In this document: piece after piece, positions 1 to 64,000 of the stretch
Layout of the letters: each line of letters opens with the position of its first letter
Position numbering within the stretch: the first letter of the stretch is position 1
Assembly: GCF_010091925.1 (NCBI RefSeq)
Contig: NZ_WVID01000002.1
Location: 52,988-116,987 of the forward strand
Length of the DNA stretch: 64,000 nucleotides
Direction: 5' to 3'
Source of the DNA: Nostoc sp. B(2019)
Lineage (GTDB): Bacteria; Cyanobacteriota; Cyanobacteriia; Cyanobacteriales; Nostocaceae
Notes under the pieces: generated by a model
The model's database searches: none
The model's input: the letters and a program-made list of their open reading frames with translations, nothing else
What the model was told of the DNA's origin: nothing
Position numbers and translations under genes: made by a program

Positions 1-37
1 AGTTGTGGGGAAATTATATGAGGAGAATTACAAGGTA

Positions 38-83
38 AATTCGTAATTCGTAATTTTCAACTATGAATTACGAATTACGAATT
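38..83. repeat. Perfect 18-bp inverted repeat after the DUF4335 gene
   Basis: Positions 38-55 are the exact reverse complement of 66-83, with a 10-nt loop. Each arm is built from the heptamer ATTCGTA. It lies immediately 3' of the stop codon of the minus-strand gene at 85-1536, so it could form a hairpin in that transcript's tail. It has no U-run, so its role as a terminator is only inferred. It resembles the heptamer-based repeats common in Nostoc-type genomes. Confidence 0.85.
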
Positions 84-84
84 A

Positions 85-1536
85 TCACTGATATCCTTGC
101 CAAGGGACGACTTCTAGTGTACCGCTAGGCTTGAATAGTACTTGAAAATGGGCAAGAGGTTCTTTGTTATTGGGAGCAGCTACATTAGAGCCATAAATGG
201 CTTGGAACATCTTAGGTAGGGGTGTTTCTCGGAAATAGTCAAAGGCAACTTGATTGAGTGGTTCGTAGTCGGCAATCACACCATCTTTGTTGACTGCTAC
301 CCGATATTTTAGATCTCGCGTAAAAGTGGGTTTACCACTCCAACTTTGGCGAACTGTCTTATAAAGCCTTTGGTTTAAACCCTTAACTGTTTTGGAGTCA
401 GTAATTTTTTCCCCAACTACCTCTGGTGTCCTGAAGTATCCCCGCCAAGGACTAACTTCTAGCACGCCTTGTCTAGTAAAGACTACTCGAAATTGGGCGA
501 TCGGTTCATTGGAAATAGGAGCGCGGTTCGCAGGGTTATACAGGAGATTAGGCAGAGGAGTTTGCTGTACTCCTTGATTTGCATCTTTATTCAGCGCTTT
601 ATAACCAACGATCGCCCCATCCGCAGCCACACCTACACGATAGATTAATTCCTGTTTTAAGCCTAAGCGATTAGTCCAAGCTGGATGAATTTGGTTATAA
701 ACTTGGCGATTTAATGCCCGCAGCTGGGATGCATCAGTAATTTCTGAAACTGTATTTAACAGTGCTTCTAAATCTGTAACTGCGGGTTTCGTCGTGGATG
801 CAGGAGTTGCAGCAGCTACGGCCGCTGGCGTGGGAATTGCAGCAGCAGCTATTGGTGTTAGAGTAGGCGATGCTGAAGGAGTGACGCTGGGTATTGTAGA
901 GCTAGTCTGCTCATCTGGTTTCGGCTCTGGTGGACGCACTTCGGGAGGTGGAATCAAGTTAAAGGCGATCGCTGCCACTGCTAAACTTGAGACTCCCACG
1001 GCAGCAGGTATTGCCTGTTTAATAAAGGCTGAACTAGCACCACCATAGCGTCTGGTAACTGGTTGTAGTTCTAGTGAAAGTTCTGGTAAAGTTTGGCTAT
1101 CAGCAAAAAACTGATCAACTGCTTCTACTAAGTCAAACAGCTGTACTGTACTCAAATCTATTTGAATAGGTGGTTTAGGGTAATTAGAATTAGACTCAAA
1201 ATTCTCTGGAGAACTCTCCGAATGCACAATTAACCTGTGTTGATTGCTACTAATTTTCTGAAACTCTACTAGTTCCGACTCCTGGTTATGTGCTTGAGGG
1301 TTTGTTACATTACTCAAAAATTCTTGGGCATAAGCACTAACCGCCCTCACCAAACTTTCAAAAAATTCTCGCCCTCCCACCAAGGGCTGATTATAACCAG
1401 ATAAATAGCATTCTGCATTTACCAATATTGACAGTTCTGGGCGCAGTTCTTGAAAGTTCGCGGCCCTAGTTATATCACTTAACCCTTCTAAAAGTAGCGT
1501 ACAATTAGGCAGACTGTACTTACGTTGAATATTCAT
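85..1536 (-). CDS. DUF4335 domain protein, single-pass membrane
   Basis: This is a conserved cyanobacterial protein of unknown function, recognised from its N-terminal sequence as the DUF4335 family. About 165 N-terminal residues form a soluble domain. A hydrophobic segment at about 175-196 is likely a membrane anchor, and an Ala/Pro/Thr linker runs to about 250. The C-terminal half is an internal duplication: two copies of about 100 residues, each starting near LNxxxY and ending in LEVxPWxGY. Its ATG overlaps the stop of the upstream DUF3038 gene by 4 nt (ATGA), so the two are very likely translationally coupled. The family is well conserved but no reaction is known to me. Function: unassigned. 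Confidence 0.85.
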   Translation of the reverse strand: MNIQRKYSLPNCTLLLEGLSDITRAANFQELRPELSILVNAECYLSGYNQPLVGGREFFESLVRAVSAYAQEFLSNVTNPQAHNQESELVEFQKISSNQHRLIVHSESSPENFESNSNYPKPPIQIDLSTVQLFDLVEAVDQFFADSQTLPELSLELQPVTRRYGGASSAFIKQAIPAAVGVSSLAVAAIAFNLIPPPEVRPPEPKPDEQTSSTIPSVTPSASPTLTPIAAAAIPTPAAVAAATPASTTKPAVTDLEALLNTVSEITDASQLRALNRQVYNQIHPAWTNRLGLKQELIYRVGVAADGAIVGYKALNKDANQGVQQTPLPNLLYNPANRAPISNEPIAQFRVVFTRQGVLEVSPWRGYFRTPEVVGEKITDSKTVKGLNQRLYKTVRQSWSGKPTFTRDLKYRVAVNKDGVIADYEPLNQVAFDYFRETPLPKMFQAIYGSNVAAPNNKEPLAHFQVLFKPSGTLEVVPWQGYQ

Positions 1537-2159
1537 TCTACTTCACCGTCAAAAAGACTAATCCAGAACCGCTGCATTCCCGCCGTACCGGTACAGAATA
1601 GTAATTGTCCTAACAGATTTATCGCCAACTCATCCAATTTTGCATCTGAAGTCAATGCTAGTACACCAGAACGTCGAGCATTCATTCGGCTCTTAAAATG
1701 CGCTCTAAACCGCTCTAAGTAATTAGATAGCCGCAAATTCTGTTCTAGTGGAATCTGCTTTTCATCCATCTGTTGATATATCATTAATAACTGGCGGATG
1801 ACAACAGTTAAACGCCGCGCTATGTAGCAAGCAATCACCACCAAAGCTTTAGCTTCCATAATGGTTAAGGGGCGGCGGATATGCGCTCGTCGCAGGGGGT
1901 TAGAGCTACGCATCCGCCATAAATTCACCCTATCTTTAATAATTCCTTTAAGATCCAACTCTTGGGCAAAAGTCAGGATCGCTTCAGAACCGCCAAGTTC
2001 TAAAGCTTCAATCGCCAATAAAATCAGGTCAATTTGCAGACGGGTTCTCCGAGGACATCCCTTGGAAGCGATCGCCGGATCTGGTAGAGTCTCCAGAATC
2101 ATCGGCAGCGACTCTTGGGTTGGACTGTTGAACGGCGTTAAACTTGCGGAGACATTCAT
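1533..2159 (-). CDS. DUF3038 domain protein
   Basis: This is a 208-residue soluble, largely helical conserved cyanobacterial protein recognised as DUF3038. Basic stretches (RAHIRRPL near 93-100 and RMNARRSG near 157-164) give a positive surface. No catalytic motif is visible. It is the first gene of a two-gene unit with the DUF4335 gene, overlapping it by 4 nt, which suggests the products act together. The start is the first ATG of the frame. The family call is fairly secure; the function is unknown. Confidence 0.82.
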   Translation of the reverse strand: MNVSASLTPFNSPTQESLPMILETLPDPAIASKGCPRRTRLQIDLILLAIEALELGGSEAILTFAQELDLKGIIKDRVNLWRMRSSNPLRRAHIRRPLTIMEAKALVVIACYIARRLTVVIRQLLMIYQQMDEKQIPLEQNLRLSNYLERFRAHFKSRMNARRSGVLALTSDAKLDELAINLLGQLLFCTGTAGMQRFWISLFDGEVE

Positions 2160-2504
2160 TCTATAAATACCTTTTGCGGTTCCAACAGACTAGGTAAAAC
2201 AAATTTAAGATAGGTAGCCAAATCAAGAATGTTAGACTTAGTGGCAGTAATAAGACTACCTGATATATACATTACTTAACTCTTTCTACTCAAAATCCGT
2301 ATACTGAAATCAAAGTTTTAAAGCATAAATTAATTCACCCCGTTTATTAGCGCAATACTTTCCCTAGCTTGGTTTAGATTCTAATTATCGTCAATAAATA
2401 GCGATTCACCTTCGATCCCCAGCGTATGACATTATAGTGTACGATTTTTCAGGTATCTGGAATTGAGGGTTGGGGGCTGGAGACTAGGTACTAGAAACTC
2501 GGAA
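2160..2504. other. Intergenic region upstream of the DUF3038 gene
   Basis: No convincing gene is seen. This AT-rich stretch should hold the promoters for the DUF3038-DUF4335 unit (minus) and for apt (plus). No clear operator or riboswitch was recognised. Confidence 0.5.
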
Positions 2505-2620
2505 GGGGAGAGGTTAAAGGCAAAAGAAATTTATTTACCCTTTACCCCTTACCCTTTAACCTTTAACCTTTTCCTTCTTCAATGCCCCATGCCCTATGCC
2601 CTATGCCCTATTCCCCAATC
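2505..2620. repeat. Heptamer short tandem repeats upstream of apt
   Basis: Two runs of degenerate heptamers lie side by side: ACCCTTT-type units at about 2536-2570 and TGCCCTA-type units at about 2582-2612. These match the style of short tandemly repeated sequences of heterocystous cyanobacteria. The second run contains in-frame ATGs that extend the apt frame artificially. Confidence 0.8.
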
Positions 2621-2628
2621 CCTGTTTT

Positions 2629-3147
2629 ATGAATTTGAAGTCTCTAATTCGTGACATCCCAGATTTTCCCAAACCCGGAATTTTATTTCGGGATATCACT
2701 ACCCTGCTGCGCGATCCCGAAGGACTGCGTTATACTATTGACATTTTTACACAAAAATGTATTGAAGCAGAGATCAAAGCGGATTATGTTGTTGGCATGG
2801 AGTCGCGGGGGTTCATTTTTGCCTCACCTCTAGCTTATAAATTAGGGTCTGGTTTTATTCCCGTTCGCAAAAGAGGTAAGTTACCAGCAGCAGTTCACTC
2901 AATTGAATATGAACTAGAGTATGGTATGGATTGCTTGGAAGTACATCAAGACGCTTTGCACCCAGGTAGCCGGATTTTGATTGTAGACGATCTAATTGCC
3001 ACGGGTGGAACTGCAAGTGCGACAGCAAAGCTAGTGCAGAATATTGGCTGCGAACTGGTGGGGTTTGGGTTTATTATCGAGCTACGGGATTTGCAAGGGC
3101 GTAAACATCTGCCGGATGTGCCGATTATTTCCCTAATTGAATATTAG
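2629..3147 (+). CDS. apt: Adenine phosphoribosyltransferase
   Basis: Purine salvage enzyme that converts adenine and PRPP to AMP and pyrophosphate in the cytosol. The PRPP-binding loop [15 protein letters not shown] is intact near the C-terminus, and the N-terminal [16 protein letters not shown] signature is typical of Apt. I chose the ATG at 2629 ([11 protein letters not shown]), giving 172 residues, the usual family length. An ATG 33 nt upstream lies inside the TGCCCTA tandem repeat and would add a repeat-encoded tail. The gene appears to stand alone, between heptamer repeats and a palindromic repeat. Identification is secure. Confidence 0.95.
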
Positions 3148-3188
3148 TCATTGGTCATTAGTGATTAGACAAATGGCTAATGATAACT

Positions 3189-3350
3189 GACAAAGCGCAA
3201 AGTCTGAGCGGTTCGCGGAGCGTCTCGTAGAGAGGCTTCCGACGCTCCTACGGACGCTCGTTCCTCGCTAACGCTAACGCTGCGCTATCCGTTGGCGCAG
3301 CCCGCCGCAGGCATCAGAACTTTGTAAGAGAGGACAAAGCACAAATGACA
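3189..3350. repeat. Composite palindromic repeat overlapping the permease start
   Basis: The element is bounded by GACAAAGCGCAAAGTC (3189-3204) and a 33-nt block at 3318-3350, with a GC-rich self-complementary core rich in GCGTCTC and CGCTAACG motifs. The same two boundary blocks occur at 39235-39250 and 39321-39353 around a different core. The right block ends in ATGACA, which is the start of the ABC permease frame. Confidence 0.8.
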
Positions 3351-4391
3351 TCTACGAGAATTTCCTTGGAGACAGGACGGGATTGGCTAATTAGATTAGT
3401 CACGAATGAAACTTTTATTTATGTATTGAAGCGGCTATTGCAGGCACTACTGACCTTGTTTTTAGCGTCAGCGTTGTCGTTTTTTATCATTCAACTTGCT
3501 CCAGGGGATTATGTAGATACGCTGCGGCAAAATCCGAAGATATCCCCAGAAAGAATAGAGGAAATTAAGCAGCAATTTGGACTTGATAAGTCTTGGCCGG
3601 AGCAATTTGGGTTGTGGCTGTGGCGAATCGTCACAAAAGGCGATTTTGGTACGAGTTTTGTTTACCAACGTTCAGTAGCGTCGCTGTTGTGGGAACGAGT
3701 ACCAGCAACTTTACTATTAGCGATCGCATCTTTAATTGCGACTTGGGCGATCGCTATCCCTTTAGGGATCTTTGCCGCTGTCCAGCAAAATAAGCTAGGC
3801 GATCGCATCTTACAGGTAATTAGCTACGCCGGACAAGGCTTTCCCAGTTTCATCACCGCCCTAGCGCTACTAGTCTTTGCCCAAATGACATCACCGCTGT
3901 TCCCAGTGGGTAGTATGACTAGCATTAATCATGCGGAACTGTCTTGGTTTGGCAGATTACTAGATATCGGTTGGCACATGATTTTACCAACTATTGCGCT
4001 CTCGATTACTAGCTTTGCCGGTTTACAGCGCATCACTCGCGGCGAATTATTGGATGTTCTGCGTCAAGATTACATCCAAACGGCCCGTGCTAAAGGATTG
4101 CCAGAAAATCGCGTGATCTACGTTCATGCTCTCCGCAATGCCATAAATCCGTTAATTACCTTATTGGGTTTTGAATTAGCCGGTTTATTAAATGGTGCAT
4201 TCATTGCGGAATTTTTCTTCAACTGGCCTGGTTTAGGGAGATTGGCTTTACAAGCTTTACAAGCTCAAGATTTATATTTATTAATGGCAAGCTTGGTAAT
4301 GGGCGCTGTGCTGCTGATTGTTGGCAATTTAATCGCCGACTTGATGCTAAAAGCTGCCGATCCGCGCATTCGTCTAGAAAATCTTAATTAG
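3345..4391 (+). CDS. ABC transporter permease, DppB/OppB type
   Basis: Inner-membrane permease subunit of a peptide/nickel-type ABC importer. Six or so hydrophobic segments are spread over 348 residues, the first at about 27-50. The conserved N-terminal IIQLAPGDYVD signature and the cytoplasmic EAA-type loop, ARAKGLPENRVIYVHALRN at about 243-261, contact the ATPase. No ATPase, second permease or binding-protein gene is adjacent, so its partners must lie elsewhere, as is usual in cyanobacteria. The start ATG lies within the end of a dispersed repeat, so the first few residues are repeat-encoded. The substrate cannot be read from the sequence. Confidence 0.9.
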   Translation: MTSTRISLETGRDWLIRLVTNETFIYVLKRLLQALLTLFLASALSFFIIQLAPGDYVDTLRQNPKISPERIEEIKQQFGLDKSWPEQFGLWLWRIVTKGDFGTSFVYQRSVASLLWERVPATLLLAIASLIATWAIAIPLGIFAAVQQNKLGDRILQVISYAGQGFPSFITALALLVFAQMTSPLFPVGSMTSINHAELSWFGRLLDIGWHMILPTIALSITSFAGLQRITRGELLDVLRQDYIQTARAKGLPENRVIYVHALRNAINPLITLLGFELAGLLNGAFIAEFFFNWPGLGRLALQALQAQDLYLLMASLVMGAVLLIVGNLIADLMLKAADPRIRLENLN

Positions 4392-4427
4392 TCATTTGTC
4401 ATTGGTCATTGATTATTCTCCCTCTGC

Positions 4428-4545
4428 TCCGGTTGTTGAGCGGCTTGTCCTGAGCGTACCCCTACGGGGAAGCAAGCTACGCGTAGCGTCTCGTAGAGAA
4501 GCCGTTGGCGCAGCCTCCCGCAGGGAAGGAAGTCGAAACACTGTT
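4428..4545. repeat. GC-rich palindromic repeat
   Basis: A stretch rich in short inverted repeats (CCCTACGGGG, GCTACGCGTAGC, CCGTTGGCGCAGCC) shares the GCGTCTCGTAGAGA and GTTGGCGCAGCC words with the element at 3189-3350. It is an interspersed repeat of Nostoc type and contains no gene. Confidence 0.7.
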
Positions 4546-4583
4546 CCCCATCTTCCCCACTCCCTCTCTCCTCATTCATCTTC

Positions 4584-4868
4584 ATGCTCTCCGAACTCTA
4601 TTACATAGTGCGTTCACAAACTGACGGTCGTTATCTTATAGCTCGTCCAAATGCCGACGACGCATCAAGTTATTTGTTGTTGTTTCGGGAAAACTTTGAC
4701 GCCTTAAGCTATCTCAACACCCACGCGGCAGAAGTGGCAAATCGTTTTGCGGTAGAATCTATTCCTGGCACACAGGTGGGAAACTTGTTGAAACGCTGGG
4801 GTTTTAGCGGTGTGGGTATTGTTAGCGATCCTTTATTGCCCAAAGTTGAGTTTTTACAGCACAATTAA
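4584..4868 (+). CDS. Small conserved hypothetical protein (94 aa)
   Basis: A short soluble protein starting LSELYYIVRSQTDGRYL, with mixed alpha/beta character and no signal peptide or membrane segment. I do not recognise a named domain; it looks like a small protein conserved in cyanobacteria. Coding status is supported by a clean full-length frame with normal composition, set between two palindromic repeats. The ATG at 4584 follows a repeat-rich tract without a clear ribosome-binding site. Function unknown. Confidence 0.65.
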   Translation: MLSELYYIVRSQTDGRYLIARPNADDASSYLLLFRENFDALSYLNTHAAEVANRFAVESIPGTQVGNLLKRWGFSGVGIVSDPLLPKVEFLQHN

Positions 4869-5190
4869 GTTTTCGGATTGGCGTAGACGCATTAGCGAAG
4901 CGGTAGCGACGTTCGCATAGCGTCTCGCAGAGAAGGAGCGTCAGCGGCTTGTCGTCAGACATCGCTTTCATGGTGTTTAAGTATTTTATAGCGGTTCCCG
5001 TTATCTGGGAACAACTCTAAATCGGCGGTAGTCCAGCGAACTCTCTCAGATATCGGCTGGTTCATAAATCATCCCTTTTAGGAGATTTATTAATTTTAGC
5101 CTGGGCGGGGACTGGGGTTAGGGGAAAGGCGATCGGGAATAATCTGTACCCTGTTACCTCTACCCTCAACCCTACTTCAGTCCCCAGTCT
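4869..5190. other. Intergenic stretch with palindromic repeat
   Basis: Positions about 4876-4966 hold another GC-rich interspersed repeat (GCGTAGACGC, GCATAGCGTCTCGCAGAGA). The rest, up to the purF stop, includes inverted copies of GGGGACTG (about 5106) and CAGTCCCC (about 5178) that could fold downstream of purF. No gene is seen. Confidence 0.6.
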
Positions 5191-6696
5191 CTACACCACA
5201 ACCTTTTCTTTTTCTAGAATCAGCTTAGAGCGCTTCACCTGCTCAGGAATTGTCACTGGATAATCTCCAGTAAAGCAAGCAGAACAAAAACTATTGGTGT
5301 CTTCTCCGGTGGCGGTTAGCATTCCCTCCCAACTGAGATAGGCGAGGCTATCTACTTCCAACTGCTGAGCAATTTCTTCTACTGACTTAGTAGCAGCAAT
5401 TAGCTGATCCTGGCTATCGGTATCAATGCCATAGAAGCAGGGGTGAGTTACTGGCGGGGAAGAAATTCGCATATGTACTTCCACCGCACCTGCTTCACGC
5501 AAGGTTTTGACTAGTTTACGGCTAGTAGTACCCCGGACAATAGAATCATCCACAATGATCACACGTTTACCCACCAGTACATCTTTGAGGGGATTAAGTT
5601 TCATGCGGATACCTGACTCACGCATGGTTTGTGTGGGCTGAATAAAGGTTCGCCCAACATAGCGATTTTTAATCAATCCTTCAACATAAGCTACACCAGA
5701 GGCTTGAGAAAACCCAATAGCAGCAGGTATACCTGAATCGGGAACACCAAAGACAATATCAGCATCTACGGGAGATTCTTCAGCTAACTGCCTTCCTAAC
5801 CGCATTCGGTAACTATACAAACTCTCGTTGTGCATAACGCTATCAGGGCGGGCAAAGTAAATCATCTCAAAGATACATAGCTTCCGCTGGGGCTTTTGAT
5901 TCCAGTGGTAGGAAGCCAAACCTTCTTCGGTAATCCAAACTAACTCACCTGGTTCTACGTCCCGCAGATATTCGGCTCCAATGATATCTAAACCACAAGT
6001 CTCCGAAGCCAAAACGTAACGGACTGGATTACCTGCCAAAGTGCCAATTACTAAGGGGCGAATGCCATTGGGATCGCGGACACCCATAACACCGCTAGGA
6101 GTGCCAATGACTAAACTAAAGGCTCCATAGCAGCGGTGAAACGCTTGAATCGAACCTTCGAGCCAATCTGCTCCAGCATTGATGGCTTCTGCGATCGCAA
6201 AAGCGATCATTTCTGAGTCTGTTGTCGTGACTAAGTTGCATTTTTTCTCAAGCAACTCTTGACGCAACTGCACAGTATTGACTAAATTACCATTGTGTGC
6301 AAGAGCTAATGTACCTAAGCGAGTTTCAAGTACAGCAGGTTGGGCATTAACTTTGCGACTAGAGCCTGTGGTGGAATATCGAGTGTGACCAACAGCAAGA
6401 TTACCAGGCAACTGGTTCAAGATAGATTCATTGAAGACTTGAGACACCAAGCCCATATCTTTGTGGAGGTGTACTTGTGTACCCTCAAATGTGGCAATCC
6501 CAGCTGATTCTTGACCCCGGTGCTGGAGGGCATACAATCCAAAGTAGGTCAGTTTCGCAACATCTTCTCCCGGTGCGTAAATGCCAAAAACACCGCAAGC
6601 TTCTTCTGGCTTATCAGGACGATTTTCATGACTATTTATTTGGTTGTTGGTCTTTTGGGGATAATCATCCGAAGTGACGGGATGGATGGGAATCAT
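5191..6696 (-). CDS. purF: Amidophosphoribosyltransferase
   Basis: First committed step of purine synthesis: PRPP plus glutamine gives phosphoribosylamine. It is an N-terminal-nucleophile glutamine amidotransferase. The catalytic cysteine follows a propeptide in EEACGVFGIYAPG at about residue 34, which implies self-cleavage. The PRPP loop VIIVDDSIVRGTTS lies near 370-384. Cysteines in SETCGL, THPCFYG and the C-terminal FCSACF match the Bacillus-type 4Fe-4S form. An AGGAG sequence lies upstream of the chosen ATG. purL lies just upstream on the same strand (about 200 nt gap with a repeat), consistent with a purine cluster. Confidence 0.97.
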   Translation of the reverse strand: MIPIHPVTSDDYPQKTNNQINSHENRPDKPEEACGVFGIYAPGEDVAKLTYFGLYALQHRGQESAGIATFEGTQVHLHKDMGLVSQVFNESILNQLPGNLAVGHTRYSTTGSSRKVNAQPAVLETRLGTLALAHNGNLVNTVQLRQELLEKKCNLVTTTDSEMIAFAIAEAINAGADWLEGSIQAFHRCYGAFSLVIGTPSGVMGVRDPNGIRPLVIGTLAGNPVRYVLASETCGLDIIGAEYLRDVEPGELVWITEEGLASYHWNQKPQRKLCIFEMIYFARPDSVMHNESLYSYRMRLGRQLAEESPVDADIVFGVPDSGIPAAIGFSQASGVAYVEGLIKNRYVGRTFIQPTQTMRESGIRMKLNPLKDVLVGKRVIIVDDSIVRGTTSRKLVKTLREAGAVEVHMRISSPPVTHPCFYGIDTDSQDQLIAATKSVEEIAQQLEVDSLAYLSWEGMLTATGEDTNSFCSACFTGDYPVTIPEQVKRSKLILEKEKVVV

Positions 6697-6867
6697 GCTA
6701 GCTTTGCTCCTGGTGGGGGGGTCAAGTCACTGGGATTGTGTCGTTAGACAGTTAGGGATTTCTTAATAAATCTTTAACCATCCATTAAAACAGTACCGTA
6801 ATTATGCTCAGGGACGCTAATACTTCTAAGTTATGTAATTTGTGAGTTAATCTGAATACTTATAATT

Positions 6868-6905
6868 CAGCACGGGCTACGCCCCGCTACGCTAACTCGA
6901 CTCAG
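6868..6905. repeat. Interspersed repeat between purL and purF
   Basis: The sequence CAGCACGGGCTACGCCCCG and the following CGACTCAGGACTG recur in altered form at about 36824-36868 upstream of clpP. The copy overlaps the extreme 3' end of purL, so the repeat appears to provide the last codons and stop of that gene. Confidence 0.65.
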
Positions 6906-9277
6906 GACTGAGAAGTAGTGGTGTGGATGGCTAAACGTCTAGAGATGGCATTGTAAAAGCGATCGCTAATATCTTTGATCCTAACCTTGATTAAAGTTTG
7001 ATTATCAGCGGTTAAAACCCCCAAATCGGTGTCGGAATTACCCACCATACCCAATTTTTGCCATTCTTTACCCAGATGTTCCTGTAAGTAGGATTCCCAA
7101 ATTTCTTGGTGTTTTGAGGGTACAGAAACTAAAATTCGCGCCCCACCTTCGCCAAATAGCAATTCATCAAGGCGTTGTAATTGGGTACGTGGTATTTCTA
7201 AATTGATTTCGGCACCGAGGTTACTAGCAATGCAACATTCTGCTAGGGCAATAGCCACTCCTCCCTCAGCACAATCGTGAGCTGAATGTACCCAACCAGC
7301 ACGAATACCCTCACGGCAAACTTTTTGTACACGGCGTTCCAAATCAAAATCCACCCGTGGTGGTTTTCCGGCAATAGTGCCGTGGATAGTGGCTAAATAC
7401 TCAGATGCTCCCAAACTGATTTTGGATGCTAAAGGTAATCCCAGTAGATAAATTACATCACCAGCCGCCTGCCAACCTTGACCACAAATTTTGGTTATAT
7501 CGGGAATTAACCCGACCATACCGACAACAGGAGTCGGATAGATTGGTTGCGGAGTGCCCTGAGAATCAAGAGTTTCGTTGTATAAAGAAACATTTCCGCC
7601 TGTGACTGGTGTTGCTAATTCTCGGCAACCTTCAGCCAAACCGCGACAAGCTTCTGCTAATTGCCAGTAACCAATCGGTTTTTCTGGAGAGCCAAAATTC
7701 AAGTTATCCGTCACCGCCAGAGGTTCTGCACCAACACAACTAAGATTGCGTGCAGCTTCAGCCACCACAGCCTTAGCTCCCTCATAGGGATCAAGGTAAA
7801 CATAACGAGGATTGCAATCTACCGTAGCCGCCACTCCCAATTTTAGATTTTGGATTGTGGATTTTAGATTGGGAATTGCTTCTAAGGGACGTAAGCGTAC
7901 CACAGCAGCATCCGCACCACCTGGTAGGATGACTGTATTGTTCTGCACCTGATGATCATACTGACGATATACCCAGCGTTTAGATGCGATCGTGGGCGTA
8001 TCGAGCAAAGTTAAAAGAATATCATTCCAACTTTGCAAACTTCCTGAGATTTCAACACCAGCCGTTGTACAGGAAGGCAAAGACTCAGGCGTCCATTCCC
8101 AAGCTTTCAAAGCATATTCTGGCGGTTGAGTCAACAATTCTCGATGATAAAGAGGAGTATTCTCCGCCAACGCCTCAGTCGGAATTTCTGCTGCTATTTC
8201 ACCTTGAAACAGAATCTTCACAATGGGTTCAGCAATGACAGTACCAGCAACAACAGCCTGGAGTCCCCAACGGTGAAAAATGTCGATTAACTCCTGCTCA
8301 CGTCCCTTGTGGGCAACAAACAGCATCCGTTCTTGAGATTCTGAGAGTAGGTATTCATAGGGAACCATCCCCAACTCCCGCACGGGAATTTTATCTAAAT
8401 CCAGTTCAATCCCTACACCGCCTTTTGCTGCCATCTCTGATGTAGAACAGGTGATCCCAGCTGCTCCCATATCTTGTGCAGCGACAACTGCACCAGTCTT
8501 AAACGCCTCCAAGCAAGCTTCAATCAACGACTTTTCCAAAAAGGGGTCGCCTACTTGCACTGCGGGACGGTCATCCATTGACTCATTACTCAATTCTGCG
8601 CTGGCAAAACTTGCGCCTCTCATGCCATCGCGTCCGGTGGTAGAACCAACATATAACACAGGATTACCCAAGCCAGATGCCCCAGATTTGACGATTTCTG
8701 GTGTTTCCATCAACCCTAGTGCCATGACATTCACTAAAGGATTACCAGAGTAAGCAGAGTCAAAGTAAACTTCGCCGCCGACAGTAGGCACTCCCACACA
8801 ATTACCATAATGGGCAATTCCTGCTACTACACCGCTAAACAACCGCTGAGTTTTGGCATCTTCTAGGGAACCAAAGCGCAGCGAGTTTAATAAGGCAATA
8901 GGACGCGCACCCATTGTAAAGATATCTCTTAGGATGCCTCCTACTCCAGTTGCGGCTCCTTGGAATGGTTCAACAGCTGAAGGGTGGTTGTGGGATTCAA
9001 TCTTAAAAGCTAATTGCAGTCCGTCGCCTAAGTCCACAACACCAGCATTTTCACCAGGCCCTACGAGAATACGGGGCCCGTCTGTAGGAAACTGTTTGAG
9101 TAAAGGTCGAGAATTTTTATAACAGCAATGCTCTGACCACATTACCCCAAACATTCCCAGTTCAGCTTTGTTGGGATGACGCCCTAATCGGCGGACAATT
9201 TCTGCGTATTCTTCTGGCTTTAGACCTTCAGCAGCGATTTCTTCAGGGGAAAAGGGAGCAGCAGATGTGGCGGTCAT
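6902..9277 (-). CDS. purL: Phosphoribosylformylglycinamidine synthase II
   Basis: Catalyses the ATP-dependent conversion of FGAR to FGAM in purine synthesis, as the large synthetase subunit of the PurS/PurQ/PurL complex. It is the short PurL type (791 residues), lacking a fused glutaminase. N-terminal [21 protein letters not shown] and [13 protein letters not shown], the SHNHPS ATP/metal motif and the duplicated AIR-synthase-like halves (DNLNFG, TGGNVS) are all present. An in-frame insertion near residue 480 ([14 protein letters not shown]) corresponds to a dispersed DNA repeat (7836-7873). purS and purQ are not in the window. The likely transcript runs on toward purF. Confidence 0.96.
7836..7873. 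repeat. Dispersed repeat inserted in frame within purL
   Basis: Bounded by the inverted words CCCAAT (7836-7841) and ATTGGG (7868-7873), with internal TTTTAGATTTTGGATT units typical of Nostoc-type tandem repeats. It translates in the purL frame to a short Asn/Leu/Lys/Gln-rich peptide between the two synthetase halves. Confidence 0.65.
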
Positions 9278-9629
9278 GGAAGTAATGCACCAATTGAACA
9301 GAGCATTATTCTATCGATTTACTTGCCCTCTAGGTGCAGTTCTAGGAATGTAGATAGTTTTTTCTTTGTTTTCTTAAGGTAAATACCCACGCAATATTTA
9401 CTAAATTTTTACATAATTGGTTTTTTTTGCACCGTCCCACGTAGCGTCTAGACATAACTGGTCTTTGTCATGTAAGTACATATTCCAGACGCTATAAAGT
9501 CTATATGTCTACAGCAGGCATGAAATTACTAGGGTATATGCAGTTTAGCTGTAACAATCAAGTGATGACAATCACAAGTATCCTTGATTAAGATCGTCTC
9601 CATGCAATTACGAAGTAGGCATAATTAAT
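9278..9629. other. Intergenic region between purL and a candidate sRNA
   Basis: No gene. An 8-bp inverted repeat, TAGCGTCT (9442-9449) with AGACGCTA (9487-9494), and the near-palindrome TGTAAGTACA (9471-9480) lie in the middle. The region probably contains the purL promoter (minus) and the promoter of the candidate small RNA (plus). Confidence 0.45.
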
Positions 9630-9708
9630 TACAACTGAACTCTAGCCGAGTCATTAATAGGGAACACACTAATTGCCGACAGCCTCCGTAAGGAACTGTC
9701 GGCTTTTT
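9630..9708 (+). ncRNA. Candidate small RNA ending in a strong terminator
   Basis: A strong intrinsic terminator on the plus strand (9675-9708) has no plus-strand gene upstream of it: purL and apcD, on either side, are both on the minus strand. A CATAAT -10-like box at 9620-9625 would start a transcript near 9630, giving about 80 nt. The unpaired AGGGAACACA stretch (about 9659-9668) ahead of the terminator recalls the layout of the cyanobacterial Yfr2/Cyano-1 RNAs, but I cannot confirm membership. The RNA is inferred; the terminator is seen. Confidence 0.45.
9675..9708 (+). terminator. Intrinsic terminator
   Basis: GCCGACAG (9675-9682) pairs perfectly with CTGTCGGC (9696-9703), followed directly by TTTTT. 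This is a textbook rho-independent terminator on the plus strand. Confidence 0.85.
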
Positions 9709-9955
9709 GTCATTGGTCATTTGTCCCCGAAGTTCTGATTGATATGCGAGTAGAACTCACAGAACAAAGGATGATAGACAATTTCATAAAATTTCCCCAC
9801 AACTGGTTGGTAACTTGACAGAGATTTGCCACAGCCACTACCAAGTGTGGGGAAGGTATGATCAAATTAGGAATTTTATGCGTATCGAGCGCTAATGTTT
9901 TGCACTCAATCTAGTAGATTGCAAGTCCACTTATAGAAACAGCACACACTTTGGA

Positions 9956-10441
9956 TTAAGACATCGCTTGAATGATGTAATCAAAGTAGGGTGATGCTTC
10001 GATCGCATCTTCCGCACTTAGTAAGCCAAGGGAGGCTTTTTTCAGTGAATTGATGGCTTCTACCATTCCTGGTACGGGAACACCCAGTGAGTTATACATT
10101 TCCCGCACGCCAATTAAACCGATTTTTTCAATTGGCTCTTTGTCGCCGGCAAGCACGCCATAGGTAATCAGGCGCAAGTACCAGCCAAAGTCACGGATAC
10201 ATAGAGAACGCTGACGTTCTCCATAAGCATTACCACCGGGTGAAATAAAGTCGGGACGCTTCTGCCAAAGCTGTTTGGTTGCTTCTTGAACAATCTTTTT
10301 TTCATTTTCAGCTAAGGTAGCAGCAATCCGCGTCCGTTGTATGCCGGTTTGCAAAAATTCTTCGATACTCTTGAGTTCGCCACTGCTGGGATAGCGCAGT
10401 TCGTCGTCGGCTTTGAGAATAACTTGGCTAATTACAGTCAT
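9956..10441 (-). CDS. apcD: Allophycocyanin alpha-B chain
   Basis: Terminal-emitter phycobiliprotein of the phycobilisome core, which passes excitation energy toward the photosystems, mainly PSI. The 161-residue globin-like chain starting [18 protein letters not shown] matches ApcD. The phycocyanobilin-attaching cysteine is in [18 protein letters not shown] at about residue 81. I chose the internal ATG at 10441 rather than one 15 nt upstream, because ApcD begins MTVI. It is a single gene, not linked to apcA/apcB, as expected for apcD. Identification is secure. Confidence 0.95.
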
Positions 10442-10570
10442 GATTATTGCAATCACGCAAATAAATATTATTTGCTAGTTTAACGAGTTGTAGGTACACA
10501 AGTGAAGAGAGATGGGGGAGATGAGGAGCAGGGGAGCAGGGGGGAGAAATAACTAATGGCTCTGTCCCTG

Positions 10571-10609
10571 TCTCTTGACAAATGACAAATGACTAATGAC
10601 CAATGGCTA
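10571..10609. repeat. Heptamer repeat (ATGACAA/ATGACTA) abutting rlmD
   Basis: Tandem degenerate heptamers (GACAAATGACAAATGACTAATGAC) run straight into the rlmD start codon. They create spurious in-frame ATGs, including one at 10589. Related tracts occur at about 3147-3190, 18053-18080, 39136-39240, 43520-43570 and 61210-61262. Confidence 0.8.
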
Positions 10610-12016
10610 ATGACTAAAATAATTTGGCAACAGGGTGAATTAATTGAAGTTACGATCGCCGACTTGAATGATACAGGCGATGGGGTAGGACGTTTTGATG
10701 AACGCGTAGTATTTGTCCCGGATACTGTACCAGGCGATCGCGTGGTTGTCCGCTTGATACATGTCAAACCTAAATACGCTCATGGCAAGCTCCAGCAGCT
10801 ATTGCAACCATCCCCCCACCGGATTCGACCTAGCTGCATTGTGGCTGATAAGTGCGGTGGTTGCCAGTGGCAACACATTAATTATGATTACCAGCTAGCA
10901 GCCAAACGCAATCAAGTTATCCAAGCTTTGGAACGCATTGGCGGTTTTGTTCAACCACCAGTAGATCCGGTACTCGCGGCTCCTTCTGCTTTAGGCTACC
11001 GCAACAAGGCTACCTATCCTCTAAGCAGATCGGCTACAGGACAAGTCCAAGCTGGTTATTACCAAAAAGGTAGCCACCAATTAATTAATCTAAATCAATG
11101 TCCAGTTCAAGACACGCGATTAAATCCCTTGCTGGCCGAAGTTAAACAGGACATTCAAAAGCAGGGTTGGCAAATTTACGATGAACAGCGTCATCAAGGG
11201 CAAATTCGCCATCTCGGTTTACGCATTGGACGGCGCACAGGGGAAATATTGCTGACTTTGGTGGTGAAGGACTGGAATCTACCAGGAATTGAAAACCAAG
11301 CCAACGAATGGTTGAAGCGCTATCCCCAGTTAGTGGGTGTGTCTCTGAATCAAAATCGCGATCGCACAAATGTGATCTTTGGAAATGAAACCCGTTGTAT
11401 TGCTGGAGTTCCCTATCTGCGAGAAAAGTTTGCTGGATTGGAATTTCAAGTCCGTCCAGATACATTTTTTCAAGTTTATACAGAAACAGCAGAGGCATTA
11501 TTAGAAGTAATTCAGTCAGAATTGAATCTTCAAGGGCATGAGGTGCTAGTTGATGCTTATTGTGGCATTGGAACTTTAACTTTACCTCTTGCGAAGCAAG
11601 TACACCAAGCTACGGGGTTAGAAGTGCAACCAGCAGCGGTGGAACAAGCTATTTTGAATGCTCAGCATAACAAAATTAATAATGTGGCATTCCAAGTCGG
11701 GGCAGTAGAAAAATTGCTCCCAAGAATGGGCACAATACCAGAAGTAGTTCTACTTGATCCGCCACGTAAGGGATGCGATCGCGCTGTCATCGATACTTTA
11801 CTGCAAACTAAACCATCTCGAATCGTTTACATTAGCTGTAAAGTAGCTACCCTCGCCCGTGATCTCAAACTACTCTGTCAAAACGGGCAGTATGAGATCA
11901 CACGGGTGCAACCTGCTGATTTTTTCCCCCAAACGGCTCATGTGGAAGCTGCCGCCTTTCTTGTGCTATCACATTTGGATAAGGGTGCTGAGTCCTTCAC
12001 AAAAACTCAAATTTGA
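10610..12016 (+). CDS. rlmD: 23S rRNA (uracil-5-)-methyltransferase RlmD/RumA
   Basis: SAM-dependent methylation of a 23S rRNA uridine (U1939 in E. coli), in the cytosol. An N-terminal TRAM RNA-binding domain (about 5-65) is followed by the 4Fe-4S cysteines in SCIVADKCGGCQW (about 82-94), then a Rossmann methyltransferase with VDAYCGIGTLTLPLA and the LLDPPRKG motif. The catalytic nucleophile is the Cys in VYISCKVATLARDL. About 468 residues is normal. The ATG at 10610 was chosen because the seven residues before it are encoded by the heptamer repeat. The family also includes tRNA (U54) TrmA-like enzymes in some bacteria, so the exact site is inferred. Confidence 0.88.
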   Translation: MTKIIWQQGELIEVTIADLNDTGDGVGRFDERVVFVPDTVPGDRVVVRLIHVKPKYAHGKLQQLLQPSPHRIRPSCIVADKCGGCQWQHINYDYQLAAKRNQVIQALERIGGFVQPPVDPVLAAPSALGYRNKATYPLSRSATGQVQAGYYQKGSHQLINLNQCPVQDTRLNPLLAEVKQDIQKQGWQIYDEQRHQGQIRHLGLRIGRRTGEILLTLVVKDWNLPGIENQANEWLKRYPQLVGVSLNQNRDRTNVIFGNETRCIAGVPYLREKFAGLEFQVRPDTFFQVYTETAEALLEVIQSELNLQGHEVLVDAYCGIGTLTLPLAKQVHQATGLEVQPAAVEQAILNAQHNKINNVAFQVGAVEKLLPRMGTIPEVVLLDPPRKGCDRAVIDTLLQTKPSRIVYISCKVATLARDLKLLCQNGQYEITRVQPADFFPQTAHVEAAAFLVLSHLDKGAESFTKTQI

Positions 12017-12405
12017 AATTTGTAGTCTAGTGCATACTAAAAATGCTAAAATCGAATTAAGCTAAAAATAAATTTCATTTTGTTTAAAGAAATTAAAGTT
12101 GCATAGGCTCTTAAAAACATGAAATGGGTTGTCTAAATTACAGATCGGCAAATAGCAGAGTATAACAATACTCATTCAAGTTTTCAGCAGCTTTTAAGTT
12201 GCTAAATCTCTTATCAGGTTCATCATCCCAGCCGCTATATATTCAAGCAATCCTAACTTATTCATTGAGTCAATGCTCCCTAGCATTTTCAAAATTTAGT
12301 TTTAAAGACGCAAGTTTGAAGGCAGCATGACCACCTCAACTTTTATCAGGGTGCCTGTTAAAGCAAACTGATGTCTAGCTAACTGAAAGCTATGGGGTTT
12401 CTCTT
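12017..12405. other. Intergenic, no gene seen
   Basis: An AT-rich stretch between rlmD and the anti-sigma-like gene. Only very short frames occur (for example 14 codons at about 12327). It likely contains the promoter of the next gene; no defined regulatory motif was recognised. Confidence 0.5.
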
Positions 12406-12858
12406 GTGATTACCATTTCACTTCGTCCCGTTGGACGTTACTGGGGCACAATTAGTTTCGCCTCTACTCTCTATCTTTGTCCGATATTAGATTTATTGTT
12501 GGCAGAGATTCCAGCAAAACTTCAAGCAGAACTGCGCCTAGGGCTTCAAGAAGCCTTAGTAAATGCAGCGAAACATGGCAATAATCTTGATCCTAGTAAA
12601 AGAGTTGTAGTCCGTTTTTCTTTAATAGATAATCAATATTGGTGGATAATATCAGACCAGGGTAGTGGCTTTTGTCCTTCATCTGCTAATGATGACGACG
12701 AACTAACAGATTATCTGCCACCAGATGAGGCAGAAAGTGGTCGTGGTTTATGTCTTCTGCATCAAATTTTTGATCAGGTAGAGTGGAACCGCAAAGGCAC
12801 AGAATTAAGACTTTGTAAACAAATGGAAAATCGCCCCCGGCTATCTCTGCGGCGATAA
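12406..12858 (+). CDS. Anti-sigma-factor-type ATPase/kinase (RsbW-like)
   Basis: A 150-residue single-domain GHKL ATPase of the RsbW/SpoIIAB family, which bind sigma factors or phosphorylate anti-anti-sigma (STAS) proteins. The N-box is EALVNAAKHGN (about 49-59), the G1 box ISDQGSGF (about 83-90) and the G2 region ESGRGLCLLHQIFD (about 111-124). Translation starts at GTG 12406; no ATG is available at the right place. No STAS or PP2C phosphatase partner gene is adjacent, so the pathway is open. The family call is secure; the target is unknown. Confidence 0.85.
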   Translation: MITISLRPVGRYWGTISFASTLYLCPILDLLLAEIPAKLQAELRLGLQEALVNAAKHGNNLDPSKRVVVRFSLIDNQYWWIISDQGSGFCPSSANDDDELTDYLPPDEAESGRGLCLLHQIFDQVEWNRKGTELRLCKQMENRPRLSLRR

Positions 12859-12887
12859 TCAGAGGAGTGGGGGAGTTAATCGAAAGC

Positions 12888-13184
12888 CTATTCTTGTGCC
12901 CCTTTTTTATGTTCGCCGTGGCTTGGACAGGGTGGGGCAGAAATAGAACGATCTAACCAACCAACTGCTTGTTCTAATCTTGCAATGGCTTCTTGTGGCT
13001 GATTTTTGAGGAGATAGACGACCGCTGCTGCTATTTGTTCATTGGCGCGAGAATTGCGGTTAGACTTGAGGCGATGCCAATCGTCAGGGGAAATGCTTAG
13101 CCTTTCCATGAGGGTCTGGGCTAGTTCCAGAGTACTAAATTCATTCAGTTGACTGGTTTTAGGCAGCTGGGTAGATTGAGACAT
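12888..13184 (-). CDS. Small conserved cyanobacterial protein (DUF6439-like)
   Basis: A 98-residue soluble helical protein (MSQSTQLPKTS start) that I associate with a small family restricted to cyanobacteria (DUF6439). It has a central SPDDWHRLKSNRNSRANEQ segment and an amphipathic helix rich in Gln/Glu. I took the ATG at 13184; an ATG four codons upstream is possible. It lies convergent with the RsbW-like gene and divergent from the coiled-coil gene at 13229. No function known; the family name is from memory and moderately certain. Confidence 0.65.
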   Translation of the reverse strand: MSQSTQLPKTSQLNEFSTLELAQTLMERLSISPDDWHRLKSNRNSRANEQIAAAVVYLLKNQPQEAIARLEQAVGWLDRSISAPPCPSHGEHKKGAQE

Positions 13185-13228
13185 AACTATTGGCAAATTT
13201 GCATTTACTTCTACTGTACTACTTGTAA

Positions 13229-13591
13229 ATGAAGCCGCCTAAAAAATCACAGCCGCCAGCGGAAAATCTCGAACCAGATTTTGAACAAGAACTAGGGGAA
13301 ATAGAGCGATCGCTCCTATCCTTAAAAGAACGCTACAATCAAGTGCAACGCGATCGCCTTACAAAGGCAGAATGGCAACAACGCCTCAACAAACTAAATC
13401 ATAATAAGCACCAGACTCCAGAAATCAAAGCGGAGTTACGGCAGATAAAACAGCAGTTAGAAATGCTAGAAGTAAACTTAGAAAGCCAGTTATTTTCTTG
13501 GGTTAGCCTCAAGAAACCTTTCTGGCAAGCCGTCCGCTTTGGTGGAATGGGCGTTATTATAGGCTGGATATTGAAATCCTGTGCTGGGTAA
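13229..13591 (+). CDS. Coiled-coil protein with C-terminal membrane anchor
   Basis: A 120-residue protein of unknown function. Residues about 20-85 are charged, heptad-like helix ([18 protein letters not shown] and [18 protein letters not shown] sequence), predicted coiled coil. A hydrophobic stretch at about 102-116 ([15 protein letters not shown]) looks like a tail anchor. It ends 2 nt before asnS on the same strand, so the two are probably cotranscribed. I recognise no named family, but the tight spacing and clean frame support a real gene. Confidence 0.65.
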
Positions 13592-13593
13592 AT

Positions 13594-14985
13594 ATGGTAA
13601 ATCGACGGATTGCAGAAATATTGCGAAGTGGTCAACCTGATGAGTCTCTCGTAGTTCAAGGCTGGGTAAGAACAAAACGCGAGTCAAAAGGTTTTGCTTT
13701 TATTGAAGTCAATGACGGCTCATCGCTAGCTAATTTGCAAGTCGTAATTAATCAGGATTTGCCAGACTACGAAGCTATCTTAAAACAGTTGAATACGGGT
13801 GCTGCTGTCGAGGTGACAGGGGTACTGGTAGCTTCTCTTGGTAAAGGACAGCGAATTGAGTTGAAAGCAGAGACAGTCAAAGTCTATGGCGAAGCTGATC
13901 CTGATACATATCCTCTGCAAAAGAAACGCCATTCCTTTGAGTTTTTGCGAACCATTGGACATTTGCGATCGCGGACTAATTCCTTTGGTGCAGTTTTCCG
14001 CGTCCGAAATGCTTGTTCTACAGCCATCCACCAATTTTTCCAAGAAAGAGGCTTTTTGTGGGTACACACCCCGATTATCACTGCTAGCGATTGTGAAGGC
14101 GCAGGTGAACTATTTAGCGTTACCAGTTTGGATTTAAAAAATCTTCCCCGCACAGAAAACCAAGCAGTAGATTACACACAAGACTTTTTTGCTAAACCTA
14201 CATATTTAACGGTTAGCGGACAGTTAGAAGCGGAAGTTATGGCAATGGCGTTTAGTAACGTCTACACCTTTGGCCCTACCTTCCGTGCAGAGAATTCTAA
14301 CACCTCCCGCCACTTAGCAGAATTTTGGATGGTTGAGCCAGAAATGGCTTTTTGTGACTTGAAAGGCGATATGGACTTAGCTGAGGCGTTTCTCAAACAC
14401 ATTTTTAAATATGTGTTGGAAACTTGCCCAGAAGACATGGAATTTTTCAATCAGCGCATTGATAATACTGTGTTAGCAACGGCTGAAAATATTATTAATA
14501 ATCAATTTGAACGTTTGACTTATACAGAGGCGATCGCACTTTTAGAAAAAGCTGATGTCAAGTTTGAATATCCTGTCAGTTGGGGCTTAGATTTACAATC
14601 AGAACACGAACGCTACCTGGCTGAGCAATTATTTAAAAAGCCTGCGATCGTCACAGATTACCCAGCGCAAATCAAAGCCTTTTATATGCGCTTGAACGAC
14701 GATGAAAAAACTGTCCGCGCAATGGATATTCTCGCACCCAAAATTGGCGAAATTGTTGGCGGTTCTCAGCGAGAAGAACGCTTAGAAGTTCTAGAACGCC
14801 GCGTATTAGCGCAAGGGTTAAACCCAGAAGATTTGTGGTGGTATCTTGATTTGCGGCGTTATGGTACTGTTCCCCATGCTGGTTTTGGACTAGGTTTTGA
14901 ACGACTCGTGCAATTTATGACTGGTATGGGAAATATCCGCGATGTAATTCCCTTCCCGCGTACACCGCAAAGTGCTGAGTTTTAG
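13594..14985 (+). CDS. asnS: Asparaginyl-tRNA synthetase
   Basis: Class IIb aminoacyl-tRNA synthetase that charges tRNA-Asn, cytosolic. It has an N-terminal OB-fold anticodon-binding domain (about 1-110) and a catalytic core with motif 2 [22 protein letters not shown] and motif 3 [12 protein letters not shown]. 463 residues is the usual length. It is Asn- rather than Asp-specific by overall similarity (SVTSLDL, DYTQDFF). It lies 2 nt downstream of the coiled-coil gene and is followed by an intrinsic terminator. Identification is secure. Confidence 0.96.
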
Positions 14986-14998
14986 TTTACATTTCAAC

Positions 14999-15029
14999 AC
15001 CTGGCAATTGGAAATAGCCAGGTCTTTTC
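14999..15029 (+). terminator. Intrinsic terminator of asnS
   Basis: ACCTGGC (14999-15005) pairs with GCCAGGT (15017-15023), followed by CTTTTCTT. It lies 14 nt after the asnS stop on the plus strand. Confidence 0.75.
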
Positions 15030-15098
15030 TTATTGGTGTTAACAACAAAGCTGAACTAATTACCACCAAAGTGATTAAGCTTTTAACTGTGAATTTTA

Positions 15099-15270
15099 TC
15101 ATTGATTTCTCTGTTTTATTATATGTTCTAATTCATCGGGAGTTTTAGGGATGGGATATATAGATTCCCAAGGATTAGGGACGTTAAACCCATCATCATT
15201 TGTATTTACTACATTTTTTGGTCGTTTTGTTGGAACTTGTTGTTTAGTTTGCAAATAGAATTTAGCAGTT
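15099..15270 (-). pseudogene. Possible gene remnant, C-terminal fragment
   Basis: The minus strand is open from 15329 down to a TGA at 15099-15101 with no usable start codon. Below a hairpin it reads protein-like text: KQQVPTKRPKNVV, then DDGFNVPNPWESIYPIPKTP, then DELEHIIKQRNQ at the end. This looks like the tail of a degraded gene, though I cannot name the family and chance coding is possible. The rest of the interval 15030-15540 holds no other candidate. Confidence 0.25.
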
Positions 15271-15284
15271 ACTAAATTGCATAC

Positions 15285-15319
15285 ACAAAAAATTAGGGGT
15301 ACAACAACTGTTGTACCCC
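15285..15319 (-). terminator. Perfect 11-bp hairpin with T-rich tail
   Basis: GGGGTACAACA (15296-15306) and TGTTGTACCCC (15309-15319) are exact inverted copies around a 2-nt loop. On the minus strand it is followed by TAATTTTTTGTG, as in an intrinsic terminator. No minus-strand gene lies just upstream, so either a small transcript ends here or it is a mobile palindrome. Confidence 0.5.
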
Positions 15320-15540
15320 CACAAATTGGCTATATTCAATTTGATAGAAAACCACTATAAAATAAAAATCAACTTAATGATTACCTGATTATGAACAATT
15401 TTTCACATTTACTACATCTATATTTATAGTTTGCAAAGACAAATGCTTTTTTACTTGCCTGCGTGGGCTGACTAACGCTACTGTTAAAAGAAATTATGCA
15501 AAGCCAAACCTAAATCAAAAAAGTTGAATAGGAAGCTAAA

Positions 15541-15849
15541 ATGGCAACTCCCAGTAAACAGGTGAAATCTACTACTGATATTGGAGATAATAGACGCACC
15601 GAAACTCGTATCCAGGTTCGCATTCCTAAAGACTTGCATGAGGAACCAGTCATCTCACGACTGGTTTCTCACTATGGTGTCACAGTCATGATTGCGGCTG
15701 CTCAGGTAAGTACAAATGCGCTAGAGTATAGCTGTTTCGATCTGCAACTACGAGGAACGACTTCGCAAATTGAAAGCGCCTTAACCTACCTAGATGAACT
15801 TGATTTAGAAATTTTGCACCAATCCACCCCTGAAGAAGATGGGTGGTAA
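15541..15849 (+). CDS. NIL domain protein
   Basis: A 102-residue soluble protein whose C-terminal 75 residues match the NIL domain (ferredoxin-like fold, first seen in MetN-type ABC ATPases and in some ferredoxins). Features are RIQVRIPKDLHEEPVISRL, the turn HYGVTVMIAAAQV and a terminal LDLEILHQ strand. Free-standing NIL proteins are common in cyanobacteria and are presumed to bind small molecules or act as regulatory partners; the ligand here is unknown. AGGAAG lies a few bases before the ATG. It converges with the response regulator gene across a hairpin. Confidence 0.85.
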   Translation: MATPSKQVKSTTDIGDNRRTETRIQVRIPKDLHEEPVISRLVSHYGVTVMIAAAQVSTNALEYSCFDLQLRGTTSQIESALTYLDELDLEILHQSTPEEDGW

Positions 15850-15876
15850 ATTGAGTGTTGAACCAGCGAAGTTCAG

Positions 15877-15950
15877 AGTCTCTTTCAGAGACGCTGCGCG
15901 AACGGCGGTTTGCCTTTGGCGTTTCCGTAGGGTAGCCGCCGCTCCGACTT
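15877..15950. repeat. GC-rich palindromic repeat
   Basis: An interspersed repeat with AGAGACGCTGCGCGAACGGC and GTTTCCGTAGGGTAGCCGCC words, similar in style to the elements at 3.2, 4.4 and 4.9 kb. It contains no gene. Confidence 0.6.
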
Positions 15951-15954
15951 ATCC

Positions 15955-16001
15955 CTGAGTAATGAGTGGTGAGTAAAAAGTACTCACCACTCGGCACTCA
16001 G
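15955..16001. terminator. Bidirectional hairpin between convergent genes
   Basis: GAGTGGTGAGTA (15964-15975) and TACTCACCACTC (15981-15992) are perfect 12-bp inverted copies, nested within CTGAGT (15955-15960) and ACTCAG (15996-16001). It sits between two convergent genes and could end both transcripts, though it lacks U-runs. Confidence 0.6.
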
Positions 16002-16016
16002 GACTTAGCACTTTAT

Positions 16017-16697
16017 TTAAGCCATTTGATTTTCAATCGCCCACCGCGCTAGTTCAGTGCGGTTATGCAGATTGGTTTTGCCCAACATGTTGGACACATG
16101 GCTTTCAACCGTTCGCTGACTAACATTTAATTCTTCAGCAATTTCACGGTTAGCTAAACCCCTAGCTACAAACTGCACTACTTTCAGTTCTGTTGGGGTT
16201 AATTGCACATCGAAGGGAACCTGGATGCGGGAACCGTTTTCTCCTCCTTTTGCTTGGTGTTCTTTCCAACGGATAGTTTGTTTGAGCGAGGATTCTACTT
16301 GCGCTACGAGTTCTTCTGGCTCAAAGGGCTTGACCATGTATACATCAGCACCTTTATTCAAACCTTTAACTCGATCCGCGCTTTGTCCCTTAGCTGAAAG
16401 GAAAAGAACGGGAATCCAGCTAGTTCGTTCATTTTGCCGGACTTGTTCCACAAAAGTATATCCGTCCATTTCCGGCATCATCACGTCGCAGATGATCATG
16501 TCTGGAACATCGTGCTCTAAAATTTCCAGAGCTTCTCGTCCATTTTCGGCGGTGATGACTTCATATCCCCGGAATTCCAAGTAATCCTTCACCAGCAAGA
16601 TGAGGTTAGGGTCATCATCAATCAATAGAAGTCGTTTGTGATCTTTCATGCTGGGCTCTTTCATAGCAGTGGCACTTGTCGCGCTTCGGTCCATCAA
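16017..16697 (-). CDS. NarL/LuxR-type response regulator, Ycf29/Rre1-like
   Basis: DNA-binding response regulator. The receiver domain (about 20-140) carries the acidic pair in LLIDDDPN, the phosphoacceptor Asp in MIICDVMMPEMDGY and the switch Lys in YMVKPFEPEE. The C-terminal LuxR helix-turn-helix is LTPTELKVVQFVARGLANREIAEELNVSQ (given in part). The long-named cyanobacterial and plastid Ycf29 group, including the stress regulator Rre1, has this architecture and length, and I assign it there with moderate confidence. No kinase is adjacent. An alternative start at 16649 would remove a 16-residue Ser/Ala-rich tail. Confidence 0.8.
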   Translation of the reverse strand: MMDRSATSATAMKEPSMKDHKRLLLIDDDPNLILLVKDYLEFRGYEVITAENGREALEILEHDVPDMIICDVMMPEMDGYTFVEQVRQNERTSWIPVLFLSAKGQSADRVKGLNKGADVYMVKPFEPEELVAQVESSLKQTIRWKEHQAKGGENGSRIQVPFDVQLTPTELKVVQFVARGLANREIAEELNVSQRTVESHVSNMLGKTNLHNRTELARWAIENQMA

Positions 16698-17018
16698 TGT
16701 CTTGAATAGTTATCCTCTATGGTGGATTATTTGAGATGTTGTCTTTTTTCCCACTTAACTTGCCTTTGCTGCCTCGAAGTCTCAAAAGTGCTGAGCACTT
16801 TTGAGAGATTAGTAGCTCGATGGCAAAAGTCCAGCAAGGATACGTATAGCAGTAGTATCTATAATGCGCTATTATATATCGCTTTGAAAGTGGCGGGCTA
16901 AAAAACACCGATTAAATAATCTTTCTGATTCACAAGTAAGTATTGGCTTAAGATGACCCTACCTCAAAACCAACCCGCGCTTTCCTAAAGCTTACTGCCA
17001 TACAATATCCTTCGGATG
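16698..17018. other. Intergenic, no gene seen
   Basis: Spacer between two minus-strand genes, presumably with the response regulator promoter. A short inverted pair, TCTCAAAAGTGCT (about 16781-16793) with AGCACTTTTGAGA (about 16793-16805), forms a nearly loop-less palindrome. Confidence 0.5.
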
Positions 17019-17492
17019 TTAAGTCTTTACGAGATGTTCACAAGAAACCAGGGAAGTTTCTGGCAAAGGATGGGTTAAAAATGCATATTCTTCTACCACC
17101 CTATTGCCTATTAAGTGTTCTTGGATGATCCGCTCAATGACTTCCGGGTTTGCTTGGCGATACCAGACCCCATCCGGGTAAACCACCATTATCGGCCCAG
17201 AACAACAAACACGCAAGCAATTGGCCTTTGTTCTAAAGACGTAAATGGGACGACTATCTTGCGCTTCGTCGAGTTTTAGCTCTTTAAGTCGCGTTTTTAA
17301 GTATTCCCAAGACTCCAGACTAGCTTGTTTTGAGCAGCAGTTAGCAACTGTCTGGTCAGCACAAATAAAAATGTGTCGCTGAATTTTAGCCAGTCCTAGA
17401 GTTTCTACACAATTACTTAGGGCTTTATGTTCTAGAGACTTAGTAGTTTTGGGGATTGGATGGCTGGACTGGATCACTGGATTGTTACTCAT
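17019..17492 (-). CDS. (2Fe-2S) thioredoxin-like ferredoxin protein
   Basis: A 157-residue protein of the thioredoxin-like 2Fe-2S family (as in NuoE/HoxE C-terminal domains and Shethna-type ferredoxins). Cluster cysteines are seen in [14 protein letters not shown] and, about 45 residues on, in [19 protein letters not shown]. The C-terminal [19 protein letters not shown] is typical of stand-alone cyanobacterial members. It probably carries electrons or senses redox state; its partner is not visible. No Hox or Ndh genes are nearby. The start is the first ATG of the frame. Confidence 0.85.
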
Positions 17493-17666
17493 CGAGCGGC
17501 TCCCTGATTACAGTTCTATAACAATTTCCCAGGTTTGCAAATAAAGTTGTCTACATAAAAATATTCGGAACCTACGCAAGGGAGCCTGAAAACCCAAAAT
17601 AATTAAGCATTTATACTTAAGTAGTCCTGCGCTCCTCTAGTTCGGGAACCCGTACTAAGGAAATTG

Positions 17667-17696
17667 TTGCCATTACACGCTGCTTTTCGGTAAATT
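17667..17696 (+). promoter_or_regulatory. Putative groESL promoter
   Basis: TTGCCA (17667-17672) and TAAATT (17691-17696) are separated by 18 nt, a plausible sigma70-type -35/-10 pair. The -10 box touches the CIRCE operator, so bound HrcA would block it. Inferred from sequence only. Confidence 0.5.
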
Positions 17697-17721
17697 AGCA
17701 CTCAGGAGTTGAGAGTGCTAA
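17695..17721 (+). promoter_or_regulatory. CIRCE operator (HrcA binding site)
   Basis: TTAGCACTC (17695-17703), a 9-nt spacer and GAGTGCTAA (17713-17721) match the CIRCE consensus exactly. It lies 19 nt upstream of the groES ATG. HrcA repression that is relieved by heat is established for CIRCE-bearing groE operons; hrcA itself is not in the window. Confidence 0.97.
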
Positions 17722-17740
17722 AACTCTGGAGAATATTAAT

Positions 17741-18052
17741 ATGGCAGCTGTATCTCTAAGCGTTTCTACAGTTAAACCTTTAAGCGATCGCGTTTTCGTG
17801 AAAGTGAGCGCCTCTGAAGAAAAGACCGCAGGTGGTTTGTATTTACCCGACACCGCTAAAGAAAAGCCCCAGGTAGGGGAAGTAGTCGCCCTTGGCCCTG
17901 GCAAGCGTAACGACGACGGTAGCCGTCAGGAATTGGAAATTAAGGTCGGCGATAAGGTGCTGTACTCTAAGTACGCCGGCACTGACATCAAGCTCGGCAC
18001 TGAAGAATATGTACTGCTTTCTGAAAAAGATATTTTAGCAGTCGTCATCTAA
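17741..18052 (+). CDS. groES: Co-chaperonin GroES
   Basis: Ten-kilodalton lid of the GroEL chaperonin, forming a heptameric ring that caps the folding chamber. 103 residues. The mobile loop [19 protein letters not shown] (about 28-46) and the conserved [14 protein letters not shown] segment are present. A GGAG ribosome site lies 9 nt before the ATG. It is the first gene of the groES-groEL operon and is preceded by a perfect CIRCE element. Identification is secure. Confidence 0.98.
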
Positions 18053-19829
<1,777 letters not shown>

Positions 19830-19854
19830 TATTCTGTAATCAGTCCCTTATATA

Positions 19855-19892
19855 AAAAAACAGCTGCTTCCTGGCGGAGGCGGCTGTTTTTT
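19855..19892 (+). terminator. Terminator of groESL
   Basis: AAAAAACAGC (from 19855) pairs with GCTGTTTTTT (to 19892), with an inner GCTGC/GCGGC stem and a U-rich 3' side. The A/T symmetry would allow termination in either direction. Confidence 0.85.
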
Positions 19893-20208
19893 GTTGGAAT
19901 GGAAAAAGAACAGGGGGGGCGATCGCAATATTAAAATAAAAGTTCTAGACTTACTTATAGTTCAAGTTCTCTAACGATGATGGCTAGCACTTTCCTACTT
20001 TTCGATCTTGGCGCTCTTGATTTTCAAGATTTGTTGAGAAAATCGTCTGGCTGAATACCAGCTTGCTTTAAAATCGCACGCAATGTTCCCTCTGGCATAT
20101 CACCTGAATGATTAGGACTGTTTAATTGTTATGATATCGCTTCCTGAAAATTTTTGTTTTGGAGTTACGATCAAATTAAGTTGAACGTTGCATCTGATGT
20201 GAAAAATA
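19893..20208. other. Intergenic with HicA remnant
   Basis: Apart from the HicA fragment at 20024-20128 (see separate entry), nothing coding is seen between groEL and the toxin-antitoxin pair. A GCGATCGC-like HIP1 site lies near 19919. Confidence 0.5.
20024..20128 (-). pseudogene. HicA toxin remnant (C-terminal fragment)
   Basis: The minus-strand frame between stops reads QLNSPNHSGDMPEGTLRAIL and then KQAGIQPDDFLNKS. This matches the end of the HicA/YcfA mRNA-interferase fold, where the PNHSG-x-LPxGTLRxILRQAG block is characteristic. The N-terminal half with the catalytic GSH motif is missing, and an in-frame TAA lies just upstream. No HicB antitoxin is next to it. It is a decayed toxin gene. 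Confidence 0.75.
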
Positions 20209-20424
20209 ATGCTACCTTTTAAGAAAAAAATTGTCACTGATGAAGCCATGCGTCCGGTAGCAGTCTTGATTGATTATCAAGACTGGCAGCAAATTGAGAA
20301 GATATTAGAGGAGCATCAATCACAACAAAAAGAAGAGTTTGATTTAAACAAGTATGGGGGTGTAATTCAATTAACTCAAGACCCTTTGGAATATCAGCAG
20401 CAAATCAGGGACGAGTGGCGTTGA
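20209..20424 (+). CDS. Antitoxin of a PIN-type toxin pair
   Basis: A 71-residue small acidic protein (MRPVAVLIDYQDWQQIEKIL core) that resembles Phd/YefM-like or VapB antitoxins common in cyanobacteria: an N-terminal strand with DEAMRPVAVLIDY and a disordered toxin-binding C-terminus ending IRDEWR. Its stop overlaps the start region of the PIN toxin gene by about 10 nt, the normal antitoxin-first layout with coupled translation. The exact antitoxin family is uncertain. Confidence 0.75.
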   Translation: MLPFKKKIVTDEAMRPVAVLIDYQDWQQIEKILEEHQSQQKEEFDLNKYGGVIQLTQDPLEYQQQIRDEWR

Positions 20425-20789
20425 CACAACCTTTAATGTTATTAGATACAAATGTAGTCTTATACTTTTTGGGCGGTCGTTTAGTAAACCCACTACCATC
20501 AGGACAATATTTTATTTCAGTGATTACTGAGATTGAATTACTCTCTTATCCGAGCCTCAGTCCAGACGAAGAAACACAAATTATTGATTTATTAAATAAA
20601 ATTACAATCATTGGCATTGATAATAATATTAAAAATTTAACAATTGCAATTCGTAAACAATACAAACTCAGGCTTTCTGACGCAATAATTGTAGCAACTG
20701 CAAAATCTTTAAATGCAATATTGTTTACGAATGATATAAGATTGGCTAATTTAATAGAAATTAACACTCAAACGGTAGAAATTATGTAA
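20415..20789 (+). CDS. PIN-domain ribonuclease toxin (VapC-like)
   Basis: PIN-fold endoribonuclease toxin of a type II system. The first metal-binding Asp is in LLDTNVVLYFL, Glu is in VITEIELLSY, and the second Asp pair is in LRLSDAIIVATA with TNDIRLA, so the acidic site looks intact. The start is uncertain: GTG 20415 overlaps the antitoxin, while ATG 20442 begins directly at the PIN fold. The pair probably regulates its own promoter through the antitoxin. The RNA target is unknown. Confidence 0.82.
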   Translation: MALTQPLMLLDTNVVLYFLGGRLVNPLPSGQYFISVITEIELLSYPSLSPDEETQIIDLLNKITIIGIDNNIKNLTIAIRKQYKLRLSDAIIVATAKSLNAILFTNDIRLANLIEINTQTVEIM

Positions 20790-21253
20790 TGGTTAGCGAT
20801 GCCTGTTTTAAGATCAGGTGTTTACTTAGTCTTTCTTAATCGCACACCCATCATTACACCAATAAATGTCTAGAAGCAACGGCTTTCCTTATGCACCCCA
20901 TTCTGAAAACGAATTGTGCTGAATGCTAGTTAAGAGCTATCCTACTTACGGGAAAGTTTACTCTACCATAAGGAGCAAGTTACTTTAAAAAATTGGACAT
21001 TATTACCCTAGGGCGATCGCTTACGCAATTCTATCTCTAAAATTTTACCAGCCATAATTCTATTAATGAGTTATTATTTGGCGTAAAAGCCAGTCAAGTT
21101 GAACCTAGCAGAAAATTCCATAGTCCGTTAATACCAAATTGCTGGTAAATAATATTTATTGGATGGGAGGACAACTAAAATTGGTAGAGAAAGTTTGATC
21201 CAAATGCAACTAATCTGACAAAAGTTTACTTTTACCCCAAACCTTGTCGCTAC
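20790..21253. other. Intergenic, no gene seen
   Basis: A spacer of about 460 nt with a HIP1 site (GGGCGATCGCTTA near 21013). It likely includes the promoter of the hybrid kinase gene. No RNA structure or repeat of note was recognised. Confidence 0.5.
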
Positions 21254-22399
21254 ATGAGTTCACAATCTTCTCGCTCTGACAAAATTTTGGTTGTTGATGA
21301 CTCTCCTGATAACGTATTTTTGATTAAAACTATTCTGGAAGAAGAAGGCTACACAATTAGCACCGCAGAAAATGGAATTTCAGCATTAGCAGAACTGAAA
21401 GCATCTCCTTGTGACTTGGTATTACTAGATTTAATGATGCCAGGAATGGACGGGTACGAAGTTACTACGCACATTCGTGGAGATATGAAGTTACCGCAAT
21501 ATATCCCAATACTGCTGATCACCGCCCACGATGCGCCCAATGTCGCCCGCGGATTAGACTTGGGTGCTGATGATTTTATCCGCAAACCTGTAACTGTAGA
21601 TGAATTGCTGGCTAGGGTGCGATCGCTTTTGCGTTTGAAGCATAGTATGGATGAACGTGATGAAATTGCTCGCCAGCGAGAAGATTTTGTTTCACGCCTT
21701 ACACACGATTTACGCACTCCTTTAGTGGCGGCTGATCGGATGTTGATGCTGTTTCAGCAGGGTGCTTTGGGAGGTTTATCACCACAAATGCAGGAAGTAA
21801 TTGCCATCATGGCTCGCAGCAATACTAACCTGCTTTCTATGGTCAATACTTTATTAGAAGTTTATCGCTTTGAAGCCGGGCGTAAAACTCTGGCGCTTCA
21901 ACCAGTTAATTTGAGCAGGTTGCTAGAAGAGGTAACTGGAGAATTGACACCCTTGGCTGAAGCTAAAACACTATCAATAAATCTAGATTTTACTGAGAAT
22001 TTAAGCACGAATACAGTGATGGGCGATCGCTTAGAACTGCATCGTCTATTTACCAACCTTATAGGCAATGCTATTAAATTTACTGATTCTGGTTCTGTTA
22101 CCATTCGTCTGACATCTCAACGCCAATTAGACGAAAGCAACCAGTCTCAGTTCTCTTGGAAATCTAATTCTGTTGATTACATGAGCATAGAAATAGCGGA
22201 TACCGGCCCAGGTATTTCCTCTGAAGAACAAGTCACCTTATTTGAACGATTTCGCCAGGGTAGCCACAAGAGTTCTGGTAGTGGCTTAGGATTGTATCTT
22301 TCCCGTCGAATTGTCGAGGCACATCAAGGTACTATTCGGCTCAATTCACAGCTGGGTGAAGGTAGTAGATTTATTGTACTTCTACCCATGAAATCGTAA
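21254..22399 (+). CDS. Receiver-first hybrid histidine kinase
   Basis: Two-component signalling protein of 381 residues with an unusual but cyanobacterially common order: receiver first, then kinase, and no membrane segment. The receiver (about 10-125) has KILVVDDSPDN, phosphoacceptor Asp in LVLLDLMMPGMDGYE and Lys in DFIRKPVT. HisKA carries the phosphorylatable His in SRLTHDLRTPLVAAD (about 156-170). The GHKL ATPase has LIGNAIKFTDSG, IADTGPGIS and GSGLGLYLSRRIVEAHQG. The receiver likely tunes the kinase in cis. No output partner is adjacent, and the stimulus is unknown. Confidence 0.88.
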   Translation: MSSQSSRSDKILVVDDSPDNVFLIKTILEEEGYTISTAENGISALAELKASPCDLVLLDLMMPGMDGYEVTTHIRGDMKLPQYIPILLITAHDAPNVARGLDLGADDFIRKPVTVDELLARVRSLLRLKHSMDERDEIARQREDFVSRLTHDLRTPLVAADRMLMLFQQGALGGLSPQMQEVIAIMARSNTNLLSMVNTLLEVYRFEAGRKTLALQPVNLSRLLEEVTGELTPLAEAKTLSINLDFTENLSTNTVMGDRLELHRLFTNLIGNAIKFTDSGSVTIRLTSQRQLDESNQSQFSWKSNSVDYMSIEIADTGPGISSEEQVTLFERFRQGSHKSSGSGLGLYLSRRIVEAHQGTIRLNSQLGEGSRFIVLLPMKS

Positions 22400-22600
22400 A
22401 AAGATTGGAAATATAAAATATGAATTATTAAACTTTTAATCTTAAAATTTTATAACTTATCTATAGGTAAATTTTACTTTTTTCTTAAACAAGGATTGCA
22501 TATAAACCCTTGAGAAATTTAAAATTATCATAAATAAAAATTTACAAATCACATATATTGATGTATCAGCATTTATATTAAATATTTCACAAGATAAAAA

Positions 22601-23983
22601 ATGATTAATACTGAATTATCAAACATTGCTGAAATTGTTCTTAATCAGCGTAAGTTTTTTCAAACTGGCAAAACTAAAGATGTTGATTTTCGTATTGAAC
22701 AACTCAAAACTCTCAAGCTAGCAATTCTTGAGCACGAACAAGCAATAATCCAGGCATTACAAGCAGATTTACATAAGCCAGAATTTGAGATTTACATGAC
22801 AGAACTTGGCATAATCAAGGAAGTTGATTATGCCATAAAACACCTTAAAACTTGGATTAAACCCAAAAAAGCAGCAGTCTCCTGGGAATTTTTTTCTTAC
22901 TCAGCCCGAATTTATTCAGAACCGCTAGGGGTTGTTTTAATTATCGGCCCTTGGAATTATCCATTCAATTTAATTATTTCACCGTTAGTCGGTGCGATCG
23001 CCGCAGGAAATTGTACAATTATCAAACCTTCAGAGCTTGCTCCGCATACTTCCCATGTCCTGACTGAGATTATTGCCAAATATTTTGACCCAGCTTATAT
23101 TGCAGTGCTAGAAGGAGGTGTAGAAACCAGTGAAAAGCTATTAATAGAAAAGTTTGATCATATCTTTTTTACTGGTGGCACAGCCGTGGGTAAAATCGTC
23201 ATGGCAGCAGCGGCAAAACATCTCACACCAGTTACTTTGGAATTGGGCGGTAAAAGTCCTTGTATTGTAGACACTGACATTAATCTTGAACATACTATTA
23301 GACGAATTACTTGGGGAAAGTTTCTTAATGCCGGACAAACTTGTATTGCACCTGACTATCTTTTAGTTGACAATAAAATCAAAAAAGATTTAGTAAATGG
23401 GTTACAAAAATGCCTAAAAGAATTTTATGGTGATCAGCCGGACAAAAGTCCTGATTATGCCAGAATTATCAGTCAAAAACACTTTGATAGATTAGTTAAC
23501 TTCCTTAAAAATGGTGAAATTATTATTGGCGGAGAAACTAAATCTTCAGAGCGTTATATTGCCCCCACATTAATTGATAATGTCTCTTTATTAGATCCTA
23601 TAATGCAGGAAGAAATTTTTGGCCCCCTGCTACCCATAATTGAATATACTGATATCGCCGAAGCGATCGCTTTGATTAACTCTCGACCAAAGCCCTTAGC
23701 TTTATACTTATTTTCTCAAAATAAAAACCTGCAAAAGCACGTTTTGCAGGAAACTTCATCTGGTGGAGTCTGTATTAACGACACACTTATGCAGTTTGGT
23801 GTCTCATCTTTACCGTTTGGTGGTGTGGGAGATAGCGGAATTGGCAGCTATCACGGTAAAGGTAGTTTTGACATTTTTTCCCATGACAAAAGTGTATTGC
23901 AAAACTCCTTCTGGCTGGATTTAAAATGGCGGTACGCTCCCTATAAGGGTAAATTACCCCTAATCAAAAAACTTCTGGGTTAA
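22601..23983 (+). CDS. Aldehyde dehydrogenase, class 3-like
   Basis: NAD(P)-dependent oxidation of aldehydes to acids. 460 residues, shorter than class 1/2 enzymes and similar to ALDH3/fatty-aldehyde dehydrogenases (such as the cyanobacterial AldE group). The general-base Glu is in TLELGGKSPCIVD and the nucleophilic Cys in FLNAGQTCIAPDY; the substrate cap LPFGGVGDSGIGSYHGK is present. The upstream 200 nt is AT-rich and empty. In cyanobacteria this class oxidises long-chain aldehydes related to alkane metabolism, but the substrate here is inferred. Confidence 0.9.
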   Translation: MINTELSNIAEIVLNQRKFFQTGKTKDVDFRIEQLKTLKLAILEHEQAIIQALQADLHKPEFEIYMTELGIIKEVDYAIKHLKTWIKPKKAAVSWEFFSYSARIYSEPLGVVLIIGPWNYPFNLIISPLVGAIAAGNCTIIKPSELAPHTSHVLTEIIAKYFDPAYIAVLEGGVETSEKLLIEKFDHIFFTGGTAVGKIVMAAAAKHLTPVTLELGGKSPCIVDTDINLEHTIRRITWGKFLNAGQTCIAPDYLLVDNKIKKDLVNGLQKCLKEFYGDQPDKSPDYARIISQKHFDRLVNFLKNGEIIIGGETKSSERYIAPTLIDNVSLLDPIMQEEIFGPLLPIIEYTDIAEAIALINSRPKPLALYLFSQNKNLQKHVLQETSSGGVCINDTLMQFGVSSLPFGGVGDSGIGSYHGKGSFDIFSHDKSVLQNSFWLDLKWRYAPYKGKLPLIKKLLG

Positions 23984-24037
23984 AAATTAAAAGTGATGAG
24001 TCAGGAGTAAAAATTCCTAATTCCTAACTCCTAACCA

Positions 24038-24643
24038 TTAAAACCCAAAAGCACTACTGTAACGCTCCTCTGTCCAGGGTTCGCCACGGCGATGGTAGCC
24101 ATTACGCTCCCAAAAACCAAGTTCTTCGCGACCTAAAAACTCCAAACCATTGATCCACTTAGCACTTTTCCAAGCGTAGAGGTGGGGAACAACTAGCCGC
24201 ATTGGGCCACCATGTTCCGCTGGTAACGGCTCACCAAAGACTTTCAAGGCAAAGAAGTTTTCTTCACGCAAAAAGTCTTCCATTGAGATGTTGGTGGTGT
24301 AGCCGCCATAGCAGTGTTCCATAATATGCACTGATTTGGGATCTACTTCAATCAGACTCATAAAGTCTGTCACTTTAATGCCAGCCCATTTGACATCCAA
24401 TTTAGACCAGCGCGTTACACAGTGAAAGTCTGCCGTGAATTCGTGCTGAGGTAGTGCTGTGAAGTCTGACCAAGTGAAGGTGGCAGGTTTTGCTAAACCC
24501 CAAACGCGAAACTCCCATTCCTCGGTGCTGACTTGGGGAGTTGCACCATAAGTTAATACGGGGAACCCCTTGGCCAGGTGTTGACCCGGAGGGACGCGAT
24601 CGCCTTCTTCCTTTTCTGGTTTTTGAAAAAATTTTCCTAGCAT
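24038..24643 (-). CDS. Sulfite-oxidase-like molybdopterin protein
   Basis: A 201-residue stand-alone oxidoreductase-molybdopterin-binding domain. The Mo-coordinating Cys is in TADFHCVTRWSKLDVKWAG (about 72-90), the signature of this group. The C-terminus, with HLYAWKSAKWINGLEF and GFWERNGYHRRGEPW, is typical of short cytosolic sulfite-oxidase-like proteins. No signal peptide is visible (unlike periplasmic MsrP/YedY). The substrate is unknown; S- or N-oxide reduction is a family-level guess. It stands alone, convergent with the aldehyde dehydrogenase gene. Confidence 0.85.
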   Translation of the reverse strand: MLGKFFQKPEKEEGDRVPPGQHLAKGFPVLTYGATPQVSTEEWEFRVWGLAKPATFTWSDFTALPQHEFTADFHCVTRWSKLDVKWAGIKVTDFMSLIEVDPKSVHIMEHCYGGYTTNISMEDFLREENFFALKVFGEPLPAEHGGPMRLVVPHLYAWKSAKWINGLEFLGREELGFWERNGYHRRGEPWTEERYSSAFGF

Positions 24644-24804
24644 AGTCGTAGAAAAATAAGTTTTCTCAAGATATTTACAAGCTTTTTTGCTGATTAGCGA
24701 AAAGCCAGAAGAACCAGATATTTTACTTGTTATTTATTACTCCCAGAGGATCAAGCCGCTGGGATTTAATGAAAGGCAAGCTAATTCTAAACTCCCGCGA
24801 GTTT

Positions 24805-24978
24805 TTATGATTCTTCTTCCTCTTCTTCAGCTGTTGGATAGACAAATGTAGAACGTCCAGTCAAAATCGACTTGCCTAGGGAGAGGGCTTTCTGAGCTTC
24901 AACAACAGCTTTGTGCCTCCAGGTAGCTCGGCGTTTATCTCGTTTAGACTTGGACGTTTTCTTCTTAGGGACAGCCAT
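24805..24978 (-). CDS. rpmF: 50S ribosomal protein L32
   Basis: A small basic protein of the large ribosomal subunit, 57 residues. [20 protein letters not shown] is the invariant L32 start, and I chose the ATG at 24978 for that reason. The zinc-binding cysteines found in some L32 proteins are absent, as is usual in cyanobacteria, and the tail is poly-Glu (EEEEEES). It is a lone gene with the sulfite-oxidase-like gene downstream on the same strand. Confidence 0.96.
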
Positions 24979-25104
24979 ATTAGCGGAGATCGCAATTATT
25001 GACAACCTTTTTATTCTAAGCGATCAACTGACCAAAGAAAGTATGAAGAATTAAACAGGCAGTCCAGAACCTAGGATTTGGAATATGGTGTTTTTTCTTT
25101 TTGA

Positions 25105-25689
25105 TTAGCGTCTATCTAGCGCCCCATTTGGAGGTGCTTCCATTACCGGTATCTTATCAGTGGGTTCCTCTGTTGTTGCAGGCTTGGTGGGTTGAGGTAA
25201 TACGGGGCTAGCAGTAGTGGCTGGAACTGGATTAGAGGTTGTTTGTTTTTCAAAGAACAGTAGCGAGCGCGCAGTTTTGAAGTAAGTTGCCCAGCGTTGA
25301 GCATCTGGGCGCGTGCGCCATTGTGGACGGCTGACTTCTAATGTCAGGACTGGTGCGATCGCTCCATAACTTTGTACGGATATGATGATTGAAACATCTG
25401 TCACCAATATATCTTGGTCGAAGCTCCGTTGAGCAGCTGCTCTAGCAGCCGCTTCCGCCCTTCGCAGAATGGTTTGGTAGTTTTCTTCTGGTAAGCGGTC
25501 AATAGCCAGGTCAACTCTAGCGGTGTAAGCTCGCACAATCTGAGGTGCGATCGCTTCGGTCAAAAGCCATGTAGGAACTGTAGATATGAGCAAAACTACT
25601 AAAGGAACTATCCGGATTCTTGTGGCAATTTGGCTAATAACTGAGAAGGGGATGATCGATGATGGTAGGTGAGCATAACTTTTGCTCAT
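25105..25689 (-). CDS. Conserved membrane-anchored protein, unknown function
   Basis: 194 residues from the chosen ATG at 25689, which has AAGGAG about 10 nt upstream; a longer frame to 25800 lacks such a signal. A hydrophobic segment at about 23-45 (IVPLVVLLISTVPTWLL) anchors it. The central domain, with RLPEENYQTILRRAEAAARAAAQRS and a YGAIAPVLTLEVSRPQW strand region, faces outside. The tail is Pro/Thr-rich. I do not recognise a named family; it looks like a conserved cyanobacterial envelope protein. It diverges from the caspase-like gene. Confidence 0.7.
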   Translation of the reverse strand: MSKSYAHLPSSIIPFSVISQIATRIRIVPLVVLLISTVPTWLLTEAIAPQIVRAYTARVDLAIDRLPEENYQTILRRAEAAARAAAQRSFDQDILVTDVSIIISVQSYGAIAPVLTLEVSRPQWRTRPDAQRWATYFKTARSLLFFEKQTTSNPVPATTASPVLPQPTKPATTEEPTDKIPVMEAPPNGALDRR

Positions 25690-25889
25690 AACCTTGTAAC
25701 TCCTTATTGATGATCTGTAATGGTAATTCGGTGGAAGTATTTCCCGCCATACCAAAGTAACAAAAATTACATTTTTATCTAAAGATTCGATACGAATCAC
25801 CTAGACTAAAAGACATAGGTTAGCTTTGCTCCAACAACAAAGTTAACCGCAATTTTCAGACCAGCAAACAATAACTGACAAAGAGCGGG

Positions 25890-27851
25890 ATGGCAAATTA
25901 CTGGGCGATCGCTATTGGCATCAATCAATATCAGTTATTTCAACCTTTGAGTTATGCCCAAGCAGATGCCGAGGCACTAAAGGATTTTTTGGTGACAGAG
26001 GCAGGTTTTGATAGCGAACACTGCTTACTGATGACAGATACTTCGCCACCGATAGGAAATAGATCAACCCATCCAACTAAAGAAAATATTCTGCTTTTAC
26101 TTGAAGATTTAGCCGCGACAAGTTTTCAACCGCAAGACTATCTGTGGTTATTCTTTAGCGGTTATGGCGTTAACTACAACGGTAAAGATTACTTAATACC
26201 AGTCGAAGGAAACCCAGAACTGGTCGTAGAGACTGGTATAGAAGTGCGATCGCTAATGCAAAGTCTGAAACTTGCTGACTTGAATGCATTACTACTACTC
26301 GATATCAACCGCGCTTTTGGTACTCAAGCTGATGCTCCCGTTGGCGAAGAAATTATAGAACTAGCCCAAGAACTACAAATTGCCACAATTCTTTCTTGCC
26401 AGCCAGAGCAATTCTCTCACGAAAATAGCGAGCTAGGTCATGGATTCTTTACAGCGGCGTTGTTAGAAGCTTTGCGTTCTGGGAATGGCAACAGCTTAGC
26501 TGATTTAGAAAGCTACTTGAACTTGATCACGCCCCAATTATGTCAACACCACTGGCGTCCCATCCAAAACCCTGCCACTATCATCCCATCAAGGCAGCAA
26601 GTAATCTTGCCACGATTGGCAGTAGAAAACGACTTGGAAGCAGATGCGATTATTTATCCAGAAGAATCTTTTGCTGTTGCTCGTGTAGCTCCCCCACTTG
26701 ATGACAATCCTCCTAAAACTTCAGCAGAGCAGGGTAGGTGGGGAGAAGACACAACAGTGGAAACTCCTGTGAGTCAATCCTCGCAACAAAAAGCAGAAGA
26801 CGAGGATTCATCTCAAGAAGTAGTTATATCAACTTCCGAGCCAGTAGGCACTCTTCCAAGTAGAAATCCGATGCAGGAAACTTCTTTGGAAGTGAACACA
26901 AGCGGAAGGTTCCTTCCCTCACACCAGTCGTCTCAACAAGAAGAACGCTCTGACTCTTCTTCCCAGGCTTATGTCTCCCGATTGCCAGCGAACCAGGCAG
27001 ATACCTCATTGTGGAAACAGTTTATATTGTGGGGTGGAGGCAGCATGGTGGTAGCAGGTTTAATCGCAGTCGTTTTTCTCCGCAATCAAGCAACTTTTAG
27101 AATTAAGCAAATATCAAGGGAATCACCCACTACTACTGCTAATGATCCTACGTTCCAGGATTCACCAGATGGTCGCTCCATTAATGAAATTACTCCATCA
27201 GGTCAATCAAAAACTCGCTCCAGAACACAAATAGCTTCTACCGAGTCAAAACGGAATCAAGCAGTATTAGACCTCAGAAGAATGTCGCTCAGGCAAACTC
27301 AAGCTAGCGATCTTAGCTTGGCGATCGCCACAGCCCGGAAAATTCAACCCGGTGAACCGCTTTATGAACAAGCTCAGGAGAATATTAAGATTTGGAGCCG
27401 GATGATTTTAGATTTAGCCGAGGGTCGTGCTAAACAAAGGCGATATGCTAATGCCATTGCAACCGCGCAGTTAATCACCAAAGACGAAGCTCTTTATGCC
27501 AAAGCACAAGCAGCAATTAACCAGTGGCGGATAGAGGGCAAGGAGTATGTAAGCAACAAAACTCTTTTAGATGCAGCAAATGCTTTGATTAAGCCCGGAC
27601 AGGCATCTACTTACAATCGTGCTATCGAAGTTGCCAAGAGAGTACCATCAGGTCAACCAGGCTTTGATACTGCTCAAAAATTGATCAATAAATGGAGTGA
27701 AAAAATTTTAGATTTAGCCAAGAGTCGCGCTGCTCAAGGAGAACTCAATGCAGCAATTAAAACTGCTGCTCTAGTTCCAGAAGTAACGGCCGCTTACGAA
27801 GATGCTCAAGATGCTATCCAAAAATGGCAGGACAGGAGAATTAGAAATTAA
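25890..27851 (+). CDS. Caspase-like (orthocaspase) protein lacking the catalytic dyad
   Basis: 653 residues. The N-terminal p20-like caspase fold (about 1-245) begins YWAIAIGINQYQ. The position of the catalytic His reads FFSGYGV (Tyr92), and the position of the catalytic Cys reads LLLDINRAF (Asn140), so both dyad residues are replaced. A Ser/Glu-rich linker follows, then one membrane segment at about 377-397. The C-terminal region holds three related helical repeats of about 65-80 residues (ILDLAEGRAKQRR and ILDLAKSRAAQGE mark two of them). It is likely a non-proteolytic scaffold or sensor. Its neighbours give no pathway. Confidence 0.88.
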   Translation: MANYWAIAIGINQYQLFQPLSYAQADAEALKDFLVTEAGFDSEHCLLMTDTSPPIGNRSTHPTKENILLLLEDLAATSFQPQDYLWLFFSGYGVNYNGKDYLIPVEGNPELVVETGIEVRSLMQSLKLADLNALLLLDINRAFGTQADAPVGEEIIELAQELQIATILSCQPEQFSHENSELGHGFFTAALLEALRSGNGNSLADLESYLNLITPQLCQHHWRPIQNPATIIPSRQQVILPRLAVENDLEADAIIYPEESFAVARVAPPLDDNPPKTSAEQGRWGEDTTVETPVSQSSQQKAEDEDSSQEVVISTSEPVGTLPSRNPMQETSLEVNTSGRFLPSHQSSQQEERSDSSSQAYVSRLPANQADTSLWKQFILWGGGSMVVAGLIAVVFLRNQATFRIKQISRESPTTTANDPTFQDSPDGRSINEITPSGQSKTRSRTQIASTESKRNQAVLDLRRMSLRQTQASDLSLAIATARKIQPGEPLYEQAQENIKIWSRMILDLAEGRAKQRRYANAIATAQLITKDEALYAKAQAAINQWRIEGKEYVSNKTLLDAANALIKPGQASTYNRAIEVAKRVPSGQPGFDTAQKLINKWSEKILDLAKSRAAQGELNAAIKTAALVPEVTAAYEDAQDAIQKWQDRRIRN

Positions 27852-27868
27852 AAATGGTCAAAAGTTCA

Positions 27869-27908
27869 AAGTCCAGAGTCAAAAGCAACTGCCATTGACC
27901 CTGGACTT
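27869..27908. terminator. Hairpin between convergent genes
   Basis: AAGTCCAG (27869-27876) and CTGGACTT (27901-27908) pair, with AGTCAA/TTGAC extending the stem inward. It lies between the stops of the caspase-like gene and the Mo-nitrogenase-C gene and could serve both. Confidence 0.6.
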
Positions 27909-27939
27909 ATTGATTATTTAACTATTGACTGACTCTGTG

Positions 27940-28317
27940 TTAACAGTACTGCGACACATCCTCACCACATTCGTCGGCTAGATAGCACATTGCTCGGAAA
28001 CGTAAGCCAACTACTTCATCATATAAGGGGTTAAGCTTACACATTGGCGGAATGTGAAACAGGGTTTTCCCAAATAATTTGACATCGCGCTCAAAGGGGC
28101 ACTGAGATGGAATCAGTTTGCACAAACGGTGAGCTAGTTGGCGATCGCGAACTTGAATGTTGTCTACCCGCTGCCTTAAAGGTTGGAGAATATCGTAGTA
28201 AGACTTAGAAGTAGAACCGTGCAACTGGGTTACATGAGCATCACTAGACTCTGCTTGACTGATCAATACCCAGCTTGCCAAAAAAATCTTTTTTGTGGTA
28301 TTATTAAATACCTTCAT
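27940..28317 (-). CDS. Mo-dependent nitrogenase C-terminal-like domain protein
   Basis: A 125-residue protein matching the cyanobacterial Mo-nitro_C family (named for a region linked to Mo-dependent nitrogenase). The conserved block runs from LQPLRQRVDNIQVRDRQLA through LCKLIPSQCPFERDVKLFG to CKLNPLYDEVVGLRFRAMCY and ends LADECGEDVSQYC. Six cysteines, all in the domain, suggest metal or disulfide bonding. A short hydrophobic N-terminus (KIFLASWVLISQAES) could be a weak signal peptide. Its biochemical role is unknown; there are no nif genes here. Confidence 0.85.
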   Translation of the reverse strand: MKVFNNTTKKIFLASWVLISQAESSDAHVTQLHGSTSKSYYDILQPLRQRVDNIQVRDRQLAHRLCKLIPSQCPFERDVKLFGKTLFHIPPMCKLNPLYDEVVGLRFRAMCYLADECGEDVSQYC

Positions 28318-28842
28318 GGTTAGTCCTCTGTGTTATTGAGGGTATTCACCTTTCCGATGAATATATACAAAGTGGCAACGACCTTTCCCGGAAGAATCGT
28401 GTTCTGACTGACGATACAATATAGTCTTTAGAGTAGCCACTTAAGTCAGAACCTAATTTATTACTACATCAAGTTAATCGCAAATTTCTCGGAGTGGTAG
28501 TGTAGTACCACTGATCTTGTTCATATCTTGACACAGTTTAAATTTTAATAAAGACATCTGCCATTGGACAGGTTCTATTGTAACATTTACAAAATTTAAT
28601 ATAATAAGTTCCTGTAAGTAATTTTGGTAAGTATAAATATTAGCGATGGAAATAATTTTGCTGGTGGCTGAATGCTTCAGAAGCAGAGAGGAGTTTGAGC
28701 ATCAGCTTTTGAGAAGTCCGCTCATCAGCTTCCAGCGCTCGGAACTTTTCATCTGGTTGACGCTACGCGAACGAAAGGATGTTAGAACTTCAGGGGTAGT
28801 TTGCCGCGATAAATCGCTGCCCCAATGGTTCGAGAATAAAAA
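28318..28842. other. Intergenic, no supported gene
   Basis: An AT-rich promoter region for the minus-strand gene, then a tract up to the transporter. A 66-codon frame at 28646-28846 has no recognisable protein character, and part of it (GACGCTACGCGAACG near 28759) matches the palindromic repeats. I do not call it a gene. Confidence 0.5.
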
Positions 28843-30040
28843 GTGATTATTCAGCAATTTGCAACTTATAGCGTACTAGGGCTGACTTACCTGGGATTAG
28901 CATTGGGTTACATTCCTGGTTTACGCATGAACCGCGCCACCATAGCTTTGGTCGGGTCTGCCTTTTTAATTGCTTTGGGTGCTCTGAATTTGCAGGAGGC
29001 TTGGCAGGCAATTGATGCCAATACCATCGTATTTTTATTGAGCATGATGGTGGTCAATGCTAACCTATCCTTTGCAGGATTTTTTCGGCGATCGCTGTCG
29101 ATCATATTGAGTGTAACTCGCAGCCCGCTAGGTTTGTTGATTGCCTTAACTTTTGGCAGCGGTATCCTCTCCGCTTTTTTTCTCAATGACACTCTGGCAC
29201 TAATTTTTACACCCTTGACCTTGAGCTTGACTGAAGCTTTGGGTTTAAATCCGATTCCCTACTTACTTGCGATCGCTGGTGCAACTAATATCGGCTCAGT
29301 AGCAACATTGAGCGGTAATCCCCAAAACATCCTAATTGGCTCCTTTTCAGGCATCTCCTATCTAGATTTTCTGCGAGCGTTAGCTCCCGTCGCCCTAAGT
29401 GGCTTGGTAATTCAAATAGGACTACTTATGGCTGCTTTACCCAAATGTGCGCTCTACCCAACCTTGCCAGCAGATACCCACTGGCAACGAACGCATCTTC
29501 AAACCTTTATTTAATAAAAGTTTAGTCATCACCACCGGGCTATTAATTGCATTTACTGTAGGCTTACCCTTAGCGGAGTCTGCTTTAGTAGCTGCTAGCT
29601 TATTGCTAATCACTCGGCGGATCAAACCCCAGCGCATTCTGAAAAAAGTGGATTGGAACTTGTTGGTGATGTTTTCTGGACTGTTCATCCTGACTAGAGC
29701 CACGCAGAAGTTGAATTTGCTACAGCCATTTACCCAAGCGGTTAACTCAGCTGCGAGTTTATTGGGTATAACTGTTCTGCTGTCTAACTTGATTTCTAAT
29801 GTTCCGGCTGTACTCCTACTTCAACCCCTTATTTCTCAGGATGACACCAGATCTTGGCTATTGCTAGCAGCAGGCTCAACTTTAGCAGGCAATCTCACCC
29901 TATTTGGTGCAGTTGCTAACCTGATTACCGTAGAAGCTGCTGCTGAGCTTGGTTACAAGCTGACTTTTTGGGAGCATTTGCGTTTTGGAGTGCCGTTAAC
30001 AGTATGTACTCTGCTTCTAGTTTACTTATTGGTTAACTGA
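28843..30040 (+). pseudogene. Frameshifted SLC13/ArsB-NhaD-type anion transporter
   Basis: Two overlapping frames together encode one ion-transporter-superfamily membrane protein. The first (28843-29514, GTG start) carries AFFLNDTLALIFTPLTLSL and AGATNIGSVATLSGNPQNI, the first substrate-binding hairpin. The second (from about 29450 to 30040) continues with RIFKPLFNKSLV and carries the matching second half, LISNVPAVLLLQP and AGNLTLFGAVANLI. The switch lies near 29490 (THWQR in one frame, NERIFKP in the other) and needs one extra base or two missing bases. It is either a genuine lesion or a sequencing error; the rest looks intact. Confidence 0.8.
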
Positions 30041-30084
30041 ATGTGCGTGAACTAAAAATTAAATAAAATTGGTTATGCGATCAC

Positions 30085-30150
30085 CTCACGTCAAAACGCA
30101 AAGACCCAAAAATTTTCTTTGCGTCTTTGCGCCTTTGCGTGAGATTTTTA
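30085..30150. repeat. CTTTGCG heptamer repeat after rnj
   Basis: TTTGCGTCTTTGCGCCTTTGCGTGAG-type units (written here in part) face an inverted AACGCAAAGACCC on the other arm, so the tract folds. It lies just 3' of the rnj stop on the minus strand and may end that transcript. It is a typical Nostoc-group tandem repeat. Confidence 0.75.
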
Positions 30151-30157
30151 TTATTCC

Positions 30158-31927
30158 TTAAGATGCTACCTGAGCAGCAGTACGAGTCCGTCGCCTTCTA
30201 CCGTCAGCAACTTTCACAGGTGGCTCGTCAGGGATTTGCATTAACAAAGTTACAGATGGTTGACATTGTAATTCTCGACGGATAGAGCGTTGCAATTCCC
30301 GCTCCAAAGTTCCTTGTAATCCACCCCAATCTATATCTGCTGCTTCACCTTCCGCAGCAGCAAATTCTGACCAGCGCACAGTGAGGATTTCTTCAATTCG
30401 CTGTTGTACCCATTTTTGCACAAGCGATCGCTCCATACTTGTCACTACACCGCGCAAATGAATTTCTGGCTTAGCCATGAGTTTGCCATTCCAATCAATA
30501 GCAGCGGCGATGGTAACAATACCTTCTTCTGCCATGCGTTGCCGTTCTTGCAATACCTTGGCACTAACCATTCCAGAACTGGTAGTATCCACAAGCTCTA
30601 TACCAGATGGCACTTTACCTGCAACCCGCAGCGAATCTTCGGTAAGTTCGACTACATCGCCATTCTGGATAATTATCATGTTTTCTGCGGGAATGCCCAT
30701 ACTTTGAGCGGTTTCCGAGTGCTTCACCAGCATCCGATGTTCGCCGTGAACTGGCACAAAAAACTTGGGTCGAGTTAAGGCAATCATCAGTTTTTGGTCT
30801 TCCTGACAGCCGTGACCAGAGACGTGAATCCCTTTATCCCGACCATAGACTACTTTTGCCCCTTGAATCATCAATTTATCAATGGTGTTGACTACAGCGA
30901 TTGTATTTCCGGGAATTGGGTTCGCAGAGAATACTACTGTGTCTCCTTGGCGAATTCTAATGTGGGGGTGTTCTTTGTTAGCAATACGGGTCATGGCTGA
31001 CATTGGTTCACCTTGAGAACCCGTAGTCAGAATCAGCACTCTTTCATCAGGCATGTTACGCACTGCGTGCAATGGTTGCAGCAGATTATCTTCACACTTG
31101 ATGTAACCTAGATTGCGGGCATGAGCAATCAAATTCAGCATAGAACGCCCGACAACCGACACTACACGATTTTGCTTCTTCGCCAGATCCAAAATCATGT
31201 TGATGCGATGGACTGAGGAAGCGAAGGTAGTGACAAATAGTCGCCCAGTGGCTTGACTAAATACTCGGTCAAGATTGGGATAAACTGAACGTTCTGAAGG
31301 GGTGAATCCTGGTACTTCGGAGTTAGTTGAGTCACTTAAAAGCGCCAAAACGCCTTTTTCACCGTGTTCTGCTAGCCGTTGCAAGTCAAACTTTTCACCA
31401 TCTACAGGAGTGTGGTCAATTTTAAAATCTCCGGTGTGGATGACTACACCAAGGGGTGTATGGATGGCAACTGTGAAGCTATCAGCAATGGAGTGCGTGT
31501 TGCGGATATATTCCACTAAAAAGTTTTTGCCAATCCGTACTACATCACGTGGTAAAACTTTTCTTAATTCCGTGCGATCGCGCACTCCTGCTTCTTCCAA
31601 TTTACCCTCTAGCATTGCCATTGCTAGCCTTGGGCCATAAATCACAGGTATGTCAAATTGCTTCAGGTGAAAAGCAATTCCACCAATATGGTCTTCATGA
31701 CCATGGGTAACAATCATCCCTTTAATTTTGTGACGATTTTCCCGTAAATATGTCGTATCTGGCAGAACAATATTTACCCCATGCATTGCCTCTGTAGGAA
31801 ATGCCAATCCTGCATCTAACAGAATAATTTCGTCGTCATACTCGAAAATACAAGTATTTTTTCCAATTTCATGCAAACCGCCCAAAGGAATAATTTTTAG
31901 GGCGGAGTTAGCTTCGTTTTTAGCCAT
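30158..31927 (-). CDS. rnj: Ribonuclease J
   Basis: Metallo-beta-lactamase/beta-CASP ribonuclease with 5'-exonuclease and endonuclease activity, acting in mRNA decay and antisense-RNA surveillance. The zinc motif is VTHGHEDHIGG (about 75-85), with GDFKIDHTPVD and SGHGCQEDQ further on. A beta-CASP insert and a C-terminal domain bring it to 589 residues. The basic tail (DGRRRRTRTAAQVAS) is typical of cyanobacterial RNase J. It lies downstream of dapA and asd on the same strand, the conserved cyanobacterial order. Confidence 0.95.
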   Translation of the reverse strand: MAKNEANSALKIIPLGGLHEIGKNTCIFEYDDEIILLDAGLAFPTEAMHGVNIVLPDTTYLRENRHKIKGMIVTHGHEDHIGGIAFHLKQFDIPVIYGPRLAMAMLEGKLEEAGVRDRTELRKVLPRDVVRIGKNFLVEYIRNTHSIADSFTVAIHTPLGVVIHTGDFKIDHTPVDGEKFDLQRLAEHGEKGVLALLSDSTNSEVPGFTPSERSVYPNLDRVFSQATGRLFVTTFASSVHRINMILDLAKKQNRVVSVVGRSMLNLIAHARNLGYIKCEDNLLQPLHAVRNMPDERVLILTTGSQGEPMSAMTRIANKEHPHIRIRQGDTVVFSANPIPGNTIAVVNTIDKLMIQGAKVVYGRDKGIHVSGHGCQEDQKLMIALTRPKFFVPVHGEHRMLVKHSETAQSMGIPAENMIIIQNGDVVELTEDSLRVAGKVPSGIELVDTTSSGMVSAKVLQERQRMAEEGIVTIAAAIDWNGKLMAKPEIHLRGVVTSMERSLVQKWVQQRIEEILTVRWSEFAAAEGEAADIDWGGLQGTLERELQRSIRRELQCQPSVTLLMQIPDEPPVKVADGRRRRTRTAAQVAS

Positions 31928-32209
31928 TTTCTCCTTAGATTTTTGTTTGTTGTTAATCAGTTGATAGTTAGCGATCTTGTATTTAAAGACAATTTAAGAT
32001 GTCTATTAAGTCAGTCTGAAAGCAACCAAATTTTAATTGTTAGATGTTCAATTTTTTGTTCAATAAAATGGACTGTACAGTGAAGGATTCATAGTATATC
32101 TATTCAGTCCTAACACAGGTATTTAAACTGCAACCTGTTAACAATTATGACCATTGTTTATATCTATCTTTGGCAACTAGCAGATTGCCAGTACTCAATA
32201 AGCTGGTGA

Positions 32210-33097
32210 CTAGATTAAACTAAGTTCTTTAAGAACCACCTCTAACTTTTGACTGACTTCTGAATCCGTTTCTTCGCACAGCGGCGGACGAGTTGAACCA
32301 ACCTCCCAACCTCGAAGTTTCAGTGCTTTTTTAACCGGAATGGGATTTGAAGTTAAAAATAAAGCTTTAAACAACGGAAATAGTTGAAGATGAATTTCAG
32401 TGGCAACTTCAATTTTCCCCGTACTAAAAGCTTGGATCATCTGCTGTAGTTGGTTTCCTACCAGATGAGAAGCCACACTTACAACACCCTTTGCCCCGAT
32501 TGCTAACAAGGGCAAAGTCATGTAATCATCCCCAGAGTATATCTGGAACTCTTTTGGTGTCAAGCGGCGAATTTCGCTTGCCTGATCTATGTTACCAGTG
32601 GATTCTTTAATCCCGACAATATTGTTGACCTTAGCTAACCGGGCAACTGTTTCTGGCTGAAGGTTTTGTCCGGTACGACCAGGGATATTGTATAACAACA
32701 ATGGTAGGTCGGGACAGGCTTGTGCTATCGCCTGAAAGTGCGCTTCTAGTCCTGCTTGCGGCGGTTTGTTGTAATAAGGAACAACTTGTAAGGAACCATG
32801 GACTCCTATTTTAGCTGCTTTTTGGGTTGCTGCGATCGCTTCTTTGGTGGAATTGGAGCCACACCCTGCTATAACTTTGGCTTTTCCTGCCACAGCCTGC
32901 AATACCTCGACAAACAACTGGTATTCCTCGTCCCAAGTCAGGGTAGGAGATTCCCCTGTTGTACCGCACACCACCAATGTATCTGTACCGTTGCTTACTA
33001 GATACGCTGCCAGTTCTGCGGCTACATCATAGTTGACACTACCGTCTGCTTTAAACGGTGTAATCATAGCGGTTAAAACGCTGCCAAAATCTCCCAC
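32210..33097 (-). CDS. dapA: 4-hydroxy-tetrahydrodipicolinate synthase
   Basis: Condenses pyruvate with aspartate semialdehyde in the lysine/diaminopimelate pathway. It is a TIM-barrel class I aldolase. The Schiff-base Lys is in [11 protein letters not shown] (about 160-170), Tyr is in [13 protein letters not shown], and the substrate loop is [15 protein letters not shown]. 295 residues is the usual length. It follows asd on the same strand (about 125 nt apart), so substrate maker and user are adjacent. Identification is secure. Confidence 0.97.
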
Positions 33098-33221
33098 CCT
33101 CTTTTCACTCCTAAATTACCCTCTTTGTTCTTGTATCTTGGTGGATTTATATTGTAATAACCTATCCGTAAATTGCTTTCAAGCGTGATTCCCACATTTG
33201 TCCTTTGTTTTTAACTAATGA

Positions 33222-34265
33222 CTAGCTTGAAACGTATGCCTTACTAACTTTAAGTAGATTTTTTTCAACCAACAACTCGGCAATTTGTACTGCATTCAAT
33301 GCTGCGCCTTTTCGGATTTGATCACCACACAGCCAAAGTTCTAAGCCGCATGGATGAGAAATATCTTGTCGAATTCTTCCTACTAAAACTTCATCTTTAC
33401 CAGTTGCTTCAATTGGCATGGGAAAATGATTAGTTTCCCAATTTTCTACCAATTTTACTCCGGGGGAGTGATTTAAAATTTCTCTGGCTTCATCTGAACT
33501 AAAAGGACTTTCAAATTCGAGATTAATTGCTTCTGAATGAGCACGTAGTACGGGAACCCGTACACAAGTGGCGGTAATTCTGATTTGTTGCGTGCCAAAA
33601 ATTTTTCGGGTTTCGTTGACCATTTTCATTTCTTCTTCACAATACCCCAAATCATTTAATGGGGAGTTATGTGGGAATAAATTAAATGCCAACGGGTAAG
33701 GTAATACCTCGGCAACTGGTGAATGTCCTTGTAATATAGCGCTTGTTTGGGTTTTGACTTCTGCCATTGCTTTTGCCCCAGCACCACTAGCAGATTGGTA
33801 AGTAGAGACTACAATACGTTGTACTGGTCTAACTTTATGCAAGGGCCATACTGCCAGTGTCATTAAAATTGTAGTGCAGTTAGGGTTGGCAATAATGCCT
33901 TGGTGATTAGCGGCAGCTAATGGATTCACCTCTGGCACTACTAACGGTACTTCTGGATTCATCCGAAAAGCACTAGAGTTATCTATTACCACTGCACCCT
34001 TTTGTGTTGCAATTGCTGCCCAAGTTTTGGATGTGGAACCACCTGCACTAGCTAGTACCAAGTCTACATTTTCAAAGGCGCGATCGCTCACTGGCTCAAC
34101 TGTTAAATTTTCTCCTTTAAACCGTAGCGTCCGTCCTGCACTTCGCTCTGATGCCAATAACTTCAAATCAGCAATAGGGAAATTACGGTGCTCCAGTAAT
34201 TCCAGCAACTCTGTGCCAACAGCACCAGTTGCTCCCAAAATAGCTACACGATAGGATTTAGACAA
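33222..34265 (-). CDS. asd: Aspartate-semialdehyde dehydrogenase
   Basis: NADPH-dependent reduction of aspartyl phosphate, the branch point to lysine, threonine and methionine. The N-terminal Rossmann motif AILGATGAVGTELL, the catalytic Cys in IIANPNCTTILM (about 128-139) and the substrate-binding STYQSASGAG are present. 347 residues is normal. An AAGGAGGAAG ribosome site precedes the start. It is the first gene of asd-dapA-rnj and diverges from tig across a 1-kb spacer. Confidence 0.97.
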   Translation of the reverse strand: MSKSYRVAILGATGAVGTELLELLEHRNFPIADLKLLASERSAGRTLRFKGENLTVEPVSDRAFENVDLVLASAGGSTSKTWAAIATQKGAVVIDNSSAFRMNPEVPLVVPEVNPLAAANHQGIIANPNCTTILMTLAVWPLHKVRPVQRIVVSTYQSASGAGAKAMAEVKTQTSAILQGHSPVAEVLPYPLAFNLFPHNSPLNDLGYCEEEMKMVNETRKIFGTQQIRITATCVRVPVLRAHSEAINLEFESPFSSDEAREILNHSPGVKLVENWETNHFPMPIEATGKDEVLVGRIRQDISHPCGLELWLCGDQIRKGAALNAVQIAELLVEKNLLKVSKAYVSS

Positions 34266-35288
34266 CCTGGCTTCCTCCTTTAAGAGGTTTATGTACGATT
34301 CTTTTGAAAAGTTTATTATTTAATTTATGTACATCTAAAGGATAATATGCAGTCATTTATATAGATTTGAATACTTTTAGTTTTTCTCTAATTTAATAGA
34401 TTTATATGAATTTAATACATTTATTTTTTTGATGATATGAGTTTAAGTTAAGTGATGTTGCAATTTACAACAATTTTCACTCAACTTTATTCGTGAAATT
34501 AAACTCTATATTCTACATAGTATATAACAAACTACTATTCAGCAGAAAGTAGAGATATCTGCACTTAGACGTGTCACTTCTAAAAAAAACAAGTGTATTG
34601 CCTGTAAAGTTTCTTGCTAGGACGATGAATGTACTATGATCCGGGGAAATTTAACCGTGTATAATAAGTTGTTGAGTAAAGCAATAGGTATGGCAATGTC
34701 CTAGAATGCAGTCAGACCGAATGGTACAACTGACTCAACCTTGGAGTTATGAACTGCTGGTTGAAAACTAGGATATCACGGTGTTAGCTCTCTGAATAAT
34801 AAGTCCTGAGTTCAAAATGCTAAATTTAAGGTAAGAAAACCGTAAAACGAAGAATATTGATATAGTTTTTCAACATTAATACTCAAGACTCAGCGAAAAC
34901 TCTGAGATGCGAAAGCCTCTGATGGTCTGTATCACTGCCGAGATGTGCAAGACTTTGCGCGTCTCCCTTATATCCAAAAGTACACAAAAAACCGTTATTT
35001 CAGAACAGTTGGGTATTAAGACCCGCATCCCGATGGCTTCGCTTTCCTCCAAGGGCGAAAAGAAATTCAGTGACTTATTACTAATTGTTATGGCGGTAAA
35101 ATGTTTAGTCCTTTGTCATTGGCAGTAAACTGGATCTCTGCCCCAAGAGAAATATCTATCCTAAAGATCTGATAATGTCTTGTGGCCATCTGTCATAACA
35201 GTCAAGAGACATCAAGCCAGAAACGCGATTAATCGTGCCTTGTGTGTACTCGGAGTTTAAAATACCAGCAGAAAACTAGAGACGTAGC
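34266..35288. other. One-kilobase divergent spacer between asd and tig
   Basis: AT-rich near asd and more balanced toward tig. A 73-codon frame at 34907-35128 shows no recognisable protein features, and I do not call it. A long tig leader or an unrecognised RNA gene is possible; no terminator, riboswitch or known RNA motif could be identified by eye. Confidence 0.4.
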
Positions 35289-36716
35289 ATGAAAGTCACC
35301 CAGGAGAAACTTCCCGCCAGCCAAATTGGTTTGGAAATAGAGATTACGCCGGAAATTACCAAGCAAACTTACGAACAGGTCATTAAAAACTTAGCTAGCA
35401 CTGCCAATATTCCTGGGTTTCGCAAGGGCAAAGTGCCTCGACCGATATTGCTACAGCGCCTAGGTATCACTCGAATCAAGGCAGCAGCGCTAGAAGAACT
35501 AATTCAAGATGGCATTGAACAAGCAGTCAAACAAGAAGCTATCCAGGCAATTGGTCAGCCACAATTGCGCTCCTCGTTTGAGGACTTGATTAATAATTAT
35601 GAACCAGGAAAACCCCTGACCATTTCCGCTGCTGTCGATGTGGAACCAGAAATAAATCTGGTGCAGTACACCGATTTGCAAGCCACAGCGGAGGAAGTCA
35701 AGTACGATCCAACTCAAGTTGAGAGCGTCCTGGATAAGGAACGTGAAGAATTGGCGACACTGATTCCTGTGGAAGGACGTGCAGCCCAATTCGGCGATAT
35801 TGCCGTAGTCGATTTTAAAGGTATGCTCGCTAAAGCTGAGGGCGAAGACGAAACAGCCGAACCAACACCAATTCCCGGTGGTGAAGCAACTGATTTTCAA
35901 CTAGAGTTGCAGGAAGATAAGTTTATTCCAGGTTTCGTCTCTGGCATGATAGGGATGAATCCTGGAGAAACCAGAGAAATTTCGGCTCAGTTCCCAGATC
36001 CTTATGTCAACGAAGAATTAGCTGGAAAAGCGGCAACTTTCACGGTAACAATCAAAGAATTAAAGGAAAAAGAGCTACCAGAATTGAATGATGACTTTGC
36101 CCAAGAAGTCAGCGATTTTGAAACTTTGGCGGAATTACGTGCTTCTCTAGAAGATCGATATCAAAAAGAAGCTGAGGATAAAACCAAAACAAATAAGCAG
36201 GAAGCACTGTTAGTAGAGCTGCTCAAGCATGTAGAAGTTGATTTACCAGCAACGTTGATTGAGCAAGAAGTGGATGCGATGTTGACGCAAACAGCGATTC
36301 GCCTATCACAACAGGGATTGGATGTCAAGAAGTTGTTTACTCAAGATATTATTCCTCAGTTGCGGGAGCGATCGCGTACTGAGGCGATTGAACGTCTAAA
36401 GCGCTCCCTGTCCTTGCGGGAAATCAGTAAACGCGAATCGATCCAGGTGACACCAGAAGAAATTCAAGCCAGAGTCACAGAACTGTTAGAGCAGTATACA
36501 GATCAAGATATTGACGCCGAAAGACTGCAATCAGTCGTGGAAAACGAACTATTAACTGAAAAAATCATTGATTGGCTGCTGGCACATTCATCAGTTGAAC
36601 TTGTACCTGAAGGTTCTTTGAGTGCTACAGAAGAAACTGAAGCAGCAGAATCAGATGCTCCTCAGATAGAGGAAGAAAGTAGCGAAGTGCCTACAGAAGC
36701 CATAGAAGGGCAATAA
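35289..36716 (+). CDS. tig: Trigger factor
   Basis: Ribosome-associated chaperone and peptidyl-prolyl isomerase that meets nascent chains at the exit tunnel. The ribosome-binding signature appears as PGFRKGKVPRPILLQRLG (about 44-61). The FKBP-type isomerase domain lies at about 160-250 (FGDIAVVDFKG, PGFVSGMIGMNPGE), followed by the helical C-terminal cradle. The tail is very acidic (ESSEVPTEAIEGQ). 475 residues fits. It heads tig-clpP-clpX, a widespread bacterial order joining folding and proteolysis. Confidence 0.96.
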   Translation: MKVTQEKLPASQIGLEIEITPEITKQTYEQVIKNLASTANIPGFRKGKVPRPILLQRLGITRIKAAALEELIQDGIEQAVKQEAIQAIGQPQLRSSFEDLINNYEPGKPLTISAAVDVEPEINLVQYTDLQATAEEVKYDPTQVESVLDKEREELATLIPVEGRAAQFGDIAVVDFKGMLAKAEGEDETAEPTPIPGGEATDFQLELQEDKFIPGFVSGMIGMNPGETREISAQFPDPYVNEELAGKAATFTVTIKELKEKELPELNDDFAQEVSDFETLAELRASLEDRYQKEAEDKTKTNKQEALLVELLKHVEVDLPATLIEQEVDAMLTQTAIRLSQQGLDVKKLFTQDIIPQLRERSRTEAIERLKRSLSLREISKRESIQVTPEEIQARVTELLEQYTDQDIDAERLQSVVENELLTEKIIDWLLAHSSVELVPEGSLSATEETEAAESDAPQIEEESSEVPTEAIEGQ

Positions 36717-37083
36717 AAATTCCAACACCAATGAGTCTACCAGTCCTAAGTTAAGGAATTGGTGAGATAAGGAAAATCAGAAAGGGAGAAAAATTCAAAA
36801 TTACTTTCACCCTGCAACTCAGCACGGGCTAAACGCCTCTCTACCGTTAACACGACTCAGGACTGGAATAAGCCAGAATCATGAAGGAATCTTCAACAAA
36901 TAGCTACGTTGTTACCGTCTTAGCTTAATACTGGGTTGCACGAGAGGAATTTATATGAGGCATAATGGTTAACACGTAGCTCAAATAAAAATCCCATCCT
37001 TAACAGAAGCAGCGTACGCCCTTGGTGTTAGCAAAGCGATCGCTGCTCTAGCTTCTATCCCACTTATTGCCAAATGTTCTTGT
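36717..37083. other. tig-clpP spacer with interspersed repeat
   Basis: Positions about 36824-36868 hold a repeat (CAGCACGGGCTAAACGCC and ACACGACTCAGGACTGG) that is a variant of the one at 6868-6905. The rest is likely leader for clpP, with a HIP1 site near 37036. No gene is seen. Confidence 0.6.
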
Positions 37084-37782
37084 ATGCTTGTATCACAGTC
37101 GGGAAATTACCCAATCAGCAGTTCCAGTCTTACAAAAATTAACTCCCAGTTGAACAGCCCTAGCAACATCGTGCCGATGGTGGTAGAACAATCTGGTATG
37201 GGAGAAAGGGCTTTCGACATCTACTCTCGCCTGCTGCGAGAGCGGATTATTTTTTTGGGAACCCCAATAGACGATGCCGTAGCCAATTCAATTGTGGCTC
37301 AGTTGTTGTTCCTCGACGCCGAAGACTCAGAAAAGGACATTCAACTTTACGTTAATTCTCCTGGTGGCTCGGTATACGCAGGGATGGCAATCTATGATAC
37401 AATACAGCAAATTCGTCCTGATGTTGTCACCATCTGTTTTGGATTAGCCGCGAGCATGGGGGCATTTTTGTTAACAGCAGGGGCTGCGGGTAAGCGTATG
37501 TCTTTGCCCGACTCTCGCATCATGATTCATCAACCACTGGGTGGCGCTCAAGGGCAAGCTATTGACATAGAAATTCAAGCCAGAGAAATTCTTTATATTA
37601 AGGCTAAGTTGAATCAGTTAATGGCTCAGCATACTGGTCAGCCCTTAGAGAGAATTGAAGCAGATACTGAGCGCGACTTTTTTATGTCGGCAGAAGAGGC
37701 AAAGAACTACGGTTTGATCGATCAAGTTATTTCCAGACAAAATCTTCCCACAGCAGGGGAAAACGTCACCATTCTGAAATAA
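37084..37782 (+). CDS. clpP: ATP-dependent Clp protease proteolytic subunit
   Basis: Serine protease subunit that forms the degradation chamber with ClpX. The catalytic Ser is in [11 protein letters not shown] (about 121-131), His is in [13 protein letters not shown], and the Asp lies in the ADTERDFF region. 232 residues, including an N-terminal extension of about 35 residues before the conserved [19 protein letters not shown]. It ends 9 nt before clpX, so the two are cotranscribed. This is the copy partnered with ClpX among the several ClpP/R paralogues of cyanobacteria. Confidence 0.96.
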
Positions 37783-37791
37783 GAGGCTGGT

Positions 37792-39135
37792 ATGTCTAAG
37801 TACGACTCCCATTTAAAATGTTCGTTTTGTGGCAAGTCTCAAGAGCAGGTGCGTAAATTGATCGCGGGGCCGGGAGTCTACATCTGCGATGAATGCGTTG
37901 ACTTGTGTAATGAAATACTAGATGAGGAGTTACTCGACACGAATGGTGCAGCAGCGCAACCTGCACCACGGTCAGAACCGCCTCAAAAACGTCGCGCCCG
38001 TTCTTCTAATCTCTCGTTTAATCAAATACCCAAGCCAAGAGAGATTAAAAAGTATCTAGACGAACACGTCATTGGTCAAGACGAAGCCAAGAAGGTGTTG
38101 TCAGTCGCGGTTTACAATCACTACAAGCGGCTAGCGGTCATTCAATCTAAAGCCAGTGGCAAAGGTGGAGGAGCGGATGATGCGGTAGAGTTGCAAAAGT
38201 CTAATATTTTGTTAATTGGCCCGACTGGTTGCGGTAAAACTCTCTTGGCACAAACCCTAGCGAAAATTCTGGATGTGCCCTTTGCTGTCGCCGATGCCAC
38301 GACGCTGACGGAAGCGGGGTATGTGGGAGAGGATGTAGAAAATATCTTGCTGCGACTGTTGCAGGTGGCAGATTTGGATGTAGAAGAAGCACAGCGGGGA
38401 ATTATCTACATCGACGAAATTGATAAAATTGCTCGCAAGAGCGAGAACCCCTCAATTACACGCGATGTTTCTGGCGAAGGTGTGCAGCAAGCTTTGCTAA
38501 AAATGTTAGAGGGGACGATCGCTAACGTACCACCTCAAGGAGGACGGAAGCATCCCTATCAAGACTGCATCCAGATTGATACCAGTAATATCCTGTTCGT
38601 CTGTGGTGGTGCCTTCGTAGGTTTAGAAAAGGTTGTGGATCAGAGAGTTGGCAAAAAAGCAATAGGCTTTGTGCAACCGGGAGAAGGTCAGTCAAAGGAA
38701 AAACGGGCAGCAGATACTCTGCGTCATCTAGAACCGGACGACTTAGTCAAGTTTGGCATGATTCCAGAATTTATTGGGCGGGTGCCAATGGTAGCGGTAG
38801 TGGAGCCATTAGATGAAGAAGCGCTGATGGCGATTCTCACCCAACCACGCAGTGCCTTGGTGAAGCAGTACCAAAAGCTGCTGAAGATGGATAATGTCCA
38901 GCTAGACTTTAAACAAGAAGCTTTGCGAGCGATCGCTCAAGAAGCTTACCGTCGTAAAACCGGTGCTAGAGCGCTACGGGGTATTGTGGAAGAACTGATG
39001 CTGGATGTAATGTACGAGTTACCATCCCGTAAGGACGTAACGCGCTGCACAGTAACGCGGGAGATGGTTGAGAAACGATCAACCGCCGAACTGATAATGC
39101 ATCCATCTTCACTACCGAAGCCGGAATCAGCTTAA
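37792..39135 (+). CDS. clpX: ClpX ATPase subunit
   Basis: AAA+ unfoldase that feeds substrates to ClpP. The N-terminal zinc-binding domain has four cysteines in [10 protein letters not shown] and ICDECVDLC. Walker A is [10 protein letters not shown] (about 141-150), Walker B is [11 protein letters not shown], and the [20 protein letters not shown] region and the sensor-2 [12 protein letters not shown] are intact. The IGF-type ClpP-docking loop appears as [11 protein letters not shown]. 447 residues is normal. A GAGG site lies just before the ATG. It is followed by repeats. Confidence 0.97.
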
Positions 39136-39234
39136 TAGTCATTAGTCATTATCAGCCAGCGTGGTGGGGGTTCCCCGTTGTAGTAACTGGCGTTCATTAG
39201 TCATTTAGCAAAATAAAAATGACTAATGCTAAAG

Positions 39235-39353
39235 GACAAAGCGCAAAGTCACAAGCCTTGGCTTCCTTGGCTCAGATGGCAGTTCCTCTAAGCGGGGGAA
39301 CCTCGCCAACGGACTGCCTCAACTTTGTAAGAGAGGACAAAGGACAAATGACA
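39235..39353. repeat. Second copy of the composite repeat (see 3189-3350)
   Basis: The boundary blocks GACAAAGCGCAAAGTC (39235-39250) and the 33-nt block at 39321-39353 match those at 3189-3204 and 3318-3350, the latter with one mismatch. The core differs (CCTTGGCTTCCTTGGC, CTAAGCGGGGGAACC). Again the right end abuts a start codon. Confidence 0.8.
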
Positions 39354-39354
39354 A

Positions 39355-40275
39355 ATGTCTTACATTAATGTTCGTGGAGTTGAGCATTATTACGAGTGGG
39401 TGAAAAAACCATCCGGTTGTCTGGTAAAGCCAGTGATGGTTTTCATCCACGGTTGGGCTGGTTCGGCTAGGTACTGGAGAAGCACCGCTAATGCTTTGTT
39501 AGACCAATTTGATTGTCTACTCTACGATATGCGTGGGTTTGGGCGTTCTTGTGGGAAGCCAACAATAGTCCAAGCTAGTGAGTCTGTTGTTGAGTCGCAG
39601 TCTCTCCAGGCAGAATCAGAGGCAATCAGAGAGTTAACCTATGAATTAGAGGAATACGCTGAGGATTTAGCAGCTTTGCTAGATAAATTGGAGATTCAGC
39701 GTGTCTATATAAATGCTCACTCAACGGGTGCATCTATTGCTACTTTGTTTTTTAACCGCTATCCCCAGCGAGTAGAACGAGGTATTTTAACTTGTAGTGG
39801 AATTTTTGAGTACGACGAAAAAGCCTTTGCAGCCTTTCATCAATTCGGTGGCTATGTAGTCAAATTCCGTCCCAAGTGGTTAGGGAAAATACCATTTGTT
39901 GACAGAATGTTTATGGCTAGATTTCTGCATAACTCTATACCAAATTCTGAGCGTCAAGCTTTTTTGCAAGATTTTCTCGAAGCAGATTACGATGCAGCTA
40001 TAGGGACAATTTTTACTTCAGTTAGCAAGGCTCAAGCTGAAGTGATGCCGCAAGAGTTTGCCAAGCTGACAGTACCAACTCTGCTCATTGCGGGGGAGTA
40101 TGACAAAATTATTCCAGCCGAGATGGGGCGTAAAGCAGCTGCACTGAGCGATAAAGTGGAATTTGCGATGATTCCCAACACAGCGCATTTCCCGATGTTG
40201 GAAGATGCTCCAACTTACCTGCGACGGGTACAAGAGTTTTTGCAAATTAACACCCCACAACCACAAGTCGGATAA
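39355..40275 (+). CDS. Alpha/beta-fold hydrolase
   Basis: A 306-residue hydrolase with MVFIHGWAGSARYWR (oxyanion region), nucleophile elbow NAHSTGASIA (Ser at about 124, with Ala-His before it instead of the usual Gly-x), Asp in IAGEYDKIIP and His in NTAHFPMLEDAP. An Arg/Glu-rich insertion (about 75-105) follows the second strand. The substrate is unknown; esterase or epoxide-hydrolase-like chemistry is possible. Convergent with the FAD monooxygenase gene across 14 nt. The ATG immediately follows a dispersed repeat. Confidence 0.85.
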   Translation: MSYINVRGVEHYYEWVKKPSGCLVKPVMVFIHGWAGSARYWRSTANALLDQFDCLLYDMRGFGRSCGKPTIVQASESVVESQSLQAESEAIRELTYELEEYAEDLAALLDKLEIQRVYINAHSTGASIATLFFNRYPQRVERGILTCSGIFEYDEKAFAAFHQFGGYVVKFRPKWLGKIPFVDRMFMARFLHNSIPNSERQAFLQDFLEADYDAAIGTIFTSVSKAQAEVMPQEFAKLTVPTLLIAGEYDKIIPAEMGRKAAALSDKVEFAMIPNTAHFPMLEDAPTYLRRVQEFLQINTPQPQVG

Positions 40276-40289
40276 CTGGTGGCGGTTTT

Positions 40290-41489
40290 TTAGACAGTTA
40301 AGTGTACCTGTGTGATACCTTGACGCATTTCATATTGTCGTTTTAACCAAGACTTTTGAATTGTTTTACGGAGCAAGGGAGCAAGTTGAATCAACAGCGA
40401 ACGCAACAGTGCATTTTTTCGCAGTTGTTCGCCTTGTGTAGCTTCCTCTAACTGGAGTTGCTGGGCGCGGATAATTTCTGGCTCACGTTCCGCTTGGATG
40501 TGCGATAATGCCATGTCAATATCCTGGTGTCCAGTTTCTCTGTGCAACAGCGGCACAAGATGATTAGCGGCGACAATCACATCACGCAATGCTAGATTAA
40601 TTCCTTGAGCACGGACAGGAGACATTGGGTGTGCAGCGTCACCCAGAAGCAATACCCCTGGCGCGTGCCATTGTGGACAATAACCGACCACAACAGAGAG
40701 CCGAATGGGGGATTCGATGGTATCTGCATGATTACGGAAATGCTCTGCTAGCCATGAGGGTGATAGTGAGGCAAAAATCTCTGCCCAGTTGGCTTGCTTC
40801 CAGTCAGTATTTTCGGTTGCCGACATTACCCAAGCCAGATGCAGTTTACCTGACTCTGCTCCGTGAAAGATGCTAAATGCGCGATCGCCATTTACGATAG
40901 TACGAAATACATTATCGGCTGCAAACTCAGGGCTGGCGGCAAGCTTAAACCAAAGAATATCAACATTTTTAGGCTGGCGTACTAATTCCAATCCTATACG
41001 TTGTCGCACAAGAGAATTTCGACCATCTGCCCCAATCACTAGGTCAGCAGCGACTTTTCTCCCATCGCTCAGTACTACACCTGCGACACGTTGATTACTC
41101 CAGCGCAAATCCTTAACAGGAACCCCCTGGATGAATTCAAACCCATCATTGGTTTGAGCTGCCGAAATCAGTGCTTTGAGCAGTGGTGGTTGTGAAACCA
41201 GTGTACAGTTTCGGTTTGCCCCCATCGGTTCATCAACTCGAAACAACTGCTTTTCCCCTAGAATGAATTCCCATGCGTCGAGTCGTCGATGGGGGATATG
41301 CTCCAACAACGCCGATAGGCCCATTTGCTCTAAGGCATCTAAGCCACTGGGCATTAATCCTTCGCCGCGAAATACACGATGAAAGTCTTTTGCTGCTTCC
41401 ATTAACGTTACAGCAATACCACGTTTTGCAAGGAGCAGGGCAAGTGTTACACCTGTTGGGCCTGCGCCCACAATCACAATCTGCACCAC
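40290..41489 (-). CDS. FAD-dependent aromatic monooxygenase (UbiH/PHBH type)
   Basis: Class A flavoprotein hydroxylase of 399 residues. The FAD-binding motifs are IVGAGPTGVTLALLLAKRG (N-terminus), the DG motif VIGADGRNSLVRQR (about 151-164) and the second FAD motif LLLGDAAHPMSPVRAQGIN (about 278-296). It probably hydroxylates an aromatic or polyketide-like compound; the substrate is unknown. It follows the GntR-type gene on the same strand (about 55 nt), so it may be controlled by it. Confidence 0.87.
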   Translation of the reverse strand: MVQIVIVGAGPTGVTLALLLAKRGIAVTLMEAAKDFHRVFRGEGLMPSGLDALEQMGLSALLEHIPHRRLDAWEFILGEKQLFRVDEPMGANRNCTLVSQPPLLKALISAAQTNDGFEFIQGVPVKDLRWSNQRVAGVVLSDGRKVAADLVIGADGRNSLVRQRIGLELVRQPKNVDILWFKLAASPEFAADNVFRTIVNGDRAFSIFHGAESGKLHLAWVMSATENTDWKQANWAEIFASLSPSWLAEHFRNHADTIESPIRLSVVVGYCPQWHAPGVLLLGDAAHPMSPVRAQGINLALRDVIVAANHLVPLLHRETGHQDIDMALSHIQAEREPEIIRAQQLQLEEATQGEQLRKNALLRSLLIQLAPLLRKTIQKSWLKRQYEMRQGITQVHLTV

Positions 41490-41543
41490 CCCATCCCTCC
41501 TGTATCAATTGCTCTCAAAGATGTTAGTCGAATTTTCTTGAGA

Positions 41544-42527
41544 TTAACTCAAACCCAGTTCTCGTTTTAGCAAGTTAATTGAGTTAGTGCCGATATAATT
41601 TTCAACCTTAATCAGCTTCGGTGGACGAATAATATCTTCATCAGATGCTTGCACGGCTGCTTGTACTGCTGCAAAACTAGCCAAATCGCTGATTATTACC
41701 TCGGCTCGCTTGACGATCGCCTGAAGTTTATAAGCATCTTTTGGTTGCGAAGTCATTATCAGTAGTTCGTCCCCACGTAGACCGTGCAGGATAACTTCTG
41801 CGGCTCGTGCAATCCCAGAACTGAGGCTAACTATGCCTACACAGTTTTCTTTTGGTAGAGTTTTCAATAAGTTGAGTTCTTTGGTGTAGTCGTAGATATC
41901 TAGAGGAATCACTCGTACAGCTTTAGGAGCAGCGATCGCCTCTACATCTCCAATAAAATATCGACTTGTAACTACTGTAGCAGAGGTAGTTTGATCTAGT
42001 ACGGCCCCTAATTCTTCCATTGCTACCAACTGTACTGGTATTTTCAAAGCTCGTTCTAATTCATACACCATCAATTCACCAGCACCCATGTCGTGAGATG
42101 GAACTGCAATTAGTACTCGCGCACTACAACGCAAACGCCAGTCAATTTCTGCTAAAAATAGCTCCCGTGCTTGACTGAGCGAACATCCTTGAGAGAGCAA
42201 TTCGTCTAGTGCTTGTTGAACAACTTGATATGCATTGGGATTTTTTTTGAGAATTGGCGATTGCAGCCTACTACCGCCCTCATGGCCTTGAGCACGGACA
42301 TAAATTCCTGAACCAGCCAGACTTTCGACAAATCCGTCTTCTTCTAGCTGGCGGTAAACTTTGCTAATGGTATTCCGGTGTAACCCAGTTTGCATTGCTA
42401 ACGCTCGTGTGCTTGGCAATTTGTATCCAGGTGGATATTGCCGGGAAGCGATCGCAAACCGGATTTGATTAAACAGCTGGGTTGATGCGGGAATTTCGCT
42501 GTCTGGCTGAATACGGAATTGAATCAT
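41544..42527 (-). CDS. GntR-family transcriptional regulator
   Basis: Winged-helix repressor or activator. The N-terminal DNA-binding domain has the GntR signature YKLPSTRALAMQTGLHRNTISKVYRQLEEDGFVES (quoted here only as its core, PSTRALAMQTGLHRNT). The C-terminal 230 residues lack the aminotransferase fold of MocR regulators and look like a separate alpha/beta sensing domain. The start at 42527 (MIQFRIQP) is preferred over two codons upstream. It lies between the FAD monooxygenase (same strand, downstream) and the divergent dienelactone hydrolase, so it may regulate both. Confidence 0.85.
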   Translation of the reverse strand: MIQFRIQPDSEIPASTQLFNQIRFAIASRQYPPGYKLPSTRALAMQTGLHRNTISKVYRQLEEDGFVESLAGSGIYVRAQGHEGGSRLQSPILKKNPNAYQVVQQALDELLSQGCSLSQARELFLAEIDWRLRCSARVLIAVPSHDMGAGELMVYELERALKIPVQLVAMEELGAVLDQTTSATVVTSRYFIGDVEAIAAPKAVRVIPLDIYDYTKELNLLKTLPKENCVGIVSLSSGIARAAEVILHGLRGDELLIMTSQPKDAYKLQAIVKRAEVIISDLASFAAVQAAVQASDEDIIRPPKLIKVENYIGTNSINLLKRELGLS

Positions 42528-42738
42528 CACCAAACCTCCTAAGTACTAGCAGCGGCAAGTAACCAGCTGTATTTACTAAATGTCAAATATTTTATTTACA
42601 CATGAAGTTTTTCTGGTGGGAATTTCTAATGCAATCACTGTTGTTAACTAATAATTTGATTGGAAATTAGGCTGGACATACTGGCATAGTTATATCAAAC
42701 AATCACATAACTCATCACACGCACTGGTAAAAATTATT

Positions 42739-43500
42739 ATGACAGAGCGAGCAATCGATACCACAACGGTTAAACTTTCTCTACGAGATGCTACGCCAAC
42801 GCAAGATAATTTCCAAATAGCTGCTTACTTGGCACAGCCAAAAGAACCTGGTTCTTACCCAGGAGTTGTTGTATTGCAGGAGATTTTCGGTGTCAACATT
42901 CACATTCGGGAAGTGACAGAACGGATTGCCAAAGAAGGGTATGTGGCAATCGCACCTGCACTCTTCCAGCGTCAAGCCCCTGGCTTTGAAACTGGCTACA
43001 CCCCGGAAGATATCGAAGTTGGGAGAAAATATGCTATGCAAACTCAAGCATCAGAGTTATTGAGCGATATTCAAACAGCAATTGATTACCTCAAAAGCTT
43101 ACCCCAAGTCAAAAAAGATGGCTTTGGTTGTATTGGCTTCTGCTTTGGCGGTCATGTAGCCTATCTTGCTGCTACTCTACCAGATATCAAGGCTACAGCT
43201 TCCTTTTATGGTGCTGGTATTACTACTCGCACAATGGGAGGTGGCGCTCCTACCATTACTCGCACAAACGGAATTACTGGCACTCTCTATGCCTTCTTTG
43301 GTACGGAAGATAGCAGTATACCCACTGAACAAGTAGACGAGATTGAAGCAGAGTTAGAAAAATACAAAATTCCTCATCGTGTGTTTCGCTACGATGGAGC
43401 TGATCACGGATTTTTCTGTGACCATCGTGGCAGTTATAATCCTAAAGCTGCGGCCGATGCTTGGGAGCAGGTGAAACAACTTTTTGGTCAACTAGTCTGA
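42739..43500 (+). CDS. Dienelactone hydrolase family protein
   Basis: A 253-residue alpha/beta hydrolase. The Cys nucleophile is in GCIGFCFGGHVAYLAA (about 132-147), Asp is in FFGTEDSSIP and His is in YDGADHGFFCD, the DLH triad. PGVVVLQEIFGVN near the N-terminus is family-typical. Carboxymethylenebutenolidase activity is a family-level assignment; many cyanobacterial members have unknown substrates. It diverges from the GntR regulator, suggesting an aromatic-compound module together with the FAD monooxygenase. Confidence 0.9.
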   Translation: MTERAIDTTTVKLSLRDATPTQDNFQIAAYLAQPKEPGSYPGVVVLQEIFGVNIHIREVTERIAKEGYVAIAPALFQRQAPGFETGYTPEDIEVGRKYAMQTQASELLSDIQTAIDYLKSLPQVKKDGFGCIGFCFGGHVAYLAATLPDIKATASFYGAGITTRTMGGGAPTITRTNGITGTLYAFFGTEDSSIPTEQVDEIEAELEKYKIPHRVFRYDGADHGFFCDHRGSYNPKAAADAWEQVKQLFGQLV

Positions 43501-43619
43501 AATCCATGCAGTCAAGGCAGTCTTTGTCATTTGTCATTGGTCATTGGTAAGAACCAGAGATAAATGACAATTTAACTGCTAGTGGCATCAGCTCAAATAA
43601 CAATTAATCTTCAAAAGTC

Positions 43620-44522
43620 ATGAATTCCGAATCGAAACTTTCTCAAACAGCCAATTCGTCATTCACAATGGACGACTTTGCCAAAGCACTAGAAAAACAC
43701 GACTACCAGTTTCAAAAAGGACAGGTTGTACACGGCAAAGTGTTTCAACTTGACCATGATGGAGCTTATGTCGATATTGGTGGCAAGTCGTCAGCTTTTC
43801 TTCCCCGCGATGAGGCTTCTTTGAGAGCAGTGACCGATTTATCAGAGGTGCTGCCATTGCAAGAGGAACTTGAGTTTTTGATTATCCGTGATCAGGATGC
43901 AGAAGGTCAAGTTACTCTTTCCCGAAAGCAGTTGGAAATTCAGCACATCTGGGAACGACTAGCGCAAATGCAGGAAAATGCCCAGACGGTGCAAGTACGG
44001 GTTATGGGTGTAAATAAAGGTGGTGTCACCGTCGATATTCTCTCTTTGCGGGGATTTATTCCGCGATCGCACTTGACCGAGCGTGATAACTTAGAAGCAC
44101 TCAAAGGTCAAAATCTGACTGTTGGCTTTTTAGAAATTAATCGTAACACGAACAAACTCATACTTTCTCAGCGCTTGGCAACTCGTTCTAGCAACTTCAG
44201 TCTGCTAGAAATAGGTCAGTTGGTGGAAGGTAAAGTAACTGGCATCAAGCCTTTTGGTGTATTTGTAGATTTGGATGGTATGAGTGCCTTACTCCACATC
44301 AAGCAAGTGAGTCAAAAATTCATTGAATCTCTAGAAAAAGTTTTTCAGATTGGTCAGCCGATTAAAGCTGTCATTATTGATTTGGATGAAGGTAAAGGCC
44401 GAGTTGCTCTTTCTACCAGGGTTTTGGAAAACTTCCCCGGCGAAGTCCTAGAGAATATGGACGAGGTGATGACGACCGCTGAGGCGCGTGCTAATCGAGC
44501 CAGTAACAAAACTGCGGAATAG
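43620..44522 (+). CDS. rpsA: S1-domain protein, ribosomal protein S1 type
   Basis: A 300-residue protein with three S1 RNA-binding OB-folds: about 30-100 (GQVVHGKVFQLDHDGAYVDI), 118-185 (VQVRVMGVNKGGVTVDI) and 198-268 (GQLVEGKVTGIKPFGVFVDL). This is the short three-domain form found in cyanobacteria and plastids, which help mRNA binding to the 30S subunit. Cyanobacteria have two such genes (Rps1a and Rps1b); the length suggests Rps1b but I cannot decide. The N-terminal 20 residues are Ser-rich. A GTCATTTG-type repeat precedes the promoter. Confidence 0.87.
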   Translation: MNSESKLSQTANSSFTMDDFAKALEKHDYQFQKGQVVHGKVFQLDHDGAYVDIGGKSSAFLPRDEASLRAVTDLSEVLPLQEELEFLIIRDQDAEGQVTLSRKQLEIQHIWERLAQMQENAQTVQVRVMGVNKGGVTVDILSLRGFIPRSHLTERDNLEALKGQNLTVGFLEINRNTNKLILSQRLATRSSNFSLLEIGQLVEGKVTGIKPFGVFVDLDGMSALLHIKQVSQKFIESLEKVFQIGQPIKAVIIDLDEGKGRVALSTRVLENFPGEVLENMDEVMTTAEARANRASNKTAE

Positions 44523-44525
44523 CTG

Positions 44526-45014
44526 TTAAATACATAACAGTGATTTTTCTTGGCAATAGCTCTTTCGGAGTTGGTGTAAAGTATCTTTAGCAAAGGCATA
44601 AGTAATTAACCCGACTAATTCGCCCCAACTGTACAACTCAGACTCGGAAGTAGCTTGCAAAAATTCCTGAGTAAAGAATTGCGCCCACCAGTTGGGCGCT
44701 TGCTTTTTGTAGGCATAGTCATGTTGCTTTCGCCAGCGCCTACGCCATTTGATCAAGTCTGATCGCCTGGGTGGTTGTACTCCCACAATTGGCGGAAAAT
44801 CAGCGTAGCTAACAAATTTACTTACACCTTTAGCGTGGATATAAACCACATATCGCCAGCATTCAACTGTATATATATCTTTAAAGCTAATTTTGAACAT
44901 CAGGCAAACTGCCTCTTCTGTGACAAATCGTACTAATTGGTGCAGCGTTAACGATTTGTGGACAATTTTTGATTCGCGGATGTTCAGCGCTTTTGGCTGG
45001 AGTGATGATACCAT
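44526..45014 (-). CDS. Hypothetical protein (162 aa)
   Basis: I do not recognise this protein. It is Trp- and aromatic-rich in its middle (ECWRYVVYIHAKGVSKFVSY, RWRKQHDYAYKKQAPNWWAQFF), basic around RRSDLIKWRRRWRKQ, and helical toward the end. No membrane segment or signal peptide is visible. It ends 3 nt after the S1 gene stop, on the opposite strand. The first 35 residues could be untranslated if an internal Met (near residue 39) is used. It lies at the start of an accessory-looking stretch. Confidence 0.55.
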   Translation of the reverse strand: MVSSLQPKALNIRESKIVHKSLTLHQLVRFVTEEAVCLMFKISFKDIYTVECWRYVVYIHAKGVSKFVSYADFPPIVGVQPPRRSDLIKWRRRWRKQHDYAYKKQAPNWWAQFFTQEFLQATSESELYSWGELVGLITYAFAKDTLHQLRKSYCQEKSLLCI

Positions 45015-45185
45015 AAAAATGTCTGTAAAGCGGGTAGATTTTTGCCTGTCGGTAAATATGTCATCCGTTTTACGGGATACGTATTGCGACCGCCTTTCAG
45101 TTTTGCAGGCCGGGAGGCGATCGTTTTATCTGATGCAATATATTAAACGACTTATATAAGTCAGTTGTCAAGCATATTTATGGGC

Positions 45186-45392
45186 ATGATTCGGCTAAAG
45201 ATTCGAGAGTTTGCTGATGAGAAGGGTTGGACGCTAAAAGAGGTATCTGATCGTTCCGGTGTAGTATACAGCACTCTCAGAACTTATGCGCGATCGCCTG
45301 GATTAGCAACTGTTGACTTTACCGCCATTCAGAAGTTAGCAAGAACTTTTGATGTGATGATTGAAGAATTGGTTGAAGTGGTACAAGAGTAG
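45186..45392 (+). CDS. Small XRE-family (Cro/C1) regulator
   Basis: A 68-residue single helix-turn-helix protein: MIRLKIREFADEKGWTLKEV, then SDRSGVVYSTLRTYARSPG, then a short third segment (QKLARTFDVMIEELVE). Such minimal XRE proteins act as autorepressors or solo antitoxin-like regulators. ATGs at 45180 and 45186 are both possible. It is divergent from the unknown gene at 44526-45014. No toxin-like gene directly follows on its strand, so its target is unknown. Confidence 0.8.
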   Translation: MIRLKIREFADEKGWTLKEVSDRSGVVYSTLRTYARSPGLATVDFTAIQKLARTFDVMIEELVEVVQE

Positions 45393-45456
45393 GCGAAAGT
45401 TGATTTTCTGGCGTGGATTTATAACTTTATACTAAATAGTAAGTTTGCGATCGTAT

Positions 45457-45913
45457 TTATATTAATGGCAACGGTGGAAGTTCAAAGTCATTAAACGAGC
45501 AAACATTGTCAGTCGAAGTATTTAAAGCTCTCACTAGCTTATCGTCGAGAGTCAGCAAACTCATTAACCTGCTGTGAAAGTGCAACATAAGAAGCATCAT
45601 AGGCGGAGATGTTGTAATTTAATGCGATCGTCACTGCATCCGCCATCAAGTCAGCTGTGGAGACGACACGCAACGGGAAAGCTTTGAGAGTGGCTAAATC
45701 TGCCTGAACCTCAGCAGCAGTGTACATCCTTGCACGTACATACTTCCATAAGGCGTTGGCACACTCTATATAAAACAGGTCTGGGACAAAGATTTCTGTC
45801 TGTGGATTGGCAAAGTGATCAAAAAGTTGGTTAACTTTGGGGGTTATTTGATCAAGGATGAAATATTTGATGCATACACTGGTATCCACCACGCATCTAA
45901 GAGAGGTGGTCAT
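45457..45913 (-). pseudogene. Frameshifted VapC-type PIN toxin
   Basis: The first frame (45539-45913) begins CVVDTSVCIKYF, with YIECANALWKYV and SAYDASYVALSQQVNEF, giving the first acidic residues. It stops early at DSRR. In another frame the sequence continues LLTLDDKLVRALNTS and then NVCSFNDFELPP to a stop at 45457, which is the expected PIN C-terminus with its last acidic residues. A 1-nt insertion or 2-nt deletion near 45555 explains this. The short product lacks part of the metal site and is probably inactive. Confidence 0.8.
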
Positions 45914-46176
45914 CTGTTGCGGTCTTCTCTAATCATTTCAGTACTGTCAGGCAATCCGAAGTCCGCTGGATTTACACGGCGGCGACTACGACTTTCTTCT
46001 AGAAGTTTAAGTACATTGCATCGTTTCTGATCTTCCGTTTGCGGTGCTTCAGTTTTCAAAGCTTGTTCTAACAGAGTTATAACTTGGGCGTTAATTGAAC
46101 GATGCTGAGACGCGGCTAACTCTTGCAGTTTCGCATACAAATCATCAGGTAAATTTCTTACATAAAGGGTAGCCAT
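45910..46176 (-). CDS. VapB/FitA-type antitoxin
   Basis: An 88-residue Arc/ribbon-helix-helix antitoxin: MATLYVRNLPDDLYAKLQEL and SQHRSINAQVITLLEQAL form the RHH DNA-binding fold. The C-terminal NPADFGLPDSTEMIREDRNR-like tail (quoted as its core) wraps the toxin. It overlaps the toxin start by 4 nt. With the toxin frameshifted it is probably left as an orphan DNA-binding protein. An AGGAGG ribosome site lies upstream. Confidence 0.88.
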   Translation of the reverse strand: MATLYVRNLPDDLYAKLQELAASQHRSINAQVITLLEQALKTEAPQTEDQKRCNVLKLLEESRSRRRVNPADFGLPDSTEMIREDRNR

Positions 46177-46448
46177 CGCTTTACCTCCTAGCAGGATTTA
46201 TCACCATGCTAGCACAATGCAAGCACAGGGAATAGAGAGGCGATCGCAAAGCCTTTTGTAGCTTCAGGTGCAAATTTTGGTTAGATATGTCTTACATAAT
46301 AACTTGTGGAAAATTCAGTATTTATAAGGATTTTATTTACAATGACCAGGTTGATAATACATATAATTTACTAGTAAGAGTAGTATGAAATAAATTACTC
46401 AGTAACAAGCTTTGCATTTAACTTTTAATAATCAAAAATCTGTCAATT

Positions 46449-47789
46449 ATGAAGCGTCAGGAAATATTTGATAGAATTCAAGCCATAGTTGCTGAGTATT
46501 TATCTATTGAACACGAAAATATTACTTTTAGTTTTCCATTGATTGAGCCAATCTATAGTTCGTCATCTCATTGGTGGGGAGTTTCAATTGCTGGAGATGA
46601 ATTGATGGCAATAGAACTAATTATGAAATTAGAAGAAGAGTTTGATGTTGAAATACCTGATGAAGATGTTGCTCAATTTGCCACAGTTCAACATGCTGTT
46701 AATTATATTAGCAATAAACTCCCACCATCAAAGAATGAAGTAAATAGTAAAGATATAAATAGTTGGATTGAGGATTTTAAGAAAAAACTAGATTTAACTA
46801 TTGTAAACGGGAAAGAGTCTTTATCTTCAGTATTTGGTGATTATTTTAGCTCTTTAATTGAAACGCTACAAATATCTCGCAATCAAAAGTTCGTATTTCT
46901 CTTAGTTGGTCGCACAGGAGTTGGAAAGTCCAGTACTATTAACACATTAATGGGTAAAGAAGTAGCGCCAACTAGCCGTCGTAAAGCTACAACAATGGAT
47001 GTTAATTATCACGAAAATGAACTTAATGGAATTCATTTTACAGTTGTTGATACTCCTGGCTTATGTGATGACCATCCAGAAAAAGGAAATGATACAAAAT
47101 ATTTGGAACTCATAAGATCCAAGGTAAAGCAAATTGACTTATTATGGTTTGTTACACCTATTTATGAAACGAGAATCAGGAGTGATGAATTAAATGGAAT
47201 AAAGCTAATTTCAGAAGCATTAGGAGTAGAAATTTGGAAATATGCGGTTATCGTATTTACTTTTGCGAACAAGGCTGATAATTATTTAATTTACTTGAAA
47301 GAAAGAACAGAGGATATCCAAGAAGCAATAGCAGAGTATGCAGGATATGAGATAGCTAGCAATGTTCCGTCAGTAGCAGTAGATAATAAAAATGAAACAA
47401 CTCAAGATGGAAAAAAATGGCTTGGAGAACTGTATACAAAAGTATTTGTAAGGATATCTGAAAGCGGTACTATCCCTTTTTTATTAGCAACAGTTCAAAG
47501 ATTGAGTAGTAATAATTCACAAGAAGGCTCTACAGAAAAAAAAGTTGAGTTTGATGCTAGGCAAAAAGAACTTATTAAAGAAAAATTATTTAGTGTTATT
47601 CCAATTTTAAAAGGTATAGGTGGCACAATAGGTTCTGCGCTTGGAACAATGGTTTCTATGGTTACAAAAGTAGAAGAATTCAGAGAATTTGGAAAGTTGG
47701 GAGGTGAAGCGGCAGGAGAATACGTAGGTGAAAAAGTAGATAGTGCAATAGGTGATACACTAAATTTTTTTAGAGACCTATTTAGCTGA
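46449..47789 (+). CDS. Acyl-carrier-like domain fused to an AIG1/GIMAP-type GTPase
   Basis: 446 residues, visibly AT-rich. Residues 1-90 resemble an acyl carrier protein, with LMAIELIMKLEEEFDVEIPD and ATVQHAVNYI. At the site of the usual Asp-Ser-Leu the sequence is D50-E51-L52, so the phosphopantetheine serine is missing. The GTPase (about 147-350) has a P-loop GRTGVGKSS (154-162), TT at 181-182 in the G2 region, DTPG (201-204) and NKAD (274-277). This fits AIG1/GIMAP or septin-related G domains. The C-terminus is glycine-rich and mildly hydrophobic (about 388-425), then amphipathic. Possible membrane or defence role; not proven. Confidence 0.8.
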   Translation: MKRQEIFDRIQAIVAEYLSIEHENITFSFPLIEPIYSSSSHWWGVSIAGDELMAIELIMKLEEEFDVEIPDEDVAQFATVQHAVNYISNKLPPSKNEVNSKDINSWIEDFKKKLDLTIVNGKESLSSVFGDYFSSLIETLQISRNQKFVFLLVGRTGVGKSSTINTLMGKEVAPTSRRKATTMDVNYHENELNGIHFTVVDTPGLCDDHPEKGNDTKYLELIRSKVKQIDLLWFVTPIYETRIRSDELNGIKLISEALGVEIWKYAVIVFTFANKADNYLIYLKERTEDIQEAIAEYAGYEIASNVPSVAVDNKNETTQDGKKWLGELYTKVFVRISESGTIPFLLATVQRLSSNNSQEGSTEKKVEFDARQKELIKEKLFSVIPILKGIGGTIGSALGTMVSMVTKVEEFREFGKLGGEAAGEYVGEKVDSAIGDTLNFFRDLFS

Positions 47790-47900
47790 TAGAGCAAATG
47801 ATTTAGGTAGTTATGTACTTTACTAAAAGTAGCTAGATTAAGGGACTATAAGCATAAATTTCTGAAAGATTTTATACTGCTGTTGGTGTCCAGTAAACAT

Positions 47901-48089
47901 TCACTCTGACAGACCATAATTTTTGCGTACATCTTGTACAGAAACAACATTACCAGCTTTGCTATCCGCTAGTCCGGCTTCAACAGTTTGTCGAACATAA
48001 ATTTGGTACATCAAATCATCCCATGTGGAGTTTTCCAGCAACCTGTCAATCAATTTGCGGGTTTCTTCTTTAATGTTTAGATTTTTCAT
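47901..48089 (-). CDS. Orphan antitoxin-like small protein (62 aa)
   Basis: A short helical protein, MKNLNIKEETRKLIDRLLEN, then STWDDLMYQIYVRQTVEAGL and VQDVRKNYGLSE at the end. The STWDDLMYQIYVRQ-type middle resembles stabilising antitoxins of RelE/ParE-type pairs in cyanobacteria. No toxin gene follows on its strand (only about 110 non-coding nt before the GTPase stop), so it appears to be alone. The family is not certain. Confidence 0.65.
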   Translation of the reverse strand: MKNLNIKEETRKLIDRLLENSTWDDLMYQIYVRQTVEAGLADSKAGNVVSVQDVRKNYGLSE

Positions 48090-48177
48090 CAGTAGTTAAC
48101 CAAATAGTGTTTGTGCATCCATTTGGGCATATTGTAGATGCAAAATAATAGTTGCATTTATAACAACATTTATTCAA

Positions 48178-48262
48178 CGGAGAGGGGGAGATTCGAACTC
48201 CCGGAGGTTTTAGCCTCATCCGATTTCAAGTCGGACGCAATCGACCACTCTGCCACCTCTCC
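48178..48262 (-). tRNA. tRNA-Ser (anticodon UGA)
   Basis: The minus strand gives an 85-nt class II tRNA. The acceptor GGAGAGG pairs with CCTCTCC, with discriminator G. The anticodon arm TCCGA-CTTGAAA-TCGGA has anticodon TGA, followed by a long variable arm and the TTCGAAT T-loop. The 3' CCA is not encoded. Its 3' end faces the accessory stretch. Confidence 0.96.
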
Positions 48263-48361
48263 AGTAAATCTGTCTAGCTTCTGCCTAACCTAGTCAAGAC
48301 ACCATCTAAGTGCTTTTGTCGGCTAGCGCAAAAGCTGACAGATAATACTATATCCTATCAT

Positions 48362-49291
48362 CTACGCAGATTGCACTACTGGACGCGATCGCTCGTACAA
48401 AATTTCCTCAGATGCCACCTGAAAATCATCGCCAACCCAGATTAGGGAGACTTGCGAAACCACACCCGCCTCTACAGAGACAATAGAAAAACTACGCAGT
48501 TTCTCGCTGCTATTTTCTACTATCCTGGGTACAGTTGCCGCATTCAAGTAAATTGTCCCCTCTGGACTTCTAAAGACTGGCTTTCGCAGTACTTTCTTGG
48601 TGTGCCGGAGAGTTCGGTGCATGTGCCCAAATGTCACTAAAGGAATGGTTTTACCAGCAGTGAGAGCCTGCGAAATCGCCTCGCCGAAATCTGGATCACC
48701 AAAGTCACCGCCTATAGGATGCCAGTCTTTGCCGCAGGGATCTTCTGGGCGATCGCCTAACCCACTAGGCCCATTGTGACCTAAAAAAATAATCGTCTCA
48801 TAAGCCGCACTTTTGACAGCTTTAACGATTCGGTCGGCAGATTCTTCCAGACTTGTTACGCCATATCGTTCTTTACAAATGTCAGCAAATTTCCACTCTG
48901 GGCCACCCCAGGTAAAAGGACGACCTCCCACTACAGTTAAATTCCAAGTGGGAAAATCCAACTTGCCGTAACCGACATGAGATGAGCCTAATAAATCGAG
49001 TTGTTCCTGTACCCAGTCTTCCTTGGAGCGGTCGTAGGGACACTTTTTACGTCCCCATTCCGTGGCAGTGTACCATGCATCGTGGTTTCCCATCACCGCT
49101 GCTTTGGGAATATCGAGGGAGGCGATCGCTCTGACCACTTCCACTGATTCGTTACCAAAATCCCCCACAAACAGCGCTAAGTCAACACCCAGATACTTGA
49201 GTGCAATACCATCTTCTGCTTCCCATTGGTCGTGAACATCGCCAACTACAGCAATTTTGAGGGTTGTTGATTGAGTTTTCTGACTGGTCAT
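48362..49291 (-). CDS. Calcineurin-type metallophosphoesterase (TIGR04168-like)
   Basis: A cytosolic metallophosphoesterase of about 309 residues, in a group restricted mainly to cyanobacteria and plants. The metal ligands are VVGDVHDQW, LFVGDFGN, VMGNHDAWY, IFLGHNGPSGLGDR and TFGHMHRTL, so the di-metal site is complete. I chose ATG 49291 (MTSQKTQS), which has AAGGAA upstream; a longer frame to 49411 has an unlikely N-terminus. The substrate is unknown. It diverges from nadA. Confidence 0.88.
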   Translation of the reverse strand: MTSQKTQSTTLKIAVVGDVHDQWEAEDGIALKYLGVDLALFVGDFGNESVEVVRAIASLDIPKAAVMGNHDAWYTATEWGRKKCPYDRSKEDWVQEQLDLLGSSHVGYGKLDFPTWNLTVVGGRPFTWGGPEWKFADICKERYGVTSLEESADRIVKAVKSAAYETIIFLGHNGPSGLGDRPEDPCGKDWHPIGGDFGDPDFGEAISQALTAGKTIPLVTFGHMHRTLRHTKKVLRKPVFRSPEGTIYLNAATVPRIVENSSEKLRSFSIVSVEAGVVSQVSLIWVGDDFQVASEEILYERSRPVVQSA

Positions 49292-49441
49292 GCCACTTTC
49301 CTTGCCGTCTATCTCCAGGATATGAAACTCAGCCGGATTTGGACACAATCCTAGGATATCAACCGTCCACCATTTTTGGTAAAAACTACTATAATTGATT
49401 CCACAAGACAAAAACTTGCAACTTAAAGCAACCCCCTAACT

Positions 49442-50416
49442 GTGTTTACGACTGTACTAGCTCAACGAAACAAAACCCAACCGGGTGAACTACCACTAGA
49501 TTTGTTTGCTGCCATTGAGAGTCTAAAAAAAGAACTCAACGCGGTTATCCTGGCGCATTACTATCAAGAGCCGGATATTCAGGACATAGCAGACTTTATT
49601 GGGGATTCATTACAACTGGCAAAAGCAGCAGAAAAGACCAATGCCGATGTGATCGTTTTTGCTGGTGTTCACTTCATGGCAGAGACAGCAAAGATACTCA
49701 ATCCCGACAAATTGGTGCTATTACCAGATTTGGATGCTGGTTGTTCTTTAGCAGACAGTTGTCCAGCAGAAGCGTTTGCAGCTTTTAAAGCAGCGCATCC
49801 TAATCATCTGGTGGTTTCTTACATCAACTGCTCTGCCGATATTAAGGCAATGAGCGATATTATCTGTACCAGTTCCAATGCTGTCAAAATTGTGCAGCAG
49901 ATACCGAAAGAACAGCCGATTATTTTCGCCCCAGATCGGAATTTAGGACGGTATGTTATGGAACAAACTGGGCGAGATTTAGTACTGTGGCAAGGTAGCT
50001 GTATTGTGCATGAAACCTTTTCCGAAAAGAAAATTGTGCAGTTAAAAATTGCCCACCCAGAAGCAGAGGCGATCGCGCATCCAGAATGCGAAAGTAGTGT
50101 ATTGCAGCACGCCAGTTTTATTGGCTCTACAGCAGCTTTGCTCAAATATTGTCAAAACAGCCCTGCACAAGAATTTATCGTTGCTACGGAGCCTGGTATC
50201 ATTCACCAAATGCAAAAACTAGCTCCTGACAAGCACTTTATTCCGGCTCCTCCAGTGAATAACTGCAATTGCAACGAATGTCCTTTTATGCGGTTAAATA
50301 CCTTAGAAAAGCTCTACTGGGCGATGAAAAATCGCAATCCCGAAATTACCATGTCAGAGAATATCCGTCTAGCTGCACTGCGACCAATCCAAAAAATGCT
50401 AGAGATGAGTGTTTAG
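49442..50416 (+). CDS. nadA: Quinolinate synthase
   Basis: 4Fe-4S enzyme that makes quinolinate from iminoaspartate and dihydroxyacetone phosphate in NAD synthesis. The N-terminal [20 protein letters not shown] is family-typical. Cluster ligands appear in [18 protein letters not shown] and the C-terminal [14 protein letters not shown], and [15 protein letters not shown] is also typical. 324 residues. Translation starts at GTG 49442. nadB is not adjacent. It is followed by a hairpin. Identification is secure. Confidence 0.96.
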
Positions 50417-50435
50417 TTAGATTTGATTTTTAATA

Positions 50436-50474
50436 TTTGTAGAGATGTGCAATTTTGCGTCTCTACAAACTTTT
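50436..50474 (+). terminator. Hairpin after nadA
   Basis: TTTGTAGAGA (50436-50445) and TCTCTACAAA (50460-50469) are exact 10-bp inverted copies, followed by CTTTTATT. It may be an intrinsic terminator; GTAGAGACG-type palindromes are also a dispersed repeat class in this group. Confidence 0.65.
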
Positions 50475-50540
50475 ATTAGTTTGTTTCTACAAGCGATCAT
50501 CGCCCTACTAAAAATTTAAAAATATAGTCCACCCTAAAAA

Positions 50541-51497
50541 CTAAAATTTACTCTTATCTGCCTCTTTCTGCGCTGCCTCACTATATTTTCTGTAGAGCTT
50601 AGTCCGAATCTGAGCTTCTTGATAGCGGCTGTGTTTTGCTGGTACAGTGCTCATTATATCTGAAGCCTGTTGCCACCTAGCTGCTAGCTCTAACCACTGA
50701 GTTGAGGTTGTAGCTGTTTTACCAGATGCAGAAGCTTGGTTGGCGAGTCGCACTGATGCTACAAATGGATCGTCAGATGATTCGGAAAGACTCTTTTTAG
50801 TAGCATGGGGTAGGTCTTTTGCTTGACTCTCGTTAGTATTTATTGTAGTTAAAGATTTGGAAGAGTCTAGTTGCATTAGGTTTTTCAATTTATTGCCTAA
50901 CTGAGCATAAACAACCCAACCGAGCAACAAGAGTGAACATAAACCGACAGCTACTAGTGTCCCTGTTTTAGTTGAAGTTTTGTGTTTTTCTTTATTAGTA
51001 AGTATTAAAGGATGAGGAGATTGCGTTTTAGGTAAATTTATTTTTTTCAGTTCAGTTTGGGCTTCTGTGAAATCTGTAATTAGTTGCTTTAATATGTTTG
51101 GTTGAACTAATGTAATTTCCTGTGACCAAAGCAATTGATTCTCGCGATCGCTATAAATTTCCTTCAACCAAAGTAATTGCTGTTCCCGAACAATTCGGCT
51201 GTTGATATTGACTCGGCGAATATTACGTGGTGCAATTGACTCAAGAATTTGTTGAATTTGTTCTACTAGAGGAGATTGCTCAAGTTGCTCTACTCTAGCC
51301 GCTTCACACAGAAGTTGTAAGACACCATCGGAAAAAATCGCTCTGGTTCTAACACCAGACTTAGCAAGCTTTTCATTTAATAGTTGAATAATCGCAGCAA
51401 CGCTACCTTGGTGAGCTTGCCAAGCAATGTCGTTTATCCGATCTACTATTGGAGCCTTAGTGATAGCTGTTCCACCCTGACTTATTAATTGACTCAT
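50541..51497 (-). CDS. Membrane-anchored protein of unknown function
   Basis: 318 residues. The cytoplasmic N-terminal part (about 1-175) is helical with MSQLISQGGTAITKAPIVDR and a paired RVNINSRIVREQQLLWLKEI region. One membrane segment at about 183-203 (LVAVGLCSLLLLGWVVYAQLG) follows. A Ser/Lys-rich outer linker and a short helical module with STQWLELAARWQQASDIM complete it. That module, alternating tryptophans and VPAKHSRYQEAQ, resembles the helical repeats after the membrane segment of the caspase-like protein at 25890-27851. I do not recognise a named family. Confidence 0.65.
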   Translation of the reverse strand: MSQLISQGGTAITKAPIVDRINDIAWQAHQGSVAAIIQLLNEKLAKSGVRTRAIFSDGVLQLLCEAARVEQLEQSPLVEQIQQILESIAPRNIRRVNINSRIVREQQLLWLKEIYSDRENQLLWSQEITLVQPNILKQLITDFTEAQTELKKINLPKTQSPHPLILTNKEKHKTSTKTGTLVAVGLCSLLLLGWVVYAQLGNKLKNLMQLDSSKSLTTINTNESQAKDLPHATKKSLSESSDDPFVASVRLANQASASGKTATTSTQWLELAARWQQASDIMSTVPAKHSRYQEAQIRTKLYRKYSEAAQKEADKSKF

Positions 51498-51962
51498 TAA
51501 TTTAGAGACTCTATTCTACTGATCTTTATCTTGTCTTCGATTTTACGAGTAAAAAGTTGAGGTTGCCAAATAAAATCATAAAAATAAAGTCTCCTTCTGA
51601 ATTTGGGAAGAAAGCTTTGTCTGCGTCAGTAAGTATAACGCTTATGCTGGGGTGCTGTGCAATTGTTATTTTTGCATCTCCTTTACATCGAATCCAGCCG
51701 ATGGTCTAATTGGCTACCACTGTCAAATTATGCTATTGCTCTATATTCTGTGGGAATGCTGCGTGAATAGAATGCTCACAATCTCGTTAAAATGCCTAAG
51801 TCCTGTTTCTGTAGTATGGCAGAACATAAGGTATTATTTCGATTGCAGTTTCACTGGCGATCGCAAAATTACAAGTCTATGATGCCTGTATATCACCTAA
51901 ACTAACTATCGTAAAAAATTACAGCTTTTGAAAAATATGTATTTCACAAGTTTTTCTTTCTA
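51498..51962. other. Intergenic, no supported gene
   Basis: A 76-codon frame at 51652-51882 is Cys/Leu-rich without recognisable features and is not called. The region contains the promoter of the minus-strand membrane protein and one HIP1-like site near 51858. Confidence 0.5.
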
Positions 51963-52033
51963 AGCGGGCGGCGGGAATCGAACCCGCATTAATAGCTTGG
52001 AAGGCTATAGTTTTACCACTAAACTACGCCCGC
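51963..52033 (-). tRNA. tRNA-Gly (anticodon UCC)
   Basis: The minus strand gives a 71-nt tRNA. The acceptor GCGGGCG pairs with CGCCCGC, with discriminator T. The anticodon arm ATAGC-CTTCCAA-GCTAT has anticodon TCC, and the T-arm is GCGGG-TTCGATT-CCCGC. CCA is not encoded. Confidence 0.96.
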
Positions 52034-52090
52034 AAATTTCCAACCCCATAATAATAACACAGTTTCATCTAAAATTCAAGCATCTAATTA

Positions 52091-53314
52091 TCAAGGGAGG
52101 GGTTCTATTCTGATACGTACCATTAGATTGCTAGGCTTTGGATCATTTGGATCGTTATCGTATGCAGGTTCAAATTCCCAGCCTTTGAAAACTTGATCGG
52201 CAACGAAATCTTCATAGTAACTTCTTTCATCTGCCGGCACTCCTTCATCTTCAATATCAATCTTCTCAAGTTTGCCCTTTTCAGAAATTGTTAATATCAC
52301 AGTGAATTCTACAGGCTGACCAGGTTTCCTTTCAATAAACTTTACATATTCGAGTCCCTTGGGAAATGGCTCGTCGCTTATTTTGATTTTAGCTGGGTTA
52401 TTATGTCTATCCCTGTCTACCTGTTGAGGTTCCCCCACCAAACTCGCTAAGAGACTTCCACCAGGAACATTAGAGGTTTGCGAGGACGCTCCTTGAGTAT
52501 TAGTTTGCTCAGCTTGTTGACGTTGAAATTGCTCAGCTTGTTGGCGTTGGAGTTGCTCAGCTTGCTCGCGTTGGATTTGCTCCGCCTGTTCTTGTTGGAG
52601 TTGCTCAGTTTGTTCACGTTGGAGTTGTTCAGCTTGTTGGCGTTGAAGTTGTTCAGCTTGCTGGCGTTGGAGTCGCTCAGCTTGCTGGCGTTGGAGTTGC
52701 TCAGCTTGCTGGCGTTGAAGTTGTTCAACCTGCTGGCGTTGAAGTTGTTCAGCTTGTTGGCGTTGGAGTTGTTCAGCTTGCTGGCGTTGAAGTCGCTCAA
52801 CATGTTGGCGTTGAAGTCGCTCAACATGTTGGCGTTGAAGTTGTTCAACCTGCTGGCGTTGGCGTTGGAGTTGCTCAGCGATCGCTTGTTGATTTTTAGC
52901 AAAAGCTATTGCACTTCTATCTTGAGTGCTAGGGGTAGTTTTTGCTGTTACCTTATCTTTTGGAACTACTTGCTTTGGTGAATTTGTTGCTCGTAACTTT
53001 TGACTTGTGGATGGTGGCTTAGGTGAGACTGGTTTTGGTTTAGAAGCAACTTTTCTTGTTCTTGGTTTTGTCTGAGAAGAAATCTCTACAATTTCAATCG
53101 GAATAGTGGCTTTGTTCTGTTGCTCCCACAACCGGCTAAACTGAGATGAGCGAATTAGCCAGAACGCCAGCAAGTGCAGAGAGACTGAACCTATAACGAC
53201 AGCAATCCACAAACCTGGTGGATCGGTATGTCGCCTCCAGACCTTGGCTGGAATTGGAGTTTTGTCTGCAACCGATGGTGTCATATTATATTTAAACTGG
53301 ATATGATTTGGCAC
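52091..53314 (-). CDS. TonB/TolA-like protein with Gln-rich octapeptide repeat
   Basis: 407 residues. The order is a cytoplasmic N-terminus, one membrane helix at about 33-55 (GLWIAVVIGSVSLHLLAFWL), a Lys/Pro/Ser-rich linker, then about 122 residues of LQRQQAEQ-type octapeptides. The C-terminal domain (about 300-407) has TILTISEKGKLEKIDI, as in TonB C-termini. Such proteins span the periplasm to transmit proton-motive-force energy to outer-membrane receptors. The Gln-rich rod replaces the Pro-Lys rod of TonB and recalls TolA. No exbBD genes are adjacent. An alternative Met lies 10 codons in. Confidence 0.82.
   Translation of the reverse strand: MPNHIQFKYNMTPSVADKTPIPAKVWRRHTDPPGLWIAVVIGSVSLHLLAFWLIRSSQFSRLWEQQNKATIPIEIVEISSQTKPRTRKVASKPKPVSPKPPSTSQKLRATNSPKQVVPKDKVTAKTTPSTQDRSAIAFAKNQQAIAEQLQRQRQQVEQLQRQHVERLQRQHVERLQRQQAEQLQRQQAEQLQRQQVEQLQRQQAEQLQRQQAERLQRQQAEQLQRQQAEQLQREQTEQLQQEQAEQIQREQAEQLQRQQAEQFQRQQAEQTNTQGASSQTSNVPGGSLLASLVGEPQQVDRDRHNNPAKIKISDEPFPKGLEYVKFIERKPGQPVEFTVILTISEKGKLEKIDIEDEGVPADERSYYEDFVADQVFKGWEFEPAYDNDPNDPKPSNLMVRIRIEPLP
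52505..52870 (-). repeat. Fifteen-unit 24-bp coding repeat in the TonB-like gene
   Basis: Fourteen octapeptide units plus one 10-residue unit; consensus LQRQQAEQ, with variants LQRQHVER (twice), LQREQTEQ, LQQEQAEQ and IQREQAEQ. The DNA unit is 24 nt and its other frames are also open, which yields misleading long frames on both strands. Confidence 0.92.
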
Positions 53315-53355
53315 TCTTACACATTTCTAATGCTTCAAATCCAGCCTGCTGAATT

Positions 53356-56300
53356 TTAGCGATTAGCCATTAGCTCTGGTGTAACAGCAAAAGTTAGAAC
53401 TGTTTCATCAACTCCTTTTAGTTCTAGCGGACTACCTTTAGTAATTTCTTCTTCCTGCAAATAATCTGCCACAGCAGCAGAAACCAGGATAGTACCGGGA
53501 ACAGCAGCAGATTGCAACCTAGCAGCAATATTCACACTTGGGCCAATAGCAGTATAGTCGGCACGTTCAGCGCTACCAAACATACCTACAACAGCCGTAC
53601 CTTGGTGAATACCACAGCGAAACTGTACGCTAGTAAGTTTGTCGCCGTCGAATACACCTTGCTCTCGCCAGCGCTGGTTCAACGGAGCTAGTGAGCGGTG
53701 CATTGCTCTTGCTGTATTAATGGCACGCCGCACCTGTTCATTGGGGGTTAGTTCTTCTGGAGCTCCGTATAAAGCTAAGATAGCATCTCCCATAAATTTA
53801 TCGACAGTGCCGCCATTGTCAAATACAACCTTAGTCATAGCTTCTAAATATTCATTCAGTAACTCTGCCACTCGCCGAGATCGAAGTGTATTTGCTAGCT
53901 GCGTAAAGCCCACAATGTCACTAAACAAAACTGTAATCAAGCGTGGTTCTGGGCGCAAATCTAGCGTCAGATCTCCCGCTGCGGCTTTTTGCACCAATAT
54001 AGATGGCAAGAAGCGCTTGAGTACCGATTCTGTGAGATAAGTATTTAACTCCAAAATCCGGCGTTCATTTTCCTTTAAAGCTAAAAGATTCCGAACTTCT
54101 GCTAGAAGTTCCCGGTCATTAAATGGTTTTGCTAAATAAGCATCCGCGCCATGTTCTGTGCCTTCAATGCGAGTTTCCTCATCAACTTTCGCTGTGAGTA
54201 GAATGATTGGTGTTCCTTTCAACTTCTGCTCATTGCGAATCATCCGAATCATCTCCAATCCGCTCACCAAAGGCATCATCAAGTCAGTAACAATCAAGCT
54301 GGGTAAAATTTCCTGAGATATACCATACCCTTCGTAACCGTTACGAGCTGTCTGCACTTGATAGCCGTTGCGGCGGAGAATATCAGATACATAAGCTCGC
54401 AGATCTGGATTATCGTCTACGACCAAAATTAAGTGCTGAATCACCGAACTTCTGTATGGCGGAAGCCGCTGTTCAGAGGTAGCAAGGCTTGGCCCGTGCT
54501 GAGCATCAGGACTGGGTAATAAGTCTTTTGTAATACTTTCAATATTGTCTATTGTTGGCTCTACCAGTTCTAAATCAGCCAATTCCACGCTAGCGCGGCT
54601 CGTATTTAATTCACAAGGCGTTTCCAGTATTTGCTGCACGGGTAAGTGAGCACTACCAGTGAGCAGGCATAAGGTAAAGGTAGTACCTTGTCCATAGACT
54701 GATTCCACGGTTACTGTACCACCATGCAATTCAACCAATTCTTTAACTAAAGCCAAACCCAAACCACTGCCTTCATAGGATCGATTTGCGGAGCCTTCAG
54801 CTTGGCGGAAACGCTCAAATAAGTGGGGAATTTGTTCTTGAACAATGCCAATTCCAGTGTCTTGTACTTGTAATATGCAACGGTCATTTTCAGATTTTAA
54901 TCTGACGCTGAGCGTGCCTCCTTCGGGTGTAAACTTCATAGCATTTGACAAAAGGTTGTAAACCACCTTGTCAAATTTTTCCATATCCAAGTACACCGTT
55001 GGACATTTAACCAACTGGGTATCGAGATGCAGTCCCTTCTTTTCGCAATAGGGGCGAAACGACTCAACAATTTGACTGACAAATTCGACTAAATCACAAG
55101 GGTGGAAACTAGGCTGCATTCTCCCTGCATCCAGGCGTTGTAGATCTAGCAATTGATTTACTAGTCGTAGGAGGCGGCGGGAGTTACGCAGGGCGATCGC
55201 ACATTGGGAGTAAGATAACCCCTCACCACTCGCCACCGCCGACTCTAAAGGCCCTTGAATCAAGGTTATGGGAGTGCGGAACTCATGGGAGATATTTTGG
55301 AAAAATTCGGTTTTTTGTTTATCTAATTCCAACAAGCGTTCAGCTTGCTGGCGAGTCTTTTGGTATAAGCGTGACTGCTGCACAGCGATCGCCGCTTGAG
55401 CTGCTACTGCTTTCGCTAGATCAACATCAGATAATAGCCATCGACGGGCGTTGCTACCTTCACGCAGGGTGATACTACCGATGCATTTACCATCAGCCAA
55501 TAATGGGACAACCATTAGCGATCGTGCTGGCATTTTTAAAGGCAAATCAAAATCCTGGATTTCTAAAGGTGAATGGCTCATATCAGCAATTACCACTGGT
55601 TCATGTGTCCGCAACAATTCTTGCAGGATCGAATTATCCTTGATTGGTGCTTGGTAATTAGGTAACTGCTGACTGGAGTCGTGTTTATTGCTACTTATCT
55701 GCTTTTCCTGGACTTTTTCCAGGGAATCCTCTGAATTTTGAGAGCTGTCATACAAGCCTACACACTGGACAAACTCATCTTCCTCTGTCCACAAAGACAG
55801 GACGCAGCCATCAACTTGTAAGGCTTGTCCCAATTGTTGTGTAATAGCTGCAAAGATATCTTGAGGATTTAGGCTAGAGCGAATCGCGCTAGTAATCGTA
55901 TTAATCAAGCTCTCTCGTTTGGCAAGGGCCCGTACTTGCTCGTAAGCATAGGCTTGAGACAACGCTAGGGCTGCTTGATCCGCTACCATCAACACCAGCT
56001 GTACCTCCTCCTCCCCCCACAAGCGGGGCTGAAAACACTGGTGTAGTGCTAATACTGCCATCAGTTCTTGTTGGCAAATCAGTGGCACAACTAAACTGGA
56101 ACAAATGTTAGCGGTAGCAAAAGCAGCGCCACGTTGATGCAATTCGGGAGTTTCACCCTGAATACGCTCATCACCTACTACATCGTGAATAACTTGTACT
56201 TCGCGGGTTTCCCACACTGTCTGAGCCAATAAGGAAGGGGAGGAGATTGGCACAGAGGTTGATGGGGTAAAAGAAGAATGTGCCCCCCCACTTTCCCACT

Positions 56301-56928
56301 CTTCCAATCTTTCACTCTCACTCGTCGCCTTCTGATAAATGAATCCTTCATCCGCCAACTGCTCATCTTGGAAGGGACGCAACAGACAGACATCCACCTC
56401 CAACATCTGGCCCACTGTATCCACAATTGCCAGCAAAATTTGCCGATAGTCTAAGGCGCTGCGGATAGTGTTAGTAACAGTGTTCAGCAGCGATTCTTGA
56501 CGAAGTGTGCGGGTAAGTTCGCGGGTGCGGGCTTTAAGAACATTGTGGGTATCTAAAGCTTGGCGTACTACTGCTTTGAGTTCTTCTGCTTCCCACGGTT
56601 TAGTAACATATTTGAATACCTTACCAGCGTTGATTGCTTCCACCAGATCTTCAACATCGGTGTAGCCAGTTAAAATTATTCGGATAATATCTGGATATTG
56701 AGTCGCTGTCAGACTCAAAAATTCAGTACCGCTCATCATCGGCATTCGTTGATCGGAGATGATCACTGCGACTTCTCCCTCTTGGGAGAGAAGATCCAGC
56801 GCCGCAGGACCAGAGGTTGCCCTTAGCACCTTATAGTCGCGATAGAAAGTGCGGTAAAGCAAGTCAAGGTTGTCTGGTTCATCGTCGACAACCAAAATTT
56901 TAGGCTTACTGTTTGCTTGGGATTTCAT
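53356..56928 (-). CDS. cyaC: Multidomain adenylate cyclase, CyaC type
   Basis: 1190 residues. Domain order: receiver 1 (about 8-125, phosphoacceptor in AVIISDQRMPMMSG), GAF 1 (about 165-330), GAF 2 (about 355-515), HisKA with His in FFQNISHEFRTPIT (about 545-610), GHKL ATPase (VQDTGIGIV, GSGLGLALVKELVELHGG), receiver 2 (about 845-960, IVTDLMMPLVSG) and class III cyclase (about 1010-1180). The cyclase has metal Asp residues in VLFSDIVGFTQ and FMGDAILALYG, and the adenine-selecting Lys in GTVDKFMGD. This is the CyaC layout known from Anabaena and Spirulina, making cAMP under phosphorelay control. Confidence 0.88.
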   Translation of the reverse strand: MKSQANSKPKILVVDDEPDNLDLLYRTFYRDYKVLRATSGPAALDLLSQEGEVAVIISDQRMPMMSGTEFLSLTATQYPDIIRIILTGYTDVEDLVEAINAGKVFKYVTKPWEAEELKAVVRQALDTHNVLKARTRELTRTLRQESLLNTVTNTIRSALDYRQILLAIVDTVGQMLEVDVCLLRPFQDEQLADEGFIYQKATSESERLEEWESGGAHSSFTPSTSVPISSPSLLAQTVWETREVQVIHDVVGDERIQGETPELHQRGAAFATANICSSLVVPLICQQELMAVLALHQCFQPRLWGEEEVQLVLMVADQAALALSQAYAYEQVRALAKRESLINTITSAIRSSLNPQDIFAAITQQLGQALQVDGCVLSLWTEEDEFVQCVGLYDSSQNSEDSLEKVQEKQISSNKHDSSQQLPNYQAPIKDNSILQELLRTHEPVVIADMSHSPLEIQDFDLPLKMPARSLMVVPLLADGKCIGSITLREGSNARRWLLSDVDLAKAVAAQAAIAVQQSRLYQKTRQQAERLLELDKQKTEFFQNISHEFRTPITLIQGPLESAVASGEGLSYSQCAIALRNSRRLLRLVNQLLDLQRLDAGRMQPSFHPCDLVEFVSQIVESFRPYCEKKGLHLDTQLVKCPTVYLDMEKFDKVVYNLLSNAMKFTPEGGTLSVRLKSENDRCILQVQDTGIGIVQEQIPHLFERFRQAEGSANRSYEGSGLGLALVKELVELHGGTVTVESVYGQGTTFTLCLLTGSAHLPVQQILETPCELNTSRASVELADLELVEPTIDNIESITKDLLPSPDAQHGPSLATSEQRLPPYRSSVIQHLILVVDDNPDLRAYVSDILRRNGYQVQTARNGYEGYGISQEILPSLIVTDLMMPLVSGLEMIRMIRNEQKLKGTPIILLTAKVDEETRIEGTEHGADAYLAKPFNDRELLAEVRNLLALKENERRILELNTYLTESVLKRFLPSILVQKAAAGDLTLDLRPEPRLITVLFSDIVGFTQLANTLRSRRVAELLNEYLEAMTKVVFDNGGTVDKFMGDAILALYGAPEELTPNEQVRRAINTARAMHRSLAPLNQRWREQGVFDGDKLTSVQFRCGIHQGTAVVGMFGSAERADYTAIGPSVNIAARLQSAAVPGTILVSAAVADYLQEEEITKGSPLELKGVDETVLTFAVTPELMANR

Positions 56929-57956
56929 GCACCGCTTTCCTGCAGCAACGGCAGTCGGATAAAGAATAATCTGATCAGGTAAGGATGTTTCTGAGTCAGT
57001 CCAGAGCAGAGCATTTTGACCAATAAGGCTGTTTGGCTACATGACTGCTGAGTGTGGAAGCGTTTACTCACAGTAATTTGTCTCAAGGGCTTGTGCCGAT
57101 TGCTATTCGCTCTGATGCAGCGCAATTGGTTTCATAGTCATTAGTGTTACAGAGTTGATGCTTGCTTGCCAAATTTTCCCTCACCTCCTGGGAGAAATAT
57201 CTGATACTACATACAGTGCTCAAAGCTGGTTGAAAAATCCAGATGAAGCTGCATATTAAGTTTTCCCCTCGCAGCAGTTGTACTAACACTTGCAGGTAAA
57301 TTTTATTTGTGGTAGTCATGGTAGAGTCAGCAATATTACAACAATAATATTTAAAGGCAACGTATACTATTAGACAAATACCTCTTTTAAATTTAGCAAT
57401 CAAAACTATAACTAAGACAAGTGCTAGTGCTAAGATAATTGAGGACTAGGGATTAGATAACCTTGCAGATTCTTTCCTCAGTACCCATATAGCCTGTATC
57501 TATTATTCAGTAGTGCAATAGTTTTACTGTAACAGTAATTGCATAAAATAAGTCAGTACAGCAATCAGGGGTGGTTTTAAACCAGAGTTTGCCAGTGATA
57601 TGCTTGCTTAACAATTTTGTAGGCGATGCTTACTGACAGGTTATACTATGTCTCTACCAACTCAATCCAGCTACTACCACTGTCAACTTGTTTTGTACCA
57701 AACAAATCGCTCACTTTTCTACCCTAAAATCAGGATGCGCTTGAACTTCCTGGACTAAAGAGTGTAGATTTATGAAACTGCACCTCTTAAGACTCCTTGA
57801 GGCACACAGGTTATAAAACTCCAAGCAAAGTTTTGCACTCTGTTTGATCCACAATCAAAAGCGAATTGGTAATCTCAGTGTCAGTTCAATCACCTGAGAG
57901 GCTCTTGAGTTTTATCCAGGTGAAAATGGTGTTTTAGGATATTTGAGAAGATTTTC
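56929..57956. other. Intergenic between cyaC and GNAT gene
   Basis: About 1 kb without a supported gene. Frames of 66 and 106 codons on the minus strand show no protein character. It should hold the cyaC promoter and leader and the GNAT promoter. No clear repeats were seen. Confidence 0.5.
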
Positions 57957-58589
57957 GTGAACCAAATCAATACTAAACTAGCCTTGACATCTTGTTTTTT
58001 TCGTCCATACCACCAGCAACCAATTACATCTGCCGTCAATCCAACTTCTAGCCAATTTCAAATCCGTGCAGCCATATCTGCTGATTTGACTGGTGTTGCT
58101 CAAATCATTACTGAAAGCTTTCACTCTCAAAAGGGTATGTGGGGATGGGCTTTTCCGTTACTACGTTTGGGTATTTATGAAGATTTAAGGCATCGCCTAG
58201 CGTTACCTACACCCCATCAAGTTTGTTTAGTTGCCGTTGATGTTACTAATAACTTAGTGGGAACTGTGGAACTGAGTGTACGTTTCAGTGATTCGTGGGC
58301 CCAGGTTGGCAAGAGTTTTCCTTACCTATCTAACTTAGCGGTTCATCCAAAATACCGTAGACATGGTGTAGCTTCAGAGTTACTTCTTAGCTGTGAAAAA
58401 GTCTCCCAAGAATGGGGTTTTAAAGACTTATATCTCCACGTCTTGGAAAATAACTATCAGGCAAGACAGCTTTATTTCAAGCTGGGATATCGGGCGCATA
58501 AAGTTGAATCGAATTGGAATACATATTTTCTAAGACGCTCACGCCAAATACTATTATTCAAGCATCTGAGTGCTAACTCAACTATCTAA
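57957..58589 (+). CDS. GNAT-family N-acetyltransferase
   Basis: Acetyl-CoA-dependent acyltransferase of 210 residues. The fold starts at about residue 35 (FQIRAAISADLTGVAQII), with the acetyl-CoA motif A region LSNLAVHPKYRRHGVASELLLSC (quoted as VHPKYRRHGVASELLL) and the C-terminal YLHVLENNYQARQLYFKLGY. GTG 57957 is the start, with GAGAAG 7 nt upstream. The substrate is unknown; this cyanobacterial and plastid group includes protein N-terminal or lysine acetyltransferases. Confidence 0.87.
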   Translation: MNQINTKLALTSCFFRPYHQQPITSAVNPTSSQFQIRAAISADLTGVAQIITESFHSQKGMWGWAFPLLRLGIYEDLRHRLALPTPHQVCLVAVDVTNNLVGTVELSVRFSDSWAQVGKSFPYLSNLAVHPKYRRHGVASELLLSCEKVSQEWGFKDLYLHVLENNYQARQLYFKLGYRAHKVESNWNTYFLRRSRQILLFKHLSANSTI

Positions 58590-59486
58590 GTTATCTTTTG
58601 ATCATTACAATTGCCTAGGAGAAAAACTATTAGAATATTGACCATCAGACTACAAATTAATCTAATTGAACATACGTTTAATATGATGTGTAGTTGATTT
58701 AGCGATAATTTATGTTTTATAGAGTTGAGGAATAAATAGCTAGACACATTAATATAAAACTTCCTGCACATACCTGATGAATTAATATTAAACCAATACG
58801 ATTATTTTTGTTATATTTATTTATGCAAATTTAGTATGAATATATCTTTAGGTAAAAATAAGGTCGCTGTATTTATTGGTTTTGCTTAGTCTGAACTCCA
58901 CTGCTTTAAAATTGTAGAAAAACTACATTAAATATTGATTGTTTTAATAGATAACATAGCTCAAAGTCAATGCAAATTTTCAGATATATTTACTATTCAA
59001 CTACATAGCTTATCCTCTTTTTATTATAATTAAGTTTATTGTAGACTTTTTAAATTCATAAATAATTGGTAGTCTCAAAAAAATATAGTTTTATTTGGGA
59101 ACTTTTGCTATTTTAAAATGTGCACAAGTTGTAATTTTTAAAATTTTTTAATACTAAACATTTTCATATATAAACCAATCGATTATAATGGACTTAACCG
59201 TAATGTCACACTTAAAAATTTTCAACCCCTCATAATAACTTTGTAATTAAGATATTCATCTTTATAAAAACTTTAAACAAACAGTCGTGCAGTTGGAGAC
59301 AAATCTGCTTAGATCTCATAAAATATGATCATTCAATTGTTGAACAACATCTATTTATTGGCATCTTAGTTAAATTGTTGTGCAAATTGTTGATAATAAA
59401 AAAACTCAAAAACTTAATTTGATGTAAAATCTAGTTCTGTTTTGAAGTGCATACTACTACAAAATTCGTTGAAAGTTTGAGAAAAC
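58590..59486. other. AT-rich 900-nt spacer
   Basis: Very AT-rich with no open frame beyond a few dozen codons and no recognisable RNA gene. It may hold a long leader or regulatory region for the gene at 59487. Its length is unusual for this window. Confidence 0.5.
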
Positions 59487-60050
59487 ATGGATAGCGAAAA
59501 GCGTCGGCGCTATCAAACTGCTATGTTATCAACTTATTACCCTGATACCAGTTTCCTTGACCATCTTGTCATGCCCGATGGAACTGAGCAATCGCAAAGC
59601 TCGGATATCCTCACGCTTTTGCACACTGGAAAAGTTTTCATCGTCAATAGTCGTAGGCGAAATGGACTAATACTCTTTAAACGCTATCACGCGGAGTTTG
59701 CTGGGCCTGGAGCAGCAGTAGGTGGGGATTACGATTGCGATTGCCATAGGGCACTGCCCATAGGCAATGTTTCTAATCAGTTTTTATTAACTCCTGAATC
59801 TAATGAGGAGCGCCAAAAGGCTTACTTGATTAGACGACAGTGGATTCGGTTAATTAAGCAAATTACAGAAAACCCGGTTCCCCAGCAGCGAGTTCAGAAA
59901 ATCCTTGATCAATTTGAACAATATTTTCCGCCAGAAATAGTGGCTTATTTGCCAGATGTTGCTTTTGCCCTTTTGGTGGGTGTGCTGCCACAAACAGTGG
60001 GAACAGTACGTCGTTTTGGCAGCGAGGTTGATGGCAGGTTTAATTACTGA
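59487..60050 (+). CDS. Conserved hypothetical protein (187 aa)
   Basis: A soluble protein I cannot name. The N-terminus is basic (MDSEKRRRYQTAMLSTYYPD). A middle part contains GDYDCDCHRALP, with two close cysteines and a His. A C-terminal helical part, PPEIVAYLPDVAFALLVGVLP and then QTVGTVRRFG, resembles a helix-turn-helix, so a regulatory role is possible but unproven. It is preceded by a 900-nt AT-rich spacer and meets hisC tail to tail with 1 nt between stops. Confidence 0.65.
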   Translation: MDSEKRRRYQTAMLSTYYPDTSFLDHLVMPDGTEQSQSSDILTLLHTGKVFIVNSRRRNGLILFKRYHAEFAGPGAAVGGDYDCDCHRALPIGNVSNQFLLTPESNEERQKAYLIRRQWIRLIKQITENPVPQQRVQKILDQFEQYFPPEIVAYLPDVAFALLVGVLPQTVGTVRRFGSEVDGRFNY

Positions 60051-60051
60051 G

Positions 60052-61206
60052 TTAATCACTAAGAGTCAGGTTTGCCAAAGCAGCTTGTACTCGTTTTAAG
60101 GTGCGGGCGTTTTCTTCGGTCGTCCCTACAGTAATTCGCAATCCTCCGCTAATTTGCCGAACAAGAGTGCCGTAATCTCTAAGTTTTTGGTGTAACTTTT
60201 TTAAAGCAGCGTCTTGGGGATGAGAACCTTTTGGTTTAAGACGTAGATAGATAAAATTAGCAGCACTTTCTGCAATTTGTAATGTTGGATGTTGAGATAG
60301 AGCTTCGATGAGTTTGGCTCGTTCGCTCAGGGTGTGGGGAATCGTCTCAAGCAAGAGTGTGCGGTTTTGCAAAGCAACTAATGCTGCTGCTATGGAGAAG
60401 CTAGGAAGATTGTAGGGTAAGCGGACTTTTTCTAAGATGGCGATCGCTTCTGGATGAGCGACGCAATAGCCAACGCGAAGAGCTGCCAATCGGAAAGCTT
60501 TAGAAAAAGTACGTAGTATAATCCAGTTGGGGCGATGTGCTAATTCACCAATTAGGGTATTTTGACTAAATTCAAAGTAAGCCTCATCAATCACGACCAA
60601 AATCTCTTCGCTTAGATTTTTTAACCATGCTAACTCTGCTGTGGTTAAGCTGTTGGCAGTTGGGGAATTGGGATGTACTACAAAAACCACCCGAATGGGA
60701 GGATTTTGAGTTTGTTCGATAGCGGACTGTGCAGCTTTTAGGTCAATTTCAAAATTTGTTTCATTTCTGTCCACTACCACTACAGGGATGCCTAAAGTTT
60801 GTGCCAAAATTCCGTACATCGAGAAAGTAGGATTGGCAACTAGAATGCATCCCTCTCCTCTAAGACAGGTGGCAATTAATAGAGAGCGAATCAGTTCATC
60901 TGAACCATTGCCCACAGAAATATTGGCAGAAGTGAACAGGGATGGTGAAAGGGCAGCTGACTCATTGACATACTCGGCGATCGCATCTTTGAGTGTCTCG
61001 TGTCCGCCATCAGGATAACGATTTGTTTCAATTACTTGCTGATACGTCCAGACTAGTTTTTCTTTTAACTCAGGTGGCAAATCATAAGGACTTTCATTCG
61101 TATCTAGCCGATCAAACTGCGTAGGAACAGCTCCGGCTGTATCACTGCTGGGGTGGGGTTTATATGCGTGTAGCTTGGTTAAATCTGACCGGATGAATGG
61201 AAGCAT
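60052..61206 (-). CDS. hisC: Histidinol-phosphate aminotransferase
   Basis: PLP-dependent fold type I transaminase converting imidazole-acetol phosphate to histidinol phosphate. The PLP Lys is in [18 protein letters not shown] (about 233-250), Asp/Tyr are in [12 protein letters not shown], and the N-terminal [15 protein letters not shown] is family-typical. 384 residues. Broad-specificity HisC-like aminotransferases exist, so side activity on aromatic substrates is possible. It stands alone, next to repeats. Identification is secure at family level. Confidence 0.92.
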
Positions 61207-61284
61207 AATTTTAGTAATTAGCCATTTGTCATTGGTTATTCAATAAATGACAAAGAACAAGTAAGAGTTTAATATTTTACAGCT

Positions 61285-61926
61285 TCAAGGTAATTGACAA
61301 AAGAGGCGAATTGCTTGCCAGATTTCTTCCATAACATTACCTAAAGCATGATTATCCTCTAGTTCGACTAACTCTATCCAAGGACGCGATCGCGCAAAAT
61401 CACGACTAGCTTCAATAGGGATAACTTCATCATGCTTTCCATGCAGGATAAGGGTGGGGATAGGACGTTGCAAAAGTTCCTCTCGGTATTGAGCAGCGTC
61501 TTTAACAAAATCGTAACTTAGAGGCAGCGATCGCCCCTCCCCATAGTGGTAGATCATGAGATATTTTTCCCTTTGCCAACGCTGCACCTCTTCATCTCCT
61601 AACTTGGGCAACCAATGGGATAAAAACCCAAAAGCTGGTGCTAGCAAGACTAAGCGTTGTACTTGTAAATATCGCTCTCCCAAATGAGCAGCTGTCAAAC
61701 CGCCCAAACTTGAGCCAATCAGTACTACAGATGTAGTATCATTACTGAATTCTGCGGCAACTTGTATTATCTGACGAGTGATTGTCAGATGAGAAAAATC
61801 CCCAGCATTCAAATCGGGAATTTTCAGGTTTGTTTGAATTTGGGTAAAGCGATCGCCTATATCTTGCGCTTTAGCAGATTTAGGACTGGAAGCAAAGCCA
61901 TGAAGATATATGAACTGGGTTGTCAT
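61285..61926 (-). CDS. YqiA/YcfP-family esterase
   Basis: A 213-residue small alpha/beta hydrolase: FIYLHGFASSPKSAKA at the N-terminus, nucleophile in VLIGSSLGGLTAAHLG (about 71-86), Asp in ILHGKHDEVIP and His in ELEDNHALGN. This matches the YqiA-like esterase family with unknown natural substrate. I chose ATG 61926 (MTTQFIYLHG); the upstream extension to 61959 runs into a dispersed hairpin. It follows gor on the same strand, with that hairpin between them. Confidence 0.87.
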   Translation of the reverse strand: MTTQFIYLHGFASSPKSAKAQDIGDRFTQIQTNLKIPDLNAGDFSHLTITRQIIQVAAEFSNDTTSVVLIGSSLGGLTAAHLGERYLQVQRLVLLAPAFGFLSHWLPKLGDEEVQRWQREKYLMIYHYGEGRSLPLSYDFVKDAAQYREELLQRPIPTLILHGKHDEVIPIEASRDFARSRPWIELVELEDNHALGNVMEEIWQAIRLFCQLP

Positions 61927-61947
61927 CAAGCTTTTTTTGTTAGGGTT

Positions 61948-61990
61948 GTTTCTTGTCATTTGTCCTTTGAGATGACAAATGACAAGAAAC
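61948..61990. repeat. Perfect 17-bp inverted repeat between gor and the esterase
   Basis: GTTTCTTGTCATTTGTC (61948-61964) is the exact reverse complement of 61974-61990, with a 9-nt loop. Each arm contains the GTCATTTG heptamer-type word. In the minus-strand transcript it would fold between gor and the esterase gene and could stabilise the gor end or end transcription. Confidence 0.9.
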
Positions 61991-62004
61991 TTATGACCTC
62001 GTTT

Positions 62005-63381
62005 TTAGCGCAATGTGACGAATTCTTCTGCTGCTGAGGGATGGATACCAACGGTAGCATCAAAGTCTTTTTTAGTTGCGCCCATTTTGACTGCGATCGC
62101 CACCCCTTGTATTATCTCAGCTGCACTTTCTCCCACCATGTGAGCGCCCAGCACTTTATCGGTGTTGCTATCAACCACCAATTTCATCATTATCTTCTCT
62201 TGTTTACCGGTCAAACTATGGTACATGGGGCGAAAGCGAGTGCTATATATTTTTACAGCATCGCCTAGTTGTTCTCGTGCTTGCACTTCTGTCAACCCAA
62301 CTGTAGCGGCTTCGGGTGTGGAAAATATGGCTGTTGGCACAGTTTCGTGACTGAATACGCGGCGGTTAGTGCCGAATTCACTATCAGCAAAGGCGCGACC
62401 TTCACCAATGGCCACGGGAGTTAAATTTAAGCGGTCGGTAACATCGCCCACAGCAAAAATATGCGGTTGACTAGTTTGACTATATTCATTAACTGCGATC
62501 GCATTCATAGTCTTGTAGCCAGGCCCCTCGACAGAACTAGGGACGACATCTACCCCAGCATTTTCTAAACCCAGCCCATCTACATTGGGAATCCGACCAG
62601 TCGCCACTAAAAACACATCGGCAATTACTGGTTGTTGATCTGCCTCAGATAAAGTTAGTTTCAATCCTTCCGGCACGCGTTCAACTGCTTTTACCACATT
62701 ATTCTTGATCAGCTGAATTCCGTGGTTTGTCATGCCTTCTTCAATTCCGGTGCGGATATCCTCATCAAACCCCTTCAAAATCTTTTCACCTCTAGTAATC
62801 TGCGTCACCTGAGAACCCAAACCGCGCATGATACAAGCAAATTCCGTGCCGATGTAACCAGCGCCAATAATGACTATATGTTTCGGCTGTTCTTTGAGAT
62901 GAAAAATTTCGTTAGAGGTAATTCCACATTCCATACCTGATAAATCTGGTTTGACAGGACGCCCGCCAACAGCAATTAAAATTTTATCTGCTGTAACTTT
63001 GCGTCCATCAACTTCTACGGTGTGGGGGTCTACCAGCGTAGCGCGATTGGGAATTAGTTCGACTCCCGCTTTTTCTAAAAAGCTTATATGTAGCTGCGAT
63101 AGTCGCCGAACTTCCTTATCTATAGATGTAACGAAATGTTCCCAGTCCAATTCTGCATTACCCACTTTCCAGCCATAACCTGCGGCATCATCGAATAATG
63201 CTGGAAAGTGAGAGCCATAGACCATGAGTTTTTTAGGAACACAACCACGAATCACACAAGTACCGCCAACTAAGTCGTTTTCAGCGATCGCCACTTTAGC
63301 CCCGTAGCTAGCCGCTCGTTTAGAAGCTGCCAAACCCCCAGAACCAGCACCAATTACAAACAGGTCGTAATCAAAAGTCAT
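62005..63381 (-). CDS. gor: Glutathione reductase
   Basis: FAD-dependent NADPH:disulfide reductase that keeps glutathione reduced. The N-terminal FAD motif is FVIGAGSGGLAASKRAASYG, the redox cysteines are in GGTCVIRGCVPKKLM (about 40-54), the NADPH-binding motif is VIIGAGYIGTEFACIMRGLG, and the catalytic His is in the C-terminal VGIHPSAAEEFVTL. 458 residues is normal. It is a lone gene followed by the esterase. Identification is secure, though closely related disulfide reductases exist. Confidence 0.94.
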   Translation of the reverse strand: MTFDYDLFVIGAGSGGLAASKRAASYGAKVAIAENDLVGGTCVIRGCVPKKLMVYGSHFPALFDDAAGYGWKVGNAELDWEHFVTSIDKEVRRLSQLHISFLEKAGVELIPNRATLVDPHTVEVDGRKVTADKILIAVGGRPVKPDLSGMECGITSNEIFHLKEQPKHIVIIGAGYIGTEFACIMRGLGSQVTQITRGEKILKGFDEDIRTGIEEGMTNHGIQLIKNNVVKAVERVPEGLKLTLSEADQQPVIADVFLVATGRIPNVDGLGLENAGVDVVPSSVEGPGYKTMNAIAVNEYSQTSQPHIFAVGDVTDRLNLTPVAIGEGRAFADSEFGTNRRVFSHETVPTAIFSTPEAATVGLTEVQAREQLGDAVKIYSTRFRPMYHSLTGKQEKIMMKLVVDSNTDKVLGAHMVGESAAEIIQGVAIAVKMGATKKDFDATVGIHPSAAEEFVTLR

Positions 63382-63580
63382 AAATTTATATATTTCTTTA
63401 GCAACAAGTTGGTTCCTGGGAACTTACACAGAGAACTTGATTTAACTACAAAGGATATCCGCTGAATCCTGCGTAAATCCTGTCATTGATTTAATCTAGC
63501 GTTAGCAGATGCTCTCCTGTCAGTCGTGAATCTTACTTTTTGCTTTTACTTTAGTAGAGACAGTAGCTCAGCAATTCACA

Positions 63581-63715
63581 ATGAAGAAACGCAATTTCGG
63601 CAAGCATCCAGTCAATAGCCAGAATGCAAATCAAAGCAAGAACAGCTTAACACTTGTCATATTTGTGATTCTAGTGTTGGGTGTAATTTGCGCTCCATCT
63701 GTGTTGAACAAATAA
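63581..63715 (+). CDS. 44-residue single-pass membrane peptide
   Basis: A short frame with ATG at 63581. It has a basic, Asn/Gln-rich N-terminus (MKKRNFGKHPVNSQNANQSK) and a hydrophobic C-terminal half (LTLVIFVILVLGVICAPS). The charge and hydrophobic layout fits a small membrane protein. I do not recognise a known photosystem or cytochrome small subunit. Coding status is inferred from composition alone. Confidence 0.45.
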   Translation: MKKRNFGKHPVNSQNANQSKNSLTLVIFVILVLGVICAPSVLNK

Positions 63716-63832
63716 AGTTCTAGTGGAAGAAGCAGGCTCAGGTTGTCTCCTTGTCCTTTACAAAGAGCAATTAACTGATGAGGAGCTCTATTACAAACTA
63801 CTTTAGCAGTTTTATATATTTGGAGAATCGGT

Positions 63833-64000
63833 TTAATTATTGACGGGCGGTGTGTTATCAGTTGGCTTCTCGACGGGTGTGTTATCAGTTGGCTTCTCGA
63901 CGGGTGTGTTATCAGTTGGTTTCTCGACGGGTGTGTTATCAGTTGGTTTCTCGACGGGTGTGTTATCAGTTGGCTTCTCGACGGGTGTGTTATCAGTTGG
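63833..64000 (-). CDS. Partial gene: C-terminus of a 9-residue-repeat protein
   Basis: The minus-strand frame enters from the right edge and stops at 63833-63835. It encodes six visible repeats of EKPTDNTPV (27-nt units), the last reading DNTPPVNN before the stop. The repeat is hydrophilic, with Pro/Thr/Asp, as in wall-spanning or extracellular stalks. The start and any main domain lie outside the window. Confidence 0.8.
   Translation of the reverse strand, partial: PTDNTPVEKPTDNTPVEKPTDNTPVEKPTDNTPVEKPTDNTPVEKPTDNTPPVNN

Follow-up and report, generated by a model that had tools for sequence, protein, structure and literature searches.

The gene examined here lies in a 64,000-nucleotide (nt) window of Nostoc sp. 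B(2019), by which we mean the whole stretch of DNA that was analysed. It is an open reading frame (ORF) on the forward strand (46449-47789) that starts with ATG and encodes 446 amino acids (aa); by sequence and predicted fold, it is an acyl-carrier-like domain joined to a GTPase nearest Toc34. The carrier-like domain (residues 1-92; 46449..46724) is without the serine that carries phosphopantetheine and includes an enlarged, Ser/Trp-rich part of loop I (~residues 33-47; 46545..46589). The AIG1/Toc34-type GTPase domain follows (residues 147-342; 46887..47474, with its P-loop at 46908-46934), and the protein ends in a Gly-rich, mildly hydrophobic tail (residues 387-446; 47607..47786), all on the same strand. 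The best 19-residue Kyte-Doolittle mean of the tail is 1.11, which indicates no clear transmembrane helix. Upstream of the gene, Pfam identified a PIN toxin gene (45539-45913, reverse strand) and a FitA-like RHH antitoxin gene (45910-46176, reverse strand), and ARAGORN placed a tRNA-Ser (TGA) downstream (48177..48263, reverse strand). The preliminary description of this DNA had called the gene AT-rich and set it near toxin-antitoxin genes and a tRNA; both points agree with our results, as its GC content is 33.0% compared with 42.8% for the whole window (13 of 627 segments of the gene's size are as low). Further downstream, an ORF with a long QLQRQQAE-type repeat tract (52091-53314, reverse strand) was observed near a tRNA-Gly (51963-52033).

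The reading of residues 1-90 as similar to acyl carrier protein (ACP), with Glu51 in place of the phosphopantetheine serine, was borne out. Specifically, Pfam PP-binding (PF00550) matched residues 49-87 with 31.5 bits (cut-off 20.8), the ACP 1x3o was matched by sequence in the PDB over residues 1-91 (E 9.5e-10), and alignment with serine-bearing relatives placed the Glu51 codon (46599-46601, forward strand) at the serine position, so that the DSL motif of a working carrier reads DEL. In the AlphaFold2 model of the whole protein, the carrier helices span residues 3-18, 51-65, 71-74, and 80-90, with low confidence at residues 36-47 in loop I. Because the Foldseek and VIA matches of the whole model were GTPases (among the matches listed), the carrier domain was also folded separately. 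The domain alone gave the same four helices (mean pLDDT 77.0), and Foldseek ranked ACP structures first (4etw_B, E 8.3e-6; 2ehs, TM by target 0.86), so the structure-prediction check proposed earlier returned a carrier-like four-helix fold at the N-terminus. Compared with ordinary ACPs, loop I has 12 extra residues: measured from where helix I ends to the AcpP E41 position, the span is 43 residues, against 31–32 in 18/18 FAS ACPs, which were selected by their ADSLD motif and inform loop length only. A Nostocales AcpP (L101) shares 36/91 aligned residues with the window carrier and 50/79 with the carrier of a serine-bearing relative in genome G521. A protein-database search with the carrier part alone returned two matches, which were the window protein itself and its relative P0002.

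The GTPase was likewise confirmed as intact. Pfam AIG1 (PF04548) matched residues 151-332 well above its cut-off (79.8 vs. 27 bits), Toc33 (3bb4) was matched by sequence in the PDB over residues 147-276 (E 2.6e-10), and the G1, G3, and G4 motifs were all found (GRTGVGKSS, 154-162; DTPG, 201-204; NKAD, 274-277). PADLOC gave only local GTPase matches on the window gene. Members of the AIG1/Toc34-GIMAP family have roles in plant and animal immunity and in chloroplast import, and Toc34 and GIMAP proteins dimerise in a GTP-dependent manner.

We compared the flanks of the gene with four genomes of the same genus (G001-G004). The outer flanks were 90–98% identical across these congeners, with lower identity in the PIN/RHH part. 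Similarity ended on the left at window position 46201 in three of the four (45959 in G001) and returned at 48171-48176 in all four, 1–6 bases from the tRNA-Ser 3' end, which defines a variable slot between the antitoxin gene and the tRNA (46202..48170). The slot is nearly empty in G002 (73 bp). In G003 (~3.3 kb) it holds a 23S-IVP protein and a 792-aa NACHT NTPase (NACHT 1.6e-14, NCH2 7.5e-39, PADLOC PDC-S60 4.3e-16); in G001 (~3.4 kb), where the first part is a diverged antitoxin gene, a ResIII/DEAD helicase and a second protein, with sub-threshold matches to HNH and Mrr_N, respectively; and in G004 (~1.6 kb) a 354-aa ORF with no Pfam or PADLOC match (L178:2368-3432, forward strand). No relative of the carrier-GTPase was found at 1e-40 in G001, G002, or G004, and G003 has one carrier-free relative elsewhere. 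Since the contents differ across congeners, the slot is a place of gene exchange that holds a conflict-type NTPase in at least one of them, and the earlier suggestion of a defence-type context is strengthened. A slot shared with such an NTPase makes a conflict or stress role of the window gene plausible.

Carrier-GTPases are rare. Among the best 120 of 608 GTPase relatives, 11 had a complete carrier, and with the G521 protein there are 12 full-length carrier-GTPases. Serine is absent in half of these (DEL in the window protein and P0002, EWI in P0003, CEI in P0045, FDS in P0051, and FEI in P0054), and the window protein and P0002, which are 88% identical overall, both keep the carrier domain at 446–447 aa. 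The preliminary description had named normal-serine homologues in a biosynthetic context as evidence against its reading. The serine half of this was found, as 6/12 proteins keep DSL or DSI (P0004, P0005, P0007, P0009, P0011, and that of G521); the biosynthetic half was not found in the one serine-bearing genome with readable surroundings (G521), where by eye the gene is flanked by a peptidase gene on one side and PIN/HTH-like genes on the other, and katG lies at a greater distance. Serine loss is therefore not a trait of the whole family.

At the level of the order, a relative with E of at most 1e-20 was found in at least 25/388 genomes (own included), with a match that starts from residue 1 only in the window's own genome. 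At the family level, at least 28/217 genomes have a relative at 1e-40, of which two (G000 and G521) are aligned from residue 1 or 2 onwards and the other 26 are without the carrier. Just 4 to 7 candidates were scored per genome, so these genome counts of relatives are lower bounds. In a genome scan with query A1, the best segment started before query residue 56 in none of 79 loci (alignment starts only). Across 11 rows of the GTPase tree, at least two changes are required to explain where serine is present. Three changes of the carrier label are required when P0008 is counted as carrier-free, but in the G521 gene the part that corresponds to the P0008 protein is continuous with a complete DSL carrier, which suggests that P0008 is truncated at its start and leaves the carriers in two clades. 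In the ACP tree, which bears on one versus many origins of serine-less carriers, 7/31 inner branches were starred. A viral or plasmid origin was rejected: viral contigs gave 28 pattern matches and no relatives, and none of 20 plasmid records covered 80% of the query (19 match the ACP region only, and AP025022 matches GTPase region 150-404 only).

Similar carriers occur on other proteins. Every PF00550 match of the window's genome was read, and 27/29 keep serine; the other two are the window gene and a 253-aa PspA-like protein on contig C12 (L008:1920-2681, reverse strand), in which a coiled coil is followed by a C-terminal, serine-less (DNL), loop-expanded carrier. The coiled coil weakly resembles PspA/IM30 (E 9.1e-6 for relative P0126, which falls short of the curated cut-off). 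All six distinct carrier-bearing members of this PspA type that were read are without serine (Asn in five, Glu in one). One copy is truncated in G002 (L150 4600-4872), and another (L203) is decayed, with stops, DQL, and an expanded loop. Across four PspA-type genes, the carrier outside an 18-codon insert gave dN/dS of 0.17–0.54 (six pairs), while the insert gave 0.72–8.81, with too few sites for firm values; these estimates come from the PspA-type genes and not from the window gene. No match to the PspA-carrier was found among plasmids. The surroundings of the PspA-carriers are ordinary chromosome, with ndhD or a ycf46-like gene nearby (gene names assigned by eye), which speaks against a tight tie of serine-less carriers to conflict slots.

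A serine-less-carrier profile searched against 388 genomes returned 95 rows in 91 genomes, of which at most 33 were read (10 of the 95 chosen for long frames or long spans). As the profile was built on serine-less, loop-expanded rows, such carriers are over-represented among the additional finds. One host protein, of ~430 aa, has a part that by eye is Gly-rich and hydrophobic, and a C-terminal carrier that is serine-less in G121 and G330 and DSL in G361 and G321. Relatives of this protein occur in 110/359 genomes, and among 30 loci read seven have a carrier, four with serine and three without. The protein (L241, L246, L250-L279) is without a Pfam family, its terminal carrier being occasional, with serine or none. 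Another host is a smaller, helical-looking protein with a C-terminal carrier (DEL in G329, G272, G267, and G246; DHL in G197). Its loop (L240, L242, L243, L244, L245) is very Ser/Tyr-rich, with spans of 57–69 and lengths that differ between close relatives. Pfam found no further family above its cut-off on the scanned host proteins. Serine-less carriers also stand alone in G301 and G493; the stand-alone loci L209:5706-6071 (KPL, 121 aa) and L249:1026-1331 (VDC, ~102 aa), both on the reverse strand, have long loops. The same small, non-catalytic domain is thus found on four kinds of host protein and alone.

Loss of serine is associated with an enlarged loop. In the first row set, spans were 38–69 in 21/21 serine-less rows and 31–32 in 8/8 serine-bearing fusions. 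With three rows added and counted by hand (L252 and L267 with serine and L251 without, all of span 31), the expanded loop is present in 21/22 serine-less rows and in none of 10 serine-bearing fusions or 18 FAS ACPs. The exception, L251 (DFL, normal loop), may represent an early step. Rows that start inside or after helix II (P0006, P0008, P0010, P0012) were left out of these counts, as were P0126 (partial), P0127 (an ordinary DSL ACP, span 31), L203 (decayed), and L205 (carrier not resolved). The association is present within both the AIG1 type and the ~430-aa type, each of which has both serine states. In a less selected sample (29 readable loci of 30), which overlaps the earlier rows, spans were 41–66 in 6/6 serine-less carriers and 31–32 in 23/23 DSL carriers, with L203 not fitting the pattern. 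These counts do not represent independent events, given the kinship of the rows and the bias of the profile towards long loops. The residue in place of serine in the 21 rows was mostly Glu (9), followed by Asn (5), Asp (3), His (2), Trp (1), and Pro (1). Among the helix-II contact residues (AcpP numbering), E47 and F50 were kept in 21/21 serine-less carriers and E41 and E48 in 19/21. In working ACPs, the acidic helix II meets basic patches of partner enzymes.

Our best explanation, held with moderate confidence, is that the carrier-like part, with Glu51 and enlarged loop I, is a docking module that brings the GTPase, with its intact motifs and predicted Toc34-like fold, to a protein partner. 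The occurrence of similar serine-less, loop-expanded carriers on other kinds of cyanobacterial protein suggests that the domain is likely for docking rather than for carrying lipid chains, and 6/12 of the carrier-GTPases have lost the serine yet keep the domain. The docking face would be the retained acidic helix II together with the new loop, and the GTPase, judging from its family and fold, would act as a switch that dimerises with GTP in the manner of Toc34 and GIMAP proteins; the Gly-rich tail may possibly touch a membrane. In the simplest account, a fatty-acid-type ACP would have been joined to a GTPase as a docking part, after which some lineages may have given up the prosthetic group and expanded loop I while retaining the docking helix. 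Retention of the serine in half of the carrier-GTPases makes a true holo-carrier a quite plausible ancestor. The domain had earlier been proposed as a protein-docking or death-fold-like adaptor; docking is the favoured reading, and the death-fold part was not borne out, since the fold is that of an ACP and no protein partner was found.

Four alternatives to docking can be weighed against these data. In the first, which we regard as unlikely, serine-less carriers on different proteins would bind each other in a conflict-type assembly, with the GTPase recruiting an effector that has a matching domain. Their presence on several unrelated proteins, including two within the window's genome, and the AIG-subfamily GTPase effector domains of cyanobacteria-rich conflict systems in the available part of Kaur et al. 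(PMC7159879) would be consistent with this, but the carriers diverge strongly in loop and sequence, and acyl carriers are unmentioned in the available parts of PMC7159879 and PMC8195603 on such adaptors. Moreover, the carrier-GTPase and PspA-carrier occur together in 1/217 family genomes only, the window's own (full-length carriers in two and four genomes, respectively, as lower bounds), so the two are not obligate partners, and the genome's second serine-less copy lies on another contig and not in one system or operon with the window gene.

That the carrier is a relic, decayed with its serine while the GTPase acts alone as in many carrier-free relatives, is more doubtful still. The carrier is missing in most genomes with GTPase relatives (26/28), and PspA-carrier copies are truncated in G002 and interrupted by stops in L203; against this, the domain is retained in both the window protein and P0002, the PspA-type carrier outside its insert is constrained, and helix II is kept in 21/21 rows. 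It is less probable again that the domain is an integrated decoy, which would mimic the cell's ACP so that an ACP-attacking phage or toxin protein triggers the GTPase. Descent from a fatty-acid-type ACP (most evident in the G521 carrier), the kept helix-II surface, and the variability of the slot, which in one congener contains a NACHT NTPase, fit a decoy, but the enlarged loop makes a poor ACP copy, no ACP-attacking phage protein was identified, and the literature search found nothing on such a decoy. A biosynthetic carrier coupled to the GTPase is very improbable despite the DSL/DSI motifs of half the relatives, as the window protein is without serine and no biosynthetic genes adjoin it or the G521 gene by eye.

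Returning to docking, a wider reading can be offered only tentatively: cyanobacteria may repeatedly have made a prosthetic-group-free adaptor (pseudo-ACP) from the fatty-acid ACP, with Ser replaced mostly by Glu, Asp, or Asn and the loop grown beside it, and placed it on GTPases of the Toc34/AIG1 type, on PspA-like coiled coils, and on two further kinds of protein. Such an undescribed docking network would link membrane and conflict responses to the interaction surface of ACP. The prosthetic group is the usual defining feature of an ACP; if a domain derived from ACP recurs without that group on several unrelated proteins, and is constrained in the single type for which this was measured, the surface of ACP would be worth keeping on its own. 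What the pseudo-ACP binds, and whether binding controls the GTPase, thereby becomes a testable question.

The window carrier shares its fold, acidic helix II, and clear sequence kinship with the type-II FAS acyl carrier protein (AcpP, PF00550) but differs in its Glu for serine, its 12 additional loop I residues, and its fusion to a GTPase. Close known relatives of the GTPase part are the AIG1/GIMAP and Toc34/Toc159 GTPases (PF04548). The defence system Eleos (LeoA/LeoBC) consists of two neighbouring genes for dynamin-like GTPases, whereas the window has a single 446-aa gene with a carrier domain and without a paired large dynamin-like gene; no second dynamin-like gene was noticed among the ORFs at 40–54 kb of the window. 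As the available part of Kaur et al. 2020 (PMC7159879) describes, AIG-type GTPases serve in conflict systems, and the AIG-GTPase effectors of iSTAND systems share with the window gene the type of GTPase, the cyanobacterial setting, and the conflict context. In contrast to those systems, no iSTAND or vWA/MoxR partner was noticed beside the window gene, and a carrier domain is unmentioned in that part of the paper. In the open-licence literature we found nothing, among the matches listed, on an ACP-AIG1 fusion, an ACP-PspA fusion, or a serine-less, loop-expanded ACP family, in line with the earlier remark that no described system has this architecture. The separate parts are known, and their combination and recurrence appear to be new.
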